A stretch of DNA of 64,000 nucleotides from positions 1 through 64,000 of the forward strand of contig NZ_VAWB01000001.1 in assembly GCF_006148925.1 (NCBI RefSeq), given 5' to 3'. Below are positions 1-64,000 of the stretch, piece after piece; positions within the stretch are counted from its first letter, which is position 1, and every line of letters starts with the position of its first letter. The notes under the pieces are model-generated. The model was not told where the DNA came from and ran no database searches. It was given only the letters and a program-made list of their open reading frames with translations. The translations under genes and the position numbers were made by a program. Origin of the DNA: Hyunsoonleella aestuarii (GTDB lineage: Bacteria; Bacteroidota; Bacteroidia; Flavobacteriales; Flavobacteriaceae).

Positions 1-224
1 CCGTAGCTGGTATAAACAATATCGAAGGAGTCTTTTACATATTTTGAGGTATCTAACACATTACAACACAAAAAATCGGCATCTAAACCTAAATCGTCAT
101 TTAAATGCTTCGCAAGCTTAATACCTTGGTCACTCAAATCAATTCCTAAACATTTTGCTCCCATCCTACTCCAACTTAATGTATCCTGACCAAAATGACA
201 TTGCAAATGCAAAAGCGATTTTCC
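1..224 (-). pseudogene. Class I SAM-dependent methyltransferase, 5'-truncated fragment (also cut by window edge)
   Basis: Read leftwards from 224, the frame encodes the start of a Rossmann methyltransferase core. It shows GKSLLHLQCHFGQDTLS (SAM-binding motif I region), then GIDLSDQGI (acidic end of strand 2) and FDIVYTSY (motif II region) before the edge. An in-frame TGA at 225-227 lies directly in front of this core, and the first in-frame ATG is inside the core after motif I. Family members normally have about 50 residues ahead of this point, and I found no matching N-terminus in the adjacent frames to the right. The simplest reading is a gene that has lost its 5' end by deletion or insertion. 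A sequencing error is possible but would not supply the missing upstream part. Confidence 0.6.
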
Positions 225-475
225 TCAACGAACCATGCACAACACTGTAGTTTTTAATCATTAACCGCCCTGAATAAAGGCTACATGATTTTAAACATAA
301 TGCTTGAAGTAATAAAATTATGGGTCGGTATTAAGACCCTTTGAAACAAAAAATAAAATAAAATCATATCACCGTTAAGCTAAATAAATCACTACTTTAA
401 CATTGTTTAGCATTTTTTACCAAAACTTTAAGACAATTTACCTTTAACTTAGGAGCATCTAAAATTTAAAATATT

Positions 476-1003
476 ATGAAAAAATCAACATTTATTTCAA
501 CTTTCGTTTTCGCATTTATAATGCTTTTGAGTACTAACATCGATGCACAAAAGTTTAGTGGTTTAGATAAAAGCCCAATGGATGCAGCAATTTACAAAAC
601 ATCAAGAAGTGCTCCTGCGATTGCAAAAATAGTATATAGTAGACCACAACTAAAAGGCCGAGCATTAAGTTCTTTAGCTCCTAACGGAAAAGTCTGGAGA
701 ACTGGAGCTAATGAAGCACCTTCAATTACGTTGTATAATGATGTAAAAATTGGTGGAAAATCTGTTTCGGCTGGAGAGTATTCTTTGTTTACTATTCCTG
801 GTGAAAAAGAATGGACTATTATATTAAATAAAGATATTAATTTATGGGGAGCTTATTCCTATAACGAAGCAAATGATGTTATTCGAGTTACTGCTCCAGT
901 AAGCACTGGCGACTCCCTTGAGGCGTTTTCGATAGCTTTTTCTGATGGCAATTTAAACTTTGGATGGGGAACAACACGAGTTTCTGTAACATTCAGTAAA
1001 TAA
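476..1003 (+). CDS. DUF2911 domain-containing secreted protein
   Basis: 175 aa. It has a cleavable signal peptide (residues 1-24, ending ...NIDAQ) and then a single DUF2911 domain. The domain carries the family hallmark VWRTGANEA in mid-protein followed by a GEYSLFTIP stretch. The family is widespread in Bacteroidota and predicted to be a periplasmic or exported beta-rich protein. Its function is not established. The start is chosen because it puts the signal peptide at the N-terminus. A strong hairpin terminator follows the stop. A diverged paralogue with the same VWRTGANEA motif lies at 21071-21625. Confidence 0.85.
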   Translation: MKKSTFISTFVFAFIMLLSTNIDAQKFSGLDKSPMDAAIYKTSRSAPAIAKIVYSRPQLKGRALSSLAPNGKVWRTGANEAPSITLYNDVKIGGKSVSAGEYSLFTIPGEKEWTIILNKDINLWGAYSYNEANDVIRVTAPVSTGDSLEAFSIAFSDGNLNFGWGTTRVSVTFSK

Positions 1004-1013
1004 TTATAGAATC

Positions 1014-1043
1014 AAAAAGCCTTGAAAATTCAAGGCTTTTTTT
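1014..1043. terminator. Bidirectional intrinsic terminator
   Basis: Perfect stem AAAAAGCCTTG / CAAGGCTTTTT with a six-base loop, followed by T-runs on both strands. It lies between the convergent DUF2911 gene and queE and can end both transcripts. The T-run touches the queE stop codon at 1042-1044. Confidence 0.85.
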
Positions 1044-1740
1044 ATGGTATATTTAAATATTTATGTGTTTGTAGAGACACCTTCCATTTCGGGTTTGCCA
1101 TGACATATTCTACTATATCTGGTACAACCTTATGACGTTTACTCCATTCTGGTTGTAAATATAGAATACAATTTTTATTTACCTGAGCTGCTTGCTCTTC
1201 AGCAAAGCGAAAATCATCCTTATTATAAACAATCACTTTTAGTTCATCTGCTCTTTCATAAACTTCTTGTGTTGGTAATTTCATTTTTTTTGGTGAAAGA
1301 CATATCCAATCCCAATAACCAGTCAATTTATAGGCCCCAGAGGTTTCAATATGCACTTGCATCCCTTCAGCTTTTAATTGTGAAGTTAATGCCGTCATAT
1401 CCCAAGTTAAGGGTTCACCTCCTGTTACTACTATGGTATCACTATACTTTTTAGCATTAGCTACAATTTTAGAAGTCTCAGTTGGTGGATGTATATTAGC
1501 ATTCCAACTTTCTTTTACATCACACCAATGGCACCCAACATCGCAGCCTCCAATACGCACAAAATATGCGGCAGTGCCCTTATGATAACCTTCACCTTGG
1601 ATAGTATAAAACTCTTCCATTAATGGCAACATTTCACCCTTATCGACCAATAATTGTAACTCTTTATTCATAGTGGGCAAAGATAACTCTTTGCTAGTTA
1701 ATTGTTCAAAGTTTTGCATATCTTGTTCATTTGAATTCAC
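1042..1740 (-). CDS. queE: 7-carboxy-7-deazaguanine synthase QueE (radical SAM)
   Basis: 232 aa radical-SAM enzyme. It converts 6-carboxy-tetrahydropterin to 7-carboxy-7-deazaguanine in the queuosine/preQ0 pathway. The cluster-binding cysteines are C66-x3-C70-x2-C73 (CDVGCHWC), preceded by FYTIQGEG, which contacts substrate. The SAM-binding GGEP is at 107-110. The N-terminal 23 residues before MNKELQLLVDKG are unusual for the family, so translation may really start at 1671 (209 aa, the usual size). The gene is divergent from the HerA-like ATPase gene with a gap of only 34 bp. No other queuosine gene is in the window. Confidence 0.93.
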   Translation of the reverse strand: MNSNEQDMQNFEQLTSKELSLPTMNKELQLLVDKGEMLPLMEEFYTIQGEGYHKGTAAYFVRIGGCDVGCHWCDVKESWNANIHPPTETSKIVANAKKYSDTIVVTGGEPLTWDMTALTSQLKAEGMQVHIETSGAYKLTGYWDWICLSPKKMKLPTQEVYERADELKVIVYNKDDFRFAEEQAAQVNKNCILYLQPEWSKRHKVVPDIVEYVMANPKWKVSLQTHKYLNIP

Positions 1741-1774
1741 CTAGAATGGTTATTTTTATCAAAATTTAGTTCCC

Positions 1775-3319
1775 ATGAGTAAAACTGAAGAATTTTTTAA
1801 TCATATAACCGAAGGCAACAAAACAAAGGGTGATTTTATCCCAATTGGTGCAGCTATGTTGGATGGTGAAACGGTTACTGGTGCACACATAAAAATCCCG
1901 CTTAAAACTATGAATCGTCATGGTTTAATAGCTGGCGCAACAGGTACCGGAAAAACAAAGTCATTACAAGTATTTGCCGAAAATTTAAGTGATAAGGGTA
2001 TCCCAGTTTTATTAATGGATATTAAAGGTGATTTAAGTGGAATTGCTAAACCAAGTCCTGGTCATCCTAAAATTGACGAGCGCCATGAAAAAATAGGGTT
2101 GCCTTTTGAACCAAAAAATTTTCCAGTTGAGATTTTAACTTTATCAGAACAAGATGGTGTGCGATTACGAGCTACCGTCAGTGAATTCGGGCCTGTTTTA
2201 TTATCTCGGATTTTAGATTTAACAGAAGCACAATCTGGTGTTATTGCCGTTTTATTTCAATATTGCGATGACAACAAACTACCAATACTTGATCTAAAAG
2301 ATTTCAAGAAAATCCTTCATTATGCCACTAATGAAGGTAAACAGGAATTTACTGAAGCCTATGGTCGCATATCTACAGCTTCAACCGGTGCTATTCTGAG
2401 AAAAATTATTGAATTAGAACAACAAGGTGCCGATTTATTCTTTGGTGAAACTTCATTCGACACTCAAGATTTATTAAGAATTGATGAAGATGGCAGAGGA
2501 TACATAAATATTATAAGACTTACCGATATTCAAGATAGACCAAAACTTTTTTCAACATTTATGTTAAGCCTTTTGGCTGAGATATATTCTACATTCCCAG
2601 AGCAAGGCGATAGCGACAGACCTGAACTTATTATGTTTATAGATGAAGCTCATTTAATTTTTAATGAAGCTTCCAAACCATTAATTAACCAGATTGAAAG
2701 TATTGTAAAATTAATTAGAAGTAAGGGAGTTGGTTTATATTTTGTAACACAAAACCCAACCGATGTTCCTGAGGCTGTTCTTGGCCAGTTAGGTTTGAAA
2801 GTGCAACATGCACTTAGAGCTTTTACAGCTAAAGACCGAAAAGCTATAAAACTTACTGCTCAAAACTACCCAGATTCAGACTATTATAATACAACAGATG
2901 TTCTTACCTCACTTGGTATTGGTGAAGCATTAGTTTCTGCTTTAGATGAAAAAGGAAGACCCACTCCCCTTGCAGCAACTATGATGCGTGCACCAATGAG
3001 CAGAATGGATGTTTTAACCGATTTAGAATTAGGCGAACTACTTTCAAAATCAAAACTAGTTAAGAAATACAACAGAACAGTTGATAGAGAAAGTGCCTAC
3101 GAGATGCTTAATGAAAAAATTGAAAAAGCCGAAGCAGAAGAAGCCAAAGAACAAGCAAAAAAAGAACGAGAAGCTCTTAAAAAAGCTGAGTCTAAACATA
3201 AAACAACATCTACCCGAAGAAGAAGCAGTACACGCATGAATCCCATAGTTAAAGTTTTAACTAGTGCCACTTTTATTAGGAGTGTTTTTGGTATACTAAC
3301 TAAGGTGATGAAAAAATAA
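1775..3319 (+). CDS. HerA-like ATPase (DUF853, YjgR-type helicase domain)
   Basis: 514 aa cytoplasmic P-loop ATPase of the HerA/FtsK superfamily. Walker A is GATGTGKT at residues 54-61, followed by the strand VLLMDIKGDLSGI characteristic of DUF853. Walker B is LIMFIDEAHLIF near residue 290. A downstream TQNP motif fits sensor I. The C-terminus (about 440-490) is a Lys/Glu-rich predicted coiled coil and then a basic, Ser/Arg-rich segment. The family (YjgR in E. coli) is widespread but its role is not settled. It has no NurA nuclease partner here, unlike archaeal HerA. It may be cotranscribed with the lipoprotein gene 41 bp downstream. Confidence 0.88.
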   Translation: MSKTEEFFNHITEGNKTKGDFIPIGAAMLDGETVTGAHIKIPLKTMNRHGLIAGATGTGKTKSLQVFAENLSDKGIPVLLMDIKGDLSGIAKPSPGHPKIDERHEKIGLPFEPKNFPVEILTLSEQDGVRLRATVSEFGPVLLSRILDLTEAQSGVIAVLFQYCDDNKLPILDLKDFKKILHYATNEGKQEFTEAYGRISTASTGAILRKIIELEQQGADLFFGETSFDTQDLLRIDEDGRGYINIIRLTDIQDRPKLFSTFMLSLLAEIYSTFPEQGDSDRPELIMFIDEAHLIFNEASKPLINQIESIVKLIRSKGVGLYFVTQNPTDVPEAVLGQLGLKVQHALRAFTAKDRKAIKLTAQNYPDSDYYNTTDVLTSLGIGEALVSALDEKGRPTPLAATMMRAPMSRMDVLTDLELGELLSKSKLVKKYNRTVDRESAYEMLNEKIEKAEAEEAKEQAKKEREALKKAESKHKTTSTRRRSSTRMNPIVKVLTSATFIRSVFGILTKVMKK

Positions 3320-3360
3320 CACGAGAAAACTTAAAATAAATTTTAAATTATTTTCTATTA

Positions 3361-3915
3361 ATGAACAGAACATTCCTAGCTCTAGTAGTATCTATCATCT
3401 TATTTGTAAGCTGTCAAAACGAAAAAGACCCTTTTATTATCAGTAAATATCATGTGGGTTTATTAACCGATTCAACTCAAGTTAAAGACTTAAAAGATAT
3501 TTTTCCAAATGACTCAATTGCTAGATTTATCGCAGGTGATGAATTTGCTGGCGATATTAATAGCATCCAGATTTATGAAAAAAGTGGCATTAAGTTATTG
3601 ACTCTATCACCTAGACAATCATTAGACTCTACCTCGGTTATTCAGAGTGTTCAAATTGTTGATTCTAGATATAAAACGGATAAAAACATTTCCGTTTTAA
3701 GCTCCTTTAAAGATATTACCTCAGCGTATAAAATTTCTAGAATTAATAATCTTATTAACTCTGTTGTTGTATTTGTGAACGATATAAATGCTTCATTTAC
3801 TATTGATAAGAAAGAACTACCCGCAAACCTACGTTTTGATATGAATTTAACAATTGAAGAGACACATATCCCGGATGATGCAAAAATTAAATACTTTTTT
3901 ATAAACTGGCACTAA
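3361..3915 (+). CDS. Hypothetical lipoprotein
   Basis: 184 aa. A typical lipoprotein signal ends in FVSC with Cys19 as the lipidation site, followed by QNEKD. The acidic residues near the Cys are compatible with surface export as known for Bacteroidota lipoproteins. The mature part mixes beta and alpha segments and contains no motif I recognise. It sits between the HerA-like ATPase and the YitT gene (12 bp to the YitT start) and is probably part of the same transcript. Function unknown. Confidence 0.75.
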   Translation: MNRTFLALVVSIILFVSCQNEKDPFIISKYHVGLLTDSTQVKDLKDIFPNDSIARFIAGDEFAGDINSIQIYEKSGIKLLTLSPRQSLDSTSVIQSVQIVDSRYKTDKNISVLSSFKDITSAYKISRINNLINSVVVFVNDINASFTIDKKELPANLRFDMNLTIEETHIPDDAKIKYFFINWH

Positions 3916-3927
3916 TCAAAACATATA

Positions 3928-4902
3928 TTGAATCCTTTCTTATCTAAAATACTTATTGATGTAGCTCGTAAAAGACTACAAAAAAACCAAACTAACAAAC
4001 CAGTTAGCAGAAAACAAGTTATTCCTCTAGCACAACGATTATATGTTGAATTAAGGCATACTGTTAGCGAATACTTCTTTATTGTCATTGGTGTGTTTTC
4101 AGCTGGTTTTGGACTGAAGGGATTTTTATTACCAAATAATTTCATTGATGGCGGCGCTACAGGAATTTCACTTTTATTAGAAAATATTACATCCTTAAAA
4201 TTGGGTATTCTTCTAGTTTTGGTGAACATTCCTTTTATCATTTTAGCATCTCGAACTATAAGTTTAAAATTTGCCATAAGAAGTATTATGGCTATTACGT
4301 TTTTGGCTTTTGTAGTCCACTATGTTGACTACCCTAAGATTACCGAAGACAAATTGCTTATTGCTATTTTTGGTGGTTTCTTTTTAGGACTTGGCATAGG
4401 AATGTCCATGAGAGGGAGAAGCGTTATAGACGGTACAGAAGTATTAGCTATTTATTTAAGCAGAAAATTATCAGTTACAGTTGGGGATGTACTACTGATT
4501 ATAAATATTGTTATTTTTTCCTTCGGTGCTTATGTTCTTTCTGTAGAAACGGCGCTTTATGCTATTTTAACATATCTCGCAGCAGCAAGAACAGTTGATT
4601 TTGTTGTGGAAGGTGTTGAAGAATATGTTGGGCTTACAATTATTTCTGACAAGCATGAAGAGATTAAAAGTATGCTAATTAAAAAATTAGGGCGTGCATG
4701 TACCATTTACAAAGGAAAAGGAGGATATGGCAAAGAGGGGGAAAGTGCTGAAAGGGACATTATTTATACAGTTGTGACCCGTTTAGAATTGCCAAGACTT
4801 AGAACTGAAATTGATAAAATAGATCGTAAAGTCTTTTTAATAATGGGTATTGTTAAAGACATAAAAGGAGGTATGATTAAGCGCAAACCGTTTAAAGATT
4901 AA
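3928..4902 (+). CDS. YitT family membrane protein (YitT_membrane + DUF2179)
   Basis: 324 aa inner-membrane protein. About residues 40-220 hold five or six hydrophobic segments with GFGLKGFLLPNNFIDGGATG, typical of the YitT membrane domain. The C-terminal 80 residues form the soluble DUF2179 domain (IISDKHEEIKSMLIKKLGRA...). The transported substrate, if any, is unknown. There is no in-frame ATG before the middle of the membrane domain, so the start is TTG at 3928, 12 bases after the lipoprotein stop. The cupin gene begins one base after the stop, so the two are translationally close. Confidence 0.85.
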   Translation: MNPFLSKILIDVARKRLQKNQTNKPVSRKQVIPLAQRLYVELRHTVSEYFFIVIGVFSAGFGLKGFLLPNNFIDGGATGISLLLENITSLKLGILLVLVNIPFIILASRTISLKFAIRSIMAITFLAFVVHYVDYPKITEDKLLIAIFGGFFLGLGIGMSMRGRSVIDGTEVLAIYLSRKLSVTVGDVLLIINIVIFSFGAYVLSVETALYAILTYLAAARTVDFVVEGVEEYVGLTIISDKHEEIKSMLIKKLGRACTIYKGKGGYGKEGESAERDIIYTVVTRLELPRLRTEIDKIDRKVFLIMGIVKDIKGGMIKRKPFKD

Positions 4903-4903
4903 A

Positions 4904-5266
4904 ATGAAAAAATATAAAATTCAAGATAATCCTTTTGTAGTGCCAACTGCAGATGGTAAGGTAATAAAAGAGCATTTTGGATTAGCTAGCGATAAGAATT
5001 CCGAAATAAGTATCGCGCATATGAAAGCTCCTGCGGGATGGAGTGAACCTTTTCAAACTCCTGAATTTGACGAATATACTTTTATTATAAGAGGAAAAAA
5101 ACAGTTCATAATTGAAAATGATATTGTGGTCTTAGAAGCAGGTCAATCTATAAAGATAGAGAGAAATACTAGGGTTCAATATTCAAATCCATTCACCGAA
5201 GTCTGCGAATATATTGCTATTTGCACACCTGCTTTTTCTATTAACTCAGTACATAGAGAAGGTTAA
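4904..5266 (+). CDS. Cupin domain-containing protein
   Basis: 120 aa single-domain cupin. The barrel spans about residues 35-105, with FDEYTFIIRGKKQFIIEND as the first conserved cupin stretch and a second motif around EAGQSIKIERNTRVQYSN. The classical metal-binding histidines are largely absent (the E of FDEYTF and R/Q positions replace them), so it may be a sugar- or ligand-binding, non-enzymatic cupin. It is tightly packed between yitT and the alpha/beta hydrolase, overlapping the latter by one base (TAATG). Cotranscription with both is likely. Confidence 0.8.
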   Translation: MKKYKIQDNPFVVPTADGKVIKEHFGLASDKNSEISIAHMKAPAGWSEPFQTPEFDEYTFIIRGKKQFIIENDIVVLEAGQSIKIERNTRVQYSNPFTEVCEYIAICTPAFSINSVHREG

Positions 5267-6093
5267 TGAGCAAGTTAATTCCAAAAAGTATAGGTTTAGT
5301 TGTAAACCTTATTAGTCTTATTTCAGCTAAGCATGCTGCAACATTAGCAATGAAAATATTTTCAACACCCAGAAAAGGAAAGCTTGATGATGAAGCAGTA
5401 GATTATCTTAACACTGGATTTCAGGAGGAAATACCGTTTTTAGATTATACCTTAATGTCCTACAGATGGCCTGGAAAAAAGGAAACTATTTTATTAGTTC
5501 ATGGATGGGAAAGTAATTCTTTTCGATGGAAAGATTTAGTAGAAATATTAAAAACCAAAGATTATAATATCGTAACTATTGATGGTCCCGCACACGGGCA
5601 ATCTGGAAATAGCACTTTCAACACTTTAGAATATGCAGATTGCATTAACAAAGCGGCTGAAAAATTTAAAGCGAACATTATAATTGGGCACTCTGTTGGT
5701 GGTGTTGCCAGCGGGATTACTCAATTTAAATATCAGTTACCGTCTGTAAAAAAATTAGTTCTATTGGGTGCACCATCAAATTTTAAAGGTTTATTTGAAA
5801 GGTATATTGTAATGATGGGTTACAACGAAAAAATTGCTCAAGCTATGAATCAATATTGTCTTAAAACTTATGGTCATTTACCAAGTTATTATTGCATCGA
5901 AAACTTTTCAAAAAACATAGAAGCTCAAGTTTTAATAATTCACGATAGATTTGACAATATAATACCTTACTCTGATGCTTTAGAATTTAAAAAGCATTTA
6001 AAAAAATCTGAACTCATTAAAACGAAAGGACTTGGTCATAAACTTAAATGTGAAGATGTCTACGAGCATATTACAGACTTTTTAAGCACTTAA
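5266..6093 (+). CDS. Alpha/beta hydrolase
   Basis: 275 aa serine hydrolase fold. The oxyanion strand is LLVHGWESNS (about residues 77-86). The nucleophile elbow is GHSVGG near residue 143. The likely acid is in HDRFDNIIP near 228, and the catalytic His is in GLGHKL near 252. The N-terminal 60 residues are an extra segment before the core. Substrate unknown; esterases, lipases and C-C hydrolases all share this fold. The ATG overlaps the cupin stop codon, so the pair is probably translationally coupled. Confidence 0.85.
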   Translation: MSKLIPKSIGLVVNLISLISAKHAATLAMKIFSTPRKGKLDDEAVDYLNTGFQEEIPFLDYTLMSYRWPGKKETILLVHGWESNSFRWKDLVEILKTKDYNIVTIDGPAHGQSGNSTFNTLEYADCINKAAEKFKANIIIGHSVGGVASGITQFKYQLPSVKKLVLLGAPSNFKGLFERYIVMMGYNEKIAQAMNQYCLKTYGHLPSYYCIENFSKNIEAQVLIIHDRFDNIIPYSDALEFKKHLKKSELIKTKGLGHKLKCEDVYEHITDFLST

Positions 6094-6100
6094 TTTATTG

Positions 6101-6108
6101 TATTTTTG
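6101..6108 (+). promoter_or_regulatory. Candidate -7 box upstream of rluF
   Basis: TATTTTTG matches the Bacteroidota TAnnTTTG -7 consensus and ends 4 bases before the rluF ATG. If used, transcription would begin at or next to the start codon, giving a leaderless mRNA. No clear -33 TTTG is visible. Confidence 0.4.
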
Positions 6109-6112
6109 ACAT

Positions 6113-6871
6113 ATGACAGAACTGAAACGCATCAACAAATTTTTAAGTGAAATTGGATATTGTTCACGTCGCGAAGCTGACAGGCTTATTGAAGCAGGCA
6201 GAGTTACCATTAATGGAGAAGTTCCAGAAATGGGAACGAAAATAGTTCCAGATGATGTAGTTGCTGTCGATGGAGACATTATAAAAAACAATAAGGAGTC
6301 TTTTATTTACCTTGCTTTTAACAAGCCAATTGGCATTGTATGCACTACAGACACAAGAGTTGAAAAAGATAATATTATCGATTTTATAAATTATCCTAAG
6401 CGCATTTTCCCAATTGGAAGATTAGATAAACCAAGTGAAGGTCTAATTCTTTTAACGGATGATGGTGATATTGTAAATAAAATTCTAAGGGCTAGTAACA
6501 ATCATGAAAAGGAATACCTAGTAACAGTAGATAAACCTATCTCACAAACATTTATTAAAAGAATGTCCGACGGTATTCCTCTTAAAGATCTTGGAAAAAC
6601 AACCAAGCCATGTATTGTTAAAAAAACAGGGAAGTTTCAATTCAAAATTATCCTCACTCAGGGACTTAACAGGCAAATTAGACGCATGTGCGACTATTTA
6701 AATTATGAAGTGCAAACACTTAAACGCATTCGTATAATGAATATCAATTTAGACGTTCCAGTTGGTGCTCATCGAGAACTAACAAGTTCTGAATTAAATG
6801 AACTTCATAATTTAATAGAAACCTCAACTAAAACCCATAAACCATTTACAAGAAAATTTAAATCAATTTAA
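6113..6871 (+). CDS. rluF: 23S rRNA pseudouridine synthase (RluF/RsuA family)
   Basis: 252 aa. An N-terminal S4 RNA-binding domain (about residues 5-60, INKFLSEIGYCSRREADRLI) is followed by the pseudouridine synthase domain. The catalytic Asp is D105 in the motif GRLDKPSEGLILL. The C-terminal motif QGLNRQIRRMCDYLNYEV fits the RluF/RluB/RsuA branch. RluF modifies U2604 of 23S rRNA in E. coli; the target here is inferred by family. It is the first gene after the hydrolase (19 bp gap), possibly with its own promoter. Confidence 0.88.
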   Translation: MTELKRINKFLSEIGYCSRREADRLIEAGRVTINGEVPEMGTKIVPDDVVAVDGDIIKNNKESFIYLAFNKPIGIVCTTDTRVEKDNIIDFINYPKRIFPIGRLDKPSEGLILLTDDGDIVNKILRASNNHEKEYLVTVDKPISQTFIKRMSDGIPLKDLGKTTKPCIVKKTGKFQFKIILTQGLNRQIRRMCDYLNYEVQTLKRIRIMNINLDVPVGAHRELTSSELNELHNLIETSTKTHKPFTRKFKSI

Positions 6872-6874
6872 AAA

Positions 6875-7303
6875 ATGGAAAAGAACATTCAACCATTTCA
6901 TTTGGCTATTCCTGTTAACAACCTAAAAGCATGTCGAAGTTTTTACAGAGACACGCTTGGATGTGAAGAAGGCAGAAGTAGCGACCACTGGGTTGATTTT
7001 AACTTTTTTGGACATCAACTTGTCATTCATTATCAGCCAAAAATCTCTGAAGAATCATTACACACCAATCCTGTTGATGGAAAAGATGTTCCCGTTCCAC
7101 ATTTCGGTGTGGTTTTAAGTTGGGAAGATTTTCATTCATTATCGGTACAATTGATAACCAAACAAATTGATTTTGTAATCGCACCCTACATCCGTTTTGA
7201 AGGATTAATTGGAGAACAGGCCACAATGTTTTTTTACGATCCTTCAGGTAATGCATTGGAGTTTAAAGCATTTAGAGATGCTTCACAATTGTTTGCCAAG
7301 TAA
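6875..7303 (+). CDS. VOC family protein (glyoxalase/bleomycin-resistance fold)
   Basis: 142 aa with two beta-alpha-beta-beta-beta modules. The start [23 protein letters not shown] is the usual VOC entry with His8 as a candidate metal ligand. The central [11 protein letters not shown] gives a second His, and the end [16 protein letters not shown] gives the Glu ligand. The family includes dioxygenases and isomerases, so the substrate cannot be assigned. The start is 3 bases after the rluF stop, so they are cotranscribed. The 3' end meets the convergent membrane protein gene with 3 bases between them. Confidence 0.85.
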
Positions 7304-7306
7304 GTG

Positions 7307-8029
7307 TTAAGACTTGATTCTTTTTTCTAAATAAAAAGGCAAATAGATTAATAAAAAATATGGTATGATGATTATTTGGCCAACTAAGATATACCAAGGC
7401 CAATCTCCAAAAAAATCTAATAATGAAGTCGTTTCAGGTTTTGCATTTAAATAAAAATAGTTTGATTTAAACATAAAGTTAACCCCAATCATTATAATTA
7501 AATAAACCTGTAATGCCAAAAATGATTTTATCACACTTTTAAACGTTGGGCGCATATTAAATACAAATGTGGCATAAAAGACAATAATCAATAAGCCCAA
7601 ATGAACAAACCAATATCTGTAATAGTCCAGCGAAAAAACATCGTTTACAACATCTGGCGTAATGACGGCTTGTAGCGTACCACCAACAATCCAAAATAAT
7701 ATAATTTCATAGATCCAGTACTTCCGATAATAGGTAAATATTGGTGCACAAAGAGCAAGTAAGCTACATAAATGAAAAGGTAAATCTACTGATAAATCGT
7801 AATCGTTAGAACTGATTTTGTAAGTATCGTTTATAATAACTAAAGCGCTTACAAAACACGCGAAAATATGAATAGCCTTGTGTTGTAGAATTTTGTTTGG
7901 CTTATTTCTAAAATAGGTTATGAATAGTATTGCAATTATGAAAGCAACTATAATTGGCAATATATGCTGAAGACTTCCTATGCTAACTTTAGCCAATAAA
8001 AAAATTGCATTACAAATAAAAAAATTCAT
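7307..8029 (-). CDS. TIGR02206 family (YwaF-like) membrane protein
   Basis: 240 aa integral membrane protein with about seven hydrophobic segments spread over the whole length. It has the family-typical patterns LPFHLCSLLALCAP and IYEIILFWIVGGTLQAVITPD, with a conserved polar triplet near LPFHLC. The family is known in Firmicutes and Bacteroidota and has no proven function. It lies 30 bp downstream of folD on the same strand and is likely read from the ffh-folD transcript. Confidence 0.8.
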   Translation of the reverse strand: MNFFICNAIFLLAKVSIGSLQHILPIIVAFIIAILFITYFRNKPNKILQHKAIHIFACFVSALVIINDTYKISSNDYDLSVDLPFHLCSLLALCAPIFTYYRKYWIYEIILFWIVGGTLQAVITPDVVNDVFSLDYYRYWFVHLGLLIIVFYATFVFNMRPTFKSVIKSFLALQVYLIIMIGVNFMFKSNYFYLNAKPETTSLLDFFGDWPWYILVGQIIIIPYFLLIYLPFYLEKRIKS

Positions 8030-8059
8030 GATGCAATTTAAGTAAATCTATTTTTAAGA

Positions 8060-8938
8060 CTATGCGGTATGCCTTTCTCTAGCCAATAAAGTATTTTTAA
8101 GCAACATCGCAATCGTCATTGGCCCAACTCCTCCTGGTACTGGTGTAATATAACTTGCTTTTTTACTTACACTTTCAAAGTGCACATCTCCAGCAAGTCT
8201 ATAACCATTTTTCTTAGTCTGGTCTGGAACACGTGTAATCCCAACATCAATAATAACGACATCTTCTTTAACCATATCACCTGTTAAAAACTCAGAAATT
8301 CCAATAGCAGCCACAATAATATCAGCACCTCGTGTAATTTCTTCTAAATTTTTAGAACGACTATGAACAACTGTGACCGTTGCATCTCCAGCTTTTCTTT
8401 TTTGACTCATTAAAATACTAATTGGACGGCCTACAATATGGCTTCTACCCATAACCACCACGTTCTTTCCAGAAGTTTCAATTTGATATCTTTCTAATAA
8501 CTCCATGATTCCATATGGTGTAGCAGGTAAAAAGGTAGGTAAATCTAAAGCCATTCTTCCTACATTTGTTGGATGAAACCCATCTACATCTTTATCTGGA
8601 TCTATGGCCATTAATACCTTTTGCTCATCTATTTGATCTGGTAAAGGCAATTGTACAATAAACCCATCAATATCATCATTAGTATTCAATTCATGGATAT
8701 TCTCAAGTAATTCTTCTTCTGAAGTATATTCTGGTAATTCAATTAATGTAGACTTAAAACCAATACGTTCACATGCTTTTACTTTAGCATTCACATAAGT
8801 CATACTCGCTCCATCTGAACCTACTAAAATAGCTGCTAAATGAGGAACTTTCTCACCTTTGGAAAGTATTGCTTGAACATGTTCTGCAATTTCATTTTTT
8901 ATATCGCCACTCGTTTTTTTTCCGTCTAAAATTGTCAT
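8060..8938 (-). CDS. folD: Bifunctional methylenetetrahydrofolate dehydrogenase/cyclohydrolase FolD
   Basis: 292 aa. It interconverts 5,10-methylene- and 10-formyl-tetrahydrofolate with NADP. The catalytic Tyr and Lys are Y48 and K52 in [14 protein letters not shown]. The PLPDQIDE stretch and the [13 protein letters not shown] signature follow. The NADP-binding segment [18 protein letters not shown] begins near residue 160, and the C-terminal [14 protein letters not shown] motif is intact. Length is normal. It is downstream of ffh with a 67-bp gap that carries a REP-like sequence. Confidence 0.95.
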
Positions 8939-8956
8939 TTGATACTTATTGGTTTA

Positions 8957-8985
8957 GAAATGCTTCGACTATACTCAGCATGACA
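8957..8985. repeat. REP-like dispersed repeat, half-site
   Basis: The minus strand reads TGTCATGCTGAG-TATAGTCGAAGCA, close to the arms of the inverted repeat at 31898-31970 (TGTCAGGTTGAGCG-TAGTCGAAACC). It lies in the folD-ffh gap. Only one arm is present here. Confidence 0.55.
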
Positions 8986-9005
8986 CTTTTAATTTTTTAA
9001 CAAGA

Positions 9006-10334
9006 TTAACGCATCCCTTTCATCATCTGCATCATCTTTCTGCCTCCTCCACCTTGCATCATCTTCATCATTTTACTCATTTGGTTAAATTGCTTTAAAA
9101 GCTGATTAACCTCTTGAACCGAAGTTCCAGACCCTTTAGCAACACGCTTTTTTCTACTAGCATTTAAAACTGAAGGATTAGACCTTTCTTTAGGCGTCAT
9201 AGAATGAATAATTGCCTCAATTCCTTTAAAAGCATCATCATCAATATCTACATCTTTCATCATTTTTCCAGCACCAGGAATCATCCCAACAAGATCCTTC
9301 ATGTTCCCCATTTTCTTTATCTGCTGGATTTGCTTTAAGAAATCATCGAACCCAAATTGATTCTTAGCAATCTTCTTCTGAAGTTTACGTGCTTCTTCTT
9401 CATCAAATTGTTCTTGAGCACGTTCAACCAGGGAAACAACATCTCCCATTCCAAGAATACGGTCTGCCATACGAGCGGGATAGAAAACATCGATGGCTTC
9501 CATTTTCTCACCAGTACCAATAAACTTAATAGGTTTATTAACCACCGATTTAATGGATATAGCAGCCCCACCTCTAGTATCACCATCTAATTTAGTAAGT
9601 ATAACGCCATCAAAATTCAAGACATCGTTAAAAGCTTTAGCTGTATTTACCGCATCTTGACCTGTCATAGAATCTACAACAAACAGTGTTTCTTGTGGCT
9701 CTATTGCTTTATGAATATTCGATATTTCGGTCATCATAGCCTCATCTACAGCTAAACGACCCGCGGTATCTATAATTACAACATTAAATCCATTAGCTTT
9801 TGCATGTGCAACGGCTGCCTGAGAAATAGCTACTGGATTGTTATTTCCTCGATCACTAAAAACCTCAACGCCTATTTGTTCACCAACAACATGTAATTGA
9901 TCTATTGCAGCAGGACGGTACACGTCACAAGCTACTAATAATGGTTTCTTTGTTTTCTTGTTCTTTAAATAATTTGCAAGTTTACCAGAAAAAGTCGTTT
10001 TCCCAGACCCTTGTAACCCAGACATTAAAATAACACTTGGAGAACCTGAAAGATTAATGCCTTCGGCATCACCTCCCATAAGTTGTGTTAATTCGTCTTT
10101 AACAATCTTAACCATTAATTGCCCAGGTTGTAATGTTGTTAAAACATTTTGACCTAAAGCTTTTTCCTTAACCCTATTGGTAAATTCTTTTGCTATTTTA
10201 AAATTAACATCGGCATCTAGTAAAGCACGACGGACTTCTTTTAAGGTTTCGGCTACATTTACCTCTGTAATACTGCCATGTCCTTTAAGTACGTGTAAGG
10301 CCTTATCTAATTTATCACTTAAATTATTAAACAT
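9006..10334 (-). CDS. ffh: Signal recognition particle protein Ffh
   Basis: 442 aa GTPase of the signal recognition particle, which targets membrane proteins to the translocon together with FtsY (present at 49177-50130) and YidC (32156-34054). It has an N-domain (1-90) and then a G domain with P-loop GLQGSGKTT near residue 105, DTAGR near 190 and TKLDGDTRGG near 247. The methionine-rich M domain follows from about 300, ending GGGGRKMMQMMKGMR. Length and motifs are normal. It is first in a minus-strand cluster with folD and the YwaF-like gene. Confidence 0.97.
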   Translation of the reverse strand: MFNNLSDKLDKALHVLKGHGSITEVNVAETLKEVRRALLDADVNFKIAKEFTNRVKEKALGQNVLTTLQPGQLMVKIVKDELTQLMGGDAEGINLSGSPSVILMSGLQGSGKTTFSGKLANYLKNKKTKKPLLVACDVYRPAAIDQLHVVGEQIGVEVFSDRGNNNPVAISQAAVAHAKANGFNVVIIDTAGRLAVDEAMMTEISNIHKAIEPQETLFVVDSMTGQDAVNTAKAFNDVLNFDGVILTKLDGDTRGGAAISIKSVVNKPIKFIGTGEKMEAIDVFYPARMADRILGMGDVVSLVERAQEQFDEEEARKLQKKIAKNQFGFDDFLKQIQQIKKMGNMKDLVGMIPGAGKMMKDVDIDDDAFKGIEAIIHSMTPKERSNPSVLNASRKKRVAKGSGTSVQEVNQLLKQFNQMSKMMKMMQGGGGRKMMQMMKGMR

Positions 10335-10361
10335 AATTTTTCATTGAAATTTTAAGAAGTG

Positions 10362-10369
10362 CAAATTTA
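10362..10369 (-). promoter_or_regulatory. Candidate -7 box of ffh
   Basis: The minus strand reads TAAATTTG (TAnnTTTG consensus), 27 bases upstream of the ffh start. The -33 element is not obvious. Confidence 0.4.
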
Positions 10370-10418
10370 ATGATTTGGAAGCTATTATAGAAGTCTCACT
10401 GACTAAAAAAACATAAAT

Positions 10419-10453
10419 AAAAAGGCTGTCAAATATAAATTGACAGCCTTTTA
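10419..10453 (-). terminator. Intrinsic terminator of the lipoprotein operon
   Basis: Stem AAAAAGGCTGTCAA / TTGACAGCCTTTT around a short A/T loop, with a U-run on the minus strand. It lies 63 bases beyond the end of the 155-aa lipoprotein gene, between it and ffh. A second 9-bp inverted repeat (AAAAGGAAA at 10453 and TTTCCTTTT at 10488) sits just in front of it. Confidence 0.8.
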
Positions 10454-10515
10454 AAAGGAAACATTAACTAACCAACCAAAAATCTTATTTCCTTTTCAAT
10501 ATATAGACTATTTTA

Positions 10516-10983
10516 TTATAATTTCTCAAAGGTTAGATAATCTGTACCTCCATTACCCCCGCTAATATCAATAAGCTCAATTTTATTTGAAGAATACAAG
10601 ATAATATCCCAATCGTCGCTTAATTCTTGGAAATTAGATGGAGCCGAAAAAGTTATATTAAAATCAATGTCATCACTACTATCATCGTTACTATTACTAT
10701 CCGTAACAGACCAATCACCCTCTATAGTTACAGAGCTATTTATGGCAATTAGTTTTCCATCACTATTAAATGTAAAACTATACCCGCTAAAATTACTCGT
10801 CTCCTCTTTGTCTGTATCAAAAAAATACGTTAATGACCATGAACCTGATGTAACTGTATTTTTAATATTTTGAATTTCCAAAGAATTATCCGATTGATTC
10901 GTACTGTCATCTGACGAGCAACTAAGCGATAGTAACATTAGAAATGAAACTAATAATAAGCTGAATTTAATATTCTTTTTCAT
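10516..10983 (-). CDS. Lipoprotein, single lipocalin-like domain
   Basis: 155 aa with a lipoprotein signal ending LSLSC (Cys22), followed by SSDDS, an acidic stretch compatible with surface export. The mature part is one beta-rich domain of about 110 residues with the pattern SGSWSLTYFFD ... FTFNSDGKL ... IEGDWSV ... IELIDISGGNGGTDYL. This closely resembles the last domain of the neighbouring 587-aa lipoprotein (IELLDISGGDGSQDIL), so the two genes appear related by duplication. It is 24 bp downstream of that gene and almost certainly in one operon with it. Ligand unknown. Confidence 0.8.
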   Translation of the reverse strand: MKKNIKFSLLLVSFLMLLSLSCSSDDSTNQSDNSLEIQNIKNTVTSGSWSLTYFFDTDKEETSNFSGYSFTFNSDGKLIAINSSVTIEGDWSVTDSNSNDDSSDDIDFNITFSAPSNFQELSDDWDIILYSSNKIELIDISGGNGGTDYLTFEKL

Positions 10984-11007
10984 TGTTATATAATTATTAT
11001 TTAAATA

Positions 11008-12771
11008 CTATGTTTTTTTCTCAAGCACTAATATATCTTGAGAACCATCTCCTCCGCTAATATCTAGAAGTTCTATTCGTGTTTCTGTAATTTCAACGAT
11101 TTTCCATCTATCATTAAACTCATCAAATGGAACTTCAAGTCCAAAATTAAGTGCTAATTTCAAGTATCCATCATCTCTCAAAACTAACCATGAACCATCA
11201 ATAATTCCATTATTTGGATCGGTTACCTTTATCCATCCATTCTCGAGAAAACTAATGGCATACATGAAAAACTCGTCAGTTTTATCAACATTATCCTCTT
11301 TATAAAGTGCTACTTCCCATTCTCCACTTATAAGTACGTTCCCAACATAGTTTAGATCCTCATCACCATCAGGGCAATGTCTTTTCAATACCATTTTATT
11401 ATCTCTATTTCCTAAAGACTCTAATTTAATTAAACCAGGTTCTAAGAATGTAACAAACCATTCTAACTGTAAATTAGGTCTGCCTTCTAAGTTAATTTGC
11501 AATACAAAACCAGCAGTATTATAGGCTAATATATCATAAGTACCTGCTATAAACTCACCATTTACGCGAATCTTAACTACGTTATTTTCAAAGAATTTTA
11601 ATGGTGTACCTATATAGTCTTTTTCATTATCATTTTCATTAACAGTTAAACGTGTAACTCTCCAAAAACACTCTTTTAAATAATTTTCAATTCTCTCTTT
11701 TGTAATATCAACAATATCACAGTTTTTCTTCAAGATAATTTTATTACCACCTTCCTGGTATAATTTAATTTTACCGGGTTCAAGGTCGTATACAAACCAC
11801 TCTAATGTGAAGTCAACTAGAGTTTCAAATTCCAATTTAATTAAAGCTCCTCTATCAGTAACTCTTGTTGTCCAAGTTCCAGTAAGTATATCTCCATTTC
11901 TTTTACGAACTTTCACTACGTTATCTTCTTGGAAAGTCATTACATACTCTACATAAACTTCTCTAAGATTATCTTGATTTCTTTCGAACTCATATACAAC
12001 CCAAGGACAAGATTTCAATAAATTATCTAAACGCTCTTTTGTGAAATCGTCGTCTCCATAATCGTTATCATCATCTTCGTCGCAAGCGTCTTTTGCCTCT
12101 TCAATTATTCTTTCTAATTGAATATTGTCTGCAGCAGTTAATTCTGTACCATCAGCTAAAATCATAGTTACTGGAAAGTTAAGACTAGCTAAAACTTCTG
12201 CATCTATAACACGTTTTATGAAACCGTGTAATTCTCTATCGTTTTCAACAGTAATAACATCAATAACCTGGAAGTTAGGATTATAAACAGTAAACGAAAT
12301 TGGGAATTTAAAATCGATACATTCTATATCGTCATCTTCTTCGTTTTCTCCTCTACACTTGGAAACAAATTCTTCCAATTCTGCTGCACTGTTAATTGAG
12401 ATTTCATCATGATCTTCGTTTGTAATTACTATAGGAAATAAAATATCCAAACGATCTTCATCATCTTCAAACTCATTATATATAGCCTCGATTGTTTTAT
12501 AGTCTTCTTCAGAATCTATAATAATCTCAAGACCATTAACCACAACAGTTACTGGTAAGTTTACAGATAAGCAGTTTGCTTTATCTATAATATTGTCTTT
12601 AGAACCGTCAAATTTAGCAGTAGCACTTACGATTGCTGTTAAGTTGGAGTCTGCAACAAGTGCTTCTGCTTCATTTGGTTCTGTAATTTCTGTTACCTCG
12701 TCTTGACACGACGTAAACATTAAAAGGGCGAAAAAAGGTAAAATAAGTAGGGTTTTCATTAAAGATTTCAT
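11008..12771 (-). CDS. Acidic multi-repeat lipoprotein
   Basis: 587 aa from the ATG at 12771. That ATG gives a proper signal (MKSLMKTLLILPFF..., lipobox FTSC, Cys22); the upstream ATG at 12795 would add 8 residues. After CQDE the protein is very rich in Asp/Glu. I see two repeat families. Four short units of about 35 residues carry the pattern (L/F)P(V/I) + beta strand + Glu/Asp-rich helix (about 67-100, 109-139, 153-189, 196-230). Three lipocalin-like units of about 110 residues follow (243-351, 356-466, 478-586), each with an initial W, a VVK(V/I)R-type strand and a LEWFV...LEPG(K/L)IKL stretch in the first two. Function unknown; surface ligand binding is an inference. It is divergent from the FecI-type sigma gene and preceded by a shared GGGTAGGAA element. 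Confidence 0.85.
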   Translation of the reverse strand: MKSLMKTLLILPFFALLMFTSCQDEVTEITEPNEAEALVADSNLTAIVSATAKFDGSKDNIIDKANCLSVNLPVTVVVNGLEIIIDSEEDYKTIEAIYNEFEDDEDRLDILFPIVITNEDHDEISINSAAELEEFVSKCRGENEEDDDIECIDFKFPISFTVYNPNFQVIDVITVENDRELHGFIKRVIDAEVLASLNFPVTMILADGTELTAADNIQLERIIEEAKDACDEDDDNDYGDDDFTKERLDNLLKSCPWVVYEFERNQDNLREVYVEYVMTFQEDNVVKVRKRNGDILTGTWTTRVTDRGALIKLEFETLVDFTLEWFVYDLEPGKIKLYQEGGNKIILKKNCDIVDITKERIENYLKECFWRVTRLTVNENDNEKDYIGTPLKFFENNVVKIRVNGEFIAGTYDILAYNTAGFVLQINLEGRPNLQLEWFVTFLEPGLIKLESLGNRDNKMVLKRHCPDGDEDLNYVGNVLISGEWEVALYKEDNVDKTDEFFMYAISFLENGWIKVTDPNNGIIDGSWLVLRDDGYLKLALNFGLEVPFDEFNDRWKIVEITETRIELLDISGGDGSQDILVLEKKT

Positions 12772-12810
12772 AATAATTGAATTTGGGTTAAACATAGCTT
12801 TTATTGATAA

Positions 12811-12838
12811 AACATGATAACTTCAAAAATTCCTACCC
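12811..12838 (-). promoter_or_regulatory. Candidate FecI-type sigma promoter for the lipoprotein operon
   Basis: The minus strand reads GGGTAGGAA (12838-12830), 14 bases, then ATGTT (12815-12811). The same layout occurs on the plus strand in front of fecR (13571-13598). The distance to the lipoprotein ATG is 39 bases from the end of the element. Shared sequence and spacing on both sides of the sigma gene suggest it is the sigma factor's target. Confidence 0.6.
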
Positions 12839-12919
12839 CTCTTCTTAAAAAAAAATCAAAAAAATTAAAATTCTGAGTTTCAAAAAACCTTATTTTAGTG
12901 GCTCCAACTACCACTAACT

Positions 12920-13435
12920 ATGAGTAAACAACTGCATGATAATATTTGTGAGGAACATTTGTTTTCGTCTATTTTTAATAAATATTCCAAAGACCTAAAT
13001 AACTTCCTATATTATAAGTTTGGTGATCTCTTAAATCCTAAAGATAAAGTACAAGAAGCTTTTATTAAACTTTGGCAGAATTGTGCTAAAATTTCTCCAG
13101 ATAAGGCCAAGAGTTTTGTGTTTACTACTGCAAATAATTTAATGTTAAATGAAGTAGCTCACCAAAAAGTGGTTTTAAAACACCAACAAACAAAACCCAA
13201 AATGCATACTAATGAGAGTCCTGAATTTTTAATGCAGGAAAATGAGTATATGGAAAAATTACAAAACGCACTTGCTAATTTAACCAAACCCCAACGTGAA
13301 GCGTTTTTAATGAACAGAGTAGAAGGTAAACGTTTTAAAGAAATAGCTGAGATTTTAGATATCTCCACTAAAGCTGTTGAAAAACGAATTTATGGAGCCC
13401 TAAAAAAATTGAGATTAGAAATTAAAGAGCTGTAG
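12920..13435 (+). CDS. FecI-type ECF RNA polymerase sigma factor
   Basis: 171 aa. Region 2 spans about residues 20-85 (FNKYSKDLNNFLYYKFGD ... KVQEAFIKLWQN). Region 4 covers about 112-165, with the helix-turn-helix KRFKEIAEILDISTKAVEKRIYGALKKL. The pairing with a downstream FecR anti-sigma factor and an STN-domain TonB receptor places it in cell-surface signalling. A TATTTTAG sequence just upstream could be its own promoter, but the GGGTAGGAA element seen before its neighbours is absent. Its 3' end is followed within 4 bases by a heptamer repeat tract. Confidence 0.93.
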   Translation: MSKQLHDNICEEHLFSSIFNKYSKDLNNFLYYKFGDLLNPKDKVQEAFIKLWQNCAKISPDKAKSFVFTTANNLMLNEVAHQKVVLKHQQTKPKMHTNESPEFLMQENEYMEKLQNALANLTKPQREAFLMNRVEGKRFKEIAEILDISTKAVEKRIYGALKKLRLEIKEL

Positions 13436-13439
13436 CTTG

Positions 13440-13509
13440 TTGTTGGTTGTTGGTTGTTGGTTATTTGTTGTTTGTTGTTTGTTGTTTGTTGTTTGTTGTT
13501 TGTTGTTTA
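13440..13509 (+). repeat. Tandem heptamer repeat (10 units)
   Basis: Three TTGTTGG, one TTATTTG, five TTGTTTG and one TTGTTTA in perfect 7-base register. The tract starts 4 bases after the sigma gene stop codon and ends 61 bases before the candidate fecR promoter. It is a simple-sequence repeat of the kind that varies in length by slipped-strand mispairing. It is non-coding here. Confidence 0.95.
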
Positions 13510-13570
13510 GTAACTACATTTTTATACAGAATACTAAAATTTAAGTTTTTGAAATAAAAATTAATTACTA

Positions 13571-13598
13571 GGGTAGGAAAAAATAAAAGTAACTTGTT
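13571..13598 (+). promoter_or_regulatory. Candidate FecI-type sigma promoter for fecR-tonB
   Basis: GGGTAGGAA (13571-13579), 14 bases, then TTGTT (13594-13598), 17 bases before the fecR start. It matches the element on the opposite strand at 12838-12811 in both halves and in spacing. Confidence 0.6.
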
Positions 13599-13615
13599 AT
13601 ATAGTTGAATACGAA

Positions 13616-14527
13616 ATGATGAATAGAGAAACTTTAATATCGAAATGGTTAGATAACAATCTAAATGATCAAGAGCTTCAAGCCTTTAAAAACCTTGAAG
13701 ATTATGATGATTTAGTTAAGTTAAATGACTCTTTACAAGCTTTTAAGGTTGATGAATACAACACTAAACAAGAACTTGAAAGTGTTTTATCTGCAATTAA
13801 AAATCCTGCTATTCAACCTAATAAAAACGGAAATAACTGGTTAAAACCATTTATGCGTATTGCAGCGATACTTGCTGTTTGCTTTAGTTTATACTATTAT
13901 ACAACTACATTAGACACAACCATTTCGACAGAATTTGCTCAAAAAACGACTATAGAATTACCCGATGCCTCAAGTGTATCACTTAATGCAAAATCTACTT
14001 TAGCTTTTAATAAAAAAGATTGGAAACAAGAACGCGAAGTAGAGCTTAATGGTGAAGCATTTTTTAAAGTTGCCAAAGGGTCATCGTTTAAAGTTAATAC
14101 AAAATCAGGAACCGTAACGGTTTATGGTACTCAATTTAATGTAAAACAACGGGACTATTATTTTGAGGTTATTTGCTACGAAGGTTTAGTTGGGGTTACC
14201 CATAATTCTCATGAAACGAAATTAAAACCTGGCGACAGTTTTTTAATTATAGATGGGAAAATTATTGCTAAAGAAAAAGAAAACCGCTCAACACCTTCGT
14301 GGTTAAATAACGAAAGCCAGTTTAAAAGTATGCCGTTTAAAACGGTAATTGCAGAATTTGAAAGACAATATCACGTAGACTTTTCACTAATAAATGTGGA
14401 TAGCACCCAATTATTTACAGGTAGTTTTGCTCACGACAACCTAGAAATGGCATTAAAAAACATTACATTACCTTTACAATTAACTTATACCAAAGAAAAT
14501 AATACTATAATCTTAAAGCGTGAGTAG
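13616..14527 (+). CDS. FecR family anti-sigma factor
   Basis: 303 aa inner-membrane regulator. The N-terminal cytoplasmic segment (1-75, sigma-binding) is followed by a membrane segment (about 79-96) and the periplasmic FecR domain (about 103-200, ELPDASSVSLNAKSTL ... GEAFFKVA ... VYGTQFNV). The C-terminal DUF4974/STN-interacting domain is at about 235-303. By family it holds the adjacent sigma factor until the outer-membrane transducer signals ligand. Either Met1 or Met2 can be the start. It overlaps the TonB receptor gene by 8 bases, so the two are cotranslated. Confidence 0.93.
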   Translation: MMNRETLISKWLDNNLNDQELQAFKNLEDYDDLVKLNDSLQAFKVDEYNTKQELESVLSAIKNPAIQPNKNGNNWLKPFMRIAAILAVCFSLYYYTTTLDTTISTEFAQKTTIELPDASSVSLNAKSTLAFNKKDWKQEREVELNGEAFFKVAKGSSFKVNTKSGTVTVYGTQFNVKQRDYYFEVICYEGLVGVTHNSHETKLKPGDSFLIIDGKIIAKEKENRSTPSWLNNESQFKSMPFKTVIAEFERQYHVDFSLINVDSTQLFTGSFAHDNLEMALKNITLPLQLTYTKENNTIILKRE

Positions 14528-16841
14528 TAAAGGACTCCATTATCTTTTTTATTTCTTATTTTTTTTGAACTTTACCTACCTAAATGCTCAAGACGTTCAA
14601 AAAGAAAAGCAAGACCTTGCTTCAATTTTAACTGTTTTAGAGGATTTATACGAAGTCCGATTTTCCTATGCTGATGAAGTAGTTAAAACTATTAAACTAA
14701 AGCTTCCTGAAAGGGATTTAACACTTACGGATATCTTAAATTTTATAAGTGCTGAGACAAATTTAAACTTCCAATTACTCGATAATCGTTTTATTGTTAT
14801 TACAGAGAAGAATTCCGATTCTACAAATAATGATTTTGACACGCAACGTTTAGAAGAAGTCGTTGTTGTAAATTATTTAACTACTGGTCTTAATCAGCTA
14901 AACGATGGTACCACAAGAATAAAGCCTGAAACCTTTGGAATACTTCCAGGTTTGATAGAACCTGATGTTTTACAAACCATTCAAGCACTACCTGGAATAT
15001 TAAGTATAGATGAAACGGTGTCTAACATTAATGTTCGTGGTGGTACACATGATCAAAACTTAATTTTGTGGGATGGCATAAAAATGTATCAATCTGGGCA
15101 CTTCTTCGGACTTATTTCAGCCTTCAACCCTTATACAACCACATCGGTTAACGTTTCTAAAAATGGAACCAGTGCAAAATATGGAGAAGGGTTATCAAGC
15201 GTTATAGATATGCGTCTGTCTAATACCATCGGCAATGAATTCAAAGCTGGTGGCGGATTCAACTTGATAAACGGAGATGTTTATGCTAAAATACCAACTT
15301 CAAAAAATACCGAAATTCAGCTTTCTGCAAGACGGTCGTTAACCGATTTGATACTTACACCAACTTACGATCAATATTTTAAACGAGTTTTTGAAGATTC
15401 CGATTTTAATCAAAAAAGTGAAACAACCATTACTAATAATGAGAAGTTCTCTTTTTATGATTTCACAGTGAAATTCCTTTATGATATTACATCAAAAGAC
15501 AGACTGCAACTCAACTTTTTAAGCGTTAATAACAGTCTTGATTATGAAGAACGTTCAACGATTAACGACCGAAGTGAAGCTCTTAACAGCAGTCTTCTAC
15601 AAGAAAACCTAGCAACTGGACTTACATATATTAGGGATTGGAGTGATAAACTACAAACTACAGTATTATTGTATTTATCTAATTATGATTTAGACGCTAC
15701 AAATTTCGACATTATTAATGACCAGCGCTTAATTCAAGAAAATGAAGTCTATGATGGTTCTTTGCGCTTAGATATCAATTATAGTTTGAATCAAAATCTT
15801 AAAATAAATACTGGGTATCAATTCACCGAAGTTGGTATTAGCAATTTAGAAGATGTTAATAATCCTGAATTTAGAAGCTATATAAAAGAAGTAGTGAGAA
15901 GCAATTCCGGATATGTAGAAAGTGATTTTTTATCTAATAATGGTAATACAAGATTAAAACTAGGAACCCGGATAAACTACTTTGATAAGTTCAATAAAAT
16001 ACTAGTCGAACCAAGACTTAGTTTTAGTCAACGTTTTTTAAATAATTTTAGATTTGAAGTACTTGGTGAATTTAAAAGTCAAACCACATCACAAATCATC
16101 GATTTGCAAAACGATTTCTTAGGTATAGAAAAGCGAAGATGGGTTTTATCCAACGACTCCAATGTCCCTGTTTTAAAAAGCAAACAAGCTTCGGTTGGGC
16201 TACATTACAATAAAAATAAATTTCTGTTAAGCGCAGAAGGATACATTAAAAAAGTAGATGGTATTACGAGTAGAAGTCAGGGTTTTCAAAATCAATTTCA
16301 ATTTGTAAACGATATCGGAAGTTATGAGATTAAAGGTGTTGATGTTTTAATAAATAAACAATTTCAAAACTTATTTAGCACTTGGCTAAGTTATTCTTTT
16401 AGTAAAAATGATTACACATTTAATAATTTAAACAGTGGTATTTCATTTCCTAATAATGCAAACATTACTCATGCTATAAGTTTTGGAGGCGTATATACGC
16501 AAAACAAATTAAAGCTCGCCATTGGGTTTAATTGGCATTCTGGAAGACCTTTTACAGATTATATTGATGTAAATGATTCGGCCGCCGCCAGAGAAATTAA
16601 TTACGAATCACCAAATAGTAGTAATTTGGGCGATTATATGAGAGCCGATTGCTCTGCAACTTATGCGTTTAATATTAGTGATGGCCTTCAAGCTCATCTT
16701 GGTGCTTCAGTTTGGAATGTCTTAGATAAAAAGAATGTCATCAATATTTACCATACGCTAGATGACGACAACAATATAAATACCATTGAAAACCAATCAC
16801 TTGGTATTACTCCCAACCTAAGTTTTAGAATTGATTTTTAG
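14520..16841 (+). CDS. STN-domain TonB-dependent outer-membrane transducer
   Basis: 773 aa with a GTG start at 14520 inside the end of fecR. A signal peptide (1-23, ending YLNAQ) is followed by an STN signalling domain (about 31-97: ILTVLEDLYEVRFSYADEVV ... LNFQLLDNRFIVI). The plug domain (about 133-232) carries NVRGGTHDQNLILWDG and ends YGEGLSSVIDMR. The C-terminal beta-barrel ends in aromatic-rich strands and a final Phe (LSFRIDF). It takes up a ligand with TonB energy and signals through FecR to the sigma factor. It is shorter than SusC-type receptors and has no partner SusD. The substrate is unknown. Confidence 0.92.
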   Translation: MSSKGLHYLFYFLFFLNFTYLNAQDVQKEKQDLASILTVLEDLYEVRFSYADEVVKTIKLKLPERDLTLTDILNFISAETNLNFQLLDNRFIVITEKNSDSTNNDFDTQRLEEVVVVNYLTTGLNQLNDGTTRIKPETFGILPGLIEPDVLQTIQALPGILSIDETVSNINVRGGTHDQNLILWDGIKMYQSGHFFGLISAFNPYTTTSVNVSKNGTSAKYGEGLSSVIDMRLSNTIGNEFKAGGGFNLINGDVYAKIPTSKNTEIQLSARRSLTDLILTPTYDQYFKRVFEDSDFNQKSETTITNNEKFSFYDFTVKFLYDITSKDRLQLNFLSVNNSLDYEERSTINDRSEALNSSLLQENLATGLTYIRDWSDKLQTTVLLYLSNYDLDATNFDIINDQRLIQENEVYDGSLRLDINYSLNQNLKINTGYQFTEVGISNLEDVNNPEFRSYIKEVVRSNSGYVESDFLSNNGNTRLKLGTRINYFDKFNKILVEPRLSFSQRFLNNFRFEVLGEFKSQTTSQIIDLQNDFLGIEKRRWVLSNDSNVPVLKSKQASVGLHYNKNKFLLSAEGYIKKVDGITSRSQGFQNQFQFVNDIGSYEIKGVDVLINKQFQNLFSTWLSYSFSKNDYTFNNLNSGISFPNNANITHAISFGGVYTQNKLKLAIGFNWHSGRPFTDYIDVNDSAAAREINYESPNSSNLGDYMRADCSATYAFNISDGLQAHLGASVWNVLDKKNVINIYHTLDDDNNINTIENQSLGITPNLSFRIDF

Positions 16842-16846
16842 TTTTT

Positions 16847-16854
16847 TATCTTTG
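16847..16854 (+). promoter_or_regulatory. Candidate -7 box
   Basis: TATCTTTG fits TAnnTTTG and ends 4 bases before the GTG start of the following 126-aa gene. This would separate that gene from the fecR-tonB transcript and make its mRNA leaderless. Confidence 0.35.
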
Positions 16855-16858
16855 TATC

Positions 16859-17239
16859 GTGCTCTTAGATAAAAACATACATCAATCATCATTCATAATT
16901 TTGCTGTTAGCAATTTTGTTTTCTAGTTATGGTTTTAATACAAAACAACCAAAATGTGAACCTTTACAAATAGAGCTAGCATTAGACAAACCAAGCTCAT
17001 TCAAACAAATTATTAGTTATAAAGCTGCTTTGTTTAATAACTTGAATAAGGTCTTTTTAGAAAAGTATCTGATTTTTGATTTCAAATGCTTAATCGCTTC
17101 ATGTAATTTCAATATACTTATAAAATTAAACAGTTTACACGTTTCCGATTTACAGCTAGTAAATTTTAATTCAATTCTTGAGCAAAATCTTATTGCTCAG
17201 CAACATAGTAGCAACTTACCAGACAACTTCATAAAGTAA
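16859..17239 (+). CDS. Hypothetical exported protein
   Basis: 126 aa from a GTG start, the only plausible start in the frame. A hydrophobic stretch (about 12-27) looks like an uncleaved anchor or signal peptide. The rest contains four Cys in total and no recognised domain. It lies 17 bases after the TonB transducer stop. Its position suggests a link to the transducer, but the TATCTTTG box ahead could give independent expression. I do not recognise a family. Moderate confidence that it is translated. Confidence 0.5.
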   Translation: MLLDKNIHQSSFIILLLAILFSSYGFNTKQPKCEPLQIELALDKPSSFKQIISYKAALFNNLNKVFLEKYLIFDFKCLIASCNFNILIKLNSLHVSDLQLVNFNSILEQNLIAQQHSSNLPDNFIK

Positions 17240-17331
17240 TACCCTGTCCTTTAACTATTGCCATATTGGCAATATCCATGTTTAGTTTACCAATTGCACA
17301 TCTAACTATTGATGTCCCAATTATTATTTAT

Positions 17332-17508
17332 ATGAAGATTAAAAAACTTTTAAGGCTAATAGCTTTAATACTTATGATTGCTTTAGCATCTATTTTACCG
17401 GTACCAATAACCTTTTACAGGAAAGACAATACTCCAAAATTCAAAATTGAACAGCTTGATAAAAAAGAAAATGATATTGAGAAAGATGATCTCAAAGAAC
17501 TTTTCTAA
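17332..17508 (+). CDS. Small single-pass membrane protein
   Basis: 58 aa from the ATG at 17332. The N-terminus is basic (MKIKKLLR), followed by one hydrophobic helix (about 9-27) and PVPITFYRKDN, with an acidic/basic C-terminal tail (DKKENDIEKDDLKELF). An earlier in-frame ATG at 17266 would put an unlikely hydrophobic extension in front. Short proteins of this form are common in Bacteroidota, with no known role. It ends 30 bases before the convergent M23 gene. Confidence 0.55.
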   Translation: MKIKKLLRLIALILMIALASILPVPITFYRKDNTPKFKIEQLDKKENDIEKDDLKELF

Positions 17509-17537
17509 AATTAGAATTAAAAAGAATCCAAAACGTA

Positions 17538-18227
17538 TTAAGCCAACTTCAAAATCAAGTTTGGGTCTGGGCAATTTTTTAAATAAAAATCTAAATCATT
17601 TTTACTACAAACACCTGGGTAGTCGCCAGTATAACTTTCAATATCTTTTATAATTTGAAAATGTAAATGTGGTGGGTAATCACCATTAACATCACTATCC
17701 CCTAACCTTGCAATACAATCTCCTTTTTTAAAAAACTGTCCAACTTTCAAATTCAAAATAGAATCCATACTCAAATGTCCATAAAGCGTATAAAATAGAA
17801 CATCCTTTATAACGTGTTTCAAAATAATCGTTGGTCCGTAATCACCATGATTTTTATTGTTTTTAAAACTATGTACCCGTGCATCAATTGGTGCATAAAT
17901 TGGCGTATTTGTTCCGCACCACAAGTCTATCCCTAAATGTACATTACGTTCGGTTTCTTGATTTATGTTAAAGTGATTACTACGTTGGTATATAGATCGA
18001 ATTTCATTGTAACCACCAAAAGCGACTAGTGCATGATGTAATTTTATATGAGAATTAACAAATCTAGATAGTGACTCAGAAGAAGAAGCATCAATTTTTT
18101 CAAGATTTGAATTATCGTAAGATAAGTCTAAATATATATATTTTGAATTTGGAATGGAAGTGTCTAAAACACGAAGAGGTGTTGAAGAAATTCTGGAAAG
18201 AAATTTTGCAAAGTCGTTTGAGTCCAT
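17538..18227 (-). CDS. M23 family peptidase without signal peptide
   Basis: 229 aa. The LytM/M23 metallopeptidase core spans about residues 90-200 with zinc ligands H97-x3-D101 (HLGID) and H187-x-H189 (HLH), plus the catalytic H151 in LYGHLS. The motif GDYGPTIILKH is typical. By family it cuts peptidoglycan cross-bridges. The N-terminal 90 residues have no signal peptide or membrane segment, which is unusual for an enzyme acting outside the cytoplasm. The same core is known fused to class III aminotransferases in related organisms. It may be cytoplasmic or act on another substrate. Confidence 0.82.
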   Translation of the reverse strand: MDSNDFAKFLSRISSTPLRVLDTSIPNSKYIYLDLSYDNSNLEKIDASSSESLSRFVNSHIKLHHALVAFGGYNEIRSIYQRSNHFNINQETERNVHLGIDLWCGTNTPIYAPIDARVHSFKNNKNHGDYGPTIILKHVIKDVLFYTLYGHLSMDSILNLKVGQFFKKGDCIARLGDSDVNGDYPPHLHFQIIKDIESYTGDYPGVCSKNDLDFYLKNCPDPNLILKLA

Positions 18228-18255
18228 ACTAAGTATTTCCTCAAAACTAAGAAAT

Positions 18256-19779
18256 CTATTGCATAACTACATTGCTGTACTTTGCATTTACTACTATCGT
18301 CTTACCGGAATCTAAACTCCCTGAAGAAAAAGAAGATGTGTTTTCTTTTGTTAATTTTTGTGGATGTGAAAAACGCGTTCGATCACCTTTATACTGCAAG
18401 TTGTATTTCACCTTAGGCAATGTAATAACAGCATCAGTATTTTGAAGAATAACATTTAGGTTTGTGAAAGCATCATCTATTTTATAAATTTTCAAATCTC
18501 CTATACTGCCATCAATAATTGCATTTCCTAATAGATTTTCAATTTCAACGTTTGATGAGTTTGCTGTTAACACCATTTGCTTTACGTTATTTAACTGGGC
18601 ATCTCTAACGTGATTGAGATTTAGCTCTCCAATATTCCATTGCACAACTTTAATTGGTGAATATGAAGCATTAATGGAAGTTAAACTTCCATTAATGCTA
18701 TGAGCTGTAAATTTTGTGTGCGATAAATCTGCTTTTAAATTATCGATGTTCGCTGCAAACTTTAGTTCACCATGTCTAACATTTACCTTAAGTTTAGCAT
18801 CTTTAGGCATTTTTATTTTAATCGTCTTTTTGACTTTAGAGTTATTTTTATGGTTTACTAACTTTTCAATTTTGTCTCTTCGTTTTTCGGTCAATTTTTG
18901 TCTTTCGGCATGCATTTTTTCCCTTTCATGAGCTAGCTTCTCTCTAACTTTAGCCCGCTCTTCTTGAATTTTTGCTTGACGCTGCGCTTGTACTTCTGTT
19001 CTTTCGGCGTGACGTTCCATCTGTTCGGCAAAACGTTCGCCCCAAGCCTCCATTTTTGCACCGTACTTTTCACCAAACTTTTCGCCCCATTCTTCCATCT
19101 CTTTACCATATTTCTCACCCCATTGTTCTCCAAATTTTTCACCCCAAGCTTCCATTTTTTCAGCAAATTCTTTTCCGAATTTGGACTCGAATTGCTTTGT
19201 GTATTCTTTTAAATACTTGTCACCATCTTTCTCATACGCTTTATAATCGAAATGGATTTTATTTAACCCTTCTGGCAACTCTGGTAACTCAGGCATTTCT
19301 GGCATCTCAGGCATTTCTGGCATTTCTGGCATTTCTGACATTTCGAAATTGGAATCAAAATTAAAGTCGAAATTCATTTCAGGCATATCGGCCAATTCAA
19401 ATTTTAATTCTTCTAAAACCGCTTTCACTGCATCACCATCAAAATCTCCATGATAAGCCCAAGTAGTATATCCTCTGCCTTTAGTTTTAATAGTGACATT
19501 ATCCGAGTCGGCATCAACATCAACATCCCAGTTTTTTAACGCTTCTTGTAATTCTTCCTTGCTTAATCCTTCTCCTTCTATATAAGCCTCAATCTCAATG
19601 GTATTTTTGTTCCAAGTGTCAAATTCAATATTACAGTGGCTTGTATTCAAATCTATAATCACATCTTTGTTTACCTTAATAGATTCTGATAATTTGGTTA
19701 ATTTTTCTTGACCAATTAAGCTTCCTGTTATTAGAAAACATAAGGTCAGTAGTTTCGATTTTATAATTGTCTTGTTCAT
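18256..19779 (-). CDS. Exported adhesin-like protein with inserted repeat/coiled-coil region
   Basis: 507 aa from the ATG at 19779, which gives a clean signal peptide (1-23, ending LIGQ). A start at 19809 would overlap the anti-sigma gene by 20 bases. Residues 27-105 and about 320-507 look like the two parts of a DUF4097-type beta-helical putative adhesin domain. Between them lies an MPE tripeptide tract (about 147-170), then repeats of the type (M)EAWGEKFGE (about 207-252) and a very charged helical coiled coil (about 253-310). It is last in the sigma/anti-sigma operon, 10 bases after the anti-sigma gene, and is therefore likely its regulated output. Confidence 0.78.
   Translation of the reverse strand: MNKTIIKSKLLTLCFLITGSLIGQEKLTKLSESIKVNKDVIIDLNTSHCNIEFDTWNKNTIEIEAYIEGEGLSKEELQEALKNWDVDVDADSDNVTIKTKGRGYTTWAYHGDFDGDAVKAVLEELKFELADMPEMNFDFNFDSNFEMSEMPEMPEMPEMPEMPELPELPEGLNKIHFDYKAYEKDGDKYLKEYTKQFESKFGKEFAEKMEAWGEKFGEQWGEKYGKEMEEWGEKFGEKYGAKMEAWGERFAEQMERHAERTEVQAQRQAKIQEERAKVREKLAHEREKMHAERQKLTEKRRDKIEKLVNHKNNSKVKKTIKIKMPKDAKLKVNVRHGELKFAANIDNLKADLSHTKFTAHSINGSLTSINASYSPIKVVQWNIGELNLNHVRDAQLNNVKQMVLTANSSNVEIENLLGNAIIDGSIGDLKIYKIDDAFTNLNVILQNTDAVITLPKVKYNLQYKGDRTRFSHPQKLTKENTSSFSSGSLDSGKTIVVNAKYSNVVMQ
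19291..19345 (-). repeat. Short in-frame tandem repeat encoding MPE tripeptides
   Basis: A near-perfect 9-base unit (GGCATTTCT/GGCATCTCA on the plus strand) is repeated about five times inside the adhesin-like gene. It encodes the (E)MPEMPEMP run. Changes of whole units would keep the reading frame. Confidence 0.85.
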
Positions 19780-19789
19780 TTTTTGATTT

Positions 19790-20362
19790 TTAGATTGATT
19801 GTGATACATCAGATATAGTATCTTCAGTATCTAGTTCTTTTAATTGCTCACGCAAACGATACAATAGGTTTAAGCGAAACTTTAAATTATCAATTAAGGC
19901 GTTCACCGTTAATTCGCTTGGACCAGATTCTGTTAATTCCAAAGACAAGTTTTCGTATTCTTTGTTCAATTCACTTAACTGCAACAAATAGCCATCATAC
20001 AAATCCTTAGTCTCTGAAGTTGGCTTCATTTTAGAAAGCTCTAAATTGATAGTTGCCAAATAATAATCTTCTACTTTTTTAAGTCCAGGAGATACATCAC
20101 CTAACGTTTTTGTTTTAACAACCTCTGTGGTTGCTATCTTAGGTGTATCAACTATTTCTGGTTGAAAATAGGTATATGCACCAAAACTGATTCCCAAGAG
20201 TATAATGACGCTTGCCGCTATATTGAGCCAATAAAATTTAGGCTTGGGTTTTGATGGCAATGCAGCATCTAGTTTAATAAGGAATCTTTCCTCATGGTTT
20301 TTAGGCATTTTCTCATCACTCGAGATTTCTTTTTTAAACATATCTCTAATATCCTGTGCCAT
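19790..20362 (-). CDS. Putative anti-sigma factor (membrane protein)
   Basis: 190 aa. A cytoplasmic N-terminus (1-42, with HEERFLIKLDAALP as a likely sigma-binding helix) is followed by one membrane helix (about 44-62) and a periplasmic helical part (about 90-185) that is predicted coiled coil. No zinc-binding HxxxCxxC motif is present, so it is not a classic ZAS anti-sigma factor. The start overlaps the end of the sigma gene by 17 bases, typical for sigma/anti-sigma pairs. The assignment rests on position and topology. Confidence 0.72.
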   Translation of the reverse strand: MAQDIRDMFKKEISSDEKMPKNHEERFLIKLDAALPSKPKPKFYWLNIAASVIILLGISFGAYTYFQPEIVDTPKIATTEVVKTKTLGDVSPGLKKVEDYYLATINLELSKMKPTSETKDLYDGYLLQLSELNKEYENLSLELTESGPSELTVNALIDNLKFRLNLLYRLREQLKELDTEDTISDVSQSI

Positions 20363-20897
20363 TTGTCTTTGGTATTAATTGTTCTTTAAGTTTCGCTTTA
20401 CCTCTAGATAATTGAGTTCTCGATGCCACCTCTGAAATCCCCAAAATTTCCGAAATCTCTTGATGATCGTATCCTTCAATTAAATAAAGCATCACTACGT
20501 ATTGATACTTTTCTGGTAAATTATGTATCGCCACTTTAACTTCTTTTAATGTAATAGCGTCTTCTACTAACCATTTGTCGTCATCTGCAGTATCAATTAC
20601 TTTAAGGTGCACCTCATCTAACTCAACTAAACGTTGCTTTTTAGATTTTAAATAGTCGATACTTTTATTAACAACAATACGTTTTAACCATGCCCCAAAA
20701 GTTACTTTTGCTTTATATTGATCAAGTTTTGTGAAAGCTTTAATAAAAGATTCTTGAACAACATCTTCAGCATCGGCAGCATCTTTCAAAAAACGTTTAG
20801 CAACAATATACATTCCATCGCAGTACTGGTTGTATAACTGCATTTGTGCCTTACGATTGTTTTGTTTACATTTTTCTATAATGTCAACTTGAAACAT
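20346..20897 (-). CDS. ECF RNA polymerase sigma factor (RpoE-like)
   Basis: 183 aa. Region 2 is at about 15-85 (YNQYCDGMYIVAKRFLKDAADAEDVVQESFIKAF). Region 4 is at about 118-172 (LPEKYQYVVMLYLIEGYDHQEISEILGISEVASRTQL). It heads a three-gene operon with a membrane anti-sigma factor and the repeat-rich exported protein. A bipartite element TGCAACA-N15-CGTCTTTA lies 36-65 bases upstream and looks like an autoregulatory ECF promoter. Confidence 0.93.
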   Translation of the reverse strand: MFQVDIIEKCKQNNRKAQMQLYNQYCDGMYIVAKRFLKDAADAEDVVQESFIKAFTKLDQYKAKVTFGAWLKRIVVNKSIDYLKSKKQRLVELDEVHLKVIDTADDDKWLVEDAITLKEVKVAIHNLPEKYQYVVMLYLIEGYDHQEISEILGISEVASRTQLSRGKAKLKEQLIPKTNGTGY

Positions 20898-20933
20898 GCG
20901 AATAATTACTTTTGGTTTAAGTTAGTTCGTTTT

Positions 20934-20962
20934 AAAGACGACAAAAAAAACAGAGTGTTGCA
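20934..20962 (-). promoter_or_regulatory. Candidate autoregulatory ECF promoter
   Basis: The minus strand reads TGCAACA (20962-20956), 15 bases, CGTCTTT (20940-20934), upstream of the sigma gene at 20897. The same two blocks with 14 bases between them precede the sigma gene at 54224. Confidence 0.6.
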
Positions 20963-21070
20963 AAAAGGAGTCTTTTTTTTCTATCTATAACAAAACTAAA
21001 TAAATATACGTTTGCATTTTATTAATTGATTGTATTTAAATTATATTTATACTTATAAAATTTTGATTGT

Positions 21071-21625
21071 ATGAACACCTTCTTAAAACGTATTATAGTC
21101 TTATTATTTTTTGTTGCAATTGGTGTTTTTACTTACTCCTATTTTAATGATGGTCTTCAAAAACCTAAGAGTCCTAAAAAGACTGTGAGCTTTAAAGTTG
21201 ATGATTTAAAACTAGAGGTTTTCTACAATCGACCTTCAAAACGAAACCGTCAGATTTTTGGTGCTCTGGTGCCTTACGACAAGGTTTGGCGCACGGGAGC
21301 AAATGAAGCCACGACATTCGAAACAAACAAAGCTTTAAAAATTGGTAATGATTCACTTCAAGCAGGTAAATACACGCTTTGGACAATTCCTAATGATACA
21401 GTATGGCATGTTATTTTTAACAAAAAACAATATGAATGGGGTGTTAACAATGAAACATTAGAACCTATGCGCGAACCTGCTTTTGATGCCATAAATATTA
21501 CTGTTCCTGTGCATAAAATTAATGGTATTGTGGAGCAATTTACAATTGCTTTCGATAATTCCACCGATAATCTCGTTCTAACAATGGCTTGGGACGATGT
21601 AAAAATTGAAGTACCCCTAAAGTAA
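21071..21625 (+). CDS. DUF2911 domain-containing membrane-anchored protein
   Basis: 184 aa. One N-terminal hydrophobic helix (about 7-25) acts as a signal anchor and is followed by a DUF2911 domain. The domain carries VWRTGANEATTF and the AGKYTLWTIP stretch, paralogous to the protein at 476-1003 (VWRTGANEAPS, AGEYSLFTIP). Here the anchor appears uncleaved, while the other copy has a cleavable signal. It stands alone, between the divergent sigma gene and meaB. Function unknown. Confidence 0.82.
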   Translation: MNTFLKRIIVLLFFVAIGVFTYSYFNDGLQKPKSPKKTVSFKVDDLKLEVFYNRPSKRNRQIFGALVPYDKVWRTGANEATTFETNKALKIGNDSLQAGKYTLWTIPNDTVWHVIFNKKQYEWGVNNETLEPMREPAFDAINITVPVHKINGIVEQFTIAFDNSTDNLVLTMAWDDVKIEVPLK

Positions 21626-21677
21626 TATATTAAGCTAGTGAAATAAAATTGTAACTTAGACAAACATTAGCAAATTC

Positions 21678-22748
21678 GTGGCAAAGCAAAACACATCGGC
21701 TTTAAATGAGAATAAAGGAGTTTCAGAACCTGAAATAACCAATACCCCTTTGGTTAACTCAATACAGGAAAAACGTCAAAAAAAAATACAGAATGATGCT
21801 CTGGTTGCTTCCATATTAAATAAAGATATTACAGCATTAAGCAGGGCAATTACTTTGGTTGAAAGTAAAAACCCCAAACATGCTAAAGATGCTAAAACTA
21901 TTATTAAGAGTTGCCTTCCTCATGCCAACAAATCTATTAGAATTGGTATAACTGGAGTGCCAGGAGTCGGGAAGAGTACTTTTATTGAAGCCTTTGGCTC
22001 TCATTTAACAGCAATAGGCAAACGTGTTGCCGTTTTAGCTATTGATCCCAGTAGCTCCATTACTAAAGGTAGTATTTTAGGTGATAAAACTAGAATGGAG
22101 GCTTTAGTAAAAGATAAAAATGCTTTTATTAGGCCATCTGCCTCGGGAGAAGCTTTGGGAGGTGTAGCTCGAAAAACAAGAGAGACCATTATTTTGTGTG
22201 AAGCCGCAGGTTTTGATATTATTATTATCGAAACCGTTGGTGTTGGACAGAGTGAAACAACGGTTCATAGTATGGTAGATTTCTTTTTACTTTTAAAACT
22301 GGCTGGAGCTGGAGATGAACTACAAGGCATTAAACGTGGGATTATTGAAATGGCCGATGCCATAGCAATTAATAAAGCAGATGGCGATAACTTAAAACCG
22401 GCAAAATTAGCCAAAGTAGAATTTAATAGAGCGCTACATCTATATCCTGAAAAATCATCGCATTGGCAACCAACAGTAACCTTATGCAGCGCCCTAAATA
22501 ATGAAGGAATTGATACTATCTGGAATGTTATTCAGGAATATATAGAAATGACTAAAACCAATGGATTTTTTGATATTAAAAGACAAGAGCAAAATAAATA
22601 TTGGTTGATACAAACTATTGAAGCACAGTTGAAATCTAATTTTTTTAACAAAACTGAAATAAAAAAAGCTTTAAAACAACAACTGGAACTTATTGAAAGA
22701 AATGAAACCACACCTTTTGCTGCGGCAGATTATTTACTCAATCTATAA
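21678..22748 (+). CDS. meaB: MeaB-type GTPase, methylmalonyl-CoA mutase chaperone
   Basis: 356 aa G3E-family GTPase that loads and protects adenosylcobalamin-dependent methylmalonyl-CoA mutase. The P-loop is GVPGVGKST near residue 98. The Walker B-type segment IIIIETVGVGQSET and the base-recognition AINKADGDN are present, as is the AVLAIDPSSSITKGSILGDKTRM signature of MeaB. The start is GTG at 21678. The mutase itself is not in the window. Its 3' end overlaps the convergent epimerase gene by 6 bases. Confidence 0.92.
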   Translation: MAKQNTSALNENKGVSEPEITNTPLVNSIQEKRQKKIQNDALVASILNKDITALSRAITLVESKNPKHAKDAKTIIKSCLPHANKSIRIGITGVPGVGKSTFIEAFGSHLTAIGKRVAVLAIDPSSSITKGSILGDKTRMEALVKDKNAFIRPSASGEALGGVARKTRETIILCEAAGFDIIIIETVGVGQSETTVHSMVDFFLLLKLAGAGDELQGIKRGIIEMADAIAINKADGDNLKPAKLAKVEFNRALHLYPEKSSHWQPTVTLCSALNNEGIDTIWNVIQEYIEMTKTNGFFDIKRQEQNKYWLIQTIEAQLKSNFFNKTEIKKALKQQLELIERNETTPFAAADYLLNL

Positions 22749-23684
22749 AAAGTTTTCTTTATACCAGTTTAATTGACTTTGAACGGCTTCTAACAAACTT
22801 GTTGTAGGGTTGTAATTTAATAATCTTCGCGCTTTATTAATATTAGCGCACGTGCGCAATTGATCCCCTGGACGTTTGGGAATAATATTTAAAGTAATCT
22901 TTTTTCCTAAAACCTTTTCAACAGCCTCAATACCTTGTTTGGTAGTATATTCTTTTTCTGTACCAATGTTTACAATTTCACCATCTAAAACATGCTCATT
23001 ACCAACAACACTAACAATACCGTCAACAATATCGTCAACATAGGTGAAACTTCTTAAATGTTTATCACTACCTTCAAATAGTGGAAATGCTTCATTATTT
23101 ACTCCAGCTGAAATGAGCTTTGTAAACATTTTTTCAGGACGCTCTCTGGGTCCAATTACCGAATACAAACGCAGTGAACATGAATTTAAAAGATCTTCTC
23201 TACTTTTTTGTAAGACCAATTGCTCTGCAGTTAGTTTAGTTACACCATAGTAAGATGCTGGTTTCGGAGCTTGATCCTCGGAAAAGGTAGCTTCTAAACC
23301 ATAGACCGAAGACGTCCCTATATTAATAAATAACTTGAGATCTTTAAGACCTAAAGCATAATCCAACAAGTTTTTGGTAGCCAAAATATTATTAACGAAA
23401 TAATCTTTGAATCTATTGGTTGAAGAAATGCCAGGTTGTGCCGCGAAATGAAAAATATAATTTATATCATCTGGCAAAGCATCAGCTAAATTAGAATCAT
23501 TTAAATCCTTATTAATTATTGAAATGCCTTTCAAATTTAGCGTTCTTTCATTTAATCGTTTTAACCCAATATCATAATGAGAAGAAAAGTTATCTATTCC
23601 AATAACGGTATATCCTAAGCTTTTAAATCGCTCTGCCGTATGAGATCCAATAAAGCCAGCGGCTCCTGTTATTAATATTTTCAT
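22743..23684 (-). CDS. NAD-dependent epimerase/dehydratase (extended SDR)
   Basis: 313 aa nucleotide-sugar SDR. The NAD-binding GAAGFIGSH is at 7-15. The catalytic triad region SSVYGLE ... YYGVTK supplies Ser/Tyr/Lys. The sequence ASINKARRLLNYNPTTSL-like end (NINKARRLLNYNP) and the RPGDQLRTCANI segment resemble UDP-glucuronate and UDP-glucose 4-epimerases. The exact sugar cannot be assigned. Neighbouring genes (PAP2 phosphatase) fit envelope glycan metabolism. It is cotranscribed with the PAP2 gene 30 bases upstream. Confidence 0.87.
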   Translation of the reverse strand: MKILITGAAGFIGSHTAERFKSLGYTVIGIDNFSSHYDIGLKRLNERTLNLKGISIINKDLNDSNLADALPDDINYIFHFAAQPGISSTNRFKDYFVNNILATKNLLDYALGLKDLKLFINIGTSSVYGLEATFSEDQAPKPASYYGVTKLTAEQLVLQKSREDLLNSCSLRLYSVIGPRERPEKMFTKLISAGVNNEAFPLFEGSDKHLRSFTYVDDIVDGIVSVVGNEHVLDGEIVNIGTEKEYTTKQGIEAVEKVLGKKITLNIIPKRPGDQLRTCANINKARRLLNYNPTTSLLEAVQSQLNWYKENFL

Positions 23685-23714
23685 TTAAAGAATGGGGTTA
23701 ACATTTTTTGGGGT

Positions 23715-24290
23715 TTAGTAATATTGAGAAGTATACTTGCTTAAAAGATATCGAGATATTTTAAAAAATATAAATCCAGAAATAGCTCCGAAAGCTAGGC
23801 CGCATACAATATCCAAAGGGTAATGTACGCCTACATAAATTCTGCTATAAGCAACCGTAGAACTCCAAAATAATAAGAAAAAAATTAGATTTCTAAAATA
23901 TGGACGCAACAACAATCCTGCAAAAACTGCAACTGCCATGGAGTTTGATGAATGTCCAGAGAAAAAACCATAACGACCACATCGAACAGCTATAAAGCGC
24001 ATTTGATCCATCACACCTTCTGCCCCGCATGGTCTTGGGCGTTTAAATCCAAGCTTAAAAGCATTAGTTATCTGGTCTGTGAACGTAATCATCAATGCAA
24101 TAACAACTACAAAGATTAATAATGATTTCATGCCATATTTTTTATAAAGCAAATACAGTAATACCCCATAAAAAGGTATAAAAGTTAATTTGTTTGTAAT
24201 TATTAGCCATAATTTATCCCATGTTGAAGACCCTAGATTATTTAAGTAAAGAAACAATTCTGTATCTAAATGTAAAATTTGATCGAGCAT
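23715..24290 (-). CDS. PAP2 family membrane phosphatase
   Basis: 191 aa with about five or six membrane helices and the three acid-phosphatase motifs: KLGFKRPRP (motif 1), FSGHSSNS (motif 2, where S-G-H is conserved) and SRIYVGVHYPLD (motif 3). Family members dephosphorylate lipid phosphates such as undecaprenyl pyrophosphate or phosphatidate. The specific lipid is not determined. It lies between the small acidic gene and the epimerase gene on one strand. Confidence 0.9.
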   Translation of the reverse strand: MLDQILHLDTELFLYLNNLGSSTWDKLWLIITNKLTFIPFYGVLLYLLYKKYGMKSLLIFVVVIALMITFTDQITNAFKLGFKRPRPCGAEGVMDQMRFIAVRCGRYGFFSGHSSNSMAVAVFAGLLLRPYFRNLIFFLLFWSSTVAYSRIYVGVHYPLDIVCGLAFGAISGFIFFKISRYLLSKYTSQYY

Positions 24291-24307
24291 ATTACCTTAA
24301 AAAATAA

Positions 24308-24535
24308 TTAATCTTCGTATTTAGAAATTTCGGCATCATAAAACTCAGTTGCCAATTTTATAGCATTTTGAGTTTCGTTTTCTAATTCTTTCTGATCTTC
24401 TATATCAAAATCTTCAAACCATTCAACTTCATCATTTTCGAGATTGATTATAAATCGCGGAAATTCGGTATGTATAACAAAAATAGCGTCAGGGTACTCT
24501 GTATTATCACCTAATATAAATTTTGGAAGTGTCAT
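24308..24535 (-). CDS. Small acidic conserved hypothetical protein
   Basis: 75 aa and strongly acidic, with no signal peptide or membrane segment. It has two halves: a beta-rich N-terminus (FILGDNTEYPDAIFVIHTEFPRFIINL) and an acidic helix from residue 46 on. It is probably a cytoplasmic single-domain protein. I know of no function. It is 18 bases upstream of the PAP2 gene and on the same strand, so likely cotranscribed. Confidence 0.7.
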   Translation of the reverse strand: MTLPKFILGDNTEYPDAIFVIHTEFPRFIINLENDEVEWFEDFDIEDQKELENETQNAIKLATEFYDAEISKYED

Positions 24536-24587
24536 TTAGTTTTGTTGTTATTTTTATACTCAGATAAGTAACAAATTTATAAGAAAT

Positions 24588-25979
24588 CTAGCTACTTGTA
24601 ACGAGTGCTTTTGTTTTAATTAATTTATTAGTTAAATAATTGAAACGAATATACAATAAAATAGCAGCTGTAGATAAACCTGCCAAAAGCCCTAACCAAA
24701 TACCGAAGCTACCATAGGCATCTTCCTTTCCTAAAAACCAGCTTACAGGAAAACCTATAAGCCAGTATGAAATAAATGTAATAATAGTTGGTATTTTAAC
24801 ATCTTGTAAACCTCTTAAAGCACCTAATACTATGACCTGAATACTATCACTTATCTGAAAAATAGCGGCTGCTAATAATAAATTTGAAGCAATTTGAACA
24901 ACTTCTTTGTTATCTATAAAATTTTCTACATCGTCAAAATCTACATATATTTTTGGCAAAACATTGTGTAATAATAAGAAGGTTAAGGCAAACACACAGG
25001 CAAACAAAATGCCCATTAGAAATAAGGAAAAAGCAATTCTTCTCAACTCAAAAATCTTTTGTAAACCTTTCTGGTTACCTACTCTAATCATTGAAGCTAC
25101 ACTAAGACCCATTGCAACCATAAATGTCATGGAAGATAAGTTTAAAGCTATTTGATTTGCAGCCTGTGGATTTTTACCCAAAAGACCACTTAACCAAATG
25201 GCAGCCGTAAAAATGGCCACTTCAAAAAACATTTGCATAGCACTAGGTGCTCCAAGATTAATTATCTTTTTTAGCATTAACTTATCTAAAACAAAGAACT
25301 TAATATTAGTCACAAATCCTTTCGACTTCTCTTTATTCTTAAGCAAATACCAGAGGTAGCCCACCATGATAAAGCGCGATATTAAAGTCCCATATGCAGC
25401 ACCTACGATTCCCAGTTGAGGAAAACCAAATTTTCCAAAAATTAAAACATAGTTTAAAACAATGTTTACGATGTTTGCTAATATAGTAGCATACATAGGA
25501 TGTTTAGTCATTGACAAACCATCACTAAATTGCTTAAAGCCTTGAAAAATAATTAGAGGAATTAATGAAAAAGCTACTAAGTCTAAATATGGAATAGCAA
25601 GTAAAACAACCTCTTCTGGTTGTTTCATAAAATACATTAACGGTTTTGCAAAAAAGACCAACAAGAACAGTAAAACACCTAATAACGTACAGAGAAATAA
25701 CCCATGTTTAAAAGAAGATTTTCCTTTTATGAAATTTTGTTCAGAATCTGCTTCTGCAATTAATGGTGTAATAGCTGTAGAGAATCCTATTCCTAAAGAC
25801 ATAGCAATGAACATAAAACTATTACCCAGAGAGACAGCAGCCAATTCTGCAGTTCCTAACTGTCCAACCATAATATTATCGACGAAACTCACAAAAGTAT
25901 GCCCCAACATACCTAGCATTACAGGCGCGGCTAACTTCCAATTGTATTTAAATTCCTTAGTATAAATCGATAACTGCAT
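24588..25979 (-). CDS. MATE family multidrug/sodium antiporter
   Basis: 463 aa inner-membrane transporter with about twelve hydrophobic helices in two homologous halves. The N-terminal segment PVMLGMLGHTFVSFVDNIMVGQLG is the MATE signature. The second half repeats it around INLGAPSAMQMFFEVAIF. It exports cationic drugs or metabolites in exchange for Na+ or H+; the substrate is unknown. It has its own -7 box (25984-25991) placed 4 bases before the start codon. Confidence 0.93.
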   Translation of the reverse strand: MQLSIYTKEFKYNWKLAAPVMLGMLGHTFVSFVDNIMVGQLGTAELAAVSLGNSFMFIAMSLGIGFSTAITPLIAEADSEQNFIKGKSSFKHGLFLCTLLGVLLFLLVFFAKPLMYFMKQPEEVVLLAIPYLDLVAFSLIPLIIFQGFKQFSDGLSMTKHPMYATILANIVNIVLNYVLIFGKFGFPQLGIVGAAYGTLISRFIMVGYLWYLLKNKEKSKGFVTNIKFFVLDKLMLKKIINLGAPSAMQMFFEVAIFTAAIWLSGLLGKNPQAANQIALNLSSMTFMVAMGLSVASMIRVGNQKGLQKIFELRRIAFSLFLMGILFACVFALTFLLLHNVLPKIYVDFDDVENFIDNKEVVQIASNLLLAAAIFQISDSIQVIVLGALRGLQDVKIPTIITFISYWLIGFPVSWFLGKEDAYGSFGIWLGLLAGLSTAAILLYIRFNYLTNKLIKTKALVTSS

Positions 25980-25983
25980 GCCA

Positions 25984-25991
25984 CAAAAGTA
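25984..25991 (-). promoter_or_regulatory. Candidate -7 box of the MATE gene
   Basis: The minus strand reads TACTTTTG, an exact TAnnTTTG match, ending 4 bases before the ATG. A transcript from it would be leaderless or nearly so. Confidence 0.5.
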
Positions 25992-26109
25992 GTCTTTAGG
26001 TTTAGACTAATTAATACTTCCTAATAATTTTAATTAATAATGAGATTAACAAATTAACAATTGTTAATAAATCTTTATAAACCTCATAAAATCAAGCTCT
26101 TATTTTTAT

Positions 26110-26263
26110 TACTTTTGAAATTCCTGAGGTCCTTTTAGGATTTGAATTAAATAGGTACTAAAATATATAGAAACATTTGGCTTTTATTTTATAGGGATTA
26201 AAAATATACTACAGCTCATAAGTTTCAATATTAAAAAGGGGAAAATTAATTTTCCCCTTTTTT
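26110..26263 (+). ncRNA. Candidate small RNA with its own terminator
   Basis: The 359-base gap between the MATE gene and the PD40 gene has no open reading frame of note. It holds a TACTTTTG box (26110-26117), a 5' hairpin (AAAT-T-CCT / AGGATTT, 26118-26143) and a perfect terminator palindrome with U-run (26233-26263). No annotated gene ends at this terminator on either strand, so an RNA of about 140 bases starting near 26120 is the simplest explanation. No -33 element was found and I recognise no known RNA family. Confidence 0.4.
26233..26263 (+). terminator. Orphan intrinsic terminator
   Basis: Perfect palindrome AAAAAGGGGAAAATTA / ATTTTCCCCTTTTT followed by T residues. It lies 75 bases before the PD40 gene start and belongs to no called gene. 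Confidence 0.75.
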
Positions 26264-26338
26264 AGTTCCATAGATTAACATTCTATTCACATAAAAACAT
26301 CTAAAGCTTTATTATATTGTTCTTAAATTCAATCTATA

Positions 26339-27280
26339 ATGCGCTATATATTAATTTTTTTGATGCTCGTTAATAGTTATTCTATTGAATCTCAAAACGA
26401 AGTATCCCCTTTTATTCCTGAAATAGTTAAAAAGTTTCCAAACGTTAGAGATATTACCATTTCTCCTAATGGTGATGAAATTATGTTTACCGCTCAAAAC
26501 ATCATGGGTACGATTTCAACCATTATACATGTTAAAAAAGACCACGATGGTTTTAAGAACCCAAAAGTTGCTTCATTCTCTGGAAAGTTTTTCGATTTAG
26601 AACCTTTCTTTTCTCATGATGGGCTAAAGCTATATTTTGTCTCAACACGTCCTCTTGACGGCTCAATTAATAAAGCTAAAGATTTTGATATTTGGTATGT
26701 GGAAAGACAAACAATTAGTAGTAATTGGTCGGAGGCTAAGAACATGGGTAATCCAATAAACACTGAACATGGTGAATTTTATCCATCTATTGCCAAAAAT
26801 GGAAATTTTTATTTTACTAGAGATAATCCCAAATTAAAACGGAAGGATGATATTTATTTGAGTAAGTATATAAATGGAATTTTAACCGAACCCAAAGCAT
26901 TACCTAATATCATAAATTCTGATGGATATGAATATAACGCCTTTATTTCACCTGACGAATCGTTCTTAATCTATGGTTGTTATAATCGAAAAGATGGTCT
27001 GGGTAGTGGCGATTTATACATTAGCTTTAATACTAAAGATGGGTGGACAGAAGCAAAAAACTTAGGCAACAAAATAAATTCAACCAAAATGGATTATTGT
27101 CCTTTTGTTGACTTTAAAACGAATACATTGTATTATACGAGTAAACAGGACAACTCAAAAACCGTATTTAAAAATCCCTTAACTATAGAAACTTTGCTTA
27201 ATGAATTTAATAAATATGATAACGGTTTAAGCAGATTATATAAGATAAAACTTGATAAAACTACTACCGGAAAATTATAG
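26339..27280 (+). CDS. PD40/WD40-like beta-propeller exported protein
   Basis: 313 aa. It has a short signal peptide (1-18) and then repeated PD40 (TolB-type) propeller blades. These show as repeats of the form (I/F)SPNGDEIMFTA, FFSHDGLKLYFVSTR, IAKNGNFYFTR, ISPDESFLIYG and VDFKTNTLYYTSK. It probably binds a ligand or partner in the periplasm. No catalytic domain is present. It is preceded by the orphan terminator and overlaps the convergent flavin oxidoreductase gene by 6 bases. Confidence 0.83.
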   Translation: MRYILIFLMLVNSYSIESQNEVSPFIPEIVKKFPNVRDITISPNGDEIMFTAQNIMGTISTIIHVKKDHDGFKNPKVASFSGKFFDLEPFFSHDGLKLYFVSTRPLDGSINKAKDFDIWYVERQTISSNWSEAKNMGNPINTEHGEFYPSIAKNGNFYFTRDNPKLKRKDDIYLSKYINGILTEPKALPNIINSDGYEYNAFISPDESFLIYGCYNRKDGLGSGDLYISFNTKDGWTEAKNLGNKINSTKMDYCPFVDFKTNTLYYTSKQDNSKTVFKNPLTIETLLNEFNKYDNGLSRLYKIKLDKTTTGKL

Positions 27281-28216
27281 CTTACTCAGGTTTTTCTTGG
27301 CTAGTTCATATTCGGTTACTATATCTTCCACAATTTTTGAAACTGACTTAATATCATGAATGAGTCCAGAAATTTGTCCAATCTCTAGTTCTCCTTCATA
27401 TAAATCACCCTCAAACATACCTTTTTTAGCACGTGCTCTTCCCAGCAGATTTTTTAAATCTTCAATAGTCGGGGACTTTTTGTAAAGCTCTTGAACTTGC
27501 CTGAAAAAATCATTCTTCAATAGCCTTACTGGAGCAAGCTCTTTTAAAGTTAGTTGCGTATCACCTTCCTTAGCATTTACAACTGCATTTTTAAATGCTT
27601 CATGTGCAGAGCTTTCTTTACTTGCCACAAACCTACTACCAATTTGAACACCATCTGCACCTAAAACCATGGTAGCCAGCATGGCTCTTCCTGTGGCAAT
27701 ACCTCCCGCCGCAATTAAAGGAATACTAATTTGTTCTTTAACGATTGGAACAAGTGTTAATGTAGTAGTTTCATCCCTTCCGTTATGGCCTCCAGCTTCA
27801 AAACCTTCAGCTACTATAGCATCAACCCCAGCTTCTTGCGCTTTTAAAGCAAACTTTAAACTACTTACTACATGAACAACCGTTATACCTTTTTCTTTTA
27901 ACCATGTTGTCCAAGTCTTTGGATTACCGGCAGAGGTAAAAACAATTTTCACCTCTTCTTCTACTATTATATCCATAATATCATTAATATTTGGATACAA
28001 CATAGGAACGTTAACTCCAAAAGGTCTATTAGTTGCTTTTTTACATTTTTGGATATGCTCACGCAGTACTTCGGGATACATTGAACCGGCTCCAATTAAA
28101 CCCAAAATACCAGAGTTACTAGCAGCCGAAGCCAATCGCCAACCACTATTCCAAACCATACCAGCTTGAATAATAGGATATTTAATATTGAAAAGTTTAG
28201 TGATTCTATTGGTCAT
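27275..28216 (-). CDS. Nitronate monooxygenase/FabK-like flavin oxidoreductase
   Basis: 313 aa TIM-barrel FMN enzyme of the nitronate monooxygenase superfamily. It starts KYPIIQAGMVWNSGWRLASA. It has the FMN/phosphate-binding segments GFEAGGHNGRDE (with the usual catalytic-site His), IAAGGIATGRAML and GADGVQIGSRF. Related enzymes oxidise nitronates or reduce enoyl-ACP (FabK). Which one this is cannot be decided from sequence alone. It is 9 bases downstream of mnmA and likely cotranscribed. Confidence 0.88.
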   Translation of the reverse strand: MTNRITKLFNIKYPIIQAGMVWNSGWRLASAASNSGILGLIGAGSMYPEVLREHIQKCKKATNRPFGVNVPMLYPNINDIMDIIVEEEVKIVFTSAGNPKTWTTWLKEKGITVVHVVSSLKFALKAQEAGVDAIVAEGFEAGGHNGRDETTTLTLVPIVKEQISIPLIAAGGIATGRAMLATMVLGADGVQIGSRFVASKESSAHEAFKNAVVNAKEGDTQLTLKELAPVRLLKNDFFRQVQELYKKSPTIEDLKNLLGRARAKKGMFEGDLYEGELEIGQISGLIHDIKSVSKIVEDIVTEYELAKKNLSKL

Positions 28217-28225
28217 AAAACCAAA

Positions 28226-29413
28226 TTAAGAAATAACGCCAGAACCCACAAGTTCATCGTCAATATACCATGCAACAAATTGTCCTTCTGTAATAGCTGA
28301 CTGAAAATTGTCGAACTTCACATATAAACCAGATTCAACTTTATAAATCGTAGCATTTTCTAATGGTTGTCTATAGCGTATTCTAGCTTTTACTTCCATT
28401 CTTTCATCCGTGGATAAGGCCAAATCCTCACGAATCCAATGTAATTCATCATTAGTGACAAACAAAGCCTTTTTTAATAACCCAGGGTGATCTTTTCCTT
28501 GACCTGTATAAATAACATTATGATAAACATCTGTATCTATTACAAATAAAGGTTCTGCTGTACCTCCTACTGCTAATCCCTTACGTTGACCTTTTGTAAA
28601 ATAATGCGCCCCTTGGTGTTTTCCAACTACCCTTCCATGGTCGACATTATAATCAATTTTTCTAGACAAATATCTTAGCTTTTCCTCTTCAGAATCGAAT
28701 TTAAGAATTTGCTCGTTAAAAATGGATTCATCTTTTGAAACCTCAACAATAACACCTTCTTTAGGCTTTAGTTGCTGCTGAAGGAAATCTGGTAATTTTA
28801 CTTTCCCAATAAAACAAAGCCCTTGAGAGTCTTTTTTTTCAGCGGTGACTAAATCAAGTTCTGTTGCTATTTTACGCACTTCTGGCTTAGTTAACTCTCC
28901 TATAGGAAATAGTGATTTTGATAACTGTTCTTGAGATAACTGACATAAAAAGTAAGACTGATCTTTGTTATTATCCAATCCCGATAATAATTGATAGACT
29001 TCTTTTCCGTCCTTTATAATGGTACCTTTTCTACAATAGTGTCCAGTAGCAACATAGTCTGCTCCCAACTCCATTGCAATTTTCATAAACACATCAAACT
29101 TTATCTCGCGATTACACAAAATATCTGGATTAGGTGTTCTTCCTTTCTCATATTCATTAAACATGTAATCAACAATGCGTTCTTTATATTGTTCGCTTAA
29201 ATCTACCGTTTGGAAAGGAATTCCTAATTTTTCCGCAACGAGCATGGCATCATTACTATCATCTAACCATGGACATTCATTCGATATAGTCACCGAATCA
29301 TCATGCCAGTTTTTCATAAATAGCCCAATAACCTCAAAACCTTGCTTCTTTAATAAATAAGCAGCAACGCTAGAATCGACACCTCCAGAAAGTCCAATAA
29401 TAACTCGTTTCAT
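28226..29413 (-). CDS. mnmA: tRNA-specific 2-thiouridylase MnmA
   Basis: 395 aa. It transfers sulfur to U34 of Lys, Glu and Gln tRNAs. The PP-loop is GLSGGVDSS at 8-16. The two catalytic cysteines are C100 (NPDILCN) and C200 (GLCFIG). The segment [11 protein letters not shown] and the C-terminal beta-barrel domains are complete and of normal length. A TATCTTTG box lies 18 bases upstream of the start. It heads an operon with the flavin oxidoreductase gene. Confidence 0.96.
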
Positions 29414-29430
29414 TACAAATAATTAGTCTG

Positions 29431-29438
29431 CAAAGATA
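29431..29438 (-). promoter_or_regulatory. Candidate -7 box of mnmA
   Basis: The minus strand reads TATCTTTG (TAnnTTTG), giving a predicted leader of roughly 10 bases. Confidence 0.45.
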
Positions 29439-29532
29439 CATATAAATGCTCGTTTTAAAAGTGAATTTATTTAGGTAGAATATCGACGAAAACTATTTTT
29501 GTTTAATATTTTTTGATTTTTATTGAACAAAA

Positions 29533-29565
29533 TTTGGATTATTGTTTAATTTTTTACTACTTTTG
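29533..29565 (+). promoter_or_regulatory. Promoter of the fasciclin lipoprotein gene
   Basis: TTTG (29533-29536), 21 bases, TACTTTTG (29558-29565). This matches both elements of the Bacteroidota housekeeping promoter at an accepted spacing. The leader to the ATG would be about 25 bases. Confidence 0.6.
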
Positions 29566-29596
29566 TTAAACAAAATAAAACTAAAAAAATATTAGT

Positions 29597-30982
29597 ATGA
29601 AAAATTTCACAAAGATTACCAAATTATTTTTCCTTTTGGCAGGATTAATATTCATCGTTTCATGTAGTGATGATGACGATAACACAATTATGATTCCAGA
29701 ACCAACAAATAATATTGTAGAGCTGGCGCAATCAACACCAGAATTATCAGATTTAGTTAGAGCTTTAGAAAAATTTCCAGATTTGGTAGAATTATTAAGT
29801 AATGATGGTACTTTTACTGTTTTTGCTCCAACTAATGATGCCTTTGATGCATTATTAGATGTAGTTGGGCAAGGTGATATTGATGATCTTCCAGAAGCTG
29901 TGTTGAAAAACGTGTTACAATATCATGTTTTTGTCGATGCTGCTGTTGAAGCTAGTGCTGTAACAACTGGTTCAATTACCATGGCCAATGGAGAATCTGC
30001 TGCTTTAGTGTCCGATAGCAATGGTGTTTCTGCCCAGGGAGCTCAAGTTATTTTACCAGATGTATTAGGATCAAATGGTATAGTACATGTTATTAATAAC
30101 GTAATGGTACCTCCTTCGATTTTACCAATTGTAGGAACAATTGTAGCTCCAGCTTATTTTAATAGAGAATTTACCACGTTAATAGCAGCGGTACAAGCAG
30201 CTGACCCAGGTATATTAGATCTTTTATTAAGCAATGGACCAAATGATAATGGTTTAACGTTGTTTGCTCCAACAAACGACGCCTTTACAGCTGCTGGAAT
30301 TACGGATGTTAATGGCGCCGATGCCATTCTTGCATATCATGTAATAGATGGTACCATAATGAAAGATATGTTACCTACTTCAGGTATTGCTGCAACAGAA
30401 GTTCCTACATTAGGAGGAAATATTTACGTAACAAATAATGGAGGTGATGTTTCAATAAACGGTTCAACGACTGTGACTGCAACAAACATCCCTGGATCAA
30501 ACGGTGTTGTTCATGTAATTAACAGAACTTTAGTTCCACCAACTCAAGATATAGTTGATATTGTTAGTGAATTTGCAGGAGCTAGTACACCAGAGTTTAC
30601 ATTACTTGCAGCTGCATTAACAAAAGCAGGATTAATTGGCACTTTACAGGGAGATGGACCGTTTACAGTATTTGCACCTACAGATGCCGCTTTCCTTGCC
30701 GCTGGAGTAAATCAAGCATTTATTGATGCCGCAGCTCCTGCTGATTTAATTCCTATTTTAACACACCACGTAGTAGAACCAAGTGTATATGTATTCTCTA
30801 GTGATGTGGCTGATGGTCTTGTACCAATGTTAAATGGAACAGATGTTACTATATCCGGTTTAACTATACTAGATGGAGGAGGAAATACTCCACCGGCAAA
30901 TTTAGTGCCTAGCTTACTTGATGTTCATGCAACTAATGGTGTTATACATGTAATTGATAAAGTATTACTTCCAACTAGTTAA
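29597..30982 (+). CDS. Lipoprotein with three fasciclin (FAS1) domains
   Basis: 461 aa. The lipobox FIVSC gives Cys23, followed by SDDDD, a strongly acidic start that fits surface export. Three FAS1 domains follow (about 38-172, 180-313, 320-460). Each carries FTVFAPTNDAF or LTLFAPTNDAF or FTVFAPTDAAF near its start and NGVVHVI or NGVIHVI near its end. FAS1 domains mediate cell adhesion or polysaccharide attachment. The promoter and 3' terminator make it a single-gene unit. Confidence 0.93.
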   Translation: MKNFTKITKLFFLLAGLIFIVSCSDDDDNTIMIPEPTNNIVELAQSTPELSDLVRALEKFPDLVELLSNDGTFTVFAPTNDAFDALLDVVGQGDIDDLPEAVLKNVLQYHVFVDAAVEASAVTTGSITMANGESAALVSDSNGVSAQGAQVILPDVLGSNGIVHVINNVMVPPSILPIVGTIVAPAYFNREFTTLIAAVQAADPGILDLLLSNGPNDNGLTLFAPTNDAFTAAGITDVNGADAILAYHVIDGTIMKDMLPTSGIAATEVPTLGGNIYVTNNGGDVSINGSTTVTATNIPGSNGVVHVINRTLVPPTQDIVDIVSEFAGASTPEFTLLAAALTKAGLIGTLQGDGPFTVFAPTDAAFLAAGVNQAFIDAAAPADLIPILTHHVVEPSVYVFSSDVADGLVPMLNGTDVTISGLTILDGGGNTPPANLVPSLLDVHATNGVIHVIDKVLLPTS

Positions 30983-31034
30983 TAATTTAGTTTGGTTTGT
31001 TGATTGTAGACAATATTAAAATTGTCTATGAAAA

Positions 31035-31068
31035 AGAGGCTCCTCAACTTAGTTGAGGGGCTTTTTTT
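31035..31068. terminator. Bidirectional terminator between FAS1 and YwqK genes
   Basis: Stem GCTCCTCAACT / AGTTGAGGGGC with U-runs on both strands. It overlaps the last six codons of the minus-strand YwqK-type gene, whose stop codon (31049-31051) lies in the hairpin loop. Confidence 0.85.
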
Positions 31069-31783
31069 GTGGATTCTTAATATACTTGTCTTCTTTTTTT
31101 ATATACTTTGGCACATAAGTTAAGTCTTTTTTATCTGCTAGTTTACCATTTTCATAAAATTTCCAAACCCCATCTTTCTTTCCATTTTTATAATTTCCCT
31201 CAGTTATTAATTCCCCCTTTGGATTGTAATATTTAGAGATCCCGTGTAGTTCGTCATTTGAATAATTGAACTCTTTTAGAATAGATTCATTCTCGGTATA
31301 CCAGATAGAAAGGCCATCTAACTTTCCATGAGAGTAGTTCTGCTTTTCTGCAATCTTTCCGCTTTTATAATAAACCAATCGCTCTCCATGCAAATTCCCA
31401 TTATCATCATAGTGCTCTTGAATCAATAGCTTTTTGTCTTTACCTTGATAATAATTCCAGGTTCCTAAATACAATTTACCCCGCATAGAACCTTCACTTA
31501 TTAATCTTCCATCAGAGTCAAAAAATTTAACGGTCACAGAATTGTTATTGTTAAACTGCTTTGTCGCAGCTAAAACACTTTTACTTCCTTCAATCTTATA
31601 AAATTTAAAAAGACCTATTTCTTTTCCATGATCAAATTCGCCTTCGTACCGAGGTAGATTTGTTCCTTCAAAATTCTTCTTCCATATACCATGTCGTTTA
31701 CCATTTGTATCAAACTGATTAATATCTTGTGCATGAATAAAAGTTCCTAAAAACGCGTATACAACTAAGTGAATAAATTTCAT
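31049..31783 (-). CDS. YwqK/MORN-repeat exported protein
   Basis: 244 aa with a signal peptide (1-18, ending FIHAQ). Repeated MORN-like units of about 23 residues follow, of the type YDDNGNLHGERLVYYKSGKIAEKQNYSHGKLDG and YKNGKKDGVWKFYENGKL (written here in part only). The family is often labelled a YwqK antitoxin, but in Bacteroidota such proteins are exported and no toxin gene is adjacent, so that label should not be used. Function unknown. The C-terminus is encoded inside a terminator stem. Confidence 0.82.
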   Translation of the reverse strand: MKFIHLVVYAFLGTFIHAQDINQFDTNGKRHGIWKKNFEGTNLPRYEGEFDHGKEIGLFKFYKIEGSKSVLAATKQFNNNNSVTVKFFDSDGRLISEGSMRGKLYLGTWNYYQGKDKKLLIQEHYDDNGNLHGERLVYYKSGKIAEKQNYSHGKLDGLSIWYTENESILKEFNYSNDELHGISKYYNPKGELITEGNYKNGKKDGVWKFYENGKLADKKDLTYVPKYIKKEDKYIKNPQKKPLN

Positions 31784-31897
31784 TTTAATATATTTTAAAA
31801 TAACCTTGACTTTTCTAAATCTTATAAAACCAATACTAACAAGGGTTCGATATAACGATAAAAATAATCAACTAAAAATCAATAAATTATCTTTTGA

Positions 31898-31970
31898 TGT
31901 CAGGTTGAGCGTAGTCGAAACCTATTAATTTATCGATTTTCAAGACCTTTCGACTGCGCTCAAGGTGACA
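31898..31970. repeat. REP-like imperfect inverted repeat
   Basis: The left arm TGTCAGGTTGAGCGTAGTCG (continuing AAACC) and the right arm (on the minus strand TGTCACCTTGAGCGCAGTCG, continuing AAAGG) form a 73-base imperfect palindrome around an AT-rich centre. Sequences of this type are dispersed in intergenic gaps of many flavobacterial genomes. A single arm occurs at 8957-8985. Confidence 0.75.
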
Positions 31971-32074
31971 AATATTAATATTATTAGCTTTTATGCTCAA
32001 AATTGAATTGCTTTTATGTCGAACTCTCGTTAATACTATTTGAAACGTTTATATTAGTTTCAAATTGTATAACA

Positions 32075-32106
32075 AAAAAGCTGCCAAAATAAATTTTGGC
32101 AGCTTT
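32075..32106 (-). terminator. Terminator of yidC
   Basis: Stem AAAGCTGCCAAAAT / ATTTTGGCAGCTTT with U-run on the minus strand, 50 bases beyond the yidC stop codon. Confidence 0.85.
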
Positions 32107-32155
32107 AATTTTTAAATATACTTATCCATTTACGGACAGTAATAAGCGCATTTAA

Positions 32156-34054
32156 TTACTTGCGTTTTTGTTGTGCTTGTTTTTGTTTTTCTGCCTCTTC
32201 CATCATTTTCTTCATCTTTGCTTGAAAACGATTTTCTTTTTTAGGCTTCTTTTTATTTTCTTGTATTTGAGCATGAATCTTATCTTCATCAAGAATATAA
32301 TTCTTAATTACTAAAATTATCCCAATACTAATCACGTTTGAAATGAAGTAATATAAACTCAATCCAGATGCGTAATTATTAAAGAAAAACAGCATCATTA
32401 TTGGCGAGAAATACATCATGTATTTCATCATTTTAGCCATATCTGGCATACCTTCTTGTTGAGGCTGTGTGTTCATTTGTTGCCCAGTAGTTAATCGCAT
32501 GTAAAAGAATATAGCTATAGAAGCTAATATTGGAAACAAACTCACGTGATTTCCATAAAATGGTATGTTGAACGGTAAATTTGCTATGGTATCATATGAT
32601 GATAAATCGTCTACCCATAAAAAGGATTTCTGTCTTAAATCGAATGCCGATGGAAAAAACTGAAATAAAGCATAAAAAACTGGCAGCTGGATTAAGGCAG
32701 GCAAACAACCCGCTAAAGGACTAGCTCCTGCCTTGGTTTGCAATGCCATAGTTTCTTGTTGTGCCTTCATTTTGTTATCCTTGTACTTCTCACGAATAGC
32801 GTCTAATTCTGGCTTTAGAATTTTCATCTTTGCCTGAGACAAGAACTGTTTGTATTGCACAAAAGACAATAAAATCTTCACTAAAATTGTCATAACTACA
32901 ATAGCAATTCCATAAGGCATAAAACCACCTAAAAAACTAAATAATGGCATAAACACATAGCGGTTTATCCACCCAAAAATACCCCAACCAAAAGGAACAA
33001 TTTCATCTAAATTCCTGTTATAGCTGTTTAAAACTTTAAAATCACTTGGTCCATAGTACCAATCCATTGATTCATTTAACTCACCTCCCTGCAATTCTAG
33101 CGGAATTTTAGCAGCAAAATTTTTGGTGTAAACAGTATCGATAGTTTCATCTTCAACTAAATTGGTAGAGCTTATACGTGCTGTTTTAAATGCCTTGTCT
33201 GTTAATAAAACAGATGTAAAAAAATGTTGCTTATATCCAATCCAAGTAACATCTTCAATATCTTCCTCAGAATCACTTATACCTGTATAGTCATCCTTTC
33301 CTCCCTCATATTCGTAATGAATATCGGTATATCTATTTTCGTATGAAATACTTTTTGCGTGGCGATAACCTTTTAAATCCCAATCTAGATTAATGGCATT
33401 AGAACTATTAATCACATTACTTAAACCTTGCGATCGAACTGCAAAGTCAATCATGTAATCGTCTTTTTTTAACTCGTAACGGTATTCAAGAAACTTAGAC
33501 TCAGATACTTTTAGTTTCATAGAAACTATAGTATTGTCTCCATTCTTTGTAACATTTGGCTGGAATGGTAAGTCCTTAGTATTGCGAATTCGGCTATCGG
33601 TAGTTCCAAAATTAATATTGAAAGATGCGTTATTATCTTTAATTAAATAAATTGGAACAGAGTCATAATCCACAAACTTTTTTAGTCTCACTTCAGAAAG
33701 GTAACCTCCCTTATTACTAAACTTCAAGGCAAGTAAATCGGTTTCTACAATTGTTTCTTTATCGGTATCTTTTAAAACACTAAAAGCATAAGCAAAATCT
33801 CCATGTTTAGATTGTAATTTAGAAAGCCCCAGGGAATCGGTTCCCGCATCAATTGCAAAATCATCAGCCGTAGTAACTATGGTTTCTTTTTGCTCTTCAA
33901 CTTTTTTCTCTGCTTCAACTTGCTCTTGTTTAGCTTTTTCTTGAGCTTCTAACTCTTCTGGCGTTGGTTGATTTTGCCAAAGCATATACATTAAAATACC
34001 GAAAATAAGTATGAAACCTATTATCGAATTAATGTCTAATTTTTTTTCTTCCAT
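32156..34054 (-). CDS. yidC: Membrane protein insertase YidC
   Basis: 632 aa from the ATG at 34054 (MEEKKLDINSIIGFILIFG). A start at 34102 would add 16 residues encoded in a REP-like sequence. A first membrane helix and a Glu/Lys-rich linker (about 35-55) precede a large periplasmic P1 domain (about 65-350). The conserved insertase core of five helices follows from about 355 (MPYGIAIVVMTILVKI ... KAGASPLAGCLPALIQLPVFYALFQFFP). The C-terminal tail is basic. It inserts membrane proteins with Sec and the SRP/FtsY pathway. It is 73 bases downstream of pyrG. Confidence 0.97.
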   Translation of the reverse strand: MEEKKLDINSIIGFILIFGILMYMLWQNQPTPEELEAQEKAKQEQVEAEKKVEEQKETIVTTADDFAIDAGTDSLGLSKLQSKHGDFAYAFSVLKDTDKETIVETDLLALKFSNKGGYLSEVRLKKFVDYDSVPIYLIKDNNASFNINFGTTDSRIRNTKDLPFQPNVTKNGDNTIVSMKLKVSESKFLEYRYELKKDDYMIDFAVRSQGLSNVINSSNAINLDWDLKGYRHAKSISYENRYTDIHYEYEGGKDDYTGISDSEEDIEDVTWIGYKQHFFTSVLLTDKAFKTARISSTNLVEDETIDTVYTKNFAAKIPLELQGGELNESMDWYYGPSDFKVLNSYNRNLDEIVPFGWGIFGWINRYVFMPLFSFLGGFMPYGIAIVVMTILVKILLSFVQYKQFLSQAKMKILKPELDAIREKYKDNKMKAQQETMALQTKAGASPLAGCLPALIQLPVFYALFQFFPSAFDLRQKSFLWVDDLSSYDTIANLPFNIPFYGNHVSLFPILASIAIFFYMRLTTGQQMNTQPQQEGMPDMAKMMKYMMYFSPIMMLFFFNNYASGLSLYYFISNVISIGIILVIKNYILDEDKIHAQIQENKKKPKKENRFQAKMKKMMEEAEKQKQAQQKRK

Positions 34055-34074
34055 ATATCTTAACTGAAAATTAA

Positions 34075-34101
34075 AAGATTCCGAATTTCTTAGGAATGAC
34101 A
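34075..34101. repeat. REP-like short repeat upstream of yidC
   Basis: The minus strand reads TGTCATTCC-TAAGAAATTC-GGAATC, the layout of intergenic repeats common in Bacteroidota. It fills the gap between pyrG and yidC and shows why the longer yidC start is unlikely. Confidence 0.45.
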
Positions 34102-34127
34102 ATAGCTTATCAATAAGCTATCCAAAT

Positions 34128-35801
<1,674 letters not shown>

Positions 35802-35881
35802 TTAAAACAGTTATTTAAGTATTGTTTTTAGTTATTTGAAAGCTTGTTATTAACAAGAAATGATAAATTAAAATGACTAAT

Positions 35882-36109
35882 CTATTTAGGGTATTTTTTC
35901 CTAATACCTCTTACTAAATCTTCCAATCCATTTAATTTTAACTCATAAACTTGTTTGAGCATATCACCTAGTTTCCCTTTTGGAAAGCCCTTGCTATTAT
36001 ACCAAACAATATAATATTCTGGTAAGTCAATTAAAAAGCGGTCTTTATACTTACCATATGGCATTTTTGTATGTGCCAATTTTATTAAAAAATCTTTATC
36101 TGGTGTCAC
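35882..36109 (-). CDS. DUF3820 family protein
   Basis: 75 aa, one DUF3820 domain with the start MPYGKYKDRFLIDLPEYYIVW and a GFPKGKLGDML stretch. The fold resembles the C-terminal domain of ExoX-type exonucleases, and the same type of module ends the exonuclease at 53274-54050. Its role is unknown; nucleic-acid binding is plausible. The start codon overlaps the stop of the DUF922 gene by one base, so the two are cotranslated. Confidence 0.85.
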   Translation of the reverse strand: MTPDKDFLIKLAHTKMPYGKYKDRFLIDLPEYYIVWYNSKGFPKGKLGDMLKQVYELKLNGLEDLVRGIRKKYPK

Positions 36110-36654
36110 TAATTGGCCTCAATAGATTTGTAATTATCATATTTGTTTAATTCGGCATTCACAAACCTATGCCACTTTTCTTGGTTTTCTTTATTTCGTG
36201 AAAAGTCTGTTTCAAAATCATAACGGTTTTGCATTTCAGCTAACTCTCTATTTATTGTGCTTTGAAGCTTTTTAAGCTCTACTCTAATTCTATTTGAGAC
36301 TTTCAATTGTTCTATTCGAGCTCTAAATTTACGAGCATGTAATTCTGTAATACTAAAGTGGAGTTGTTCGTGACCTAGAACATCTTTTGTGGCACGCTCA
36401 GGTTTATACCATGACTGTTCTGGATAAAAATAGGCATTCACATCGGTATTAAAACTTAAGACTTCATTCTTATCGGTACTTTTAATTGAAAACCCAAATG
36501 TTATTCCAGATGCCGTTATAGCCACAGCGCTTGAATCGGTTTTCGGTTTAGCTTTAAAATCTTCCCAAGCTAACTTAGTATCTTTACTCCAAGTAATTAC
36601 AGGTTCTTCTTGAATACAAAGGAGAAAAAAAAAGAAAATAAAAAGTTTACTCAA
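36109..36654 (-). CDS. DUF922 domain protein, putative HExxH metalloprotease
   Basis: 181 aa. The hydrophobic N-terminus (1-15) acts as a signal. The DUF922 core carries LGHEQLHFSITELHARKFR, where HEQLH fits the HExxH zinc-peptidase motif and a downstream Glu or His may be the third ligand. It begins ITWSKDTKLAWEDFKAKP, typical of the family. Predicted to be a periplasmic zinc peptidase; activity is not demonstrated for this family. It lies between the LysM/PBP gene and the DUF3820 gene. Confidence 0.83.
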   Translation of the reverse strand: MSKLFIFFFFLLCIQEEPVITWSKDTKLAWEDFKAKPKTDSSAVAITASGITFGFSIKSTDKNEVLSFNTDVNAYFYPEQSWYKPERATKDVLGHEQLHFSITELHARKFRARIEQLKVSNRIRVELKKLQSTINRELAEMQNRYDFETDFSRNKENQEKWHRFVNAELNKYDNYKSIEAN

Positions 36655-36692
36655 AATTATTGTTTTTGATTTAAAACGTTTAGTAAATTCTC

Positions 36693-38624
36693 TTATTGCT
36701 TAATCTCAACAATTGTTAAGTCTTGGTGTTGTAACAAATAAACAGCATCGTTGTAATAACCACCAAAAAGTTTCTTTTTGTAAGCAAATTTATTTTCCAA
36801 ATACTCGGTTAAAGGCGCTTGGTTTGCAGAGAGGTATAAATCCTTAGATGATACTAACCTTAAAACAACATCCATTGTTAAATCGAAACCCTTTACAGCA
36901 CGTTTATTCGGCGTTACCGCGTATTTTTTCTTATAGTTTTTTACAAAAATGCTTTTTTCATCTTCATTGTAAGTGCGAGAACCACTTGCAAATTGAAATT
37001 TTAATTTTGAAAGGTGTTCATTTGAAATTTGATCACTTTCAAAAGCTTTATTAAAATTAGTAGTTGCTAATACTATTGAAATCTCTTCCGCCTTTAGCTC
37101 AATATCTTCCTCCTGTATTAATGAGGCCAAAATACTTGTCACATTGGAAGCAAAACCCTCATTTTTCGTTTCTAAAAACACCAAATTATTTCCAGATTTT
37201 AGAGCATCCTTAATATCATCAACAAGCACATAGTTTTCATCTTTACCTTCCTTATTTTTTCTTGAAAAAACTATTTTAGAATGGTTGAATTCTTGTTTTA
37301 ACTCATTCGCTACAGCCATATTTTTAGAATCGGCAATAATGATGATATGATTTGGTAATGTATCTGATTTGACATGATTAATAATTTTTTTCTTCAACAA
37401 ATCATCTTGAGGTCGCGACTGAAATACATTGTCATATAACTCTAAATCTGTCCCTATTGGTGATATAATAGGTACATTGTACTTTCTAAGATCTGATGAA
37501 GCCTTACTAAAGTTATTTGGTGTTAATGGGCCAATAACGGCATCAACATTTTCGAAATTATTACTTCTAATAATTTTGGATACTTCACTTACTTGATATT
37601 TGGTATCATAAACATCTACCTTTAATGAAACTCCTAATTTCTTTAAAGAATCAACAGCCATTAAAACACCAGAATGAAAATCAAGTGACGCATCTAAATA
37701 AGGGTCATGTTTGATACTATTTATCTGTCCTGAAACCGAATCGTTATTCACACGATTCAATCTAAAAGGCAACATAACCGCTATATGCTTTGTATTAAAA
37801 TCGGCAATACTATCAATTAAACTTACTTTGTCACTTTCAACAGTTATTAGTGTAGATTTATTAGAAAACGGTATCTTAAGAATCATACCATCTTTTAAAC
37901 CACTATCTTTAAGTTCTGGATTTAAAGCTTCTAATTCAGACTGTTCTAAACCTAACTTAAGCTTCAATCTGTAAAAACCTTCCTTTGGCAATACTTTATA
38001 ATAACTATATTTGTCATCAATATTTTTTACCGATTCTTCTTTAATGTTGGGAACGTTTATTTCTTGCCCTTCTTTTAACACATCTCCCATCTCTGGGTTT
38101 AATGCTTCAAGTTCCTTAACCGTGATACCAAATTTGTATGCCACACGCCACTTCCCTTCCTTCGGCATTACTTTATAAGTATTCGTTGGCTTTACTTCTT
38201 CTACGACAGTAATATTTTTAAATATTGGTATTTGGAGCTTATCGCCTTTCCGCAACGTATTGGCATATAAAAACGTATTATATTTCTTTATTTCTTCTTC
38301 GGTAACTTGATACTTTTTAGTAAGACTATAGAGCGTCTCTTTACGTTTGGTTTTATGTTCTTTAAACCCCTGTAATTCTCTCGTTGTTGTAACCTTTGGT
38401 TTAACTGCCTTCGAAATTGGAATAATTAAAACAGTATTTGGTTTTAACCCTTTTTTAGCATCGGGGTTTAAACTAAATATGTCGAAAGGTGTTACATAAT
38501 AGCGTTTAGCTATAGCTTCTATGGTCTCCCCTTTTTTGACTTGATGTGTACTGAAATTTTGAGCTTTAACCGTTGTAAAACTAAATGCTAGAACTAGAGT
38601 TAGGGCAAATATGAATTTATTCAT
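36693..38624 (-). CDS. LysM-repeat protein with periplasmic-binding-like domain
   Basis: 643 aa. After a signal peptide (1-21, ending TVKAQ) come four LysM domains (about 25-70, 87-133, 148-193, 207-252), each ending in a (I/V)P or IPI stretch. From about 280 to 640 follows a type I periplasmic-binding-protein fold (IAVMLPFRLNR ... DAVIGPLTPNNFSKASSDL ... YNVPIISPIGT). It probably sits in the periplasm bound to peptidoglycan. No ABC transporter gene is near, so the domain may have a sensing or structural role. It is 38 bases upstream of the DUF922 gene. Confidence 0.88.
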   Translation of the reverse strand: MNKFIFALTLVLAFSFTTVKAQNFSTHQVKKGETIEAIAKRYYVTPFDIFSLNPDAKKGLKPNTVLIIPISKAVKPKVTTTRELQGFKEHKTKRKETLYSLTKKYQVTEEEIKKYNTFLYANTLRKGDKLQIPIFKNITVVEEVKPTNTYKVMPKEGKWRVAYKFGITVKELEALNPEMGDVLKEGQEINVPNIKEESVKNIDDKYSYYKVLPKEGFYRLKLKLGLEQSELEALNPELKDSGLKDGMILKIPFSNKSTLITVESDKVSLIDSIADFNTKHIAVMLPFRLNRVNNDSVSGQINSIKHDPYLDASLDFHSGVLMAVDSLKKLGVSLKVDVYDTKYQVSEVSKIIRSNNFENVDAVIGPLTPNNFSKASSDLRKYNVPIISPIGTDLELYDNVFQSRPQDDLLKKKIINHVKSDTLPNHIIIIADSKNMAVANELKQEFNHSKIVFSRKNKEGKDENYVLVDDIKDALKSGNNLVFLETKNEGFASNVTSILASLIQEEDIELKAEEISIVLATTNFNKAFESDQISNEHLSKLKFQFASGSRTYNEDEKSIFVKNYKKKYAVTPNKRAVKGFDLTMDVVLRLVSSKDLYLSANQAPLTEYLENKFAYKKKLFGGYYNDAVYLLQHQDLTIVEIKQ

Positions 38625-38818
38625 GTGTTGTTTTGTACTAATGATAAATATAAATAATCGTAGCTAATTAAAATTATATACGTTTGTTTTTCATTTTTAG
38701 GACGGCATCTTCCAAACTTAAATTAAAAAATTGCTGTTACCCAAAATACTATTACATATAACATGCCAAAATAGCATTCTAATTATTAGACACTATTTAT
38801 TTTTAAATAGACACATGT

Positions 38819-40354
38819 CTATTCCCACTCAATAGTAGCTGGTGGCTTTGAGCTAATATCATAAACTACTCTATTAACGCCTTTAACCTTATTTATTATA
38901 TCATTAGATGTTTTTTGAAGAAATTCATAAGGTAAATTCACCCAATCAGCTGTCATACCATCAGTACTTTCTACAGCTCTAAGTGCTACACATTTTTCAT
39001 AAGTTCGTTCATCTCCCATTACCCCTACACTATTAACAGGTAAGAGCATTGCGCCAGCTTGCCATACTTTGTCATAAAGCCCCCATGTCTTCAGCCCATT
39101 TATAAAAATAGCATCTACTTCTTGTAATATTCTAACTTTTTCGGCTGTTATATCACCTAAAATACGAATACCTAATCCCGGTCCTGGGAATGGATGACGC
39201 CCTAACAACTCTGGATCGATACCTAAGGTTGCCCCAACACGTCTAACCTCATCTTTAAATATAGCCCGCAAAGGCTCTACTATTTTCAATTTCATAAAAT
39301 CGGGTAAACCACCAACATTATGATGACTTTTAATAGTTGCCGAAGGCCCTCCAGTTGCTGAAACACTCTCTATAACATCGGGATATATAGTCCCTTGTGC
39401 TAACCAGTCAACATCTTCTAGCTTATGCGCCTCATCATCAAAAACTTCTATAAATGCATTACCAATGGCTTTACGTTTTTTCTCTGGGTCTTCAATACCT
39501 TTTAATGCGTCCAGAAAACGATCTGAAGCATCAACCCCTTTTACATTAAGCCCCATACCTTCGTACTGATTCAATACGTTTTGGAACTCATTTTTACGAA
39601 GCAAGCCGTTGTTTACAAATATGCAGTACAGGTTCTTTCCAATTGCTTTATTTAACAATACTGCTGCAACGGTGGAATCTACACCACCTGAAAGCCCAAG
39701 TACCACTTTTCCATCACCTACTTTTTCCTTTATAGCCTCTACGGTTTCTTCAACAAAAGAATCTGGTGTCCAGTCCTGTTTTAAACCTGCAATATCGACT
39801 AAGAAATTTTCTAACAATCTTTTTCCGTCTTTAGAATGGTAAACTTCTGGATGAAACTGAATAGCATAAGTCTCTTCGCCATCTATTCTATAAGCTGCAT
39901 TATCAACATCATGCGTGCTTGCAATTAAAACTCCGTTATCTGGTAAGCGTTTAATTGTATCGCTATGACTCATCCAAACTTGACTACCTGTGTGAATATG
40001 AGCTAAAAATGGTTCATTACCTTTAATGAAAGAAAGGTTAGCTCTACCATATTCCCTCGTACTAGATGGTGCAACCTCACCTCCAGAAAAATGTGCCAAA
40101 TACTGTGCACCATAGCACACAGCCAACATTGGTTTTATACCACGAATCCCACTTAAATCAGGATGTAAAGCTTCCTCGCCTCTTACAGAAAAGGGGCTTC
40201 CCGAAAGTATAACGGCTTTATACTCGTCTAAATTTGATGGAATTTTATTAAATGGATGTATTTCGGAGTAAATGTTGAGCTCTCTGACTCTACGAGCAAT
40301 AAGTTGAGTGTATTGCGATCCGAAGTCTAAAATTAATACCTTGTCATGTTGCAT
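38819..40354 (-). CDS. guaA: GMP synthase (glutamine-hydrolysing)
   Basis: 511 aa from the ATG at 40354 ([18 protein letters not shown]). The two codons before it begin with a weak TTG and lie in the promoter box. The class I amidotransferase domain has the nucleophile in [12 protein letters not shown] and FHPEVYHS. The ATP-pyrophosphatase domain has GLSGGVDST. The C-terminal dimerisation domain ends [16 protein letters not shown]. It makes GMP from XMP. It stands as a single gene. Confidence 0.96.
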
Positions 40355-40357
40355 GCG

Positions 40358-40365
40358 CAAAAGTA
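40358..40365 (-). promoter_or_regulatory. Candidate -7 box of guaA
   Basis: The minus strand reads TACTTTTG, ending 3 bases before the guaA ATG. Its first transcribed base would be at or beside the start codon, as also seen for the MATE and rluF genes. Confidence 0.5.
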
Positions 40366-40397
40366 ATAATTGATTTTATAATGGCACATTACCAAAA

Positions 40398-41786
40398 CTA
40401 CTTTTTTACTCTTTTTTCCATCATAGAATCTAAAATAGCCTTTATGTCTTCTTCCGATGTATCTGGATTAATAAAACAGAATCTTGAAACAGTTTCATAT
40501 TCATCTTTATTTTTCCATTTTGTAGGAGTTACTAAGGCAAATCCTTTTTTATGGTTTTCATAAGTCCAATTTGTATAGTCTTCCGGTTTCCAACCTATCC
40601 TTCTATAAAGTACACAAGACAAACTCGGTTCTCTTACCAATTCTAAATTAGGATTTTTTTCAATCATTTTACCCGCAATTTGAGCTAATTCAATTCCTCT
40701 TTCAACTGCCTCTTTATATCTATCGGTTCCATGTGTCGCTAATGAAAACCACAAAGGTAATCCTCTAACACGACGTGTTAATTGTATTTGATAATCGGTT
40801 GGATTAAAACCATGCGCACCTTCATCTTTAAAAATATCTAAATAAGAGCCTTCCTGCGAATGTGCCTTTTTAGCTAATTCAGGTTGTTTATAAATTACAG
40901 CACCGCAGTCATAGGGAGAAAACATCCATTTATGCGGGTCGATGGTAACACTATCGGCTTTTTCAATACCGTTGAATAAATGTCTTACAGAATCGGCAGA
41001 TAGAGCACCACCACCATAAGCAGCATCGACATGAAACCAAAGGTTTTCTTTCTCACAGATATCCGCAATGCCTTCTAAGTCATCAATAATACCTGCATTT
41101 GTTGTTCCACCTGTGGCAACTACAGAAAAAAGTCGTTTACGCTGATGCTCTGTTAGAGAATCTAATGTTTTCTGTAATTCTTCACCAATTAATCTATCTT
41201 CCGAATCAACCAATAACAAATCGACATCTATTACTTTAGCCATGGCTTTTATTGAAGAATGTGCTCCAATAGAGGTTATTATCAATCCTTTTTCTCCTTT
41301 AAAAGCATCATTCTCTCTCCAATTCTCTCGAGCAGTAACCATTGCAGAGAGGTTGGCCGCTGTACCACCACTTGTAAAAACACCAAAGGCTCCTTTTGGC
41401 AAACCTGTTAGTGACACAATCCATTTCATAGCTTCATTTTCACAGAAAATACCACCTGCACCTTCCATCCAATATGCACCATGAACACTTGAAGCTGAAG
41501 TAACCAAATCAAACATTATGGCCGCTCTCGTTGGTGATGCTGGTACAAAAGCCAAATGCCTTGGATGGTCTATTGATACGTTGGCTTTCATCAAGTATTT
41601 TTTCCACAAATTAAACGCATACTCGCCACCTATTCCTTTTTTAGTAATGGTTTCACCAACTAATTCTTTAAGTTTTTCCTCTGTTTTAGGTTTTCCAATT
41701 TTACTTTGTGTTGAAGAAATTCTATCTATAGCATATTTCATGATATCCATAGTCATTTCAATCAATTCGATATCAATTTTGTGCAT
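40398..41786 (-). CDS. PLP-dependent decarboxylase (group II, aromatic/acidic amino acid type)
   Basis: 462 aa fold-type I PLP enzyme. The substrate and cofactor region is FTSGGTAANLSAM near residue 140. VDAAYGGG marks the PLP-binding Asp near 255. The Schiff-base Lys is in SVTIDPHKWMF near 285. This matches the group II decarboxylases (DOPA, glutamate and cysteine-sulfinate type). The substrate cannot be read from the sequence. It is 6 bases downstream of bshC and almost certainly in the same transcript. Confidence 0.88.
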   Translation of the reverse strand: MHKIDIELIEMTMDIMKYAIDRISSTQSKIGKPKTEEKLKELVGETITKKGIGGEYAFNLWKKYLMKANVSIDHPRHLAFVPASPTRAAIMFDLVTSASSVHGAYWMEGAGGIFCENEAMKWIVSLTGLPKGAFGVFTSGGTAANLSAMVTARENWRENDAFKGEKGLIITSIGAHSSIKAMAKVIDVDLLLVDSEDRLIGEELQKTLDSLTEHQRKRLFSVVATGGTTNAGIIDDLEGIADICEKENLWFHVDAAYGGGALSADSVRHLFNGIEKADSVTIDPHKWMFSPYDCGAVIYKQPELAKKAHSQEGSYLDIFKDEGAHGFNPTDYQIQLTRRVRGLPLWFSLATHGTDRYKEAVERGIELAQIAGKMIEKNPNLELVREPSLSCVLYRRIGWKPEDYTNWTYENHKKGFALVTPTKWKNKDEYETVSRFCFINPDTSEEDIKAILDSMMEKRVKK

Positions 41787-41792
41787 GTTCTG

Positions 41793-43385
41793 TTAAAGGT
41801 TTAATATTAAAAATTCTCCTTTTAAAGGTTTTAAATTTTCAATAAGCTTAGGAATAAGTTGCTCACCATACTCCAGATAGAATTCTGAAAAATTGGCATT
41901 TCGTTCTTGTAAACTTTGGTTAGGGAACAATTGATTTTGAAGTTCTGTCATTCTAGATATTTGATCAGAAAGCGACTTTTTTTGTGCCTTTAACAAGCGT
42001 TTTTCTAACTTATCAAGTCCCTTTAATTGCTTAACCTCTTGTGCCTTCACTGCGCCTAAAAAAGTCTTATCTGTTTCCTCTGCGAGCTTATAAAGGCTTT
42101 TAAACTGCTGCCGTAAATAATCCTTTTGTTTGGAAAAATTAATGTCAATATTAGAAATCTCTCTTACTTTCTTATTTATGAATGCATGTTTATTTAGAAA
42201 TAAATCCTCATTAGAAACATTTAATCTTTCTAGTTTCTTTGCCTGACTTTTTGTTTTAATCAATACCGAATTTCTCAGCAATAACATTGGGAATGGTATT
42301 TCTACTTGAGTAAATAACTCCTTCAATTGAAACCAATATGCTAATTCACCACCACCACCTATGTAACATAGATTAGGTAAAATAACCTCTTGGTACAAGG
42401 GACGCATTATCACATTAGGTGAGAAACGCTCTGGCACCTCATCGAGGTGTTTTATTATCTCACTCTTGCTCCAAACGATATTGGTGTTTAAAACTTTGTA
42501 AACATCATCTTCAAAAACAATACGTTCTCTTAAATTTTTAGTTAAATAAAACAAGTTTATTTCCCTGGGATTCACTTGAATACCGTAATCATTTGGTAAC
42601 GAACTATTAGTGTTAGAAACCGCTTTAAAAGACGCTTGATTAAATAACTCCTTTTCAATAAAGGGCACAAACAGTTTCTTCAAACTAACATCATTTGCAT
42701 CTATAATTACAAGACCAAATTCTTTGAAAATTTCATTGGCAAGATAACGTGTCGCATCAGCTAAATTATCATGATTCAAATATGCATTTTTAAACAACTG
42801 CTTTAACTCTTTAGCGCTTTGGCTTTCCCCCAACTCATTTGCAAAAACTTCAAAAACATCATTTAATCCCTCGTTGGTTAGTTCCCCCACGGCTCCACCA
42901 GATTTTCTATTCCATTGTACTTTTTTTCCTTTGAAATTGAAAAAATTTATTTCTTCAAAATCATGATCTTCAGTAGCCATCCAATAAACCGGCACAAAAT
43001 TGTACTCAGGATACTCCAGTTTTAATTCTTTCGAAAGATTTATTGCAGAAACTATTTTATATAAAAAGTAAAGCGGTCCGGTGAATAAATTAAGTTGATG
43101 ACCGGTTGTTATAGTAAAAGTTTTTTCACTACTTATTAATTCAATATTTTCTTTTGTTAAACTTGAACTTTCAATTTTCTGATATTGAACCTTTAAAGTA
43201 GCAGTCAATACTTTACGAGAATCCAGACTAAAAGAAGTCTCTTTTTCTTTGATCTGAGCATCAAAGTTTTTTAAATGAGGAAATCGATTATAAAAAGGTT
43301 TTAACTCATCTTTTTCATCGAGATAGTCACATATTAATGACGAAAAATAACCTGTTTTATGAAACGGTACGTGTTTTCTCTGCAT
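41793..43385 (-). CDS. bshC: Bacillithiol biosynthesis cysteine-adding enzyme BshC
   Basis: 530 aa. BshC adds cysteine to glucosaminyl-malate, the last step of bacillithiol synthesis. It has the family motifs FTITTGHQLNLFTGPLYF, FVPVYWMATEDHDFEEI and an N-terminal nucleotide-binding-like fold, then a long predicted coiled coil (about 395-500). A TATATTTA sequence lies about 15 bases upstream of the start. bshA and bshB are not in the window. Confidence 0.94.
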   Translation of the reverse strand: MQRKHVPFHKTGYFSSLICDYLDEKDELKPFYNRFPHLKNFDAQIKEKETSFSLDSRKVLTATLKVQYQKIESSSLTKENIELISSEKTFTITTGHQLNLFTGPLYFLYKIVSAINLSKELKLEYPEYNFVPVYWMATEDHDFEEINFFNFKGKKVQWNRKSGGAVGELTNEGLNDVFEVFANELGESQSAKELKQLFKNAYLNHDNLADATRYLANEIFKEFGLVIIDANDVSLKKLFVPFIEKELFNQASFKAVSNTNSSLPNDYGIQVNPREINLFYLTKNLRERIVFEDDVYKVLNTNIVWSKSEIIKHLDEVPERFSPNVIMRPLYQEVILPNLCYIGGGGELAYWFQLKELFTQVEIPFPMLLLRNSVLIKTKSQAKKLERLNVSNEDLFLNKHAFINKKVREISNIDINFSKQKDYLRQQFKSLYKLAEETDKTFLGAVKAQEVKQLKGLDKLEKRLLKAQKKSLSDQISRMTELQNQLFPNQSLQERNANFSEFYLEYGEQLIPKLIENLKPLKGEFLILNL

Positions 43386-43534
43386 ATTTTTATAAAAAAC
43401 ATGTAAATATACAGCTATTCAAATTTGAATTTCTAAAAATTTAGTTAAGACTTGACCGTTAAATAGCGTTAAAAATTAAAAAATCTCATCCTTTTTTTGT
43501 ATTTTAGGAAAGCTCATTTTTATAAAATATTGTC

Positions 43535-44797
43535 ATGAAAACGAATCTCACCTACCCAGTTTTATTAGCAAGTTTATTTTTCATTTGTGTTTTAAACAAA
43601 ACAAGTGCACAGCAGGACAATGCATTTAAAGAAGTCCAAGGTATTATTATTGATGCAAACACTAATACCCCTTTAGTATTTGCAGACATTGTTCTAGATG
43701 AAACTAATATTAGCACAGTTACAAATACCGATGGTGAATTTCTCTTAAAAATTCCAAATACCCTACTCAATAGCCTTTTGTCCATTACCCATTTAGGATA
43801 TGAAAAACTTAATCTTAAAGTTTCTAATTTCAAAAATAACTCTAAGATAAAATTAACGCCTGCTGTAACACCACTTGACGAAGTTAGCATTTTGCGTTAC
43901 AAGGATGATGCTCGTTCTCTCGTTATAGAAACCTTATCAAGAAAAAGTACAGTATACAATAATGACAACACATTAATGACTGCTTTTTATAGAGAAACTA
44001 TTAAAAAAAGACGTAAAAATGCCTCATTGTCTGAAGCCGTTTTCAAAATACACAAGCAGCCGTATAATAATCAAAGAAACGACAATATTGAGCTCATAAA
44101 AGCTCGTAAAAACACGGATTATTCTAAGCTAGATACTATAGCTTTGAAACTTCAGGGAGGACCGTTTAGTAATTTATATACTGATATCATTAAATATCCC
44201 GAGTTTATATTTACTAAAGAAGACCTTGCATTTTACAATTTCAGCTTTGGCGAATCAACACAGATAGATGAGAACCTAGTTTATGTAGTGAATTTTAAAC
44301 AAAAGCAAAATATTAAAACGCCATTGTATTTTGGCAAGTTATATATAGACTCAAACACTTTAGCGCTAACGAGTGCTGTTTATAGTTTAAATGTTGAAAA
44401 CAAGGAACTTTCTAGCCAAATGTATATTAGAAAGAAACCCAGAAAAGTAGATGTGTATCCTACTGAAGCGATGTACCGCGTTAATTACCGTACTAGCAAT
44501 GGTAAATGGCATTATGCTTATAGCAATATTTCACTTACTTTTAAAGTCAATTGGAAAGGAAAGTTATTTAATAGTGTTTATTCGCTTAATAGCGAAATGG
44601 CTATAACCGACTGGGAAATTAAAGACACCAAAATCGCTAAAGTGCGCAGTCAATTAATTAGACCCACAACTATTTTAAGTGAAAAAGCATCTGGTTTTTC
44701 GGATCCAAAATTTTGGGGCGAATACAACATTATTGAACCAGAAAAGTCTATTGAGAATGCTATTAAAAAAATTCAAAAACAGTTAAAGCGGACTTAA
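43535..44797 (+). CDS. CarboxypepD_reg-like domain-containing exported protein
   Basis: 420 aa. A signal peptide (1-25, ending SAQ) is followed by one carboxypeptidase-regulatory-like beta-sandwich (about 32-115: VQGIIIDANTNTPLVFADI ... TNTDGEFLLKIP). A C-terminal part of about 300 residues has no recognised name. The sandwich domain is usually found at the N-terminus of TonB receptors, but no plug or barrel follows here. The protein is likely outer-membrane associated. Function unknown. It stands alone. Confidence 0.78.
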   Translation: MKTNLTYPVLLASLFFICVLNKTSAQQDNAFKEVQGIIIDANTNTPLVFADIVLDETNISTVTNTDGEFLLKIPNTLLNSLLSITHLGYEKLNLKVSNFKNNSKIKLTPAVTPLDEVSILRYKDDARSLVIETLSRKSTVYNNDNTLMTAFYRETIKKRRKNASLSEAVFKIHKQPYNNQRNDNIELIKARKNTDYSKLDTIALKLQGGPFSNLYTDIIKYPEFIFTKEDLAFYNFSFGESTQIDENLVYVVNFKQKQNIKTPLYFGKLYIDSNTLALTSAVYSLNVENKELSSQMYIRKKPRKVDVYPTEAMYRVNYRTSNGKWHYAYSNISLTFKVNWKGKLFNSVYSLNSEMAITDWEIKDTKIAKVRSQLIRPTTILSEKASGFSDPKFWGEYNIIEPEKSIENAIKKIQKQLKRT

Positions 44798-44956
44798 TAA
44801 TTATTAATTAACAGCAGGACATTTACAATCATACTGCTTTCTTCTCTTAAAAAGAGTCTTCTAATGTTTTCTAAATAAAGAAGAATACCTACTTATAGGT
44901 GTTTTTGGAATAATCTAGTCGATTTATAAAGGAGGAATACTTTTACATATTACACA

Positions 44957-46258
44957 CTAAACAACCTCTGCATACAAGTCGAAGTCTTCTGCTTCAGTAA
45001 TTTTTACAGTTGCAAATTCACCTGTTTTCAGGTATGTTTTTGTGGCATCGATTAACACTTCGTTATCAACATCTGGAGAATCGAATTCTGTACGTCCAAC
45101 AAAATAATTTCCTTCTTTTCTGTCTATTACAACCTTATATGTGTGTCCTATTTTTTGTTGATTCAATTCCCAAGAAATTTGAGATTGAATTTCCATAATT
45201 TGGTTTGCTCTATCTATCTTAACGTCTTCGGGTACATCATCTTTTAAATTGTAGGCATGCGTATTCTCTTCGTGAGAATAAGTAAAGCATCCTAAACGTT
45301 CAAATCGCATCTCCTCAACCCATTGTTTTAACTCTTGGAAATCTTCTTCGGTTTCTCCAGGATAGCCAACAATTAAGGTTGTTCTAATGGTGATATTTGG
45401 GACTTTCTCTCTAAATTCTTTGAGTAACTTAGTCGTTTTTTCTTTGGTTGTGCCACGACGCATACTTTTTAGAATGGAATCTGAAATATGCTGCAACGGA
45501 ATATCTAAATAATTACAAATTTTAGGCTCTCGATTCATTACATCTAACACGTCCATCGGAAACCCTGTTGGAAAAGCGTAATGCAAACGAATCCATTCAA
45601 TCCCATCAACCTTTACCAATGCTTCAAGAAGCTCTGCTAGGTTTCGTTTTTTATATAAATCCAGACCGTAATAGGTTAAATCTTGTGCAATAAGAACTAA
45701 TTCTTTAACACCATTTGAAGCTAACTTTTCAGCTTCAGTAACAAGCTCTTCAATTGGGGTACTTCTATGTTTACCTCGCATTATAGGAATTGCACAGAAC
45801 GAACACGGCCGGTCGCAACCTTCAGCTATTTTTAAGTAGGCATAGTTTTTTGGAGTGGTTGTTAAACGTTCGCCTATTAATTCATGTTTATAGTCTGCTC
45901 CAAGAGCCTTTAGCAATCCCGGTAACTCAGTCGTACCAAAATATTGATCTACATTAGGAATTTCCTTTTGTAAATCTGGCTTGTATCGCTCACTTAAACA
46001 TCCTGTCACAAATACCTTATCTACATCGCCCGCTTCCTTTTTTTGCATAAATTCCAGGATGGTATTCACACTCTCTTCCTTAGCATTATTAATAAAACCA
46101 CAGGTGTTAATTACGACGATATTACCTTCTTCCTCATGCACTACATCCTTACCAGAAGCCTTTAATTGCCCCATAAGAACCTCGCTATCATAAACATTTT
46201 TACTGCAACCCAGGGTTACAACATTTATCCTATTTTTTTTAAGCGTTTTTGTGCGCAT
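44957..46258 (-). CDS. rimO: Ribosomal protein S12 methylthiotransferase RimO
   Basis: 433 aa. It adds a methylthio group to Asp of ribosomal protein S12 (D88/D89). The UPF0004 domain supplies C18, C53 and C87 for one cluster. The radical SAM cluster is C148-x3-C152-x2-C155 (CDRPCSFC). The C-terminal TRAM domain ends the protein. Length and motifs are normal. It is divergent from the serine hydrolase gene. Confidence 0.95.
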   Translation of the reverse strand: MRTKTLKKNRINVVTLGCSKNVYDSEVLMGQLKASGKDVVHEEEGNIVVINTCGFINNAKEESVNTILEFMQKKEAGDVDKVFVTGCLSERYKPDLQKEIPNVDQYFGTTELPGLLKALGADYKHELIGERLTTTPKNYAYLKIAEGCDRPCSFCAIPIMRGKHRSTPIEELVTEAEKLASNGVKELVLIAQDLTYYGLDLYKKRNLAELLEALVKVDGIEWIRLHYAFPTGFPMDVLDVMNREPKICNYLDIPLQHISDSILKSMRRGTTKEKTTKLLKEFREKVPNITIRTTLIVGYPGETEEDFQELKQWVEEMRFERLGCFTYSHEENTHAYNLKDDVPEDVKIDRANQIMEIQSQISWELNQQKIGHTYKVVIDRKEGNYFVGRTEFDSPDVDNEVLIDATKTYLKTGEFATVKITEAEDFDLYAEVV

Positions 46259-46278
46259 ATCTTTTGTAAATCAGGGCG

Positions 46279-46286
46279 CAAAGATA
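46279..46286 (-). promoter_or_regulatory. Candidate -7 box of rimO
   Basis: The minus strand reads TATCTTTG (TAnnTTTG), 20 bases before the rimO ATG. Confidence 0.45.
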
Positions 46287-46342
46287 CAATCTTAATTAAA
46301 CCTTTTATATATTTGAACGTCCAAAATGAAAAACCTACTGTT

Positions 46343-47419
46343 ATGAAAATTAACTTTTTCTACATTGTTTTCTGTATTTGCCTTGTTTTTAGTTGCTCGT
46401 CGGACGACTCAGTTGCTAACAATTTGCCCAATGATGACAACAGTATCTATTTCCCTCCACTAAATTCTGAAAATTGGGAAACAAAAACCATTGAAGAGTT
46501 GGGTTGGAATGTTAACGAGTTACAACCGCTTTTAGATTTTCTAGAAGAGAAAAACACGAAAAGCTTTTTAATACTTCATGATGGCAAAATTGCCATTGAA
46601 GCTTATATGAATGGTCATGCCGCCAATAAACTTTGGTACTGGGCAAGCGCAGGTAAAACTTTAACAACAACTCTTGCCGGAATAGCCGAAAATGAAGGCA
46701 TTATCAATTCGAGCAATAAGGTTTCCGATTATTTGGGTACAGGATGGACGAGTGCACCGCTTGACAAAGAGAATCTTATTACCTGTAAACATTTACTATC
46801 CATGAATTCTGGTCTTGATGATAGTATTGGGGACAATGTTTCGAAAGAAAATCTCCAATACAAAGCAGATGCAGGAACGCGATGGGCTTATCATAACGTT
46901 TATAAAAAAATGCAGGACGTTGTTGCTACAGCAAGCAATGACACTTGGAAAAACTATTTTGATCGTAATTTGAAAGATAAAATCGGCATGAATGGTTCAT
47001 GGGTTCAAAACAACGATTTTAATGTATACTGGAGCAATACCAGAAGTATGGCACGTTTTGGTTTAATGATATATGCCAAAGGTAATTGGGACACTTCACA
47101 AATTGTCCCCGAAACTTTTATAGATGAGGCCACCAAAACCTCTCAAAACATAAATGAATCTTATGGTTTCTTATGGTGGCTAAATGGTAAATCGAGTTTT
47201 CATTTACCAGGAAGTCAGTTAGAATTTAATGGTGAATTAATTCCCAATGCTCCTTCAGACACATTTGCAGCCTTGGGGAAGAACGACCAGAAAATTTATG
47301 TAGTACCCAGTAAGAAACTAGTTATTGTGCGCATGGGAAATTCTGCAGATGGTGTTAGTTTTGCGCGCTCTGATTTTGATAATGACTTATGGGCAATGAT
47401 TAATAACTTAATAGACTAA
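46343..47419 (+). CDS. Serine hydrolase (class C beta-lactamase-like) lipoprotein
   Basis: 358 aa from the ATG at 46343, which gives a lipoprotein signal (lipobox VFSC, Cys18, then SSDD). A longer frame beginning inside rimO on the other strand is not credible. The active-site motif S102-x-x-K105 is in WASAGKT. The second motif YHN is in RWAYHNVYKKM. The family includes penicillin-binding proteins, esterases and amidases, so the substrate is unassigned. It overlaps the convergent amidase gene by 4 bases. Confidence 0.85.
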   Translation: MKINFFYIVFCICLVFSCSSDDSVANNLPNDDNSIYFPPLNSENWETKTIEELGWNVNELQPLLDFLEEKNTKSFLILHDGKIAIEAYMNGHAANKLWYWASAGKTLTTTLAGIAENEGIINSSNKVSDYLGTGWTSAPLDKENLITCKHLLSMNSGLDDSIGDNVSKENLQYKADAGTRWAYHNVYKKMQDVVATASNDTWKNYFDRNLKDKIGMNGSWVQNNDFNVYWSNTRSMARFGLMIYAKGNWDTSQIVPETFIDEATKTSQNINESYGFLWWLNGKSSFHLPGSQLEFNGELIPNAPSDTFAALGKNDQKIYVVPSKKLVIVRMGNSADGVSFARSDFDNDLWAMINNLID

Positions 47420-49044
47420 TTGTAGTTTTTAGGCATTTCTCGTCTTTTAGAAGCATGCTCGTAAACATAAGCCCACCCCAATAATTCCCTTTCCGATAGA
47501 GGCTTACTAATAAATGTTAAACCTTCGGGCTCTCCAAGTGACGTATAACCCATAGGCACCGTGATAGCAGGATATTCGGCAACAGCGGCAAACCCAGCAT
47601 GATAGTTGTTAATAGACAGGAAACCATCAAGCTCATGTGCAGTCATTGGATTATCAAAAAATCTTTTCCCATTATTCTTTAAGGTGTTCTTAATTTCTAA
47701 AAACTCATCATCTGTTGCGTTATCTGCAACAATACCTTTAAATAACTTTTGACCATAAGGCATTATGTTTACAGAGTCTTTTTGGTTAAAATGAATAACA
47801 TCTTGAACAGTTTTTACAGTAACTTCTTTCCCTGCATATTTTGACAAATACATTTGTAAATCAACCTTCATATCTAGGTTTAGGAGTCTTAAGAAATTAG
47901 GTAATTCTATCTCTTCTTCTTCAATTTCAACGATTACTGCTCCATTGGACTTTAAATCGGAAATAGCTTGAGCATACAGAGAATCTTTTAACAAGGCTTT
48001 AAATACACCAAGTCTTGTGTCTTGTAAATTATCATTAATCAATTCTGAATAATACCCAGATGCATTGCCAGTTTCCATTGATTTGGTATCGTTAACATCA
48101 TAACCGAACATAGCATCCAATAAAATTGCATTATCACTAACATTCTTTGTCATTGGTCCAGCCGTATCCAATGTCGATGAGATTGGAACAATACCACTTC
48201 TACTTAGCAAACCTATTGTAGGTTTAAGTCCTACTACTGAATTCTGGCTTGAAGGAGATAATATAGACCCCGAAGTCTCACTTCCAACTGCTGCAACTGC
48301 AAAATTGGCTGCAACAGCCACACCACTTCCTGAGCTTGAACCGCCAGTATCAAAAATACGCCTACCATAAGGGTTTAACGTTTGTCCTCCTATGGCACTA
48401 TAACCACTAGGACAATCGCCACAAAAGAAATAAGCCCACTCACTCAAATTGGTTTTACCTAAAACAATTGCTCCATTTTCTTCTAACCGCTTGACTATAA
48501 ATGAATCTTCTGCATTGTTATTTTGCAAAGCTACCGCTCCAGCAGTTGTAGGCATGCCTTTAGCATTGATATTATCTTTAAGTAAAATAGGCATTCCGAA
48601 GATAGGATGTGGCATAGCTTCAAAATCTGTATTATCAGCTTGAATAGCTTCTTCTATTACATTAGGATTTAATGCAATCACAGCATTTAAAGACAATGTA
48701 TTCTCTCGATCAAACTTTCTTATACGGTACAAATAAAATTTCGTTATTAATTCATAAGACAATTTACCTTTGGCAACATTTTCTTGAAGTTGTAGAATGT
48801 CTTTGTCAAGGATTAGTGGTTTTAAACTATCATAAATTTCATCTGAAAAATTTTTAAGATCATTTTCAAAAGCCTGCCATAACTCTTTTTTCTTAATATA
48901 TCTAGAGTCTAGTACTTGAAACTCTCTAAAATCCTTAGTAGAAATAGCACTAATATCAGTTGAATTCTCATTCGGAATTTTATTTGATTCAGAATTTTTA
49001 CAAGTGAATAATAACAGTAATAGAAGGAGTAAGATTAATCGCAT
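47416..49044 (-). CDS. Amidase (amidase signature family) lipoprotein
   Basis: 542 aa. The lipoprotein signal of 15 residues ends FTC (Cys15). The Ser-cisSer-Lys triad is visible: the Lys in MPILLKDNINAKG, the bridging Ser in FDTGGSSSGSG and the nucleophile Ser in AVGSETSGSILSPSS. It hydrolyses an amide, but the family is broad (acylamides, peptide amides, Glu-tRNA amidotransferase relatives). A free-standing, exported enzyme with no GatB/GatC nearby is not a tRNA amidotransferase. Substrate unknown. Confidence 0.9.
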   Translation of the reverse strand: MRLILLLLLLLLFTCKNSESNKIPNENSTDISAISTKDFREFQVLDSRYIKKKELWQAFENDLKNFSDEIYDSLKPLILDKDILQLQENVAKGKLSYELITKFYLYRIRKFDRENTLSLNAVIALNPNVIEEAIQADNTDFEAMPHPIFGMPILLKDNINAKGMPTTAGAVALQNNNAEDSFIVKRLEENGAIVLGKTNLSEWAYFFCGDCPSGYSAIGGQTLNPYGRRIFDTGGSSSGSGVAVAANFAVAAVGSETSGSILSPSSQNSVVGLKPTIGLLSRSGIVPISSTLDTAGPMTKNVSDNAILLDAMFGYDVNDTKSMETGNASGYYSELINDNLQDTRLGVFKALLKDSLYAQAISDLKSNGAVIVEIEEEEIELPNFLRLLNLDMKVDLQMYLSKYAGKEVTVKTVQDVIHFNQKDSVNIMPYGQKLFKGIVADNATDDEFLEIKNTLKNNGKRFFDNPMTAHELDGFLSINNYHAGFAAVAEYPAITVPMGYTSLGEPEGLTFISKPLSERELLGWAYVYEHASKRREMPKNYN

Positions 49045-49176
49045 GGCTAGTATTTTTTATAAAAATACTAAATAGAAGACATAAAATAAGAAGCCATCTA
49101 AATTAAGGAGTATATACCTTTTAAATCAGGTATGAAGATTTAAACAATACCACTGTAAAATAAAGCACTAAACGTA

Positions 49177-50130
49177 TTACTTAAAAAACGAATCTACAAA
49201 CTCATATTTGTTAAATACCTGTAAATCTTCAATCCCCTCGCCTACACCAATATATTTAACTGGTATTTGAAATTGATCTGAGATACCAATCACAACACCG
49301 CCTTTTGCCGTACCATCTAGCTTAGTTACTGTCAACGAAGTAACTTCAGTTGCTGCGGTAAATTGCTTTGCCTGTTCAAATGCATTCTGTCCTGTAGAAC
49401 CATCTAAAACTAATAAAACATCATTTGGTGTATTATCTACCACTTTTTGCATCACTCGCTTCACTTTAGTAAGCTCATTCATTAAATTCACCTTATTATG
49501 CAAACGCCCTGCAGTATCGATAATGACAACATCGGCATTTTGAGTTACCGCACTTTGTAACGTATCGAAAGCTACGGAAGCTGGGTCACTTCCCATAGAC
49601 TGCTTTACAAGTGGAACACCTACTCTATCAGCCCAAACTTGAAGCTGATCTATAGCTGCTGCTCTAAATGTATCTGCCGCTCCTAATACAACATTTAACC
49701 CTTGTTTTTTAAATTGATAAGCAAGTTTTCCAATAGTAGTTGTTTTACCAACTCCGTTAACACCAACAACCATTATTACATAAGGTTTTTTGTCTAGAGG
49801 TACAGTAAACTCTGTTTCCTCACCTGTATTAGTTTCGCTCAATAAACCAGCGATTTCTTCTCGTAATATTTGATTCAATTCGTCTGTACCCAAGTATTTA
49901 TCTTTTGAAACACGCTCTTCAATGCGTTCAATAATCTTTAAAGTGGTATTTACCCCTACATCACTAGAGACTAAAACTTCTTCAAGATTATCTAAAACTT
50001 CATCATCTACTTTAGACTTTCCTGCAACGGCCTTACTTAACTTTCCAAAAAAGCTTGATTTAGATTTTTCTAAACCTTTATCTAGTGTTTCCTTTTTTTC
50101 TGAGGAAAATATTTTTTTAAAAAAACTCAT
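49177..50130 (-). CDS. ftsY: Signal recognition particle receptor FtsY
   Basis: 317 aa SRP receptor GTPase that docks Ffh-ribosome complexes at the membrane. The NG domain has P-loop GVNGVGKTTTIGKLA near residue 120, DTAGRLHNK near 215 and TKLDGTAKGG near 268. The acidic A domain found in E. coli is reduced to about 30 residues, as is normal in Bacteroidota. It lies downstream of rpmB, rpmG and the DUF4295 gene, possibly on one transcript, although a hairpin at 50323-50348 lies between. Confidence 0.95.
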   Translation of the reverse strand: MSFFKKIFSSEKKETLDKGLEKSKSSFFGKLSKAVAGKSKVDDEVLDNLEEVLVSSDVGVNTTLKIIERIEERVSKDKYLGTDELNQILREEIAGLLSETNTGEETEFTVPLDKKPYVIMVVGVNGVGKTTTIGKLAYQFKKQGLNVVLGAADTFRAAAIDQLQVWADRVGVPLVKQSMGSDPASVAFDTLQSAVTQNADVVIIDTAGRLHNKVNLMNELTKVKRVMQKVVDNTPNDVLLVLDGSTGQNAFEQAKQFTAATEVTSLTVTKLDGTAKGGVVIGISDQFQIPVKYIGVGEGIEDLQVFNKYEFVDSFFK

Positions 50131-50322
50131 TAAAAATTTTTATTTGTTTGTTTTGGGTTTTAAGCCCAAATGGATTTTAATTCTGCGTCAGGGAATTTAG
50201 CAACCTACCATGTATTGTGAAAAGGCTCCCTATAAAGTAACGCCCAAATATGTATTACAATTTCTTTACCACAAATTTTTACTGCTATTATGGCAGTACA
50301 TCGTTCAAATATAAAAATAAAA

Positions 50323-50348
50323 AAGCTGCTTTCTTAGTGAAAGCAGCT
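50323..50348 (-). terminator. Terminator of the ribosomal protein operon
   Basis: Stem AGCTGCTTTC / GAAAGCAGCT with a short loop and T residues on the minus strand, 26 bases beyond the DUF4295 gene. A second smaller hairpin (TACTGC / GCAGTA, 50280-50299) follows. Confidence 0.7.
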
Positions 50349-50373
50349 TATAATATTTTAATAACGAAACCTT

Positions 50374-50526
50374 TTATTTTTTGTTTAAAAAGTCGTTAAC
50401 TTGATCTGGACTCATTATTGATTCAACAAACATGTAAGCTCCTGTTTTTGGAGATTTCACCATTTTTATAGCCTTTGTTAATCTCTTGGATCCTGTTTGT
50501 AATGATGCTACTGCTTTCTTTGCCAT
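50374..50526 (-). CDS. DUF4295 small protein
   Basis: 50 aa. The frame begins MAKKAVASLQTGSKRLTKAI, is very basic and ends in a helix (SPDQVNDFLNKK). It matches the DUF4295 family, which is found beside rpmG and rpmB in Bacteroidota. The function is unknown, but the basic composition and constant location suggest a ribosome-associated role. It is 13 bases downstream of rpmG. Confidence 0.88.
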   Translation of the reverse strand: MAKKAVASLQTGSKRLTKAIKMVKSPKTGAYMFVESIMSPDQVNDFLNKK

Positions 50527-50539
50527 GACTTACTGCTGT

Positions 50540-50722
50540 TTACTTAATTTCTTTATGTACTGTCATACGCTTGAGAATAGGATTAAATTTTTTAATTTCC
50601 ATTCTATCTGGCGTATTCTTTTTGTTCTTTGTTGTAATATATCTAGAAGTTCCTGGTTGACCAGACTCTTTGTGCTCCGTGCACTCTAAGATTACTTGTA
50701 TTCTGTTACCTTTCTTTGCCAT
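50540..50722 (-). CDS. rpmG: 50S ribosomal protein L33
   Basis: 60 aa large-subunit protein with the L33 sequence [18 protein letters not shown] and [20 protein letters not shown] (about residues 27-46). The cysteine-rich zinc ribbon seen in some L33 types is absent (only one Cys), so this is the zinc-independent form. It lies between rpmB and the DUF4295 gene. Confidence 0.96.
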
Positions 50723-50746
50723 GTCTTATACTTAATTAAACAGCTC

Positions 50747-50983
50747 TTATTTTAAAAATCCTTTAGATTTCGCTTCTTTAATTGCTGCAGAGATACCTAT
50801 TTTGTTAATAGTTTTTAAAGCAGATGTAGAAACTTTTAGTGTTACCCACTTATCTTCCTCTGGAATGTAAAAACGTTTCTTTACTAAATTCGCATTAAAT
50901 TTGCGCTTAGTTCTATTTAATGCATGAGACACATTGTTCCCAACCATTGCCTTCTTTCCTGTAAGTTCACAAACTCTAGACAT
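50747..50983 (-). CDS. rpmB: 50S ribosomal protein L28
   Basis: 78 aa large-subunit protein. It starts [20 protein letters not shown] and has the conserved [19 protein letters not shown] stretch. It is first gene of a short operon rpmB-rpmG-DUF4295. The promoter at 51026-51055 fits both Bacteroidota elements. Confidence 0.97.
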
Positions 50984-51025
50984 TCTATATTACTTTAAAT
51001 TCTTTTGTTGCTTAAAATCGAGGTG

Positions 51026-51055
51026 CAAATATACAAATTCTTTATATTATGACAA
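51026..51055 (-). promoter_or_regulatory. Promoter of the rpmB operon
   Basis: The minus strand reads TTG (51055-51053), 19 bases, TATATTTG (51033-51026). Both halves and the spacing agree with the Bacteroidota housekeeping promoter. The leader would be about 37 bases. Confidence 0.6.
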
Positions 51056-51066
51056 CCTAATTTTTA

Positions 51067-52317
51067 TCAATTTTTAAAAATTTCTTTTTGTAACATTTCG
51101 AGTGCTTTATTGACCCCTTTATTGATTACTTTTTCACGGTGATTTCCGAAATTAAATTCTTCACAAAAAACCTTGTCTGCAGTAGCAATTGCTATAAAGA
51201 CCGTGCCAACTTCGGCATTAGAATCTCCTTTTGTTGGACCTGCATTTCCTGTGGTTGCTATCGCAAAATCTGACTTGTACAATTTTAAAACATTTTTCGC
51301 CATAGCACTTGCAACTTCAGCACTAACAACTGAGTGCTCATTAATAAGTTGCTCAGGCACATTCAACACATCTATTTTAGATTGTGTTGCATATGCAACT
51401 ACGCCTCCTTTTAAATATTGTGATGCCCCTGGTTTCGATGTAAATAATTGTGCTAATTTTCCACCAGTACAACTTTCTGCAATCGCTAGAGTTTTTCCAA
51501 TTTTAGTTAATTGATTCGCCACAACAGCTTCTTCGTTTCCGTCTTCGTCTTCGTAACCAAAAAATTCTTTTTCAATAAGTGGTAGTACTTTATCTATTTG
51601 CTCTTGCACCTCATTTCTTATTTGATTCTCATCAAAACCTTTTGCAGAAAGCCTCAATCTCATTTTACCTAAATTAGGTAAATAAGCTAATTTAATATGT
51701 TTAGGCAATGCATCTTCCCAAGATTCAATTCTTGCAGCTAGCGTACTCTCTCCTAACCCATATACAATTAGTGTGCGATGTAATATAAATGGAAAATGAT
51801 ATTTCTCTTTTAATTTTGGAATAACTTTGTTAGAAAGAAGCGTCCTCATCTCGTAAGGCACACCAGGTAGTGATATAAAAGTTTTATTTCCTTTATCTAA
51901 CCACATACCAGGGGCCGTTCCTAGTTTATTCATTAAAACTTTAGCCTTGGAAGGCACTAAAGCTTGATCTATATTAACTTGAAGTAACTTTTGACGGATA
52001 TACTTATCCCAAAGTATTTTTATATTCTCTAGAACCGCTTCATCTCTAACAAGCACATCATTGAAATATTCTGCTATTGTTCTTTTAGTAATATCATCTT
52101 TGGTAGGCCCAAGACCTCCTGTAATAATTATGATGTCTACCCGACTTTCGGCATCTTTAAAAGCCTGAAGTATATGGCTTTTATCATCTTGTACCGAAGT
52201 AATTTGATATACGGATACGCCTATTTTATTAAGTTGCTTAGCAATATAGGCAGAGTTCGTATCAACTACCTGACCTATTAACAACTCATCACCAATAGTG
52301 ATAATTTCACATTGCAT
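51067..52317 (-). CDS. CinA family protein (nicotinamide-nucleotide amidohydrolase)
   Basis: 416 aa. The N-terminal MoaB/MoCF-like domain carries IITGGLGPTKDDITKR. A middle segment follows. The C-terminal PncC-type nicotinamide mononucleotide deamidase domain carries AESCTGGKLAQLF and GGVVAYATQSKIDVLNV. The full two-domain form is called CinA. In several bacteria it recycles NMN, and its old link to competence is not general. It is 2 bases downstream of the Hpt gene. Confidence 0.93.
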   Translation of the reverse strand: MQCEIITIGDELLIGQVVDTNSAYIAKQLNKIGVSVYQITSVQDDKSHILQAFKDAESRVDIIIITGGLGPTKDDITKRTIAEYFNDVLVRDEAVLENIKILWDKYIRQKLLQVNIDQALVPSKAKVLMNKLGTAPGMWLDKGNKTFISLPGVPYEMRTLLSNKVIPKLKEKYHFPFILHRTLIVYGLGESTLAARIESWEDALPKHIKLAYLPNLGKMRLRLSAKGFDENQIRNEVQEQIDKVLPLIEKEFFGYEDEDGNEEAVVANQLTKIGKTLAIAESCTGGKLAQLFTSKPGASQYLKGGVVAYATQSKIDVLNVPEQLINEHSVVSAEVASAMAKNVLKLYKSDFAIATTGNAGPTKGDSNAEVGTVFIAIATADKVFCEEFNFGNHREKVINKGVNKALEMLQKEIFKN

Positions 52318-52319
52318 GA

Positions 52320-52661
52320 TTACAGATTAAAGTCAGATTTTATTTCGGCTAAAGCATTGTCCACAGCGGTAATAACGATATTTAACTTATCCGAAATGTC
52401 AACATCTGTTTTAGTAAACTTACCCCAATCTTGAACTTCAATAAGGTCATCTAATATCCCTAACTCGAATAAATCTACAGTTGGTTTCATTTTATGCGCC
52501 GCCTGATAAGCCTCTTGGTAATTTTTTTCAGCAACGGCTACTTTTAAACGTTCTGCATCAACAAACACTTCTTCTAAAAAAGTTTCTGCCAAGGTTTGGA
52601 TAAAATCAGCATCATTATCTGCTAATTCCTTTACTCTAAATAATTTATAGTGTTGTTCCAT
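52320..52661 (-). CDS. Hpt (histidine phosphotransfer) domain protein
   Basis: 113 aa, all helical, one four-helix Hpt domain. The phosphoacceptor is probably H56 in AYQAAHKMKPTVDLFELG; typical Hpt domains have HxLKGS, here HKMKPT. It relays phosphate between response regulators and hybrid kinases, but none is nearby. The start overlaps the stop of the FAH gene by one base, and cinA follows after 2 bases, so it is cotranscribed with both. Confidence 0.78.
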   Translation of the reverse strand: MEQHYKLFRVKELADNDADFIQTLAETFLEEVFVDAERLKVAVAEKNYQEAYQAAHKMKPTVDLFELGILDDLIEVQDWGKFTKTDVDISDKLNIVITAVDNALAEIKSDFNL

Positions 52662-53272
52662 TACTTTACTGTTATTGAAAACATTTCTTTGTTTTCTATA
52701 AATCCTTTTAACTTATCATTAGCAATTACTTTGCCAACTCCTGCAGGAGTCCCTGTAAATATAATATCTCCAATCTTTAAAGTAAAATATTTAGACACAT
52801 ATTCTATTAATTCATCAATTTTCCATAACATGTGACTTGTATTTCCATTTTGAACAATTTCTTCGTTCTTTTTTAAAGAAAATTCAATATCATTAACATT
52901 AGTTAACTCATTAACTGGTATCCAATTACCAATTACTGCGGCTCCATCAAAAGCTTTAGCTTTTTCCCATGGCAAGCCCTTTGACTTAAGTTTAGCTTGT
53001 AAATCGCGTGCTGTAAAATCGATTCCGAGACCTATTTCATCGTAATATTTATGAGCAAATTTCCTATTAATAAACTTACCCACTCTATTTATTTTTACTA
53101 AAACTTCTACTTCGTGATGTACATCTTCAGAAAAATCTGGAATGAAAAAAGGCTGTTTTTTAAGAAGAATTGCCGTGTCGGGTTTTAGAAATACAACAGG
53201 ATCTGAGGGCTTTTCGTTCTCTAGCTCCTTAATATGTTCGGTGTAATTGCGACCAATACAAATGAGTTTCAT
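52661..53272 (-). CDS. Fumarylacetoacetate hydrolase (FAH) family protein
   Basis: 203 aa FAH fold. The metal-binding acid cluster includes HHEVEVLVKI (about 51-60), GIDFTARDLQ and the Lys/Glu segment KAKAFDGAAVIG. The C-terminal IIFTGTPAGVGKV is typical. Relatives include 2-keto-4-pentenoate hydratases, acylpyruvases and oxaloacetate decarboxylases, so the substrate is open. It is one base after the exonuclease stop codon region (2-base gap) and one base overlapping the Hpt gene. Confidence 0.9.
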   Translation of the reverse strand: MKLICIGRNYTEHIKELENEKPSDPVVFLKPDTAILLKKQPFFIPDFSEDVHHEVEVLVKINRVGKFINRKFAHKYYDEIGLGIDFTARDLQAKLKSKGLPWEKAKAFDGAAVIGNWIPVNELTNVNDIEFSLKKNEEIVQNGNTSHMLWKIDELIEYVSKYFTLKIGDIIFTGTPAGVGKVIANDKLKGFIENKEMFSITVK

Positions 53273-53273
53273 T

Positions 53274-54050
53274 TTATGCCAACTTATTATTAAAACTTCT
53301 AAGCTTAATAGCCGTTAAAACTTTTTTGGTGTACAACGGAAAATCTGCATTTAATAACCACCCAAAATAACCTGGTTCTTTTTCTAAAACCTCTGTTACT
53401 AATTTACCCTTGTGTTTCCCAAATGAAAAACATTCTTCACCCTCTTTATTAAAGGCTATAAATCCTGCAAAATCTGCAAACTTTTTACGCGAACTAAACT
53501 CCGATAAGAACTTGGAGTTGTTTTCTAACTCCTCATATTTTTCAACTTGTGCTTTAAGTACTTCATAGGTTGCTAAAGTATCAGCTTCAGCTGTATGAGC
53601 ATTGGTTAAATCTTTGTTGCAATAAAATTTATAAGCTGCACCCAAGTTTCTTTGTTCCATTTTGTGGTAAATGGTTTGCACATCTATTGATAATCGATTC
53701 TTCATATCGAAATCTACCTCTGCTCGTAACATCTCCTCCGCTAATAGCGGAATATCGAATCGATTAGAATTAAACCCACCTAAATCTGAATCTTTTATAA
53801 TGACTTGAATCTCTTTTGCCAATTCTTTAAACGTTGGCTTTCCTTCAACATCTTTATCCCAAATACCATGAATTTTAGATACTTCTTCCGGAATAGGCAT
53901 TTCTGGGTTAACAATCCAACGATGCCTTTCTTCTTTACCATTAGGATGTACTTTAAGTATAGCTATTTCAACGATGCGATCTTTTGAGATGTTGATTCCA
54001 GTTGTTTCTAAATCGAAAAAACAGATTGGTTTCGTTAGGTTTAGTTGCAT
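53274..54050 (-). CDS. DEDDh 3'-5' exonuclease with ExoX-like C-terminal domain
   Basis: 258 aa. The exonuclease core (about 8-175) has FFDLETTG (Exo I acids D and E), GFNSNRFDIPLL (Exo II) and HTAEADTLAT (Exo III with His). After it comes a C-terminal module of about 55 residues (FSFGKHKGKLVTEVLEKEP ... YFGWLL) that resembles DUF3820, as in ExoX. It removes 3' nucleotides from DNA; its exact role (proofreading or repair) is not determined. It heads the FAH-Hpt-cinA cluster. Confidence 0.88.
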   Translation of the reverse strand: MQLNLTKPICFFDLETTGINISKDRIVEIAILKVHPNGKEERHRWIVNPEMPIPEEVSKIHGIWDKDVEGKPTFKELAKEIQVIIKDSDLGGFNSNRFDIPLLAEEMLRAEVDFDMKNRLSIDVQTIYHKMEQRNLGAAYKFYCNKDLTNAHTAEADTLATYEVLKAQVEKYEELENNSKFLSEFSSRKKFADFAGFIAFNKEGEECFSFGKHKGKLVTEVLEKEPGYFGWLLNADFPLYTKKVLTAIKLRSFNNKLA

Positions 54051-54067
54051 TTACATTTAATTTTTAA

Positions 54068-54075
54068 CAAATGTA
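54068..54075 (-). promoter_or_regulatory. Candidate -7 box of the exonuclease operon
   Basis: The minus strand reads TACATTTG (TAnnTTTG), 17 bases before the exonuclease ATG. Confidence 0.4.
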
Positions 54076-54168
54076 ATTAGAATAATGAATTATTGAGTTA
54101 TGAGTTAAATTAACTTTTAATTCCTGAAACAGATCTAAACTTAAATCGTCAAGATATTATAGAAAAAA

Positions 54169-54196
54169 TGCAATAGATTTTAAAAATTACGTCTTT
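54169..54196 (+). promoter_or_regulatory. Candidate autoregulatory ECF promoter
   Basis: TGCAATA (54169-54175), 14 bases, CGTCTTT (54190-54196), 27 bases upstream of the sigma gene at 54224. It has the same two blocks as the element in front of the sigma gene at 20897. Confidence 0.6.
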
Positions 54197-54223
54197 ATAG
54201 TTGATAGCTGTACAAAAAGCAAT

Positions 54224-54763
54224 ATGAGCCAATCAGAAAACAGTAAGAAATTAGGTGTGTTTTTTAACGAAGAATATTCTTCGTTAAAATCCTATGTAAG
54301 TTCTAATCTTAAAGCAAGTGTTAATAGAGATGCTGAAGACATTATTCAAGATGTGGCTTTAAAATTATTCACTAGCGCTGATAGGTATTCACCAATTAAT
54401 AATGTTGCTGGATTTGTTTACCGAGCAATGCGTAACAAAATCATTGACGTTTTAAGGTCGAATAGCAAGAAAACGGAATATTACTCACAAAACGAAGATA
54501 AATTAAATGAATTTGCCGCTTTAATTTATGAAACACCCTCTGATTTATATCCTGAACAAATGAAAGAAGAATTAAAAGAAGCAATTATTAGGCTTAAACC
54601 AAACTACAAAAATATAATAATAGCAATTGACTTTGAAGGTTACACCTATAAAGAAATTGAACAAGAAACTGGAATTCCTACGGGCACATTAATGTCACGA
54701 AGACACAGAGCAATATCACTATTGTATAAAAATTTAAAATCTAAAAAAGAAATAATTAGTTAA
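54224..54763 (+). CDS. ECF RNA polymerase sigma factor
   Basis: 179 aa. Region 2 is at about 14-80 (FFNEEYSSLKSYVSSNLKAS ... RDAEDIIQDVALKLF). Region 4 is at about 120-172 (LKPNYKNIIIAIDFEGYTYKEIEQETGIPTGTLMSRRHRAI). No anti-sigma gene with a membrane segment typical of FecR or ZAS follows. The next gene, a small membrane protein, may take this role. The upstream TGCAATA-N14-CGTCTTTA element suggests autoregulation. Confidence 0.92.
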   Translation: MSQSENSKKLGVFFNEEYSSLKSYVSSNLKASVNRDAEDIIQDVALKLFTSADRYSPINNVAGFVYRAMRNKIIDVLRSNSKKTEYYSQNEDKLNEFAALIYETPSDLYPEQMKEELKEAIIRLKPNYKNIIIAIDFEGYTYKEIEQETGIPTGTLMSRRHRAISLLYKNLKSKKEIIS

Positions 54764-54773
54764 AACAAAAAAC

Positions 54774-55172
54774 ATGTCAAATTACTTTAAACACAAAATG
54801 AGAGGCAAATCTCCAGGAGAAATTGCCGGAATGATAATCTTTGGAACCATATTTATAACTGGATTAGCAATGCTTTTCGGTTTTGTAATCATGTGGCTTT
54901 GGAATTGGTTAATGCCAATGATTTTTGGTCTAACAACACTAACTTTTTGGGAAGCTGTTGGTATTTTTATTTTATTCAAAATTCTTTTAGGTGGTTGTGG
55001 AGGTTTTGGCGGGAAAGACAAATCATCCTCTAAAAAATCAAATTGCAAAAATGAATCCAAGGGAGAATTTTCTAAATGGAAACATTATGACAACTTTTGG
55101 AAAGAGGAAGGAAACAAAGCCTATGAAGATTACGTAATTCGTCGAACTAATAAAGAAGAACCTAATGATTAG
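54774..55172 (+). CDS. Small membrane protein of an ECF sigma operon
   Basis: 132 aa. Two or three hydrophobic segments lie between about 15 and 75 (IAGMIIFGTIFITGLAMLFG, MWLWNWLMPMIFGLTTLTFW and VGIFILFKILLGGCGGFGG). The C-terminal 55 residues are polar and rich in Lys, Ser and Trp. The LMPMIFGL...FW pattern is conserved in proteins next to ECF sigma genes in Bacteroidota as I know them, with no proven function. It may act as the membrane partner of the sigma factor. It is 10 bases after the sigma gene and overlaps the next gene by 8 bases. Confidence 0.75.
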   Translation: MSNYFKHKMRGKSPGEIAGMIIFGTIFITGLAMLFGFVIMWLWNWLMPMIFGLTTLTFWEAVGIFILFKILLGGCGGFGGKDKSSSKKSNCKNESKGEFSKWKHYDNFWKEEGNKAYEDYVIRRTNKEEPND

Positions 55173-55416
55173 CCCTTTTTATTTGAAACATAAAACTCCA
55201 AATAATATTTATGTTTTTAAAACTAATATTGAATCTGAATCAGATATGAACGTTATAGAGTTTTTACTAAACTCAAACCCAAAAATCATTCAATGCTCAG
55301 TAGATCTAGAAGATATTGACCGAGTATTAAGAATTGAAGCCAGTAAATACTTGAGTGAAAAAGAAATTATTGATATGGTAAAATCTAAAGGGTTTTACGT
55401 TGAAGAATTAGAATAA
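55165..55416 (+). CDS. Small protein with ferredoxin-like (HMA-type) fold, no metal motif
   Basis: 83 aa. The predicted order beta-alpha-beta-beta-alpha-beta fits the heavy-metal-associated fold: YVFKTNI, SDMNVIEFLLN, IIQCSVDLED, VLRIEA, SEKEIIDMVKSKG and YVEELE. The CxxC metal-binding motif of true HMA domains is absent, so copper chaperone activity is unlikely. It overlaps the membrane protein gene by 8 bases and ends the ECF operon before the terminator at 55436. Confidence 0.7.
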   Translation: MISPFYLKHKTPNNIYVFKTNIESESDMNVIEFLLNSNPKIIQCSVDLEDIDRVLRIEASKYLSEKEIIDMVKSKGFYVEELE

Positions 55417-55435
55417 AAGATTACAATTAAAAAAT

Positions 55436-55466
55436 AAAAAAGCACATCATTTTGGGTGTGCTTTTT
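55436..55466 (+). terminator. Terminator of the third ECF operon
   Basis: Stem AAAAAGCACATC / GGTGTGCTTTTT with a six-base loop and U-run. It can also serve the convergent E2 gene that ends at 55500. Confidence 0.85.
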
Positions 55467-55499
55467 ATTTAATATTTCCTCTTCATAGAAATAATAAGT

Positions 55500-56816
55500 T
55501 TAGATCTCCCTATCACTATCCCAAGCTTCTAAATAATCTTTAACAGCTTTAACAAACATACCGCCTAAAGCCCCATTGACTACTCGGTGATCGTATGAGT
55601 GAGACATAAACATTTTATAGCGAATACCTATAAAATCACCTTCTTCTGTTTCTATTACGGCAGGAACTTTTCTTATAGCTCCTAAAGCTAAAATTCCTAC
55701 TTGTGGCTGATTAATTATTGGAGTTCCCATTATACTGCCAAAAGTACCAACATTAGTAACGGTATAAGTTCCACCTTGAATATCATCTGGTTTTAATTGA
55801 TTAAATCGCGCTCGGTTAGCCAAATCGTTCACTTGCTTGGTCATACCAACTAAGTTTAACTGATCGGCATTCTTAATAACTGGCACAATTAAATTACCAT
55901 CTGGTAATGCAGCAGCCATGCCTAAGTTGATATTTTTCTTTTTAATAATCGTGTTATCCTGCACAGAAATATTCATCATTGGATAATCACGCAGTGCCTT
56001 GGCAACAGCTTCCATAAATATTGGGGTAAAAGTTAAATTCTCCCCTTCTCGCTTCATGAACTCATCTTTTACTTTTTTTCTCCAATTCCAAATTTTGGTG
56101 ACATCTGCCTCTATAAAACTTTGAACGTGTGCCGAAGTTTGCAAAGATTGCACCATATGATGAGCAACAAGTTTACCCATTCTTGTCATTTCAATAATCT
56201 CATCTTCGCCATTAACAACTGGCTTTGGTTTATCAACCTTAGGTACTTCAATTGGTTTAGATGGAGCAGCAGAAACTTGAGTTGTAGTTATTTCTTGTTT
56301 TGGAGCCGCACTCCTGTTTTTAATGTAATCTAAAATATCATTTTTAGTTACTCTATTATCTTTTCCTGTACCTGTTATTGCATCTAGTTCCTCTTGAGAA
56401 ACAGCTTCTGCTTTAGCAATATTTTTTACCAATGGAGAATAGAAGCGTTCATTACTTGAAGATATTGACGAAACAGTAGCTTTAGCTTCGGCAATTTTAT
56501 CAGTAATTTCTTCTACTACAGATTCTTGAATAACATCTTCATCTTTAGAATATTCAACAGCATTATTATCCTCACTTTCTATTTCTATAAGAGCCAAGAC
56601 TTGGCCCACTTGTACCACATCATCAACATTAAAGAAGATTTCTTTCAAAACACCATCTACTTCACTAGGCACTTCGCTATCCACTTTATCGGTAGCTATC
56701 TCCAAAATTGGTTCATCTAATTCAATTGCATCTCCAACTTGCTTTAACCAAGAGGTTATTGTTGCCTCTGCAACACTCTCACCCATTTTTGGTAACCTAA
56801 GCTCAAAATTTGCCAT
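55500..56816 (-). CDS. 2-oxoacid dehydrogenase E2 (dihydrolipoamide acyltransferase)
   Basis: 438 aa. The lipoyl domain (1-78) has the lipoylated Lys44 in EIATDKVDSEVP. The E3/E1-binding domain is at about 128-168 (YSPLVKNIAKAEAVSQEELD). The catalytic domain runs from about 205 to the end. The active site reads SYDHRVVNGALGG near 408, so Asn stands where most E2 proteins have Asp (HxxxDG); this is typical of branched-chain type E2 in this group as I recall. E1 and E3 genes are not in the window. Branched-chain 2-oxoacid substrate is likely but not proven. Confidence 0.92.
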   Translation of the reverse strand: MANFELRLPKMGESVAEATITSWLKQVGDAIELDEPILEIATDKVDSEVPSEVDGVLKEIFFNVDDVVQVGQVLALIEIESEDNNAVEYSKDEDVIQESVVEEITDKIAEAKATVSSISSSNERFYSPLVKNIAKAEAVSQEELDAITGTGKDNRVTKNDILDYIKNRSAAPKQEITTTQVSAAPSKPIEVPKVDKPKPVVNGEDEIIEMTRMGKLVAHHMVQSLQTSAHVQSFIEADVTKIWNWRKKVKDEFMKREGENLTFTPIFMEAVAKALRDYPMMNISVQDNTIIKKKNINLGMAAALPDGNLIVPVIKNADQLNLVGMTKQVNDLANRARFNQLKPDDIQGGTYTVTNVGTFGSIMGTPIINQPQVGILALGAIRKVPAVIETEEGDFIGIRYKMFMSHSYDHRVVNGALGGMFVKAVKDYLEAWDSDREI

Positions 56817-56853
56817 ATTCTTAAAAAAATAACTATTAATTAAATTTCGATTG

Positions 56854-56861
56854 CAAAATTA
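56854..56861 (-). promoter_or_regulatory. Candidate -7 box of the E2 gene
   Basis: The minus strand reads TAATTTTG (TAnnTTTG), 37 bases before the E2 ATG. Confidence 0.4.
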
Positions 56862-56964
56862 ATAAAAAAATAACTAATTAACTGAAAATACAATACAATT
56901 ATTAACTGTAATAAAATTGCTTTGAAACTCAAAATTACAACCTTTTTCTTAAAAAAGAATGTCA

Positions 56965-58035
56965 TTATTTTGAATAGACTTCAAATAGTTCTTTAAGGCT
57001 TCTATTTCTATCAAATAATTCTTGCGCAATTTTAAAAGATTGATTTCCCATTTCTTTTTTAATAGAAGTGTCGGTTATTAATTTTCTAATGGCATTTTCA
57101 AAATCATGAAGACTCTCGCATAAGTAGCCATTTTTTTCATTAAAAACAGCATCTTTGTTACCTATAACATTATTAGCAACTATAGGTTTTTTTAGTGCCA
57201 TCGCTTCAATAATAGAAAATGGAAGACCCTCCCATAAAGATGTTTGTAAGTAAACATCAAACTTATTGACCTCTTGGTGCACCTCATTTCTTGTAAGCCA
57301 CCCAGTAACCGATATATTTTCTGAATCAAAAACATTTTTAAGTTTACCATCACCAACCCAAACAAAATCAACCTCTTTAAACTTATTTGCAATTCGGTTA
57401 AATAAAATAGGGTTTTTTTGATGGCTTAATCTACCAACAGTACCAATAATTATTTTACTTGATTTACTCTCCTCACAATATTTGGAAATCTCCGCAAGAT
57501 TTACTCCATTTCTAATAAGTATAGCCTTTCCAATATTTTTTGCATATTCATACTCTGTATCTCCGCAAGCAATTGTAATTCCTCCAAATATTTTATTTAC
57601 TGTCGATTCTATAAGCTTAAACATTAATCGTTTAAAAATAGATATATCTTTTCTCACAAAAGAATAGCCATTCGGTGTATAAAATAATTTTGCGCCAGAA
57701 TAGTTTCTGGAAGCAATCCTACCAAGAACACCTCCTTTTGAAGAATGTAAATGAATAACGTTGGGAGCAATTTCCTTTATCAATTTTGAAATTCTTACCA
57801 CGCTTCTTAAATCTTTTATGGGCGAAATCTCTCGCTCCATATCAATCTGGATTAACTTGGTATTTTGGGAGAAATCCTTAGGGAATTTTTCAAAATCTGT
57901 CCCCTTCCTTTTTCCACTATAAATCACGAAATTTTGAACATTTTCGTTTTCTTCCGTATATTTACAAATATCCTTAATGTACAGATAAACTCCACCTGCA
58001 AATGTTTCAGAAATATGTAATACTCTCGTCTTCAT
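56965..58035 (-). CDS. Glycosyltransferase family 4
   Basis: 356 aa GT-B fold enzyme that transfers sugar from a nucleotide donor. The N-terminal half begins TRVLHISETFAGGVYLYIKDI. The C-terminal half has IIGTVGRLSHQKNP and EGLPFSIIEAMALKKPIVANN, with the donor-binding Glu and the EX7E motif. There is no signal peptide, so it acts in the cytoplasm or at the inner face of the membrane. It is separated from the GT2 gene by 136 bases. The acceptor is unknown. Confidence 0.9.
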   Translation of the reverse strand: MKTRVLHISETFAGGVYLYIKDICKYTEENENVQNFVIYSGKRKGTDFEKFPKDFSQNTKLIQIDMEREISPIKDLRSVVRISKLIKEIAPNVIHLHSSKGGVLGRIASRNYSGAKLFYTPNGYSFVRKDISIFKRLMFKLIESTVNKIFGGITIACGDTEYEYAKNIGKAILIRNGVNLAEISKYCEESKSSKIIIGTVGRLSHQKNPILFNRIANKFKEVDFVWVGDGKLKNVFDSENISVTGWLTRNEVHQEVNKFDVYLQTSLWEGLPFSIIEAMALKKPIVANNVIGNKDAVFNEKNGYLCESLHDFENAIRKLITDTSIKKEMGNQSFKIAQELFDRNRSLKELFEVYSK

Positions 58036-58171
58036 TATAAATCACAAAATTCTAATAGAATAAATTCAAAATCTCAAATATCAATCAATTTTAGTTTCAT
58101 AATTATTTATTAAACTTAAAATAAACCTTTAAACTTTTACTTAAATACTCTATGTAATTTATTTAAAAGGG

Positions 58172-58978
58172 CTATCTGTAGAAAAATCGTCTTTTCATAA
58201 AGGTCAAAAAATTTGGGGGTAAAAATAAAGTTAACAAAGCCCTTAATAAGCCAATTGAGGTAAACCAACCAAACTTATATTCCTTCAATAACAAACTCAA
58301 TCTACTTTTCGTTTGTTGGTTACGCATCACATTGGTTATAGCATTTGGATTAATTTCATATTCCAGTAATACTTCATTTAATATTGCCGTTTTAAACTTT
58401 TTTATAATTTTAAAAAAATATGCATGATCCTCTAATGCTGGATAATTTTCCGGATATAAACCAACTGTATGAATTATTTCAATTTTAAACATCACGGAAG
58501 AATGCATAAATGGATTGTACATGTGTATTGCTCTTTTTATTTTTTGATGTTGAGTAGGCGGTTTAAAAATGAATAAAACCTCCCTATTCATGTTTACAAA
58601 CCTAACCCAACTACCAACTAAATATACGTCTTGATGATTTTCAAGAAAAAGCTTTTGTTTTTTCAGTCTATCGTTTAGAAAAATATCACCCGCATCCAAT
58701 CTTGCCACATATTTATATTCATCACATTTTAAGATAAATTCAAGCCCTTTATTTAATGTTTTAGTAATTCCCAAGTTTACATCATTCCTCTTTAAAACAA
58801 TATGATAATATTTATCAAACTCATTAATGATTTGTTCAACGCAATTAAAATCATTACTCCCATCGTCATAAACAAAAAGTGTAAAAGTTTCTCTTTCGTT
58901 AATTAATGATTTTAATGATAATCGTAGGCCATTACAGTTATTATAATGTGGTAACAAAATTGCTATACAATTTTTCAT
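58172..58978 (-). CDS. Glycosyltransferase family 2
   Basis: 268 aa GT-A fold enzyme. The nucleotide-binding start is IAILLPHYNNCNGLRLSLKSL. The DDGSND and VARLDAGDIF motifs supply the metal-binding aspartates. The C-terminal 40 residues are hydrophobic (FTSIGLLRALLTLFLPPNFL) and may bind the membrane. It is downstream of recR with a 33-base gap. Together with the GT4 gene it points to synthesis of a surface glycan, but no other glycan gene is next to them. Confidence 0.88.
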   Translation of the reverse strand: MKNCIAILLPHYNNCNGLRLSLKSLINERETFTLFVYDDGSNDFNCVEQIINEFDKYYHIVLKRNDVNLGITKTLNKGLEFILKCDEYKYVARLDAGDIFLNDRLKKQKLFLENHQDVYLVGSWVRFVNMNREVLFIFKPPTQHQKIKRAIHMYNPFMHSSVMFKIEIIHTVGLYPENYPALEDHAYFFKIIKKFKTAILNEVLLEYEINPNAITNVMRNQQTKSRLSLLLKEYKFGWFTSIGLLRALLTLFLPPNFLTFMKRRFFYR

Positions 58979-59011
58979 AACATTAAGGGTAGCTATACAA
59001 TTTATAAAAAA

Positions 59012-59629
59012 CTAAAGTTTTAAAGAGGCCTCAAATGGAACTCTATTCACGATACTTCTTCCAAGTGTTATTTCATCCGCATATTCCAATTCATCACCCA
59101 CTGATACTCCTCTGGCAATTGTAGAAATATCAACGTCGTAATCTTGTATTTGTTTATAAATATAAAAATTAGTTGTATCTCCCTCCATTGTAGAACTTAG
59201 TGCAAAAATCAACTCTTTCACTTTTCCCTCTTTCACTTTATCAACTAACAATTTAATATTTAAATCATGTGGACCAATACCATCCATTGGAGAAATTTTA
59301 CCACCTAAAACATGATATAGCCCCCTAAAAGAGCTCGTGTTTTCTATTGCCATTACATCACGAACATCTTCAACTACACAAATTAAACCAATATCTCTAT
59401 TTGGGTTCGAACAAATCTCACATACCTCTAAGTCACTAATGTTATTACAAGATTTACAGAATTTAATATTATTACGCATCATCTGAAGGGCTTGAGAAAG
59501 CGCATCAGTTTGTTCATTAGGTTGACGTAATAAATGCAACACCAAACGAAGAGCAGTTCTCTTTCCTATCCCTGGTAGCTGAGATACTTCATTAACCGCA
59601 TTTTCAAGTAATTTTGACGAAAATTCCAT
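59012..59629 (-). CDS. recR: Recombination protein RecR
   Basis: 205 aa. It acts with RecF and RecO to load RecA onto gapped DNA. The helix-hairpin-helix region ([17 protein letters not shown]) is followed by the zinc finger [18 protein letters not shown] (about 57-74). The Toprim domain carries [12 protein letters not shown] and the C-terminal part is complete. Length is normal. It is divergent from the sodium symporter gene. Confidence 0.97.
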
Positions 59630-59750
59630 GTTTGCGAAATTACCATTTCGATATGAATTTAACTAATTTTACATAATTCATTCAAATTACCCTTAGTACA
59701 TTTGGAAATTGAAAGTTAATATTTGTACTTTCAAAACTTCAATTGAGTTT

Positions 59751-61199
59751 ATGGCAGCAACCCAAATTATACTTTTAATAGTAGCCTATTTTGGCGTACT
59801 AATTCTTATTTCTTATTTCACAGGAAAAGACGATTCTAATGAAGCTTTTTTCAAGGCAAATAAAACTGCGCCATGGTATTTAGTTGCATTTGGAATGATT
59901 GGTGCATCTTTATCTGGTGTTACCTTTATTTCGGTTCCTGGTGCTGTTGAAGCCAAACAGTTTGGTTATCTTCAGGTCGTATTCGGTTACTTTTTTGGGT
60001 ATTTAGTTATTGCTTATGTTTTGCTACCCATTTATTACAAATTAAATCTAACATCTATTTATACTTATTTAAAAGATAGATTTGGAAATACGAGCTATAA
60101 GACTGGTTCAATTTCGTTTTTAATTTCTAGAACCGTTGGTGCTGCGTTTCGGCTTTTTTTAGTTGCCAAGGTGCTTCAGCTACTTATTTTTGATCAATTC
60201 GAAATACCATTTACAATAACAGTAATAATAACGATTGCTTTAATTTGGCTTTATACATTTAAAGGTGGCATTAAAACCATCATATTTACAGATACTTTAC
60301 AAACACTTTTCATGCTTATTTCGGTAGTTGTAACTATATTCTTTCTAGCTTCCGCTCTAGATTTAAATAGTATATCTGAAATATATAGCAATATTAAAGA
60401 TAGCAGTATGAGTAAAGTATTCTTTTTTGATGACGTTAATGATGCGCAATACTTTATTAAAAGTTTTTTAGCAGGAATGTTCATTACAATTACAATGACT
60501 GGTCTTGACCAAGATATGATGCAAAAGAATTTGACTTGTAAAAACTTAAAAGAAGCTCAGAAAAACATGGTTTCTTTCAGTATCATATTAATTTTTGTTA
60601 ACATCCTTTTCTTAGCTTTAGGACTTTTACTTACTCAATATGCCGCACAAAATGGTGTTACAGCAACCAAAGATGACTTGTTTCCAACCATAGCGATGTT
60701 ACCAGAAATTGGCGTACTCACATCTTCATTTTTTCTATTAGGTTTAATTGCTGCTGCTTACTCTAGTGCCGATTCCGCTTTAACGTCATTAACAACTTCA
60801 TTTTGTATTGATATTATTGAGCTTGATAAAAAACCGAAAGAGTCACAAAAAAAAGTTAGAAAGCAGGTACACATAGGCGTAAGTGTTTTATTAATTTTTG
60901 TTATTGTAATGTTTGAAGCTATCTTTAAAGATGTATCGGTAATTTGGGAGTTGTTCAAAGCTGCTGGATATACCTATGGCCCCCTTCTTGGCTTATTTGC
61001 CTTTGGCATATTAACAAAAACACAACTAAAAGATAAATATGTATGGATAATAGCTCTTATTGCTCCTATCCTTTCATTTATTATTAATGCTTATTCTGTT
61101 GATTTATTAAATGGCTATCAAATTGGATTTGAAATATTAATAATAAATGGTTTACTTACATTTTTGGGGTTAATATTGATTCGTAGCAAGCAAAACTAA
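59751..61199 (+). CDS. Sodium:solute symporter (SSS family)
   Basis: 482 aa from the ATG at 59751 ([17 protein letters not shown]). An upstream TTG at 59709 would add 14 residues and is less likely. It has about thirteen hydrophobic helices and the SSS hallmarks: [18 protein letters not shown] in the second helix region and [15 protein letters not shown] in the middle. It imports a solute with sodium; the substrate is unknown. Its last 30 bases overlap the 3' end of the convergent CoA-binding gene. Confidence 0.93.
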
Positions 61200-61532
61200 A
61201 GTGCATGAAGCTTCGAATAATATATTATTTTCTTTCAAAATGGTATAAAACTCTGGATTCTCTGTTCCTGGGTTAAAAATAACGCGTCCAGGTTTTAAAG
61301 AAATGATATACTCATAATAAGCTGTTTGCCGCTTTTTATTTAAATAAAGCGTAACCGTATCAATATTATCATATTCGAGTAAGTTATCATCAATATCTAC
61401 ACCTGCTACACTGCCTTTTTTAAGACCAAAAGCAACAACTTCTGTGTTATTAGCAACTAAACGTTGAATCGCATAATTGGAATATCTATTTGGTTTAAGT
61501 GAAGCCCCAAATACTAGTGTTTTTTTTCTCAT
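61170..61532 (-). CDS. CoA-binding domain protein (YccU-type)
   Basis: 120 aa, one Rossmann-like CoA-binding domain. It begins [20 protein letters not shown], where GASxxPxRYS binds the nucleotide. NPGTENPEF follows in the second half. The family (YccU/YneT) is of unknown function. It is monocistronic. Its 3' end overlaps the symporter gene by 30 bases, which is unusually long for convergent genes here. Confidence 0.88.
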
Positions 61533-61636
61533 CTGTTAAAAATATGTTAATGCGTGTTAAAGGCTGTAACTATAAATAAATTGAATCGTCTACCAAGTAA
61601 ATCATCATTTAATCAATCAAAAAACAATCAATCAAA

Positions 61637-64000
61637 ATGAAACATGTTATGTTTATGTGTTTCTTATTGCTCGTTATAAACACATACGCAATAAGCACAT
61701 ACCCAAATTCTGAAACTGACAAAGCTGGTTCCATATCTGGAACAGTATTAGACGCAAAGCTCAAACAGCCCTTACCTTATGTAAATGTAATCATTAAAAA
61801 TACTAATGATGAAATCTTAACTGGAGGTATTACCTTAGATAATGGCTCTTTTATAATTGACAAAATAGAAGAAGGTGATATCGTTTTAAACGTACAGTAT
61901 ATTGGTTACAAAAACTATGTTAAGAAAATTAAAATTGGTAAAGGAAACTATAAAGTAGATGTAGGTAATATATATTTAGAAGAAGAGCTTGAAAGCTTGG
62001 AGGAAGTTACCGTTATAGCCGAAACCTCAACTATTCAGCAAAAAGTAGACAGAAAAGTTATTAATGTTGGTAAGGACTTAGCGAATATGGGAACAGCCAC
62101 CGAAATAATGACAGCTGTTCCTTCTATAAATGTAGATGCACAAACTGGGGATATAAGCTTAAGAGGAAACCAAAACGTTCGTGTAATGGTAGATGGCAAA
62201 CTTTCTAATATTCCAACAGCTCAATTGCTGCGCCAATTACCGTCCTCCTCAATTAAACAGATTGAACTTATAACTAATCCCTCCGCAAAATATAATCCTG
62301 AAGGGATGAGCGGATTAATAAATATTATTCTTCACAAGAATACAAATATTGGGTTTAATGGTGGCTTAAATGTAGGGCTACGTTATCAAAAAGAAGCCAA
62401 GTTTAACAGTTCTATTAATATGAATTATAGAAATGGTAAAATCAATCTTTACGGAAGCTATGGTAATAACATTAGAAAAGGTATTAATACTGGACTTATC
62501 ACACAAATTGAGAACAACTCCTTTCAAACCTTAAATATTCTAGATAATAACAAATCACATCTGTATAAAATTGGAGTGGATTATTATTTAAACGACAAAA
62601 ACACCATCTCAATTTTTACCAATCAAAATACTTTTGATAGTTCAAATGACTTTAGATCTGATTATATATTTAGAAGCAATATGCAAAACAATCAGAGGCA
62701 ATTCACCAACTCAATGAATGAAAATGGATCAAGTCAATATAACTTTAATTATAAATTAGACTTTAATAAAGAAGGTAGAAACTTAGAATTAGAAGTTGAC
62801 TATAATGATTTTGACAATGAAATTGACACAGACAATATTCAAATTGGCAATAACACTAGGCCTAACTTCATAGAACTTACGGTAACGGATAGAGAGCGTA
62901 CCACAATAAATTTAGATTACGTGGATCCAATCTCAGATAAGGCTAAATTGGAATTAGGTCTCCAAGCTATGCTTTTTGATAATTTAATTGAATATGAATC
63001 TGACGCAAGAGTTAGAAATCAAAATGGCATTTATATTCCCACACTTACGGATTATGATTATAAGCGCAATATATACTCTGCTTACATCAATTACAACAAA
63101 AAATTTGAAAAATGGTCTTATCAAATAGGTTTAAGAGCAGAAAGTGTTAATGTAGATGCTAATGCTATTGAAATAGATTTAAGCACGAATAATGAAATCT
63201 TATTTCCTTTTGAAAATGATTATTTTCAAATATACCCTTCATTATTTTTCACATTTAATCCAACAGAGAAAAACTCATATCAATTAAGCTACAGCCGACG
63301 TGTAGACAGACCAAGTGTCGGTCAAGTTAACCCCATACCAGAGTGGAATACACCGTTAGTTTCTAATTTTGGAAATCAAGAACTTGAACCACAATTCACT
63401 AACTCAATTGAGGCCAATTACACGAAACGATTAAAAAAAGGAAACATTACTGGTGGGGTATTCTATAGAATTATTGAAGATGAAATTAATAGAGCCGTTA
63501 AGATAGACCGATCAGATTTATTATCGAACAGATTTATTTTAACCTTCGATAACTTTGACAACACAACGGCTTACGGATTTGAGTTATCTAGTAACTATCG
63601 TCCTACAAAATGGTGGAGTTTCAATGCGAGTTTCGACCTGTATTCACAAACTCAAAAGGGAATTGCAGAACGTATAGATCCAACTTTATTAAATCCGACA
63701 GAAAACGACATTATTGTTGAATCTGTTGAAGTAAATAATGTAATATGGAATTTTAGAGTCTTTAATAATTTTAGAGCAAGTAAAAAATTATCCTTCTCTG
63801 CTTTTGGTATGTATCGTGGAAAAAATACTGGTTTAAACTTTGAAATGGATCCTATGTACTTTGTAAATCTAGGTATGCGTTATTCGTTCTTAGAAAACAA
63901 TAAAGCTACGTTCAGCCTTAACTTTAATGATGTTTTAAATACACAAGAAATTGGCATTTCTAGTGATCGCCCTTATAGTCAAACCGCGGAGTTTGTGCCA
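61637..64000 (+). CDS. TonB-dependent receptor-like outer-membrane beta-barrel protein (incomplete)
   Basis: 788 codons up to the window edge, without a stop. A signal peptide (1-18) is followed by a carboxypeptidase-regulatory-like domain (about 30-115: ISGTVLDAKLKQPLPYVNV ... GFIIDKIEEGDI-like). A plug-like domain follows at about 125-230 (SLEEVTVIAE ... INVDAQTGDISLRGNQNVRVMVDG ... PSAKYNPEGMSGLINII). The remainder is beta-barrel of the outer-membrane protein beta-barrel family (OMP_b-brl_3 type). The regulatory-domain plus plug layout matches TonB-linked outer-membrane proteins. The substrate is unknown, and it lacks an STN domain. Confidence 0.88.
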   Translation, partial: MKHVMFMCFLLLVINTYAISTYPNSETDKAGSISGTVLDAKLKQPLPYVNVIIKNTNDEILTGGITLDNGSFIIDKIEEGDIVLNVQYIGYKNYVKKIKIGKGNYKVDVGNIYLEEELESLEEVTVIAETSTIQQKVDRKVINVGKDLANMGTATEIMTAVPSINVDAQTGDISLRGNQNVRVMVDGKLSNIPTAQLLRQLPSSSIKQIELITNPSAKYNPEGMSGLINIILHKNTNIGFNGGLNVGLRYQKEAKFNSSINMNYRNGKINLYGSYGNNIRKGINTGLITQIENNSFQTLNILDNNKSHLYKIGVDYYLNDKNTISIFTNQNTFDSSNDFRSDYIFRSNMQNNQRQFTNSMNENGSSQYNFNYKLDFNKEGRNLELEVDYNDFDNEIDTDNIQIGNNTRPNFIELTVTDRERTTINLDYVDPISDKAKLELGLQAMLFDNLIEYESDARVRNQNGIYIPTLTDYDYKRNIYSAYINYNKKFEKWSYQIGLRAESVNVDANAIEIDLSTNNEILFPFENDYFQIYPSLFFTFNPTEKNSYQLSYSRRVDRPSVGQVNPIPEWNTPLVSNFGNQELEPQFTNSIEANYTKRLKKGNITGGVFYRIIEDEINRAVKIDRSDLLSNRFILTFDNFDNTTAYGFELSSNYRPTKWWSFNASFDLYSQTQKGIAERIDPTLLNPTENDIIVESVEVNNVIWNFRVFNNFRASKKLSFSAFGMYRGKNTGLNFEMDPMYFVNLGMRYSFLENNKATFSLNFNDVLNTQEIGISSDRPYSQTAEFVP

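Follow-up and report, generated by a model that had tools for sequence, protein, structure and literature searches.

Two matching promoter-like elements point outward from a FecI-type sigma factor gene in Hyunsoonleella aestuarii

A gene for a FecI-type ECF sigma factor in the marine bacterium Hyunsoonleella aestuarii lies between two copies of a promoter-like element that face away from it. One copy faces an acidic lipoprotein operon, and the other faces fecR and the gene for a TonB-dependent transducer. Comparisons with related genomes suggest, at a probability of roughly 0.9, that both elements serve as promoters for the sigma factor whose gene they flank. The window analysed here is a stretch of 64,000 nucleotides, and the features that concern us in it are as follows.

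10420..10452, minus strand: terminator-like hairpin that ends the lipoprotein operon ahead of ffh (found by scan; 13 pairs and a T-rich tail)
10516..10983, minus strand: lipoprotein 2, 155 aa (open reading frame)
11008..12771, minus strand: acidic lipoprotein 1 with lipobox ..LLMFTSC (open reading frame 11008-12795)
12807..12838, minus strand: candidate promoter element 1, GGGTAGGAATTTTTGAAGTTATCATGTTTTAT, facing the lipoprotein operon (exact match and ortholog conservation)
12920..13435, plus strand: FecI-type ECF sigma factor, 171 aa, with sigma regions 2 and 4 (Pfam Sigma70_r2 and Sigma70_r4_2 over cut-off)
13571..13602, plus strand: candidate promoter element 2, GGGTAGGAAAAAATAAAAGTAACTTGTTATAT, facing fecR and the TonB transducer (exact match and ortholog conservation)
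13616..14527, plus strand: FecR-type anti-sigma factor, 303 aa (Pfam FecR, PF04773, and FecR_C, PF16344, over cut-off)
14520..16841, plus strand: TonB-dependent transducer, 773 aa, with an N-terminal signalling-type domain and a plug (Pfam Plug and FecR_C)

The sigma locus and its flanking elements

The sigma factor belongs to the ECF group (group 4), whose members have sigma regions 2 and 4 only and about 170-200 aa. It scores 35.9 bits against Sigma70_r2 (cut-off 24) and 58.2 bits against Sigma70_r4_2 (cut-off 25.7), and its only solved-structure match is the ECF sigma factor SigL. Its scores fall below the cut-offs of the NCBIfam FecI equivalog NF041727 (49.5 bits, cut-off 260) and of TIGR02985, the Bacteroidetes family-1 sigma factors (103.8 bits, cut-off 126.4), and the protein is FecI-like by context, not FecI itself. 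That context is of the FecI-FecR-TonB kind. A FecR-type anti-sigma gene adjoins the sigma gene, and residues 99-301 of its product match the solved putative anti-sigma factor 4m0n (E 2e-18). A TonB receptor gene follows in the same operon, overlapping fecR at 14520/14527, and its transducer product is over the Pfam cut-off for both Plug and, at residues 30-93, FecR_C (PF16344). The transducer is found in 79 orthologous loci.

On the other side of the sigma gene, lipoprotein 1 probably starts at the ATG at 12771 rather than at 12795, and homologs occur in 76 of 80 orthologous loci. Its AlphaFold model (mean pLDDT 76.5, pTM 0.46) has three beta-rich repeats in the C-terminal part, which is predicted to form three lipocalin-like barrels. 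In a Foldseek search, individual repeats resemble lipocalin-like Bacteroides proteins (TM by target 0.55-0.58) and, less closely, an Enterococcus DUF4822 protein. Lipoprotein 2 is probably encoded in the same operon. It does not occur as a separate gene in any of the 80 ortholog loci, and a homolog in a further locus has a site of its own.

The first-pass annotation had described the element as GGGTAGGAA-N14-WTGTT, at 12838-12811 on the minus strand and at 13571-13598 on the plus strand, and both copies are found there with 0 mismatches. It had also held that the window has no third copy and that the sigma gene lacks a site of its own. There is indeed no other 0-mismatch match in the window, no plus-strand copy lies upstream of the sigma gene, and the minus-strand copy 82 bases upstream points away from it. 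The whole-genome search that was proposed there finds the exact pattern only at these two sites in 3,144,584 bases.

Ortholog comparison reveals that the element is longer than originally seen, with the form GGGTAGGAA-N15-TGTTNTAT at 12838-12807 and 13571-13602. Element 1 consists of a -35-like GGGTAGGAA, a 15-base spacer and a -10-like TGTTTTAT, and the consensus is a -35-like GGTAGG(A/G)(A/G) and a -10-like TGTTNTAT exactly 15 bases apart. The 3.14-Mb genome contains two exact copies of the longer form, those that flank the sigma gene. A refined degenerate pattern with at most 1 mismatch finds 3 genome sites, versus 0 for the reversed pattern, which is the only whole-genome control. When the spacer is made one base shorter, which acts as a negative control for spacing, nothing rises above control genome-wide. 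Near-matches in the genome with 1-3 mismatches are about as frequent as for the reversed control and are not counted as sites, with the exception of one that precedes a 28-aa peptide.

The intergenic DNA has two other features. About ten 7-base units (TTGTTGT) stand in tandem at window positions 13437-13508, between the sigma stop codon and the predicted fecR promoter. A TATTTTAG stretch at about 12880-12905 resembles the TAnnTTTG box of flavobacterial housekeeping promoters (PMC9723704) and is kept just upstream of the sigma start in many relatives. It is possibly the sigma gene's own promoter.

Conservation and co-occurrence with the sigma gene

Among 84,980 species genomes scanned, 80 loci encode close sigma orthologs (76-95% identical), and nearly all of these come under Flavobacteriaceae-type names (Algibacter, Flaviramulus, Hyunsoonleella, Tamlana, Psychroserpens and others). 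Aligning the intergenic regions of these loci, a check that the first-pass annotation had suggested, places the lipoprotein-side site in 80/80 loci and the fecR-side site in all 79 that reach that far, with a site counted as present at no more than 3 mismatches of 17. The surrounding intergenic DNA has diverged. The identical spacing reported for the two copies also extends to every orthologous locus, where the gap from GGGTAGGAA to TGTT is 15 bases. Mean relative entropy per base reaches 1.8-2.0 for the -35 and 1.5-1.7 for the -10, against 0.16-0.27 for the 40 bases upstream.

It might be supposed that the two copies are alike merely because intergenic DNA was recently duplicated, and that they have no function. 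Within the genome they do agree at all defined bases. However, their flanks and spacers differ, and both copies persist down to 76% sigma identity while the flanks diverge, a pattern of conservation that refutes the duplication and leaves it a negligible chance of being right.

About a hundred relatives share the outward layout of two putative promoters, though its dimensions vary. Across the ortholog loci, the sigma start lies 38 to 227 bases from the lipoprotein-side site and 516 to about 3,200 bases from the fecR-side site. Some relatives have unrelated genes between sigma and fecR, and despite these the fecR-side site remains ahead of fecR, which fits a dependence of fecR on the site. In eight loci the sigma-fecR gap holds differing unrelated reading frames or long sequences. 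This gap looks like an insertion hotspot in the relatives.

When the degenerate pattern is run over 397 genomes of the family, 245 sites appear in 124 genomes, versus 9 sites for the reversed control. The motif is present in 105 of the 115 genomes with a sigma ortholog (E<=1e-70) and in 19 of the 282 without one (Fisher p about 2e-63, with no correction for the relatedness of the genomes, because of which the counts are not independent). Of the ten sigma-bearing genomes that lack a pattern hit, nine retain a diverged but still recognisable site (10-12 of 12 core bases) next to the sigma gene on one side or both, and both sides are weak in the tenth.

Conserved blocks alone cannot separate a promoter from an operator, and the element might instead be a site at which a separate activator or repressor co-regulates both operons while the housekeeping sigma factor transcribes them. 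However, the motif is neither a palindrome nor a repeat, it has promoter spacing and lies just ahead of start codons, and it is without the flavobacterial housekeeping TAnnTTTG box (PMC9723704). The locus shows no sign of another regulator. The co-occurrence of the motif with the sigma gene also argues against an operator, as does the way its variant form tracks the sigma clade inside a single genome, and we consider this explanation quite improbable.

A paralogous sigma factor with its own -35 variant

A second FecR gene, the only other one in the genome, adjoins a sigma gene whose product is 52% identical to the window sigma factor. This second FecI-FecR-transducer locus is on contig 1 at about 1170180-1174200. 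The paralogous sigma gene is likewise flanked by a pair of outward-facing elements, AAGTAGGGT-N15-TGTT, and these are the only two places in the genome with an exact copy of AGTAGGGT-N15-TGTT. Most loci of sibling sigma genes in other genomes carry an outward GTAGGGT pair. The same pair is present in most of several more distant sigma loci with an about 300-aa FecR, and four further loci near the window type have a GTAGGA pair. Since the paralog and its sibling loci carry variant pairs, the layout, spacer and TGTT are common property and the -35 version varies with the sigma clade. Distant FecR-linked sigma loci (22-38% identical, many with a longer FecR) have no GTAGG outward pair. Such a pair is also missing from L274, a closer locus at about 50% identity, and from the sibling loci L267, L269 and L270.

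Several FecI-type sigma factors could use the element, in which case the regulon would be shared and not private. The paralog's elements do share the spacer and the TGTT box, and their -35 is very similar. However, each -35 version is exact only at its own sigma locus in the genome, plus the 28-aa peptide site, which is a variant of the window sigma factor's version, and relatives likewise keep the versions apart. Sharing is accordingly rather unlikely, though less remote than an operator. Recognition of the two elements by their cognate sigma factor, as the first-pass annotation had proposed, is made very likely by the ortholog conservation with its fixed spacer, the co-occurrence across 397 genomes and the paralog's own variant pair.

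Region-4 residues that differ between the two sigma clades include F139/Y, T150/V and I157/M, and these may set promoter specificity. The private -35 variants provide a direct test of which region-4 residues do so, and where they are paired in one genome they are candidate insulated sigma-promoter pairs. It is fairly probable that a general rule holds for a Flavobacteriales subfamily of FecI-type sigma factors. According to this rule, the sigma gene lies between two outward copies of a private promoter, paralogs are separated by 2-3 bases of the -35 (GGTAGGAA versus AGTAGGGT), a conserved 28-aa membrane peptide belongs to the regulons along with exported proteins and lipoproteins, and promoter and regulon can be read from the flanks. 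A sigma factor's own flanks would then give its promoter motif, and thereby its regulon, without experiments.

The predicted regulon and signalling pathway

Both operons carry the site, in agreement with the earlier proposal that they form the regulon, but the regulon is not just these two. A third genome site, on contig 2 at 89765-89734 (minus strand), lies upstream of a 28-codon frame, MKILFLVIALIIINLILLVFSVNKKTDP. The 28-aa peptide is conserved and of the single-span membrane type, and in six other loci it has a site 16-76 bases upstream. The frame is probably a real gene, because most of its base changes are at third codon positions (285, versus 159 and 81) and it recurs in other loci. Longer relatives of the peptide may exist in two further loci. 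Between promoter and peptide there is a leader of the form ACGCAACC-N8-24-GCATC (L218 5687-5714, and five other loci), with five genome copies versus one in the reversed control. The ACGCAACC-GCATCT leader has no match in Rfam.

Bacteroidota have many FecI-FecR-TonB systems, and the kind of signalling is a known one; the promoter code, layout and output are new. In the resting state, FecR would hold the sigma factor at the inner membrane. When a ligand meets the outer-membrane TonB-dependent transducer, the N-terminal domain of the latter would signal to FecR, and the freed sigma factor could bind RNA polymerase and fire both promoters and the third before the 28-aa membrane peptide. Because its gene lacks a site of its own, the sigma factor would not be amplified. 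The inhibitor FecR and the transducer would be, which would create a feedback through fecR. The output would be surface lipoproteins and exported proteins, in a set that varies by species, and the gene content suggests that the lipoproteins are the regulated output of the TonB transducer. This regulon would place unknown lipoproteins and the 28-aa peptide in a signalling pathway.

The E. coli FecI-FecR-FecA system (PMC9249621) likewise combines an ECF sigma factor, a FecR-type membrane anti-sigma factor and a TonB transducer with an N-terminal signalling-type domain, and its sigma gene is not self-controlled either. In that system fecIR is under sigma-70, and the promoter used by FecI is that of fecA (PMC9249621), whereas here fecR and the transducer gene lie behind one promoter of the sigma type and a second faces the lipoprotein operon. 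The predicted outputs here are lipoproteins and exported proteins, not iron transport genes. An ECF-type promoter class has also been inferred within Flavobacteriaceae, as motif SM6 of Flavobacterium psychrophilum, in a paper which states that further ECF-controlled starts may await discovery (PMC9723704). SM6 is marked by a CGT box in its -10 region and belongs to T9SS genes, whereas the present element is built of GGTAGG and TGTTNTAT and serves different targets. The PorY-PorX-SigP system of Porphyromonas gingivalis (PMC4800418) is similar in that a Bacteroidota ECF sigma factor controls cell-surface functions, but SigP is driven by a two-component system and not by FecR and a TonB-dependent transducer. 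No published consensus for this sigma group was found in the open-access library searched.

Sites lie mostly 3-150 bases ahead of start codons, chiefly of exported proteins. We took 60 loci around sites that are mostly unpaired within 2 kb, and judged the next gene and signal peptides by eye. The next gene encodes a lipoprotein or other exported protein in 35 loci and a small-peptide type in 9, is a fecR or lipoprotein-1 homolog at a diverged sigma locus in 7, and is something else in 9. In 9 of the 60 loci the site precedes a gene without an export signal, which counts against this reading of the regulon. Among ten targets that were scanned, Pfam names DUF4382 lipoproteins, a protein with a T9SS C-terminal sorting tail and an OmpA-type protein, and no family reaches the Pfam cut-off in the other seven. 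A recurrent target, present in eight loci, is an exported protein of 146-161 aa. Its gene is about 30 kb from the sigma gene in several genomes, and a gene for a long exported protein follows it in at least two.
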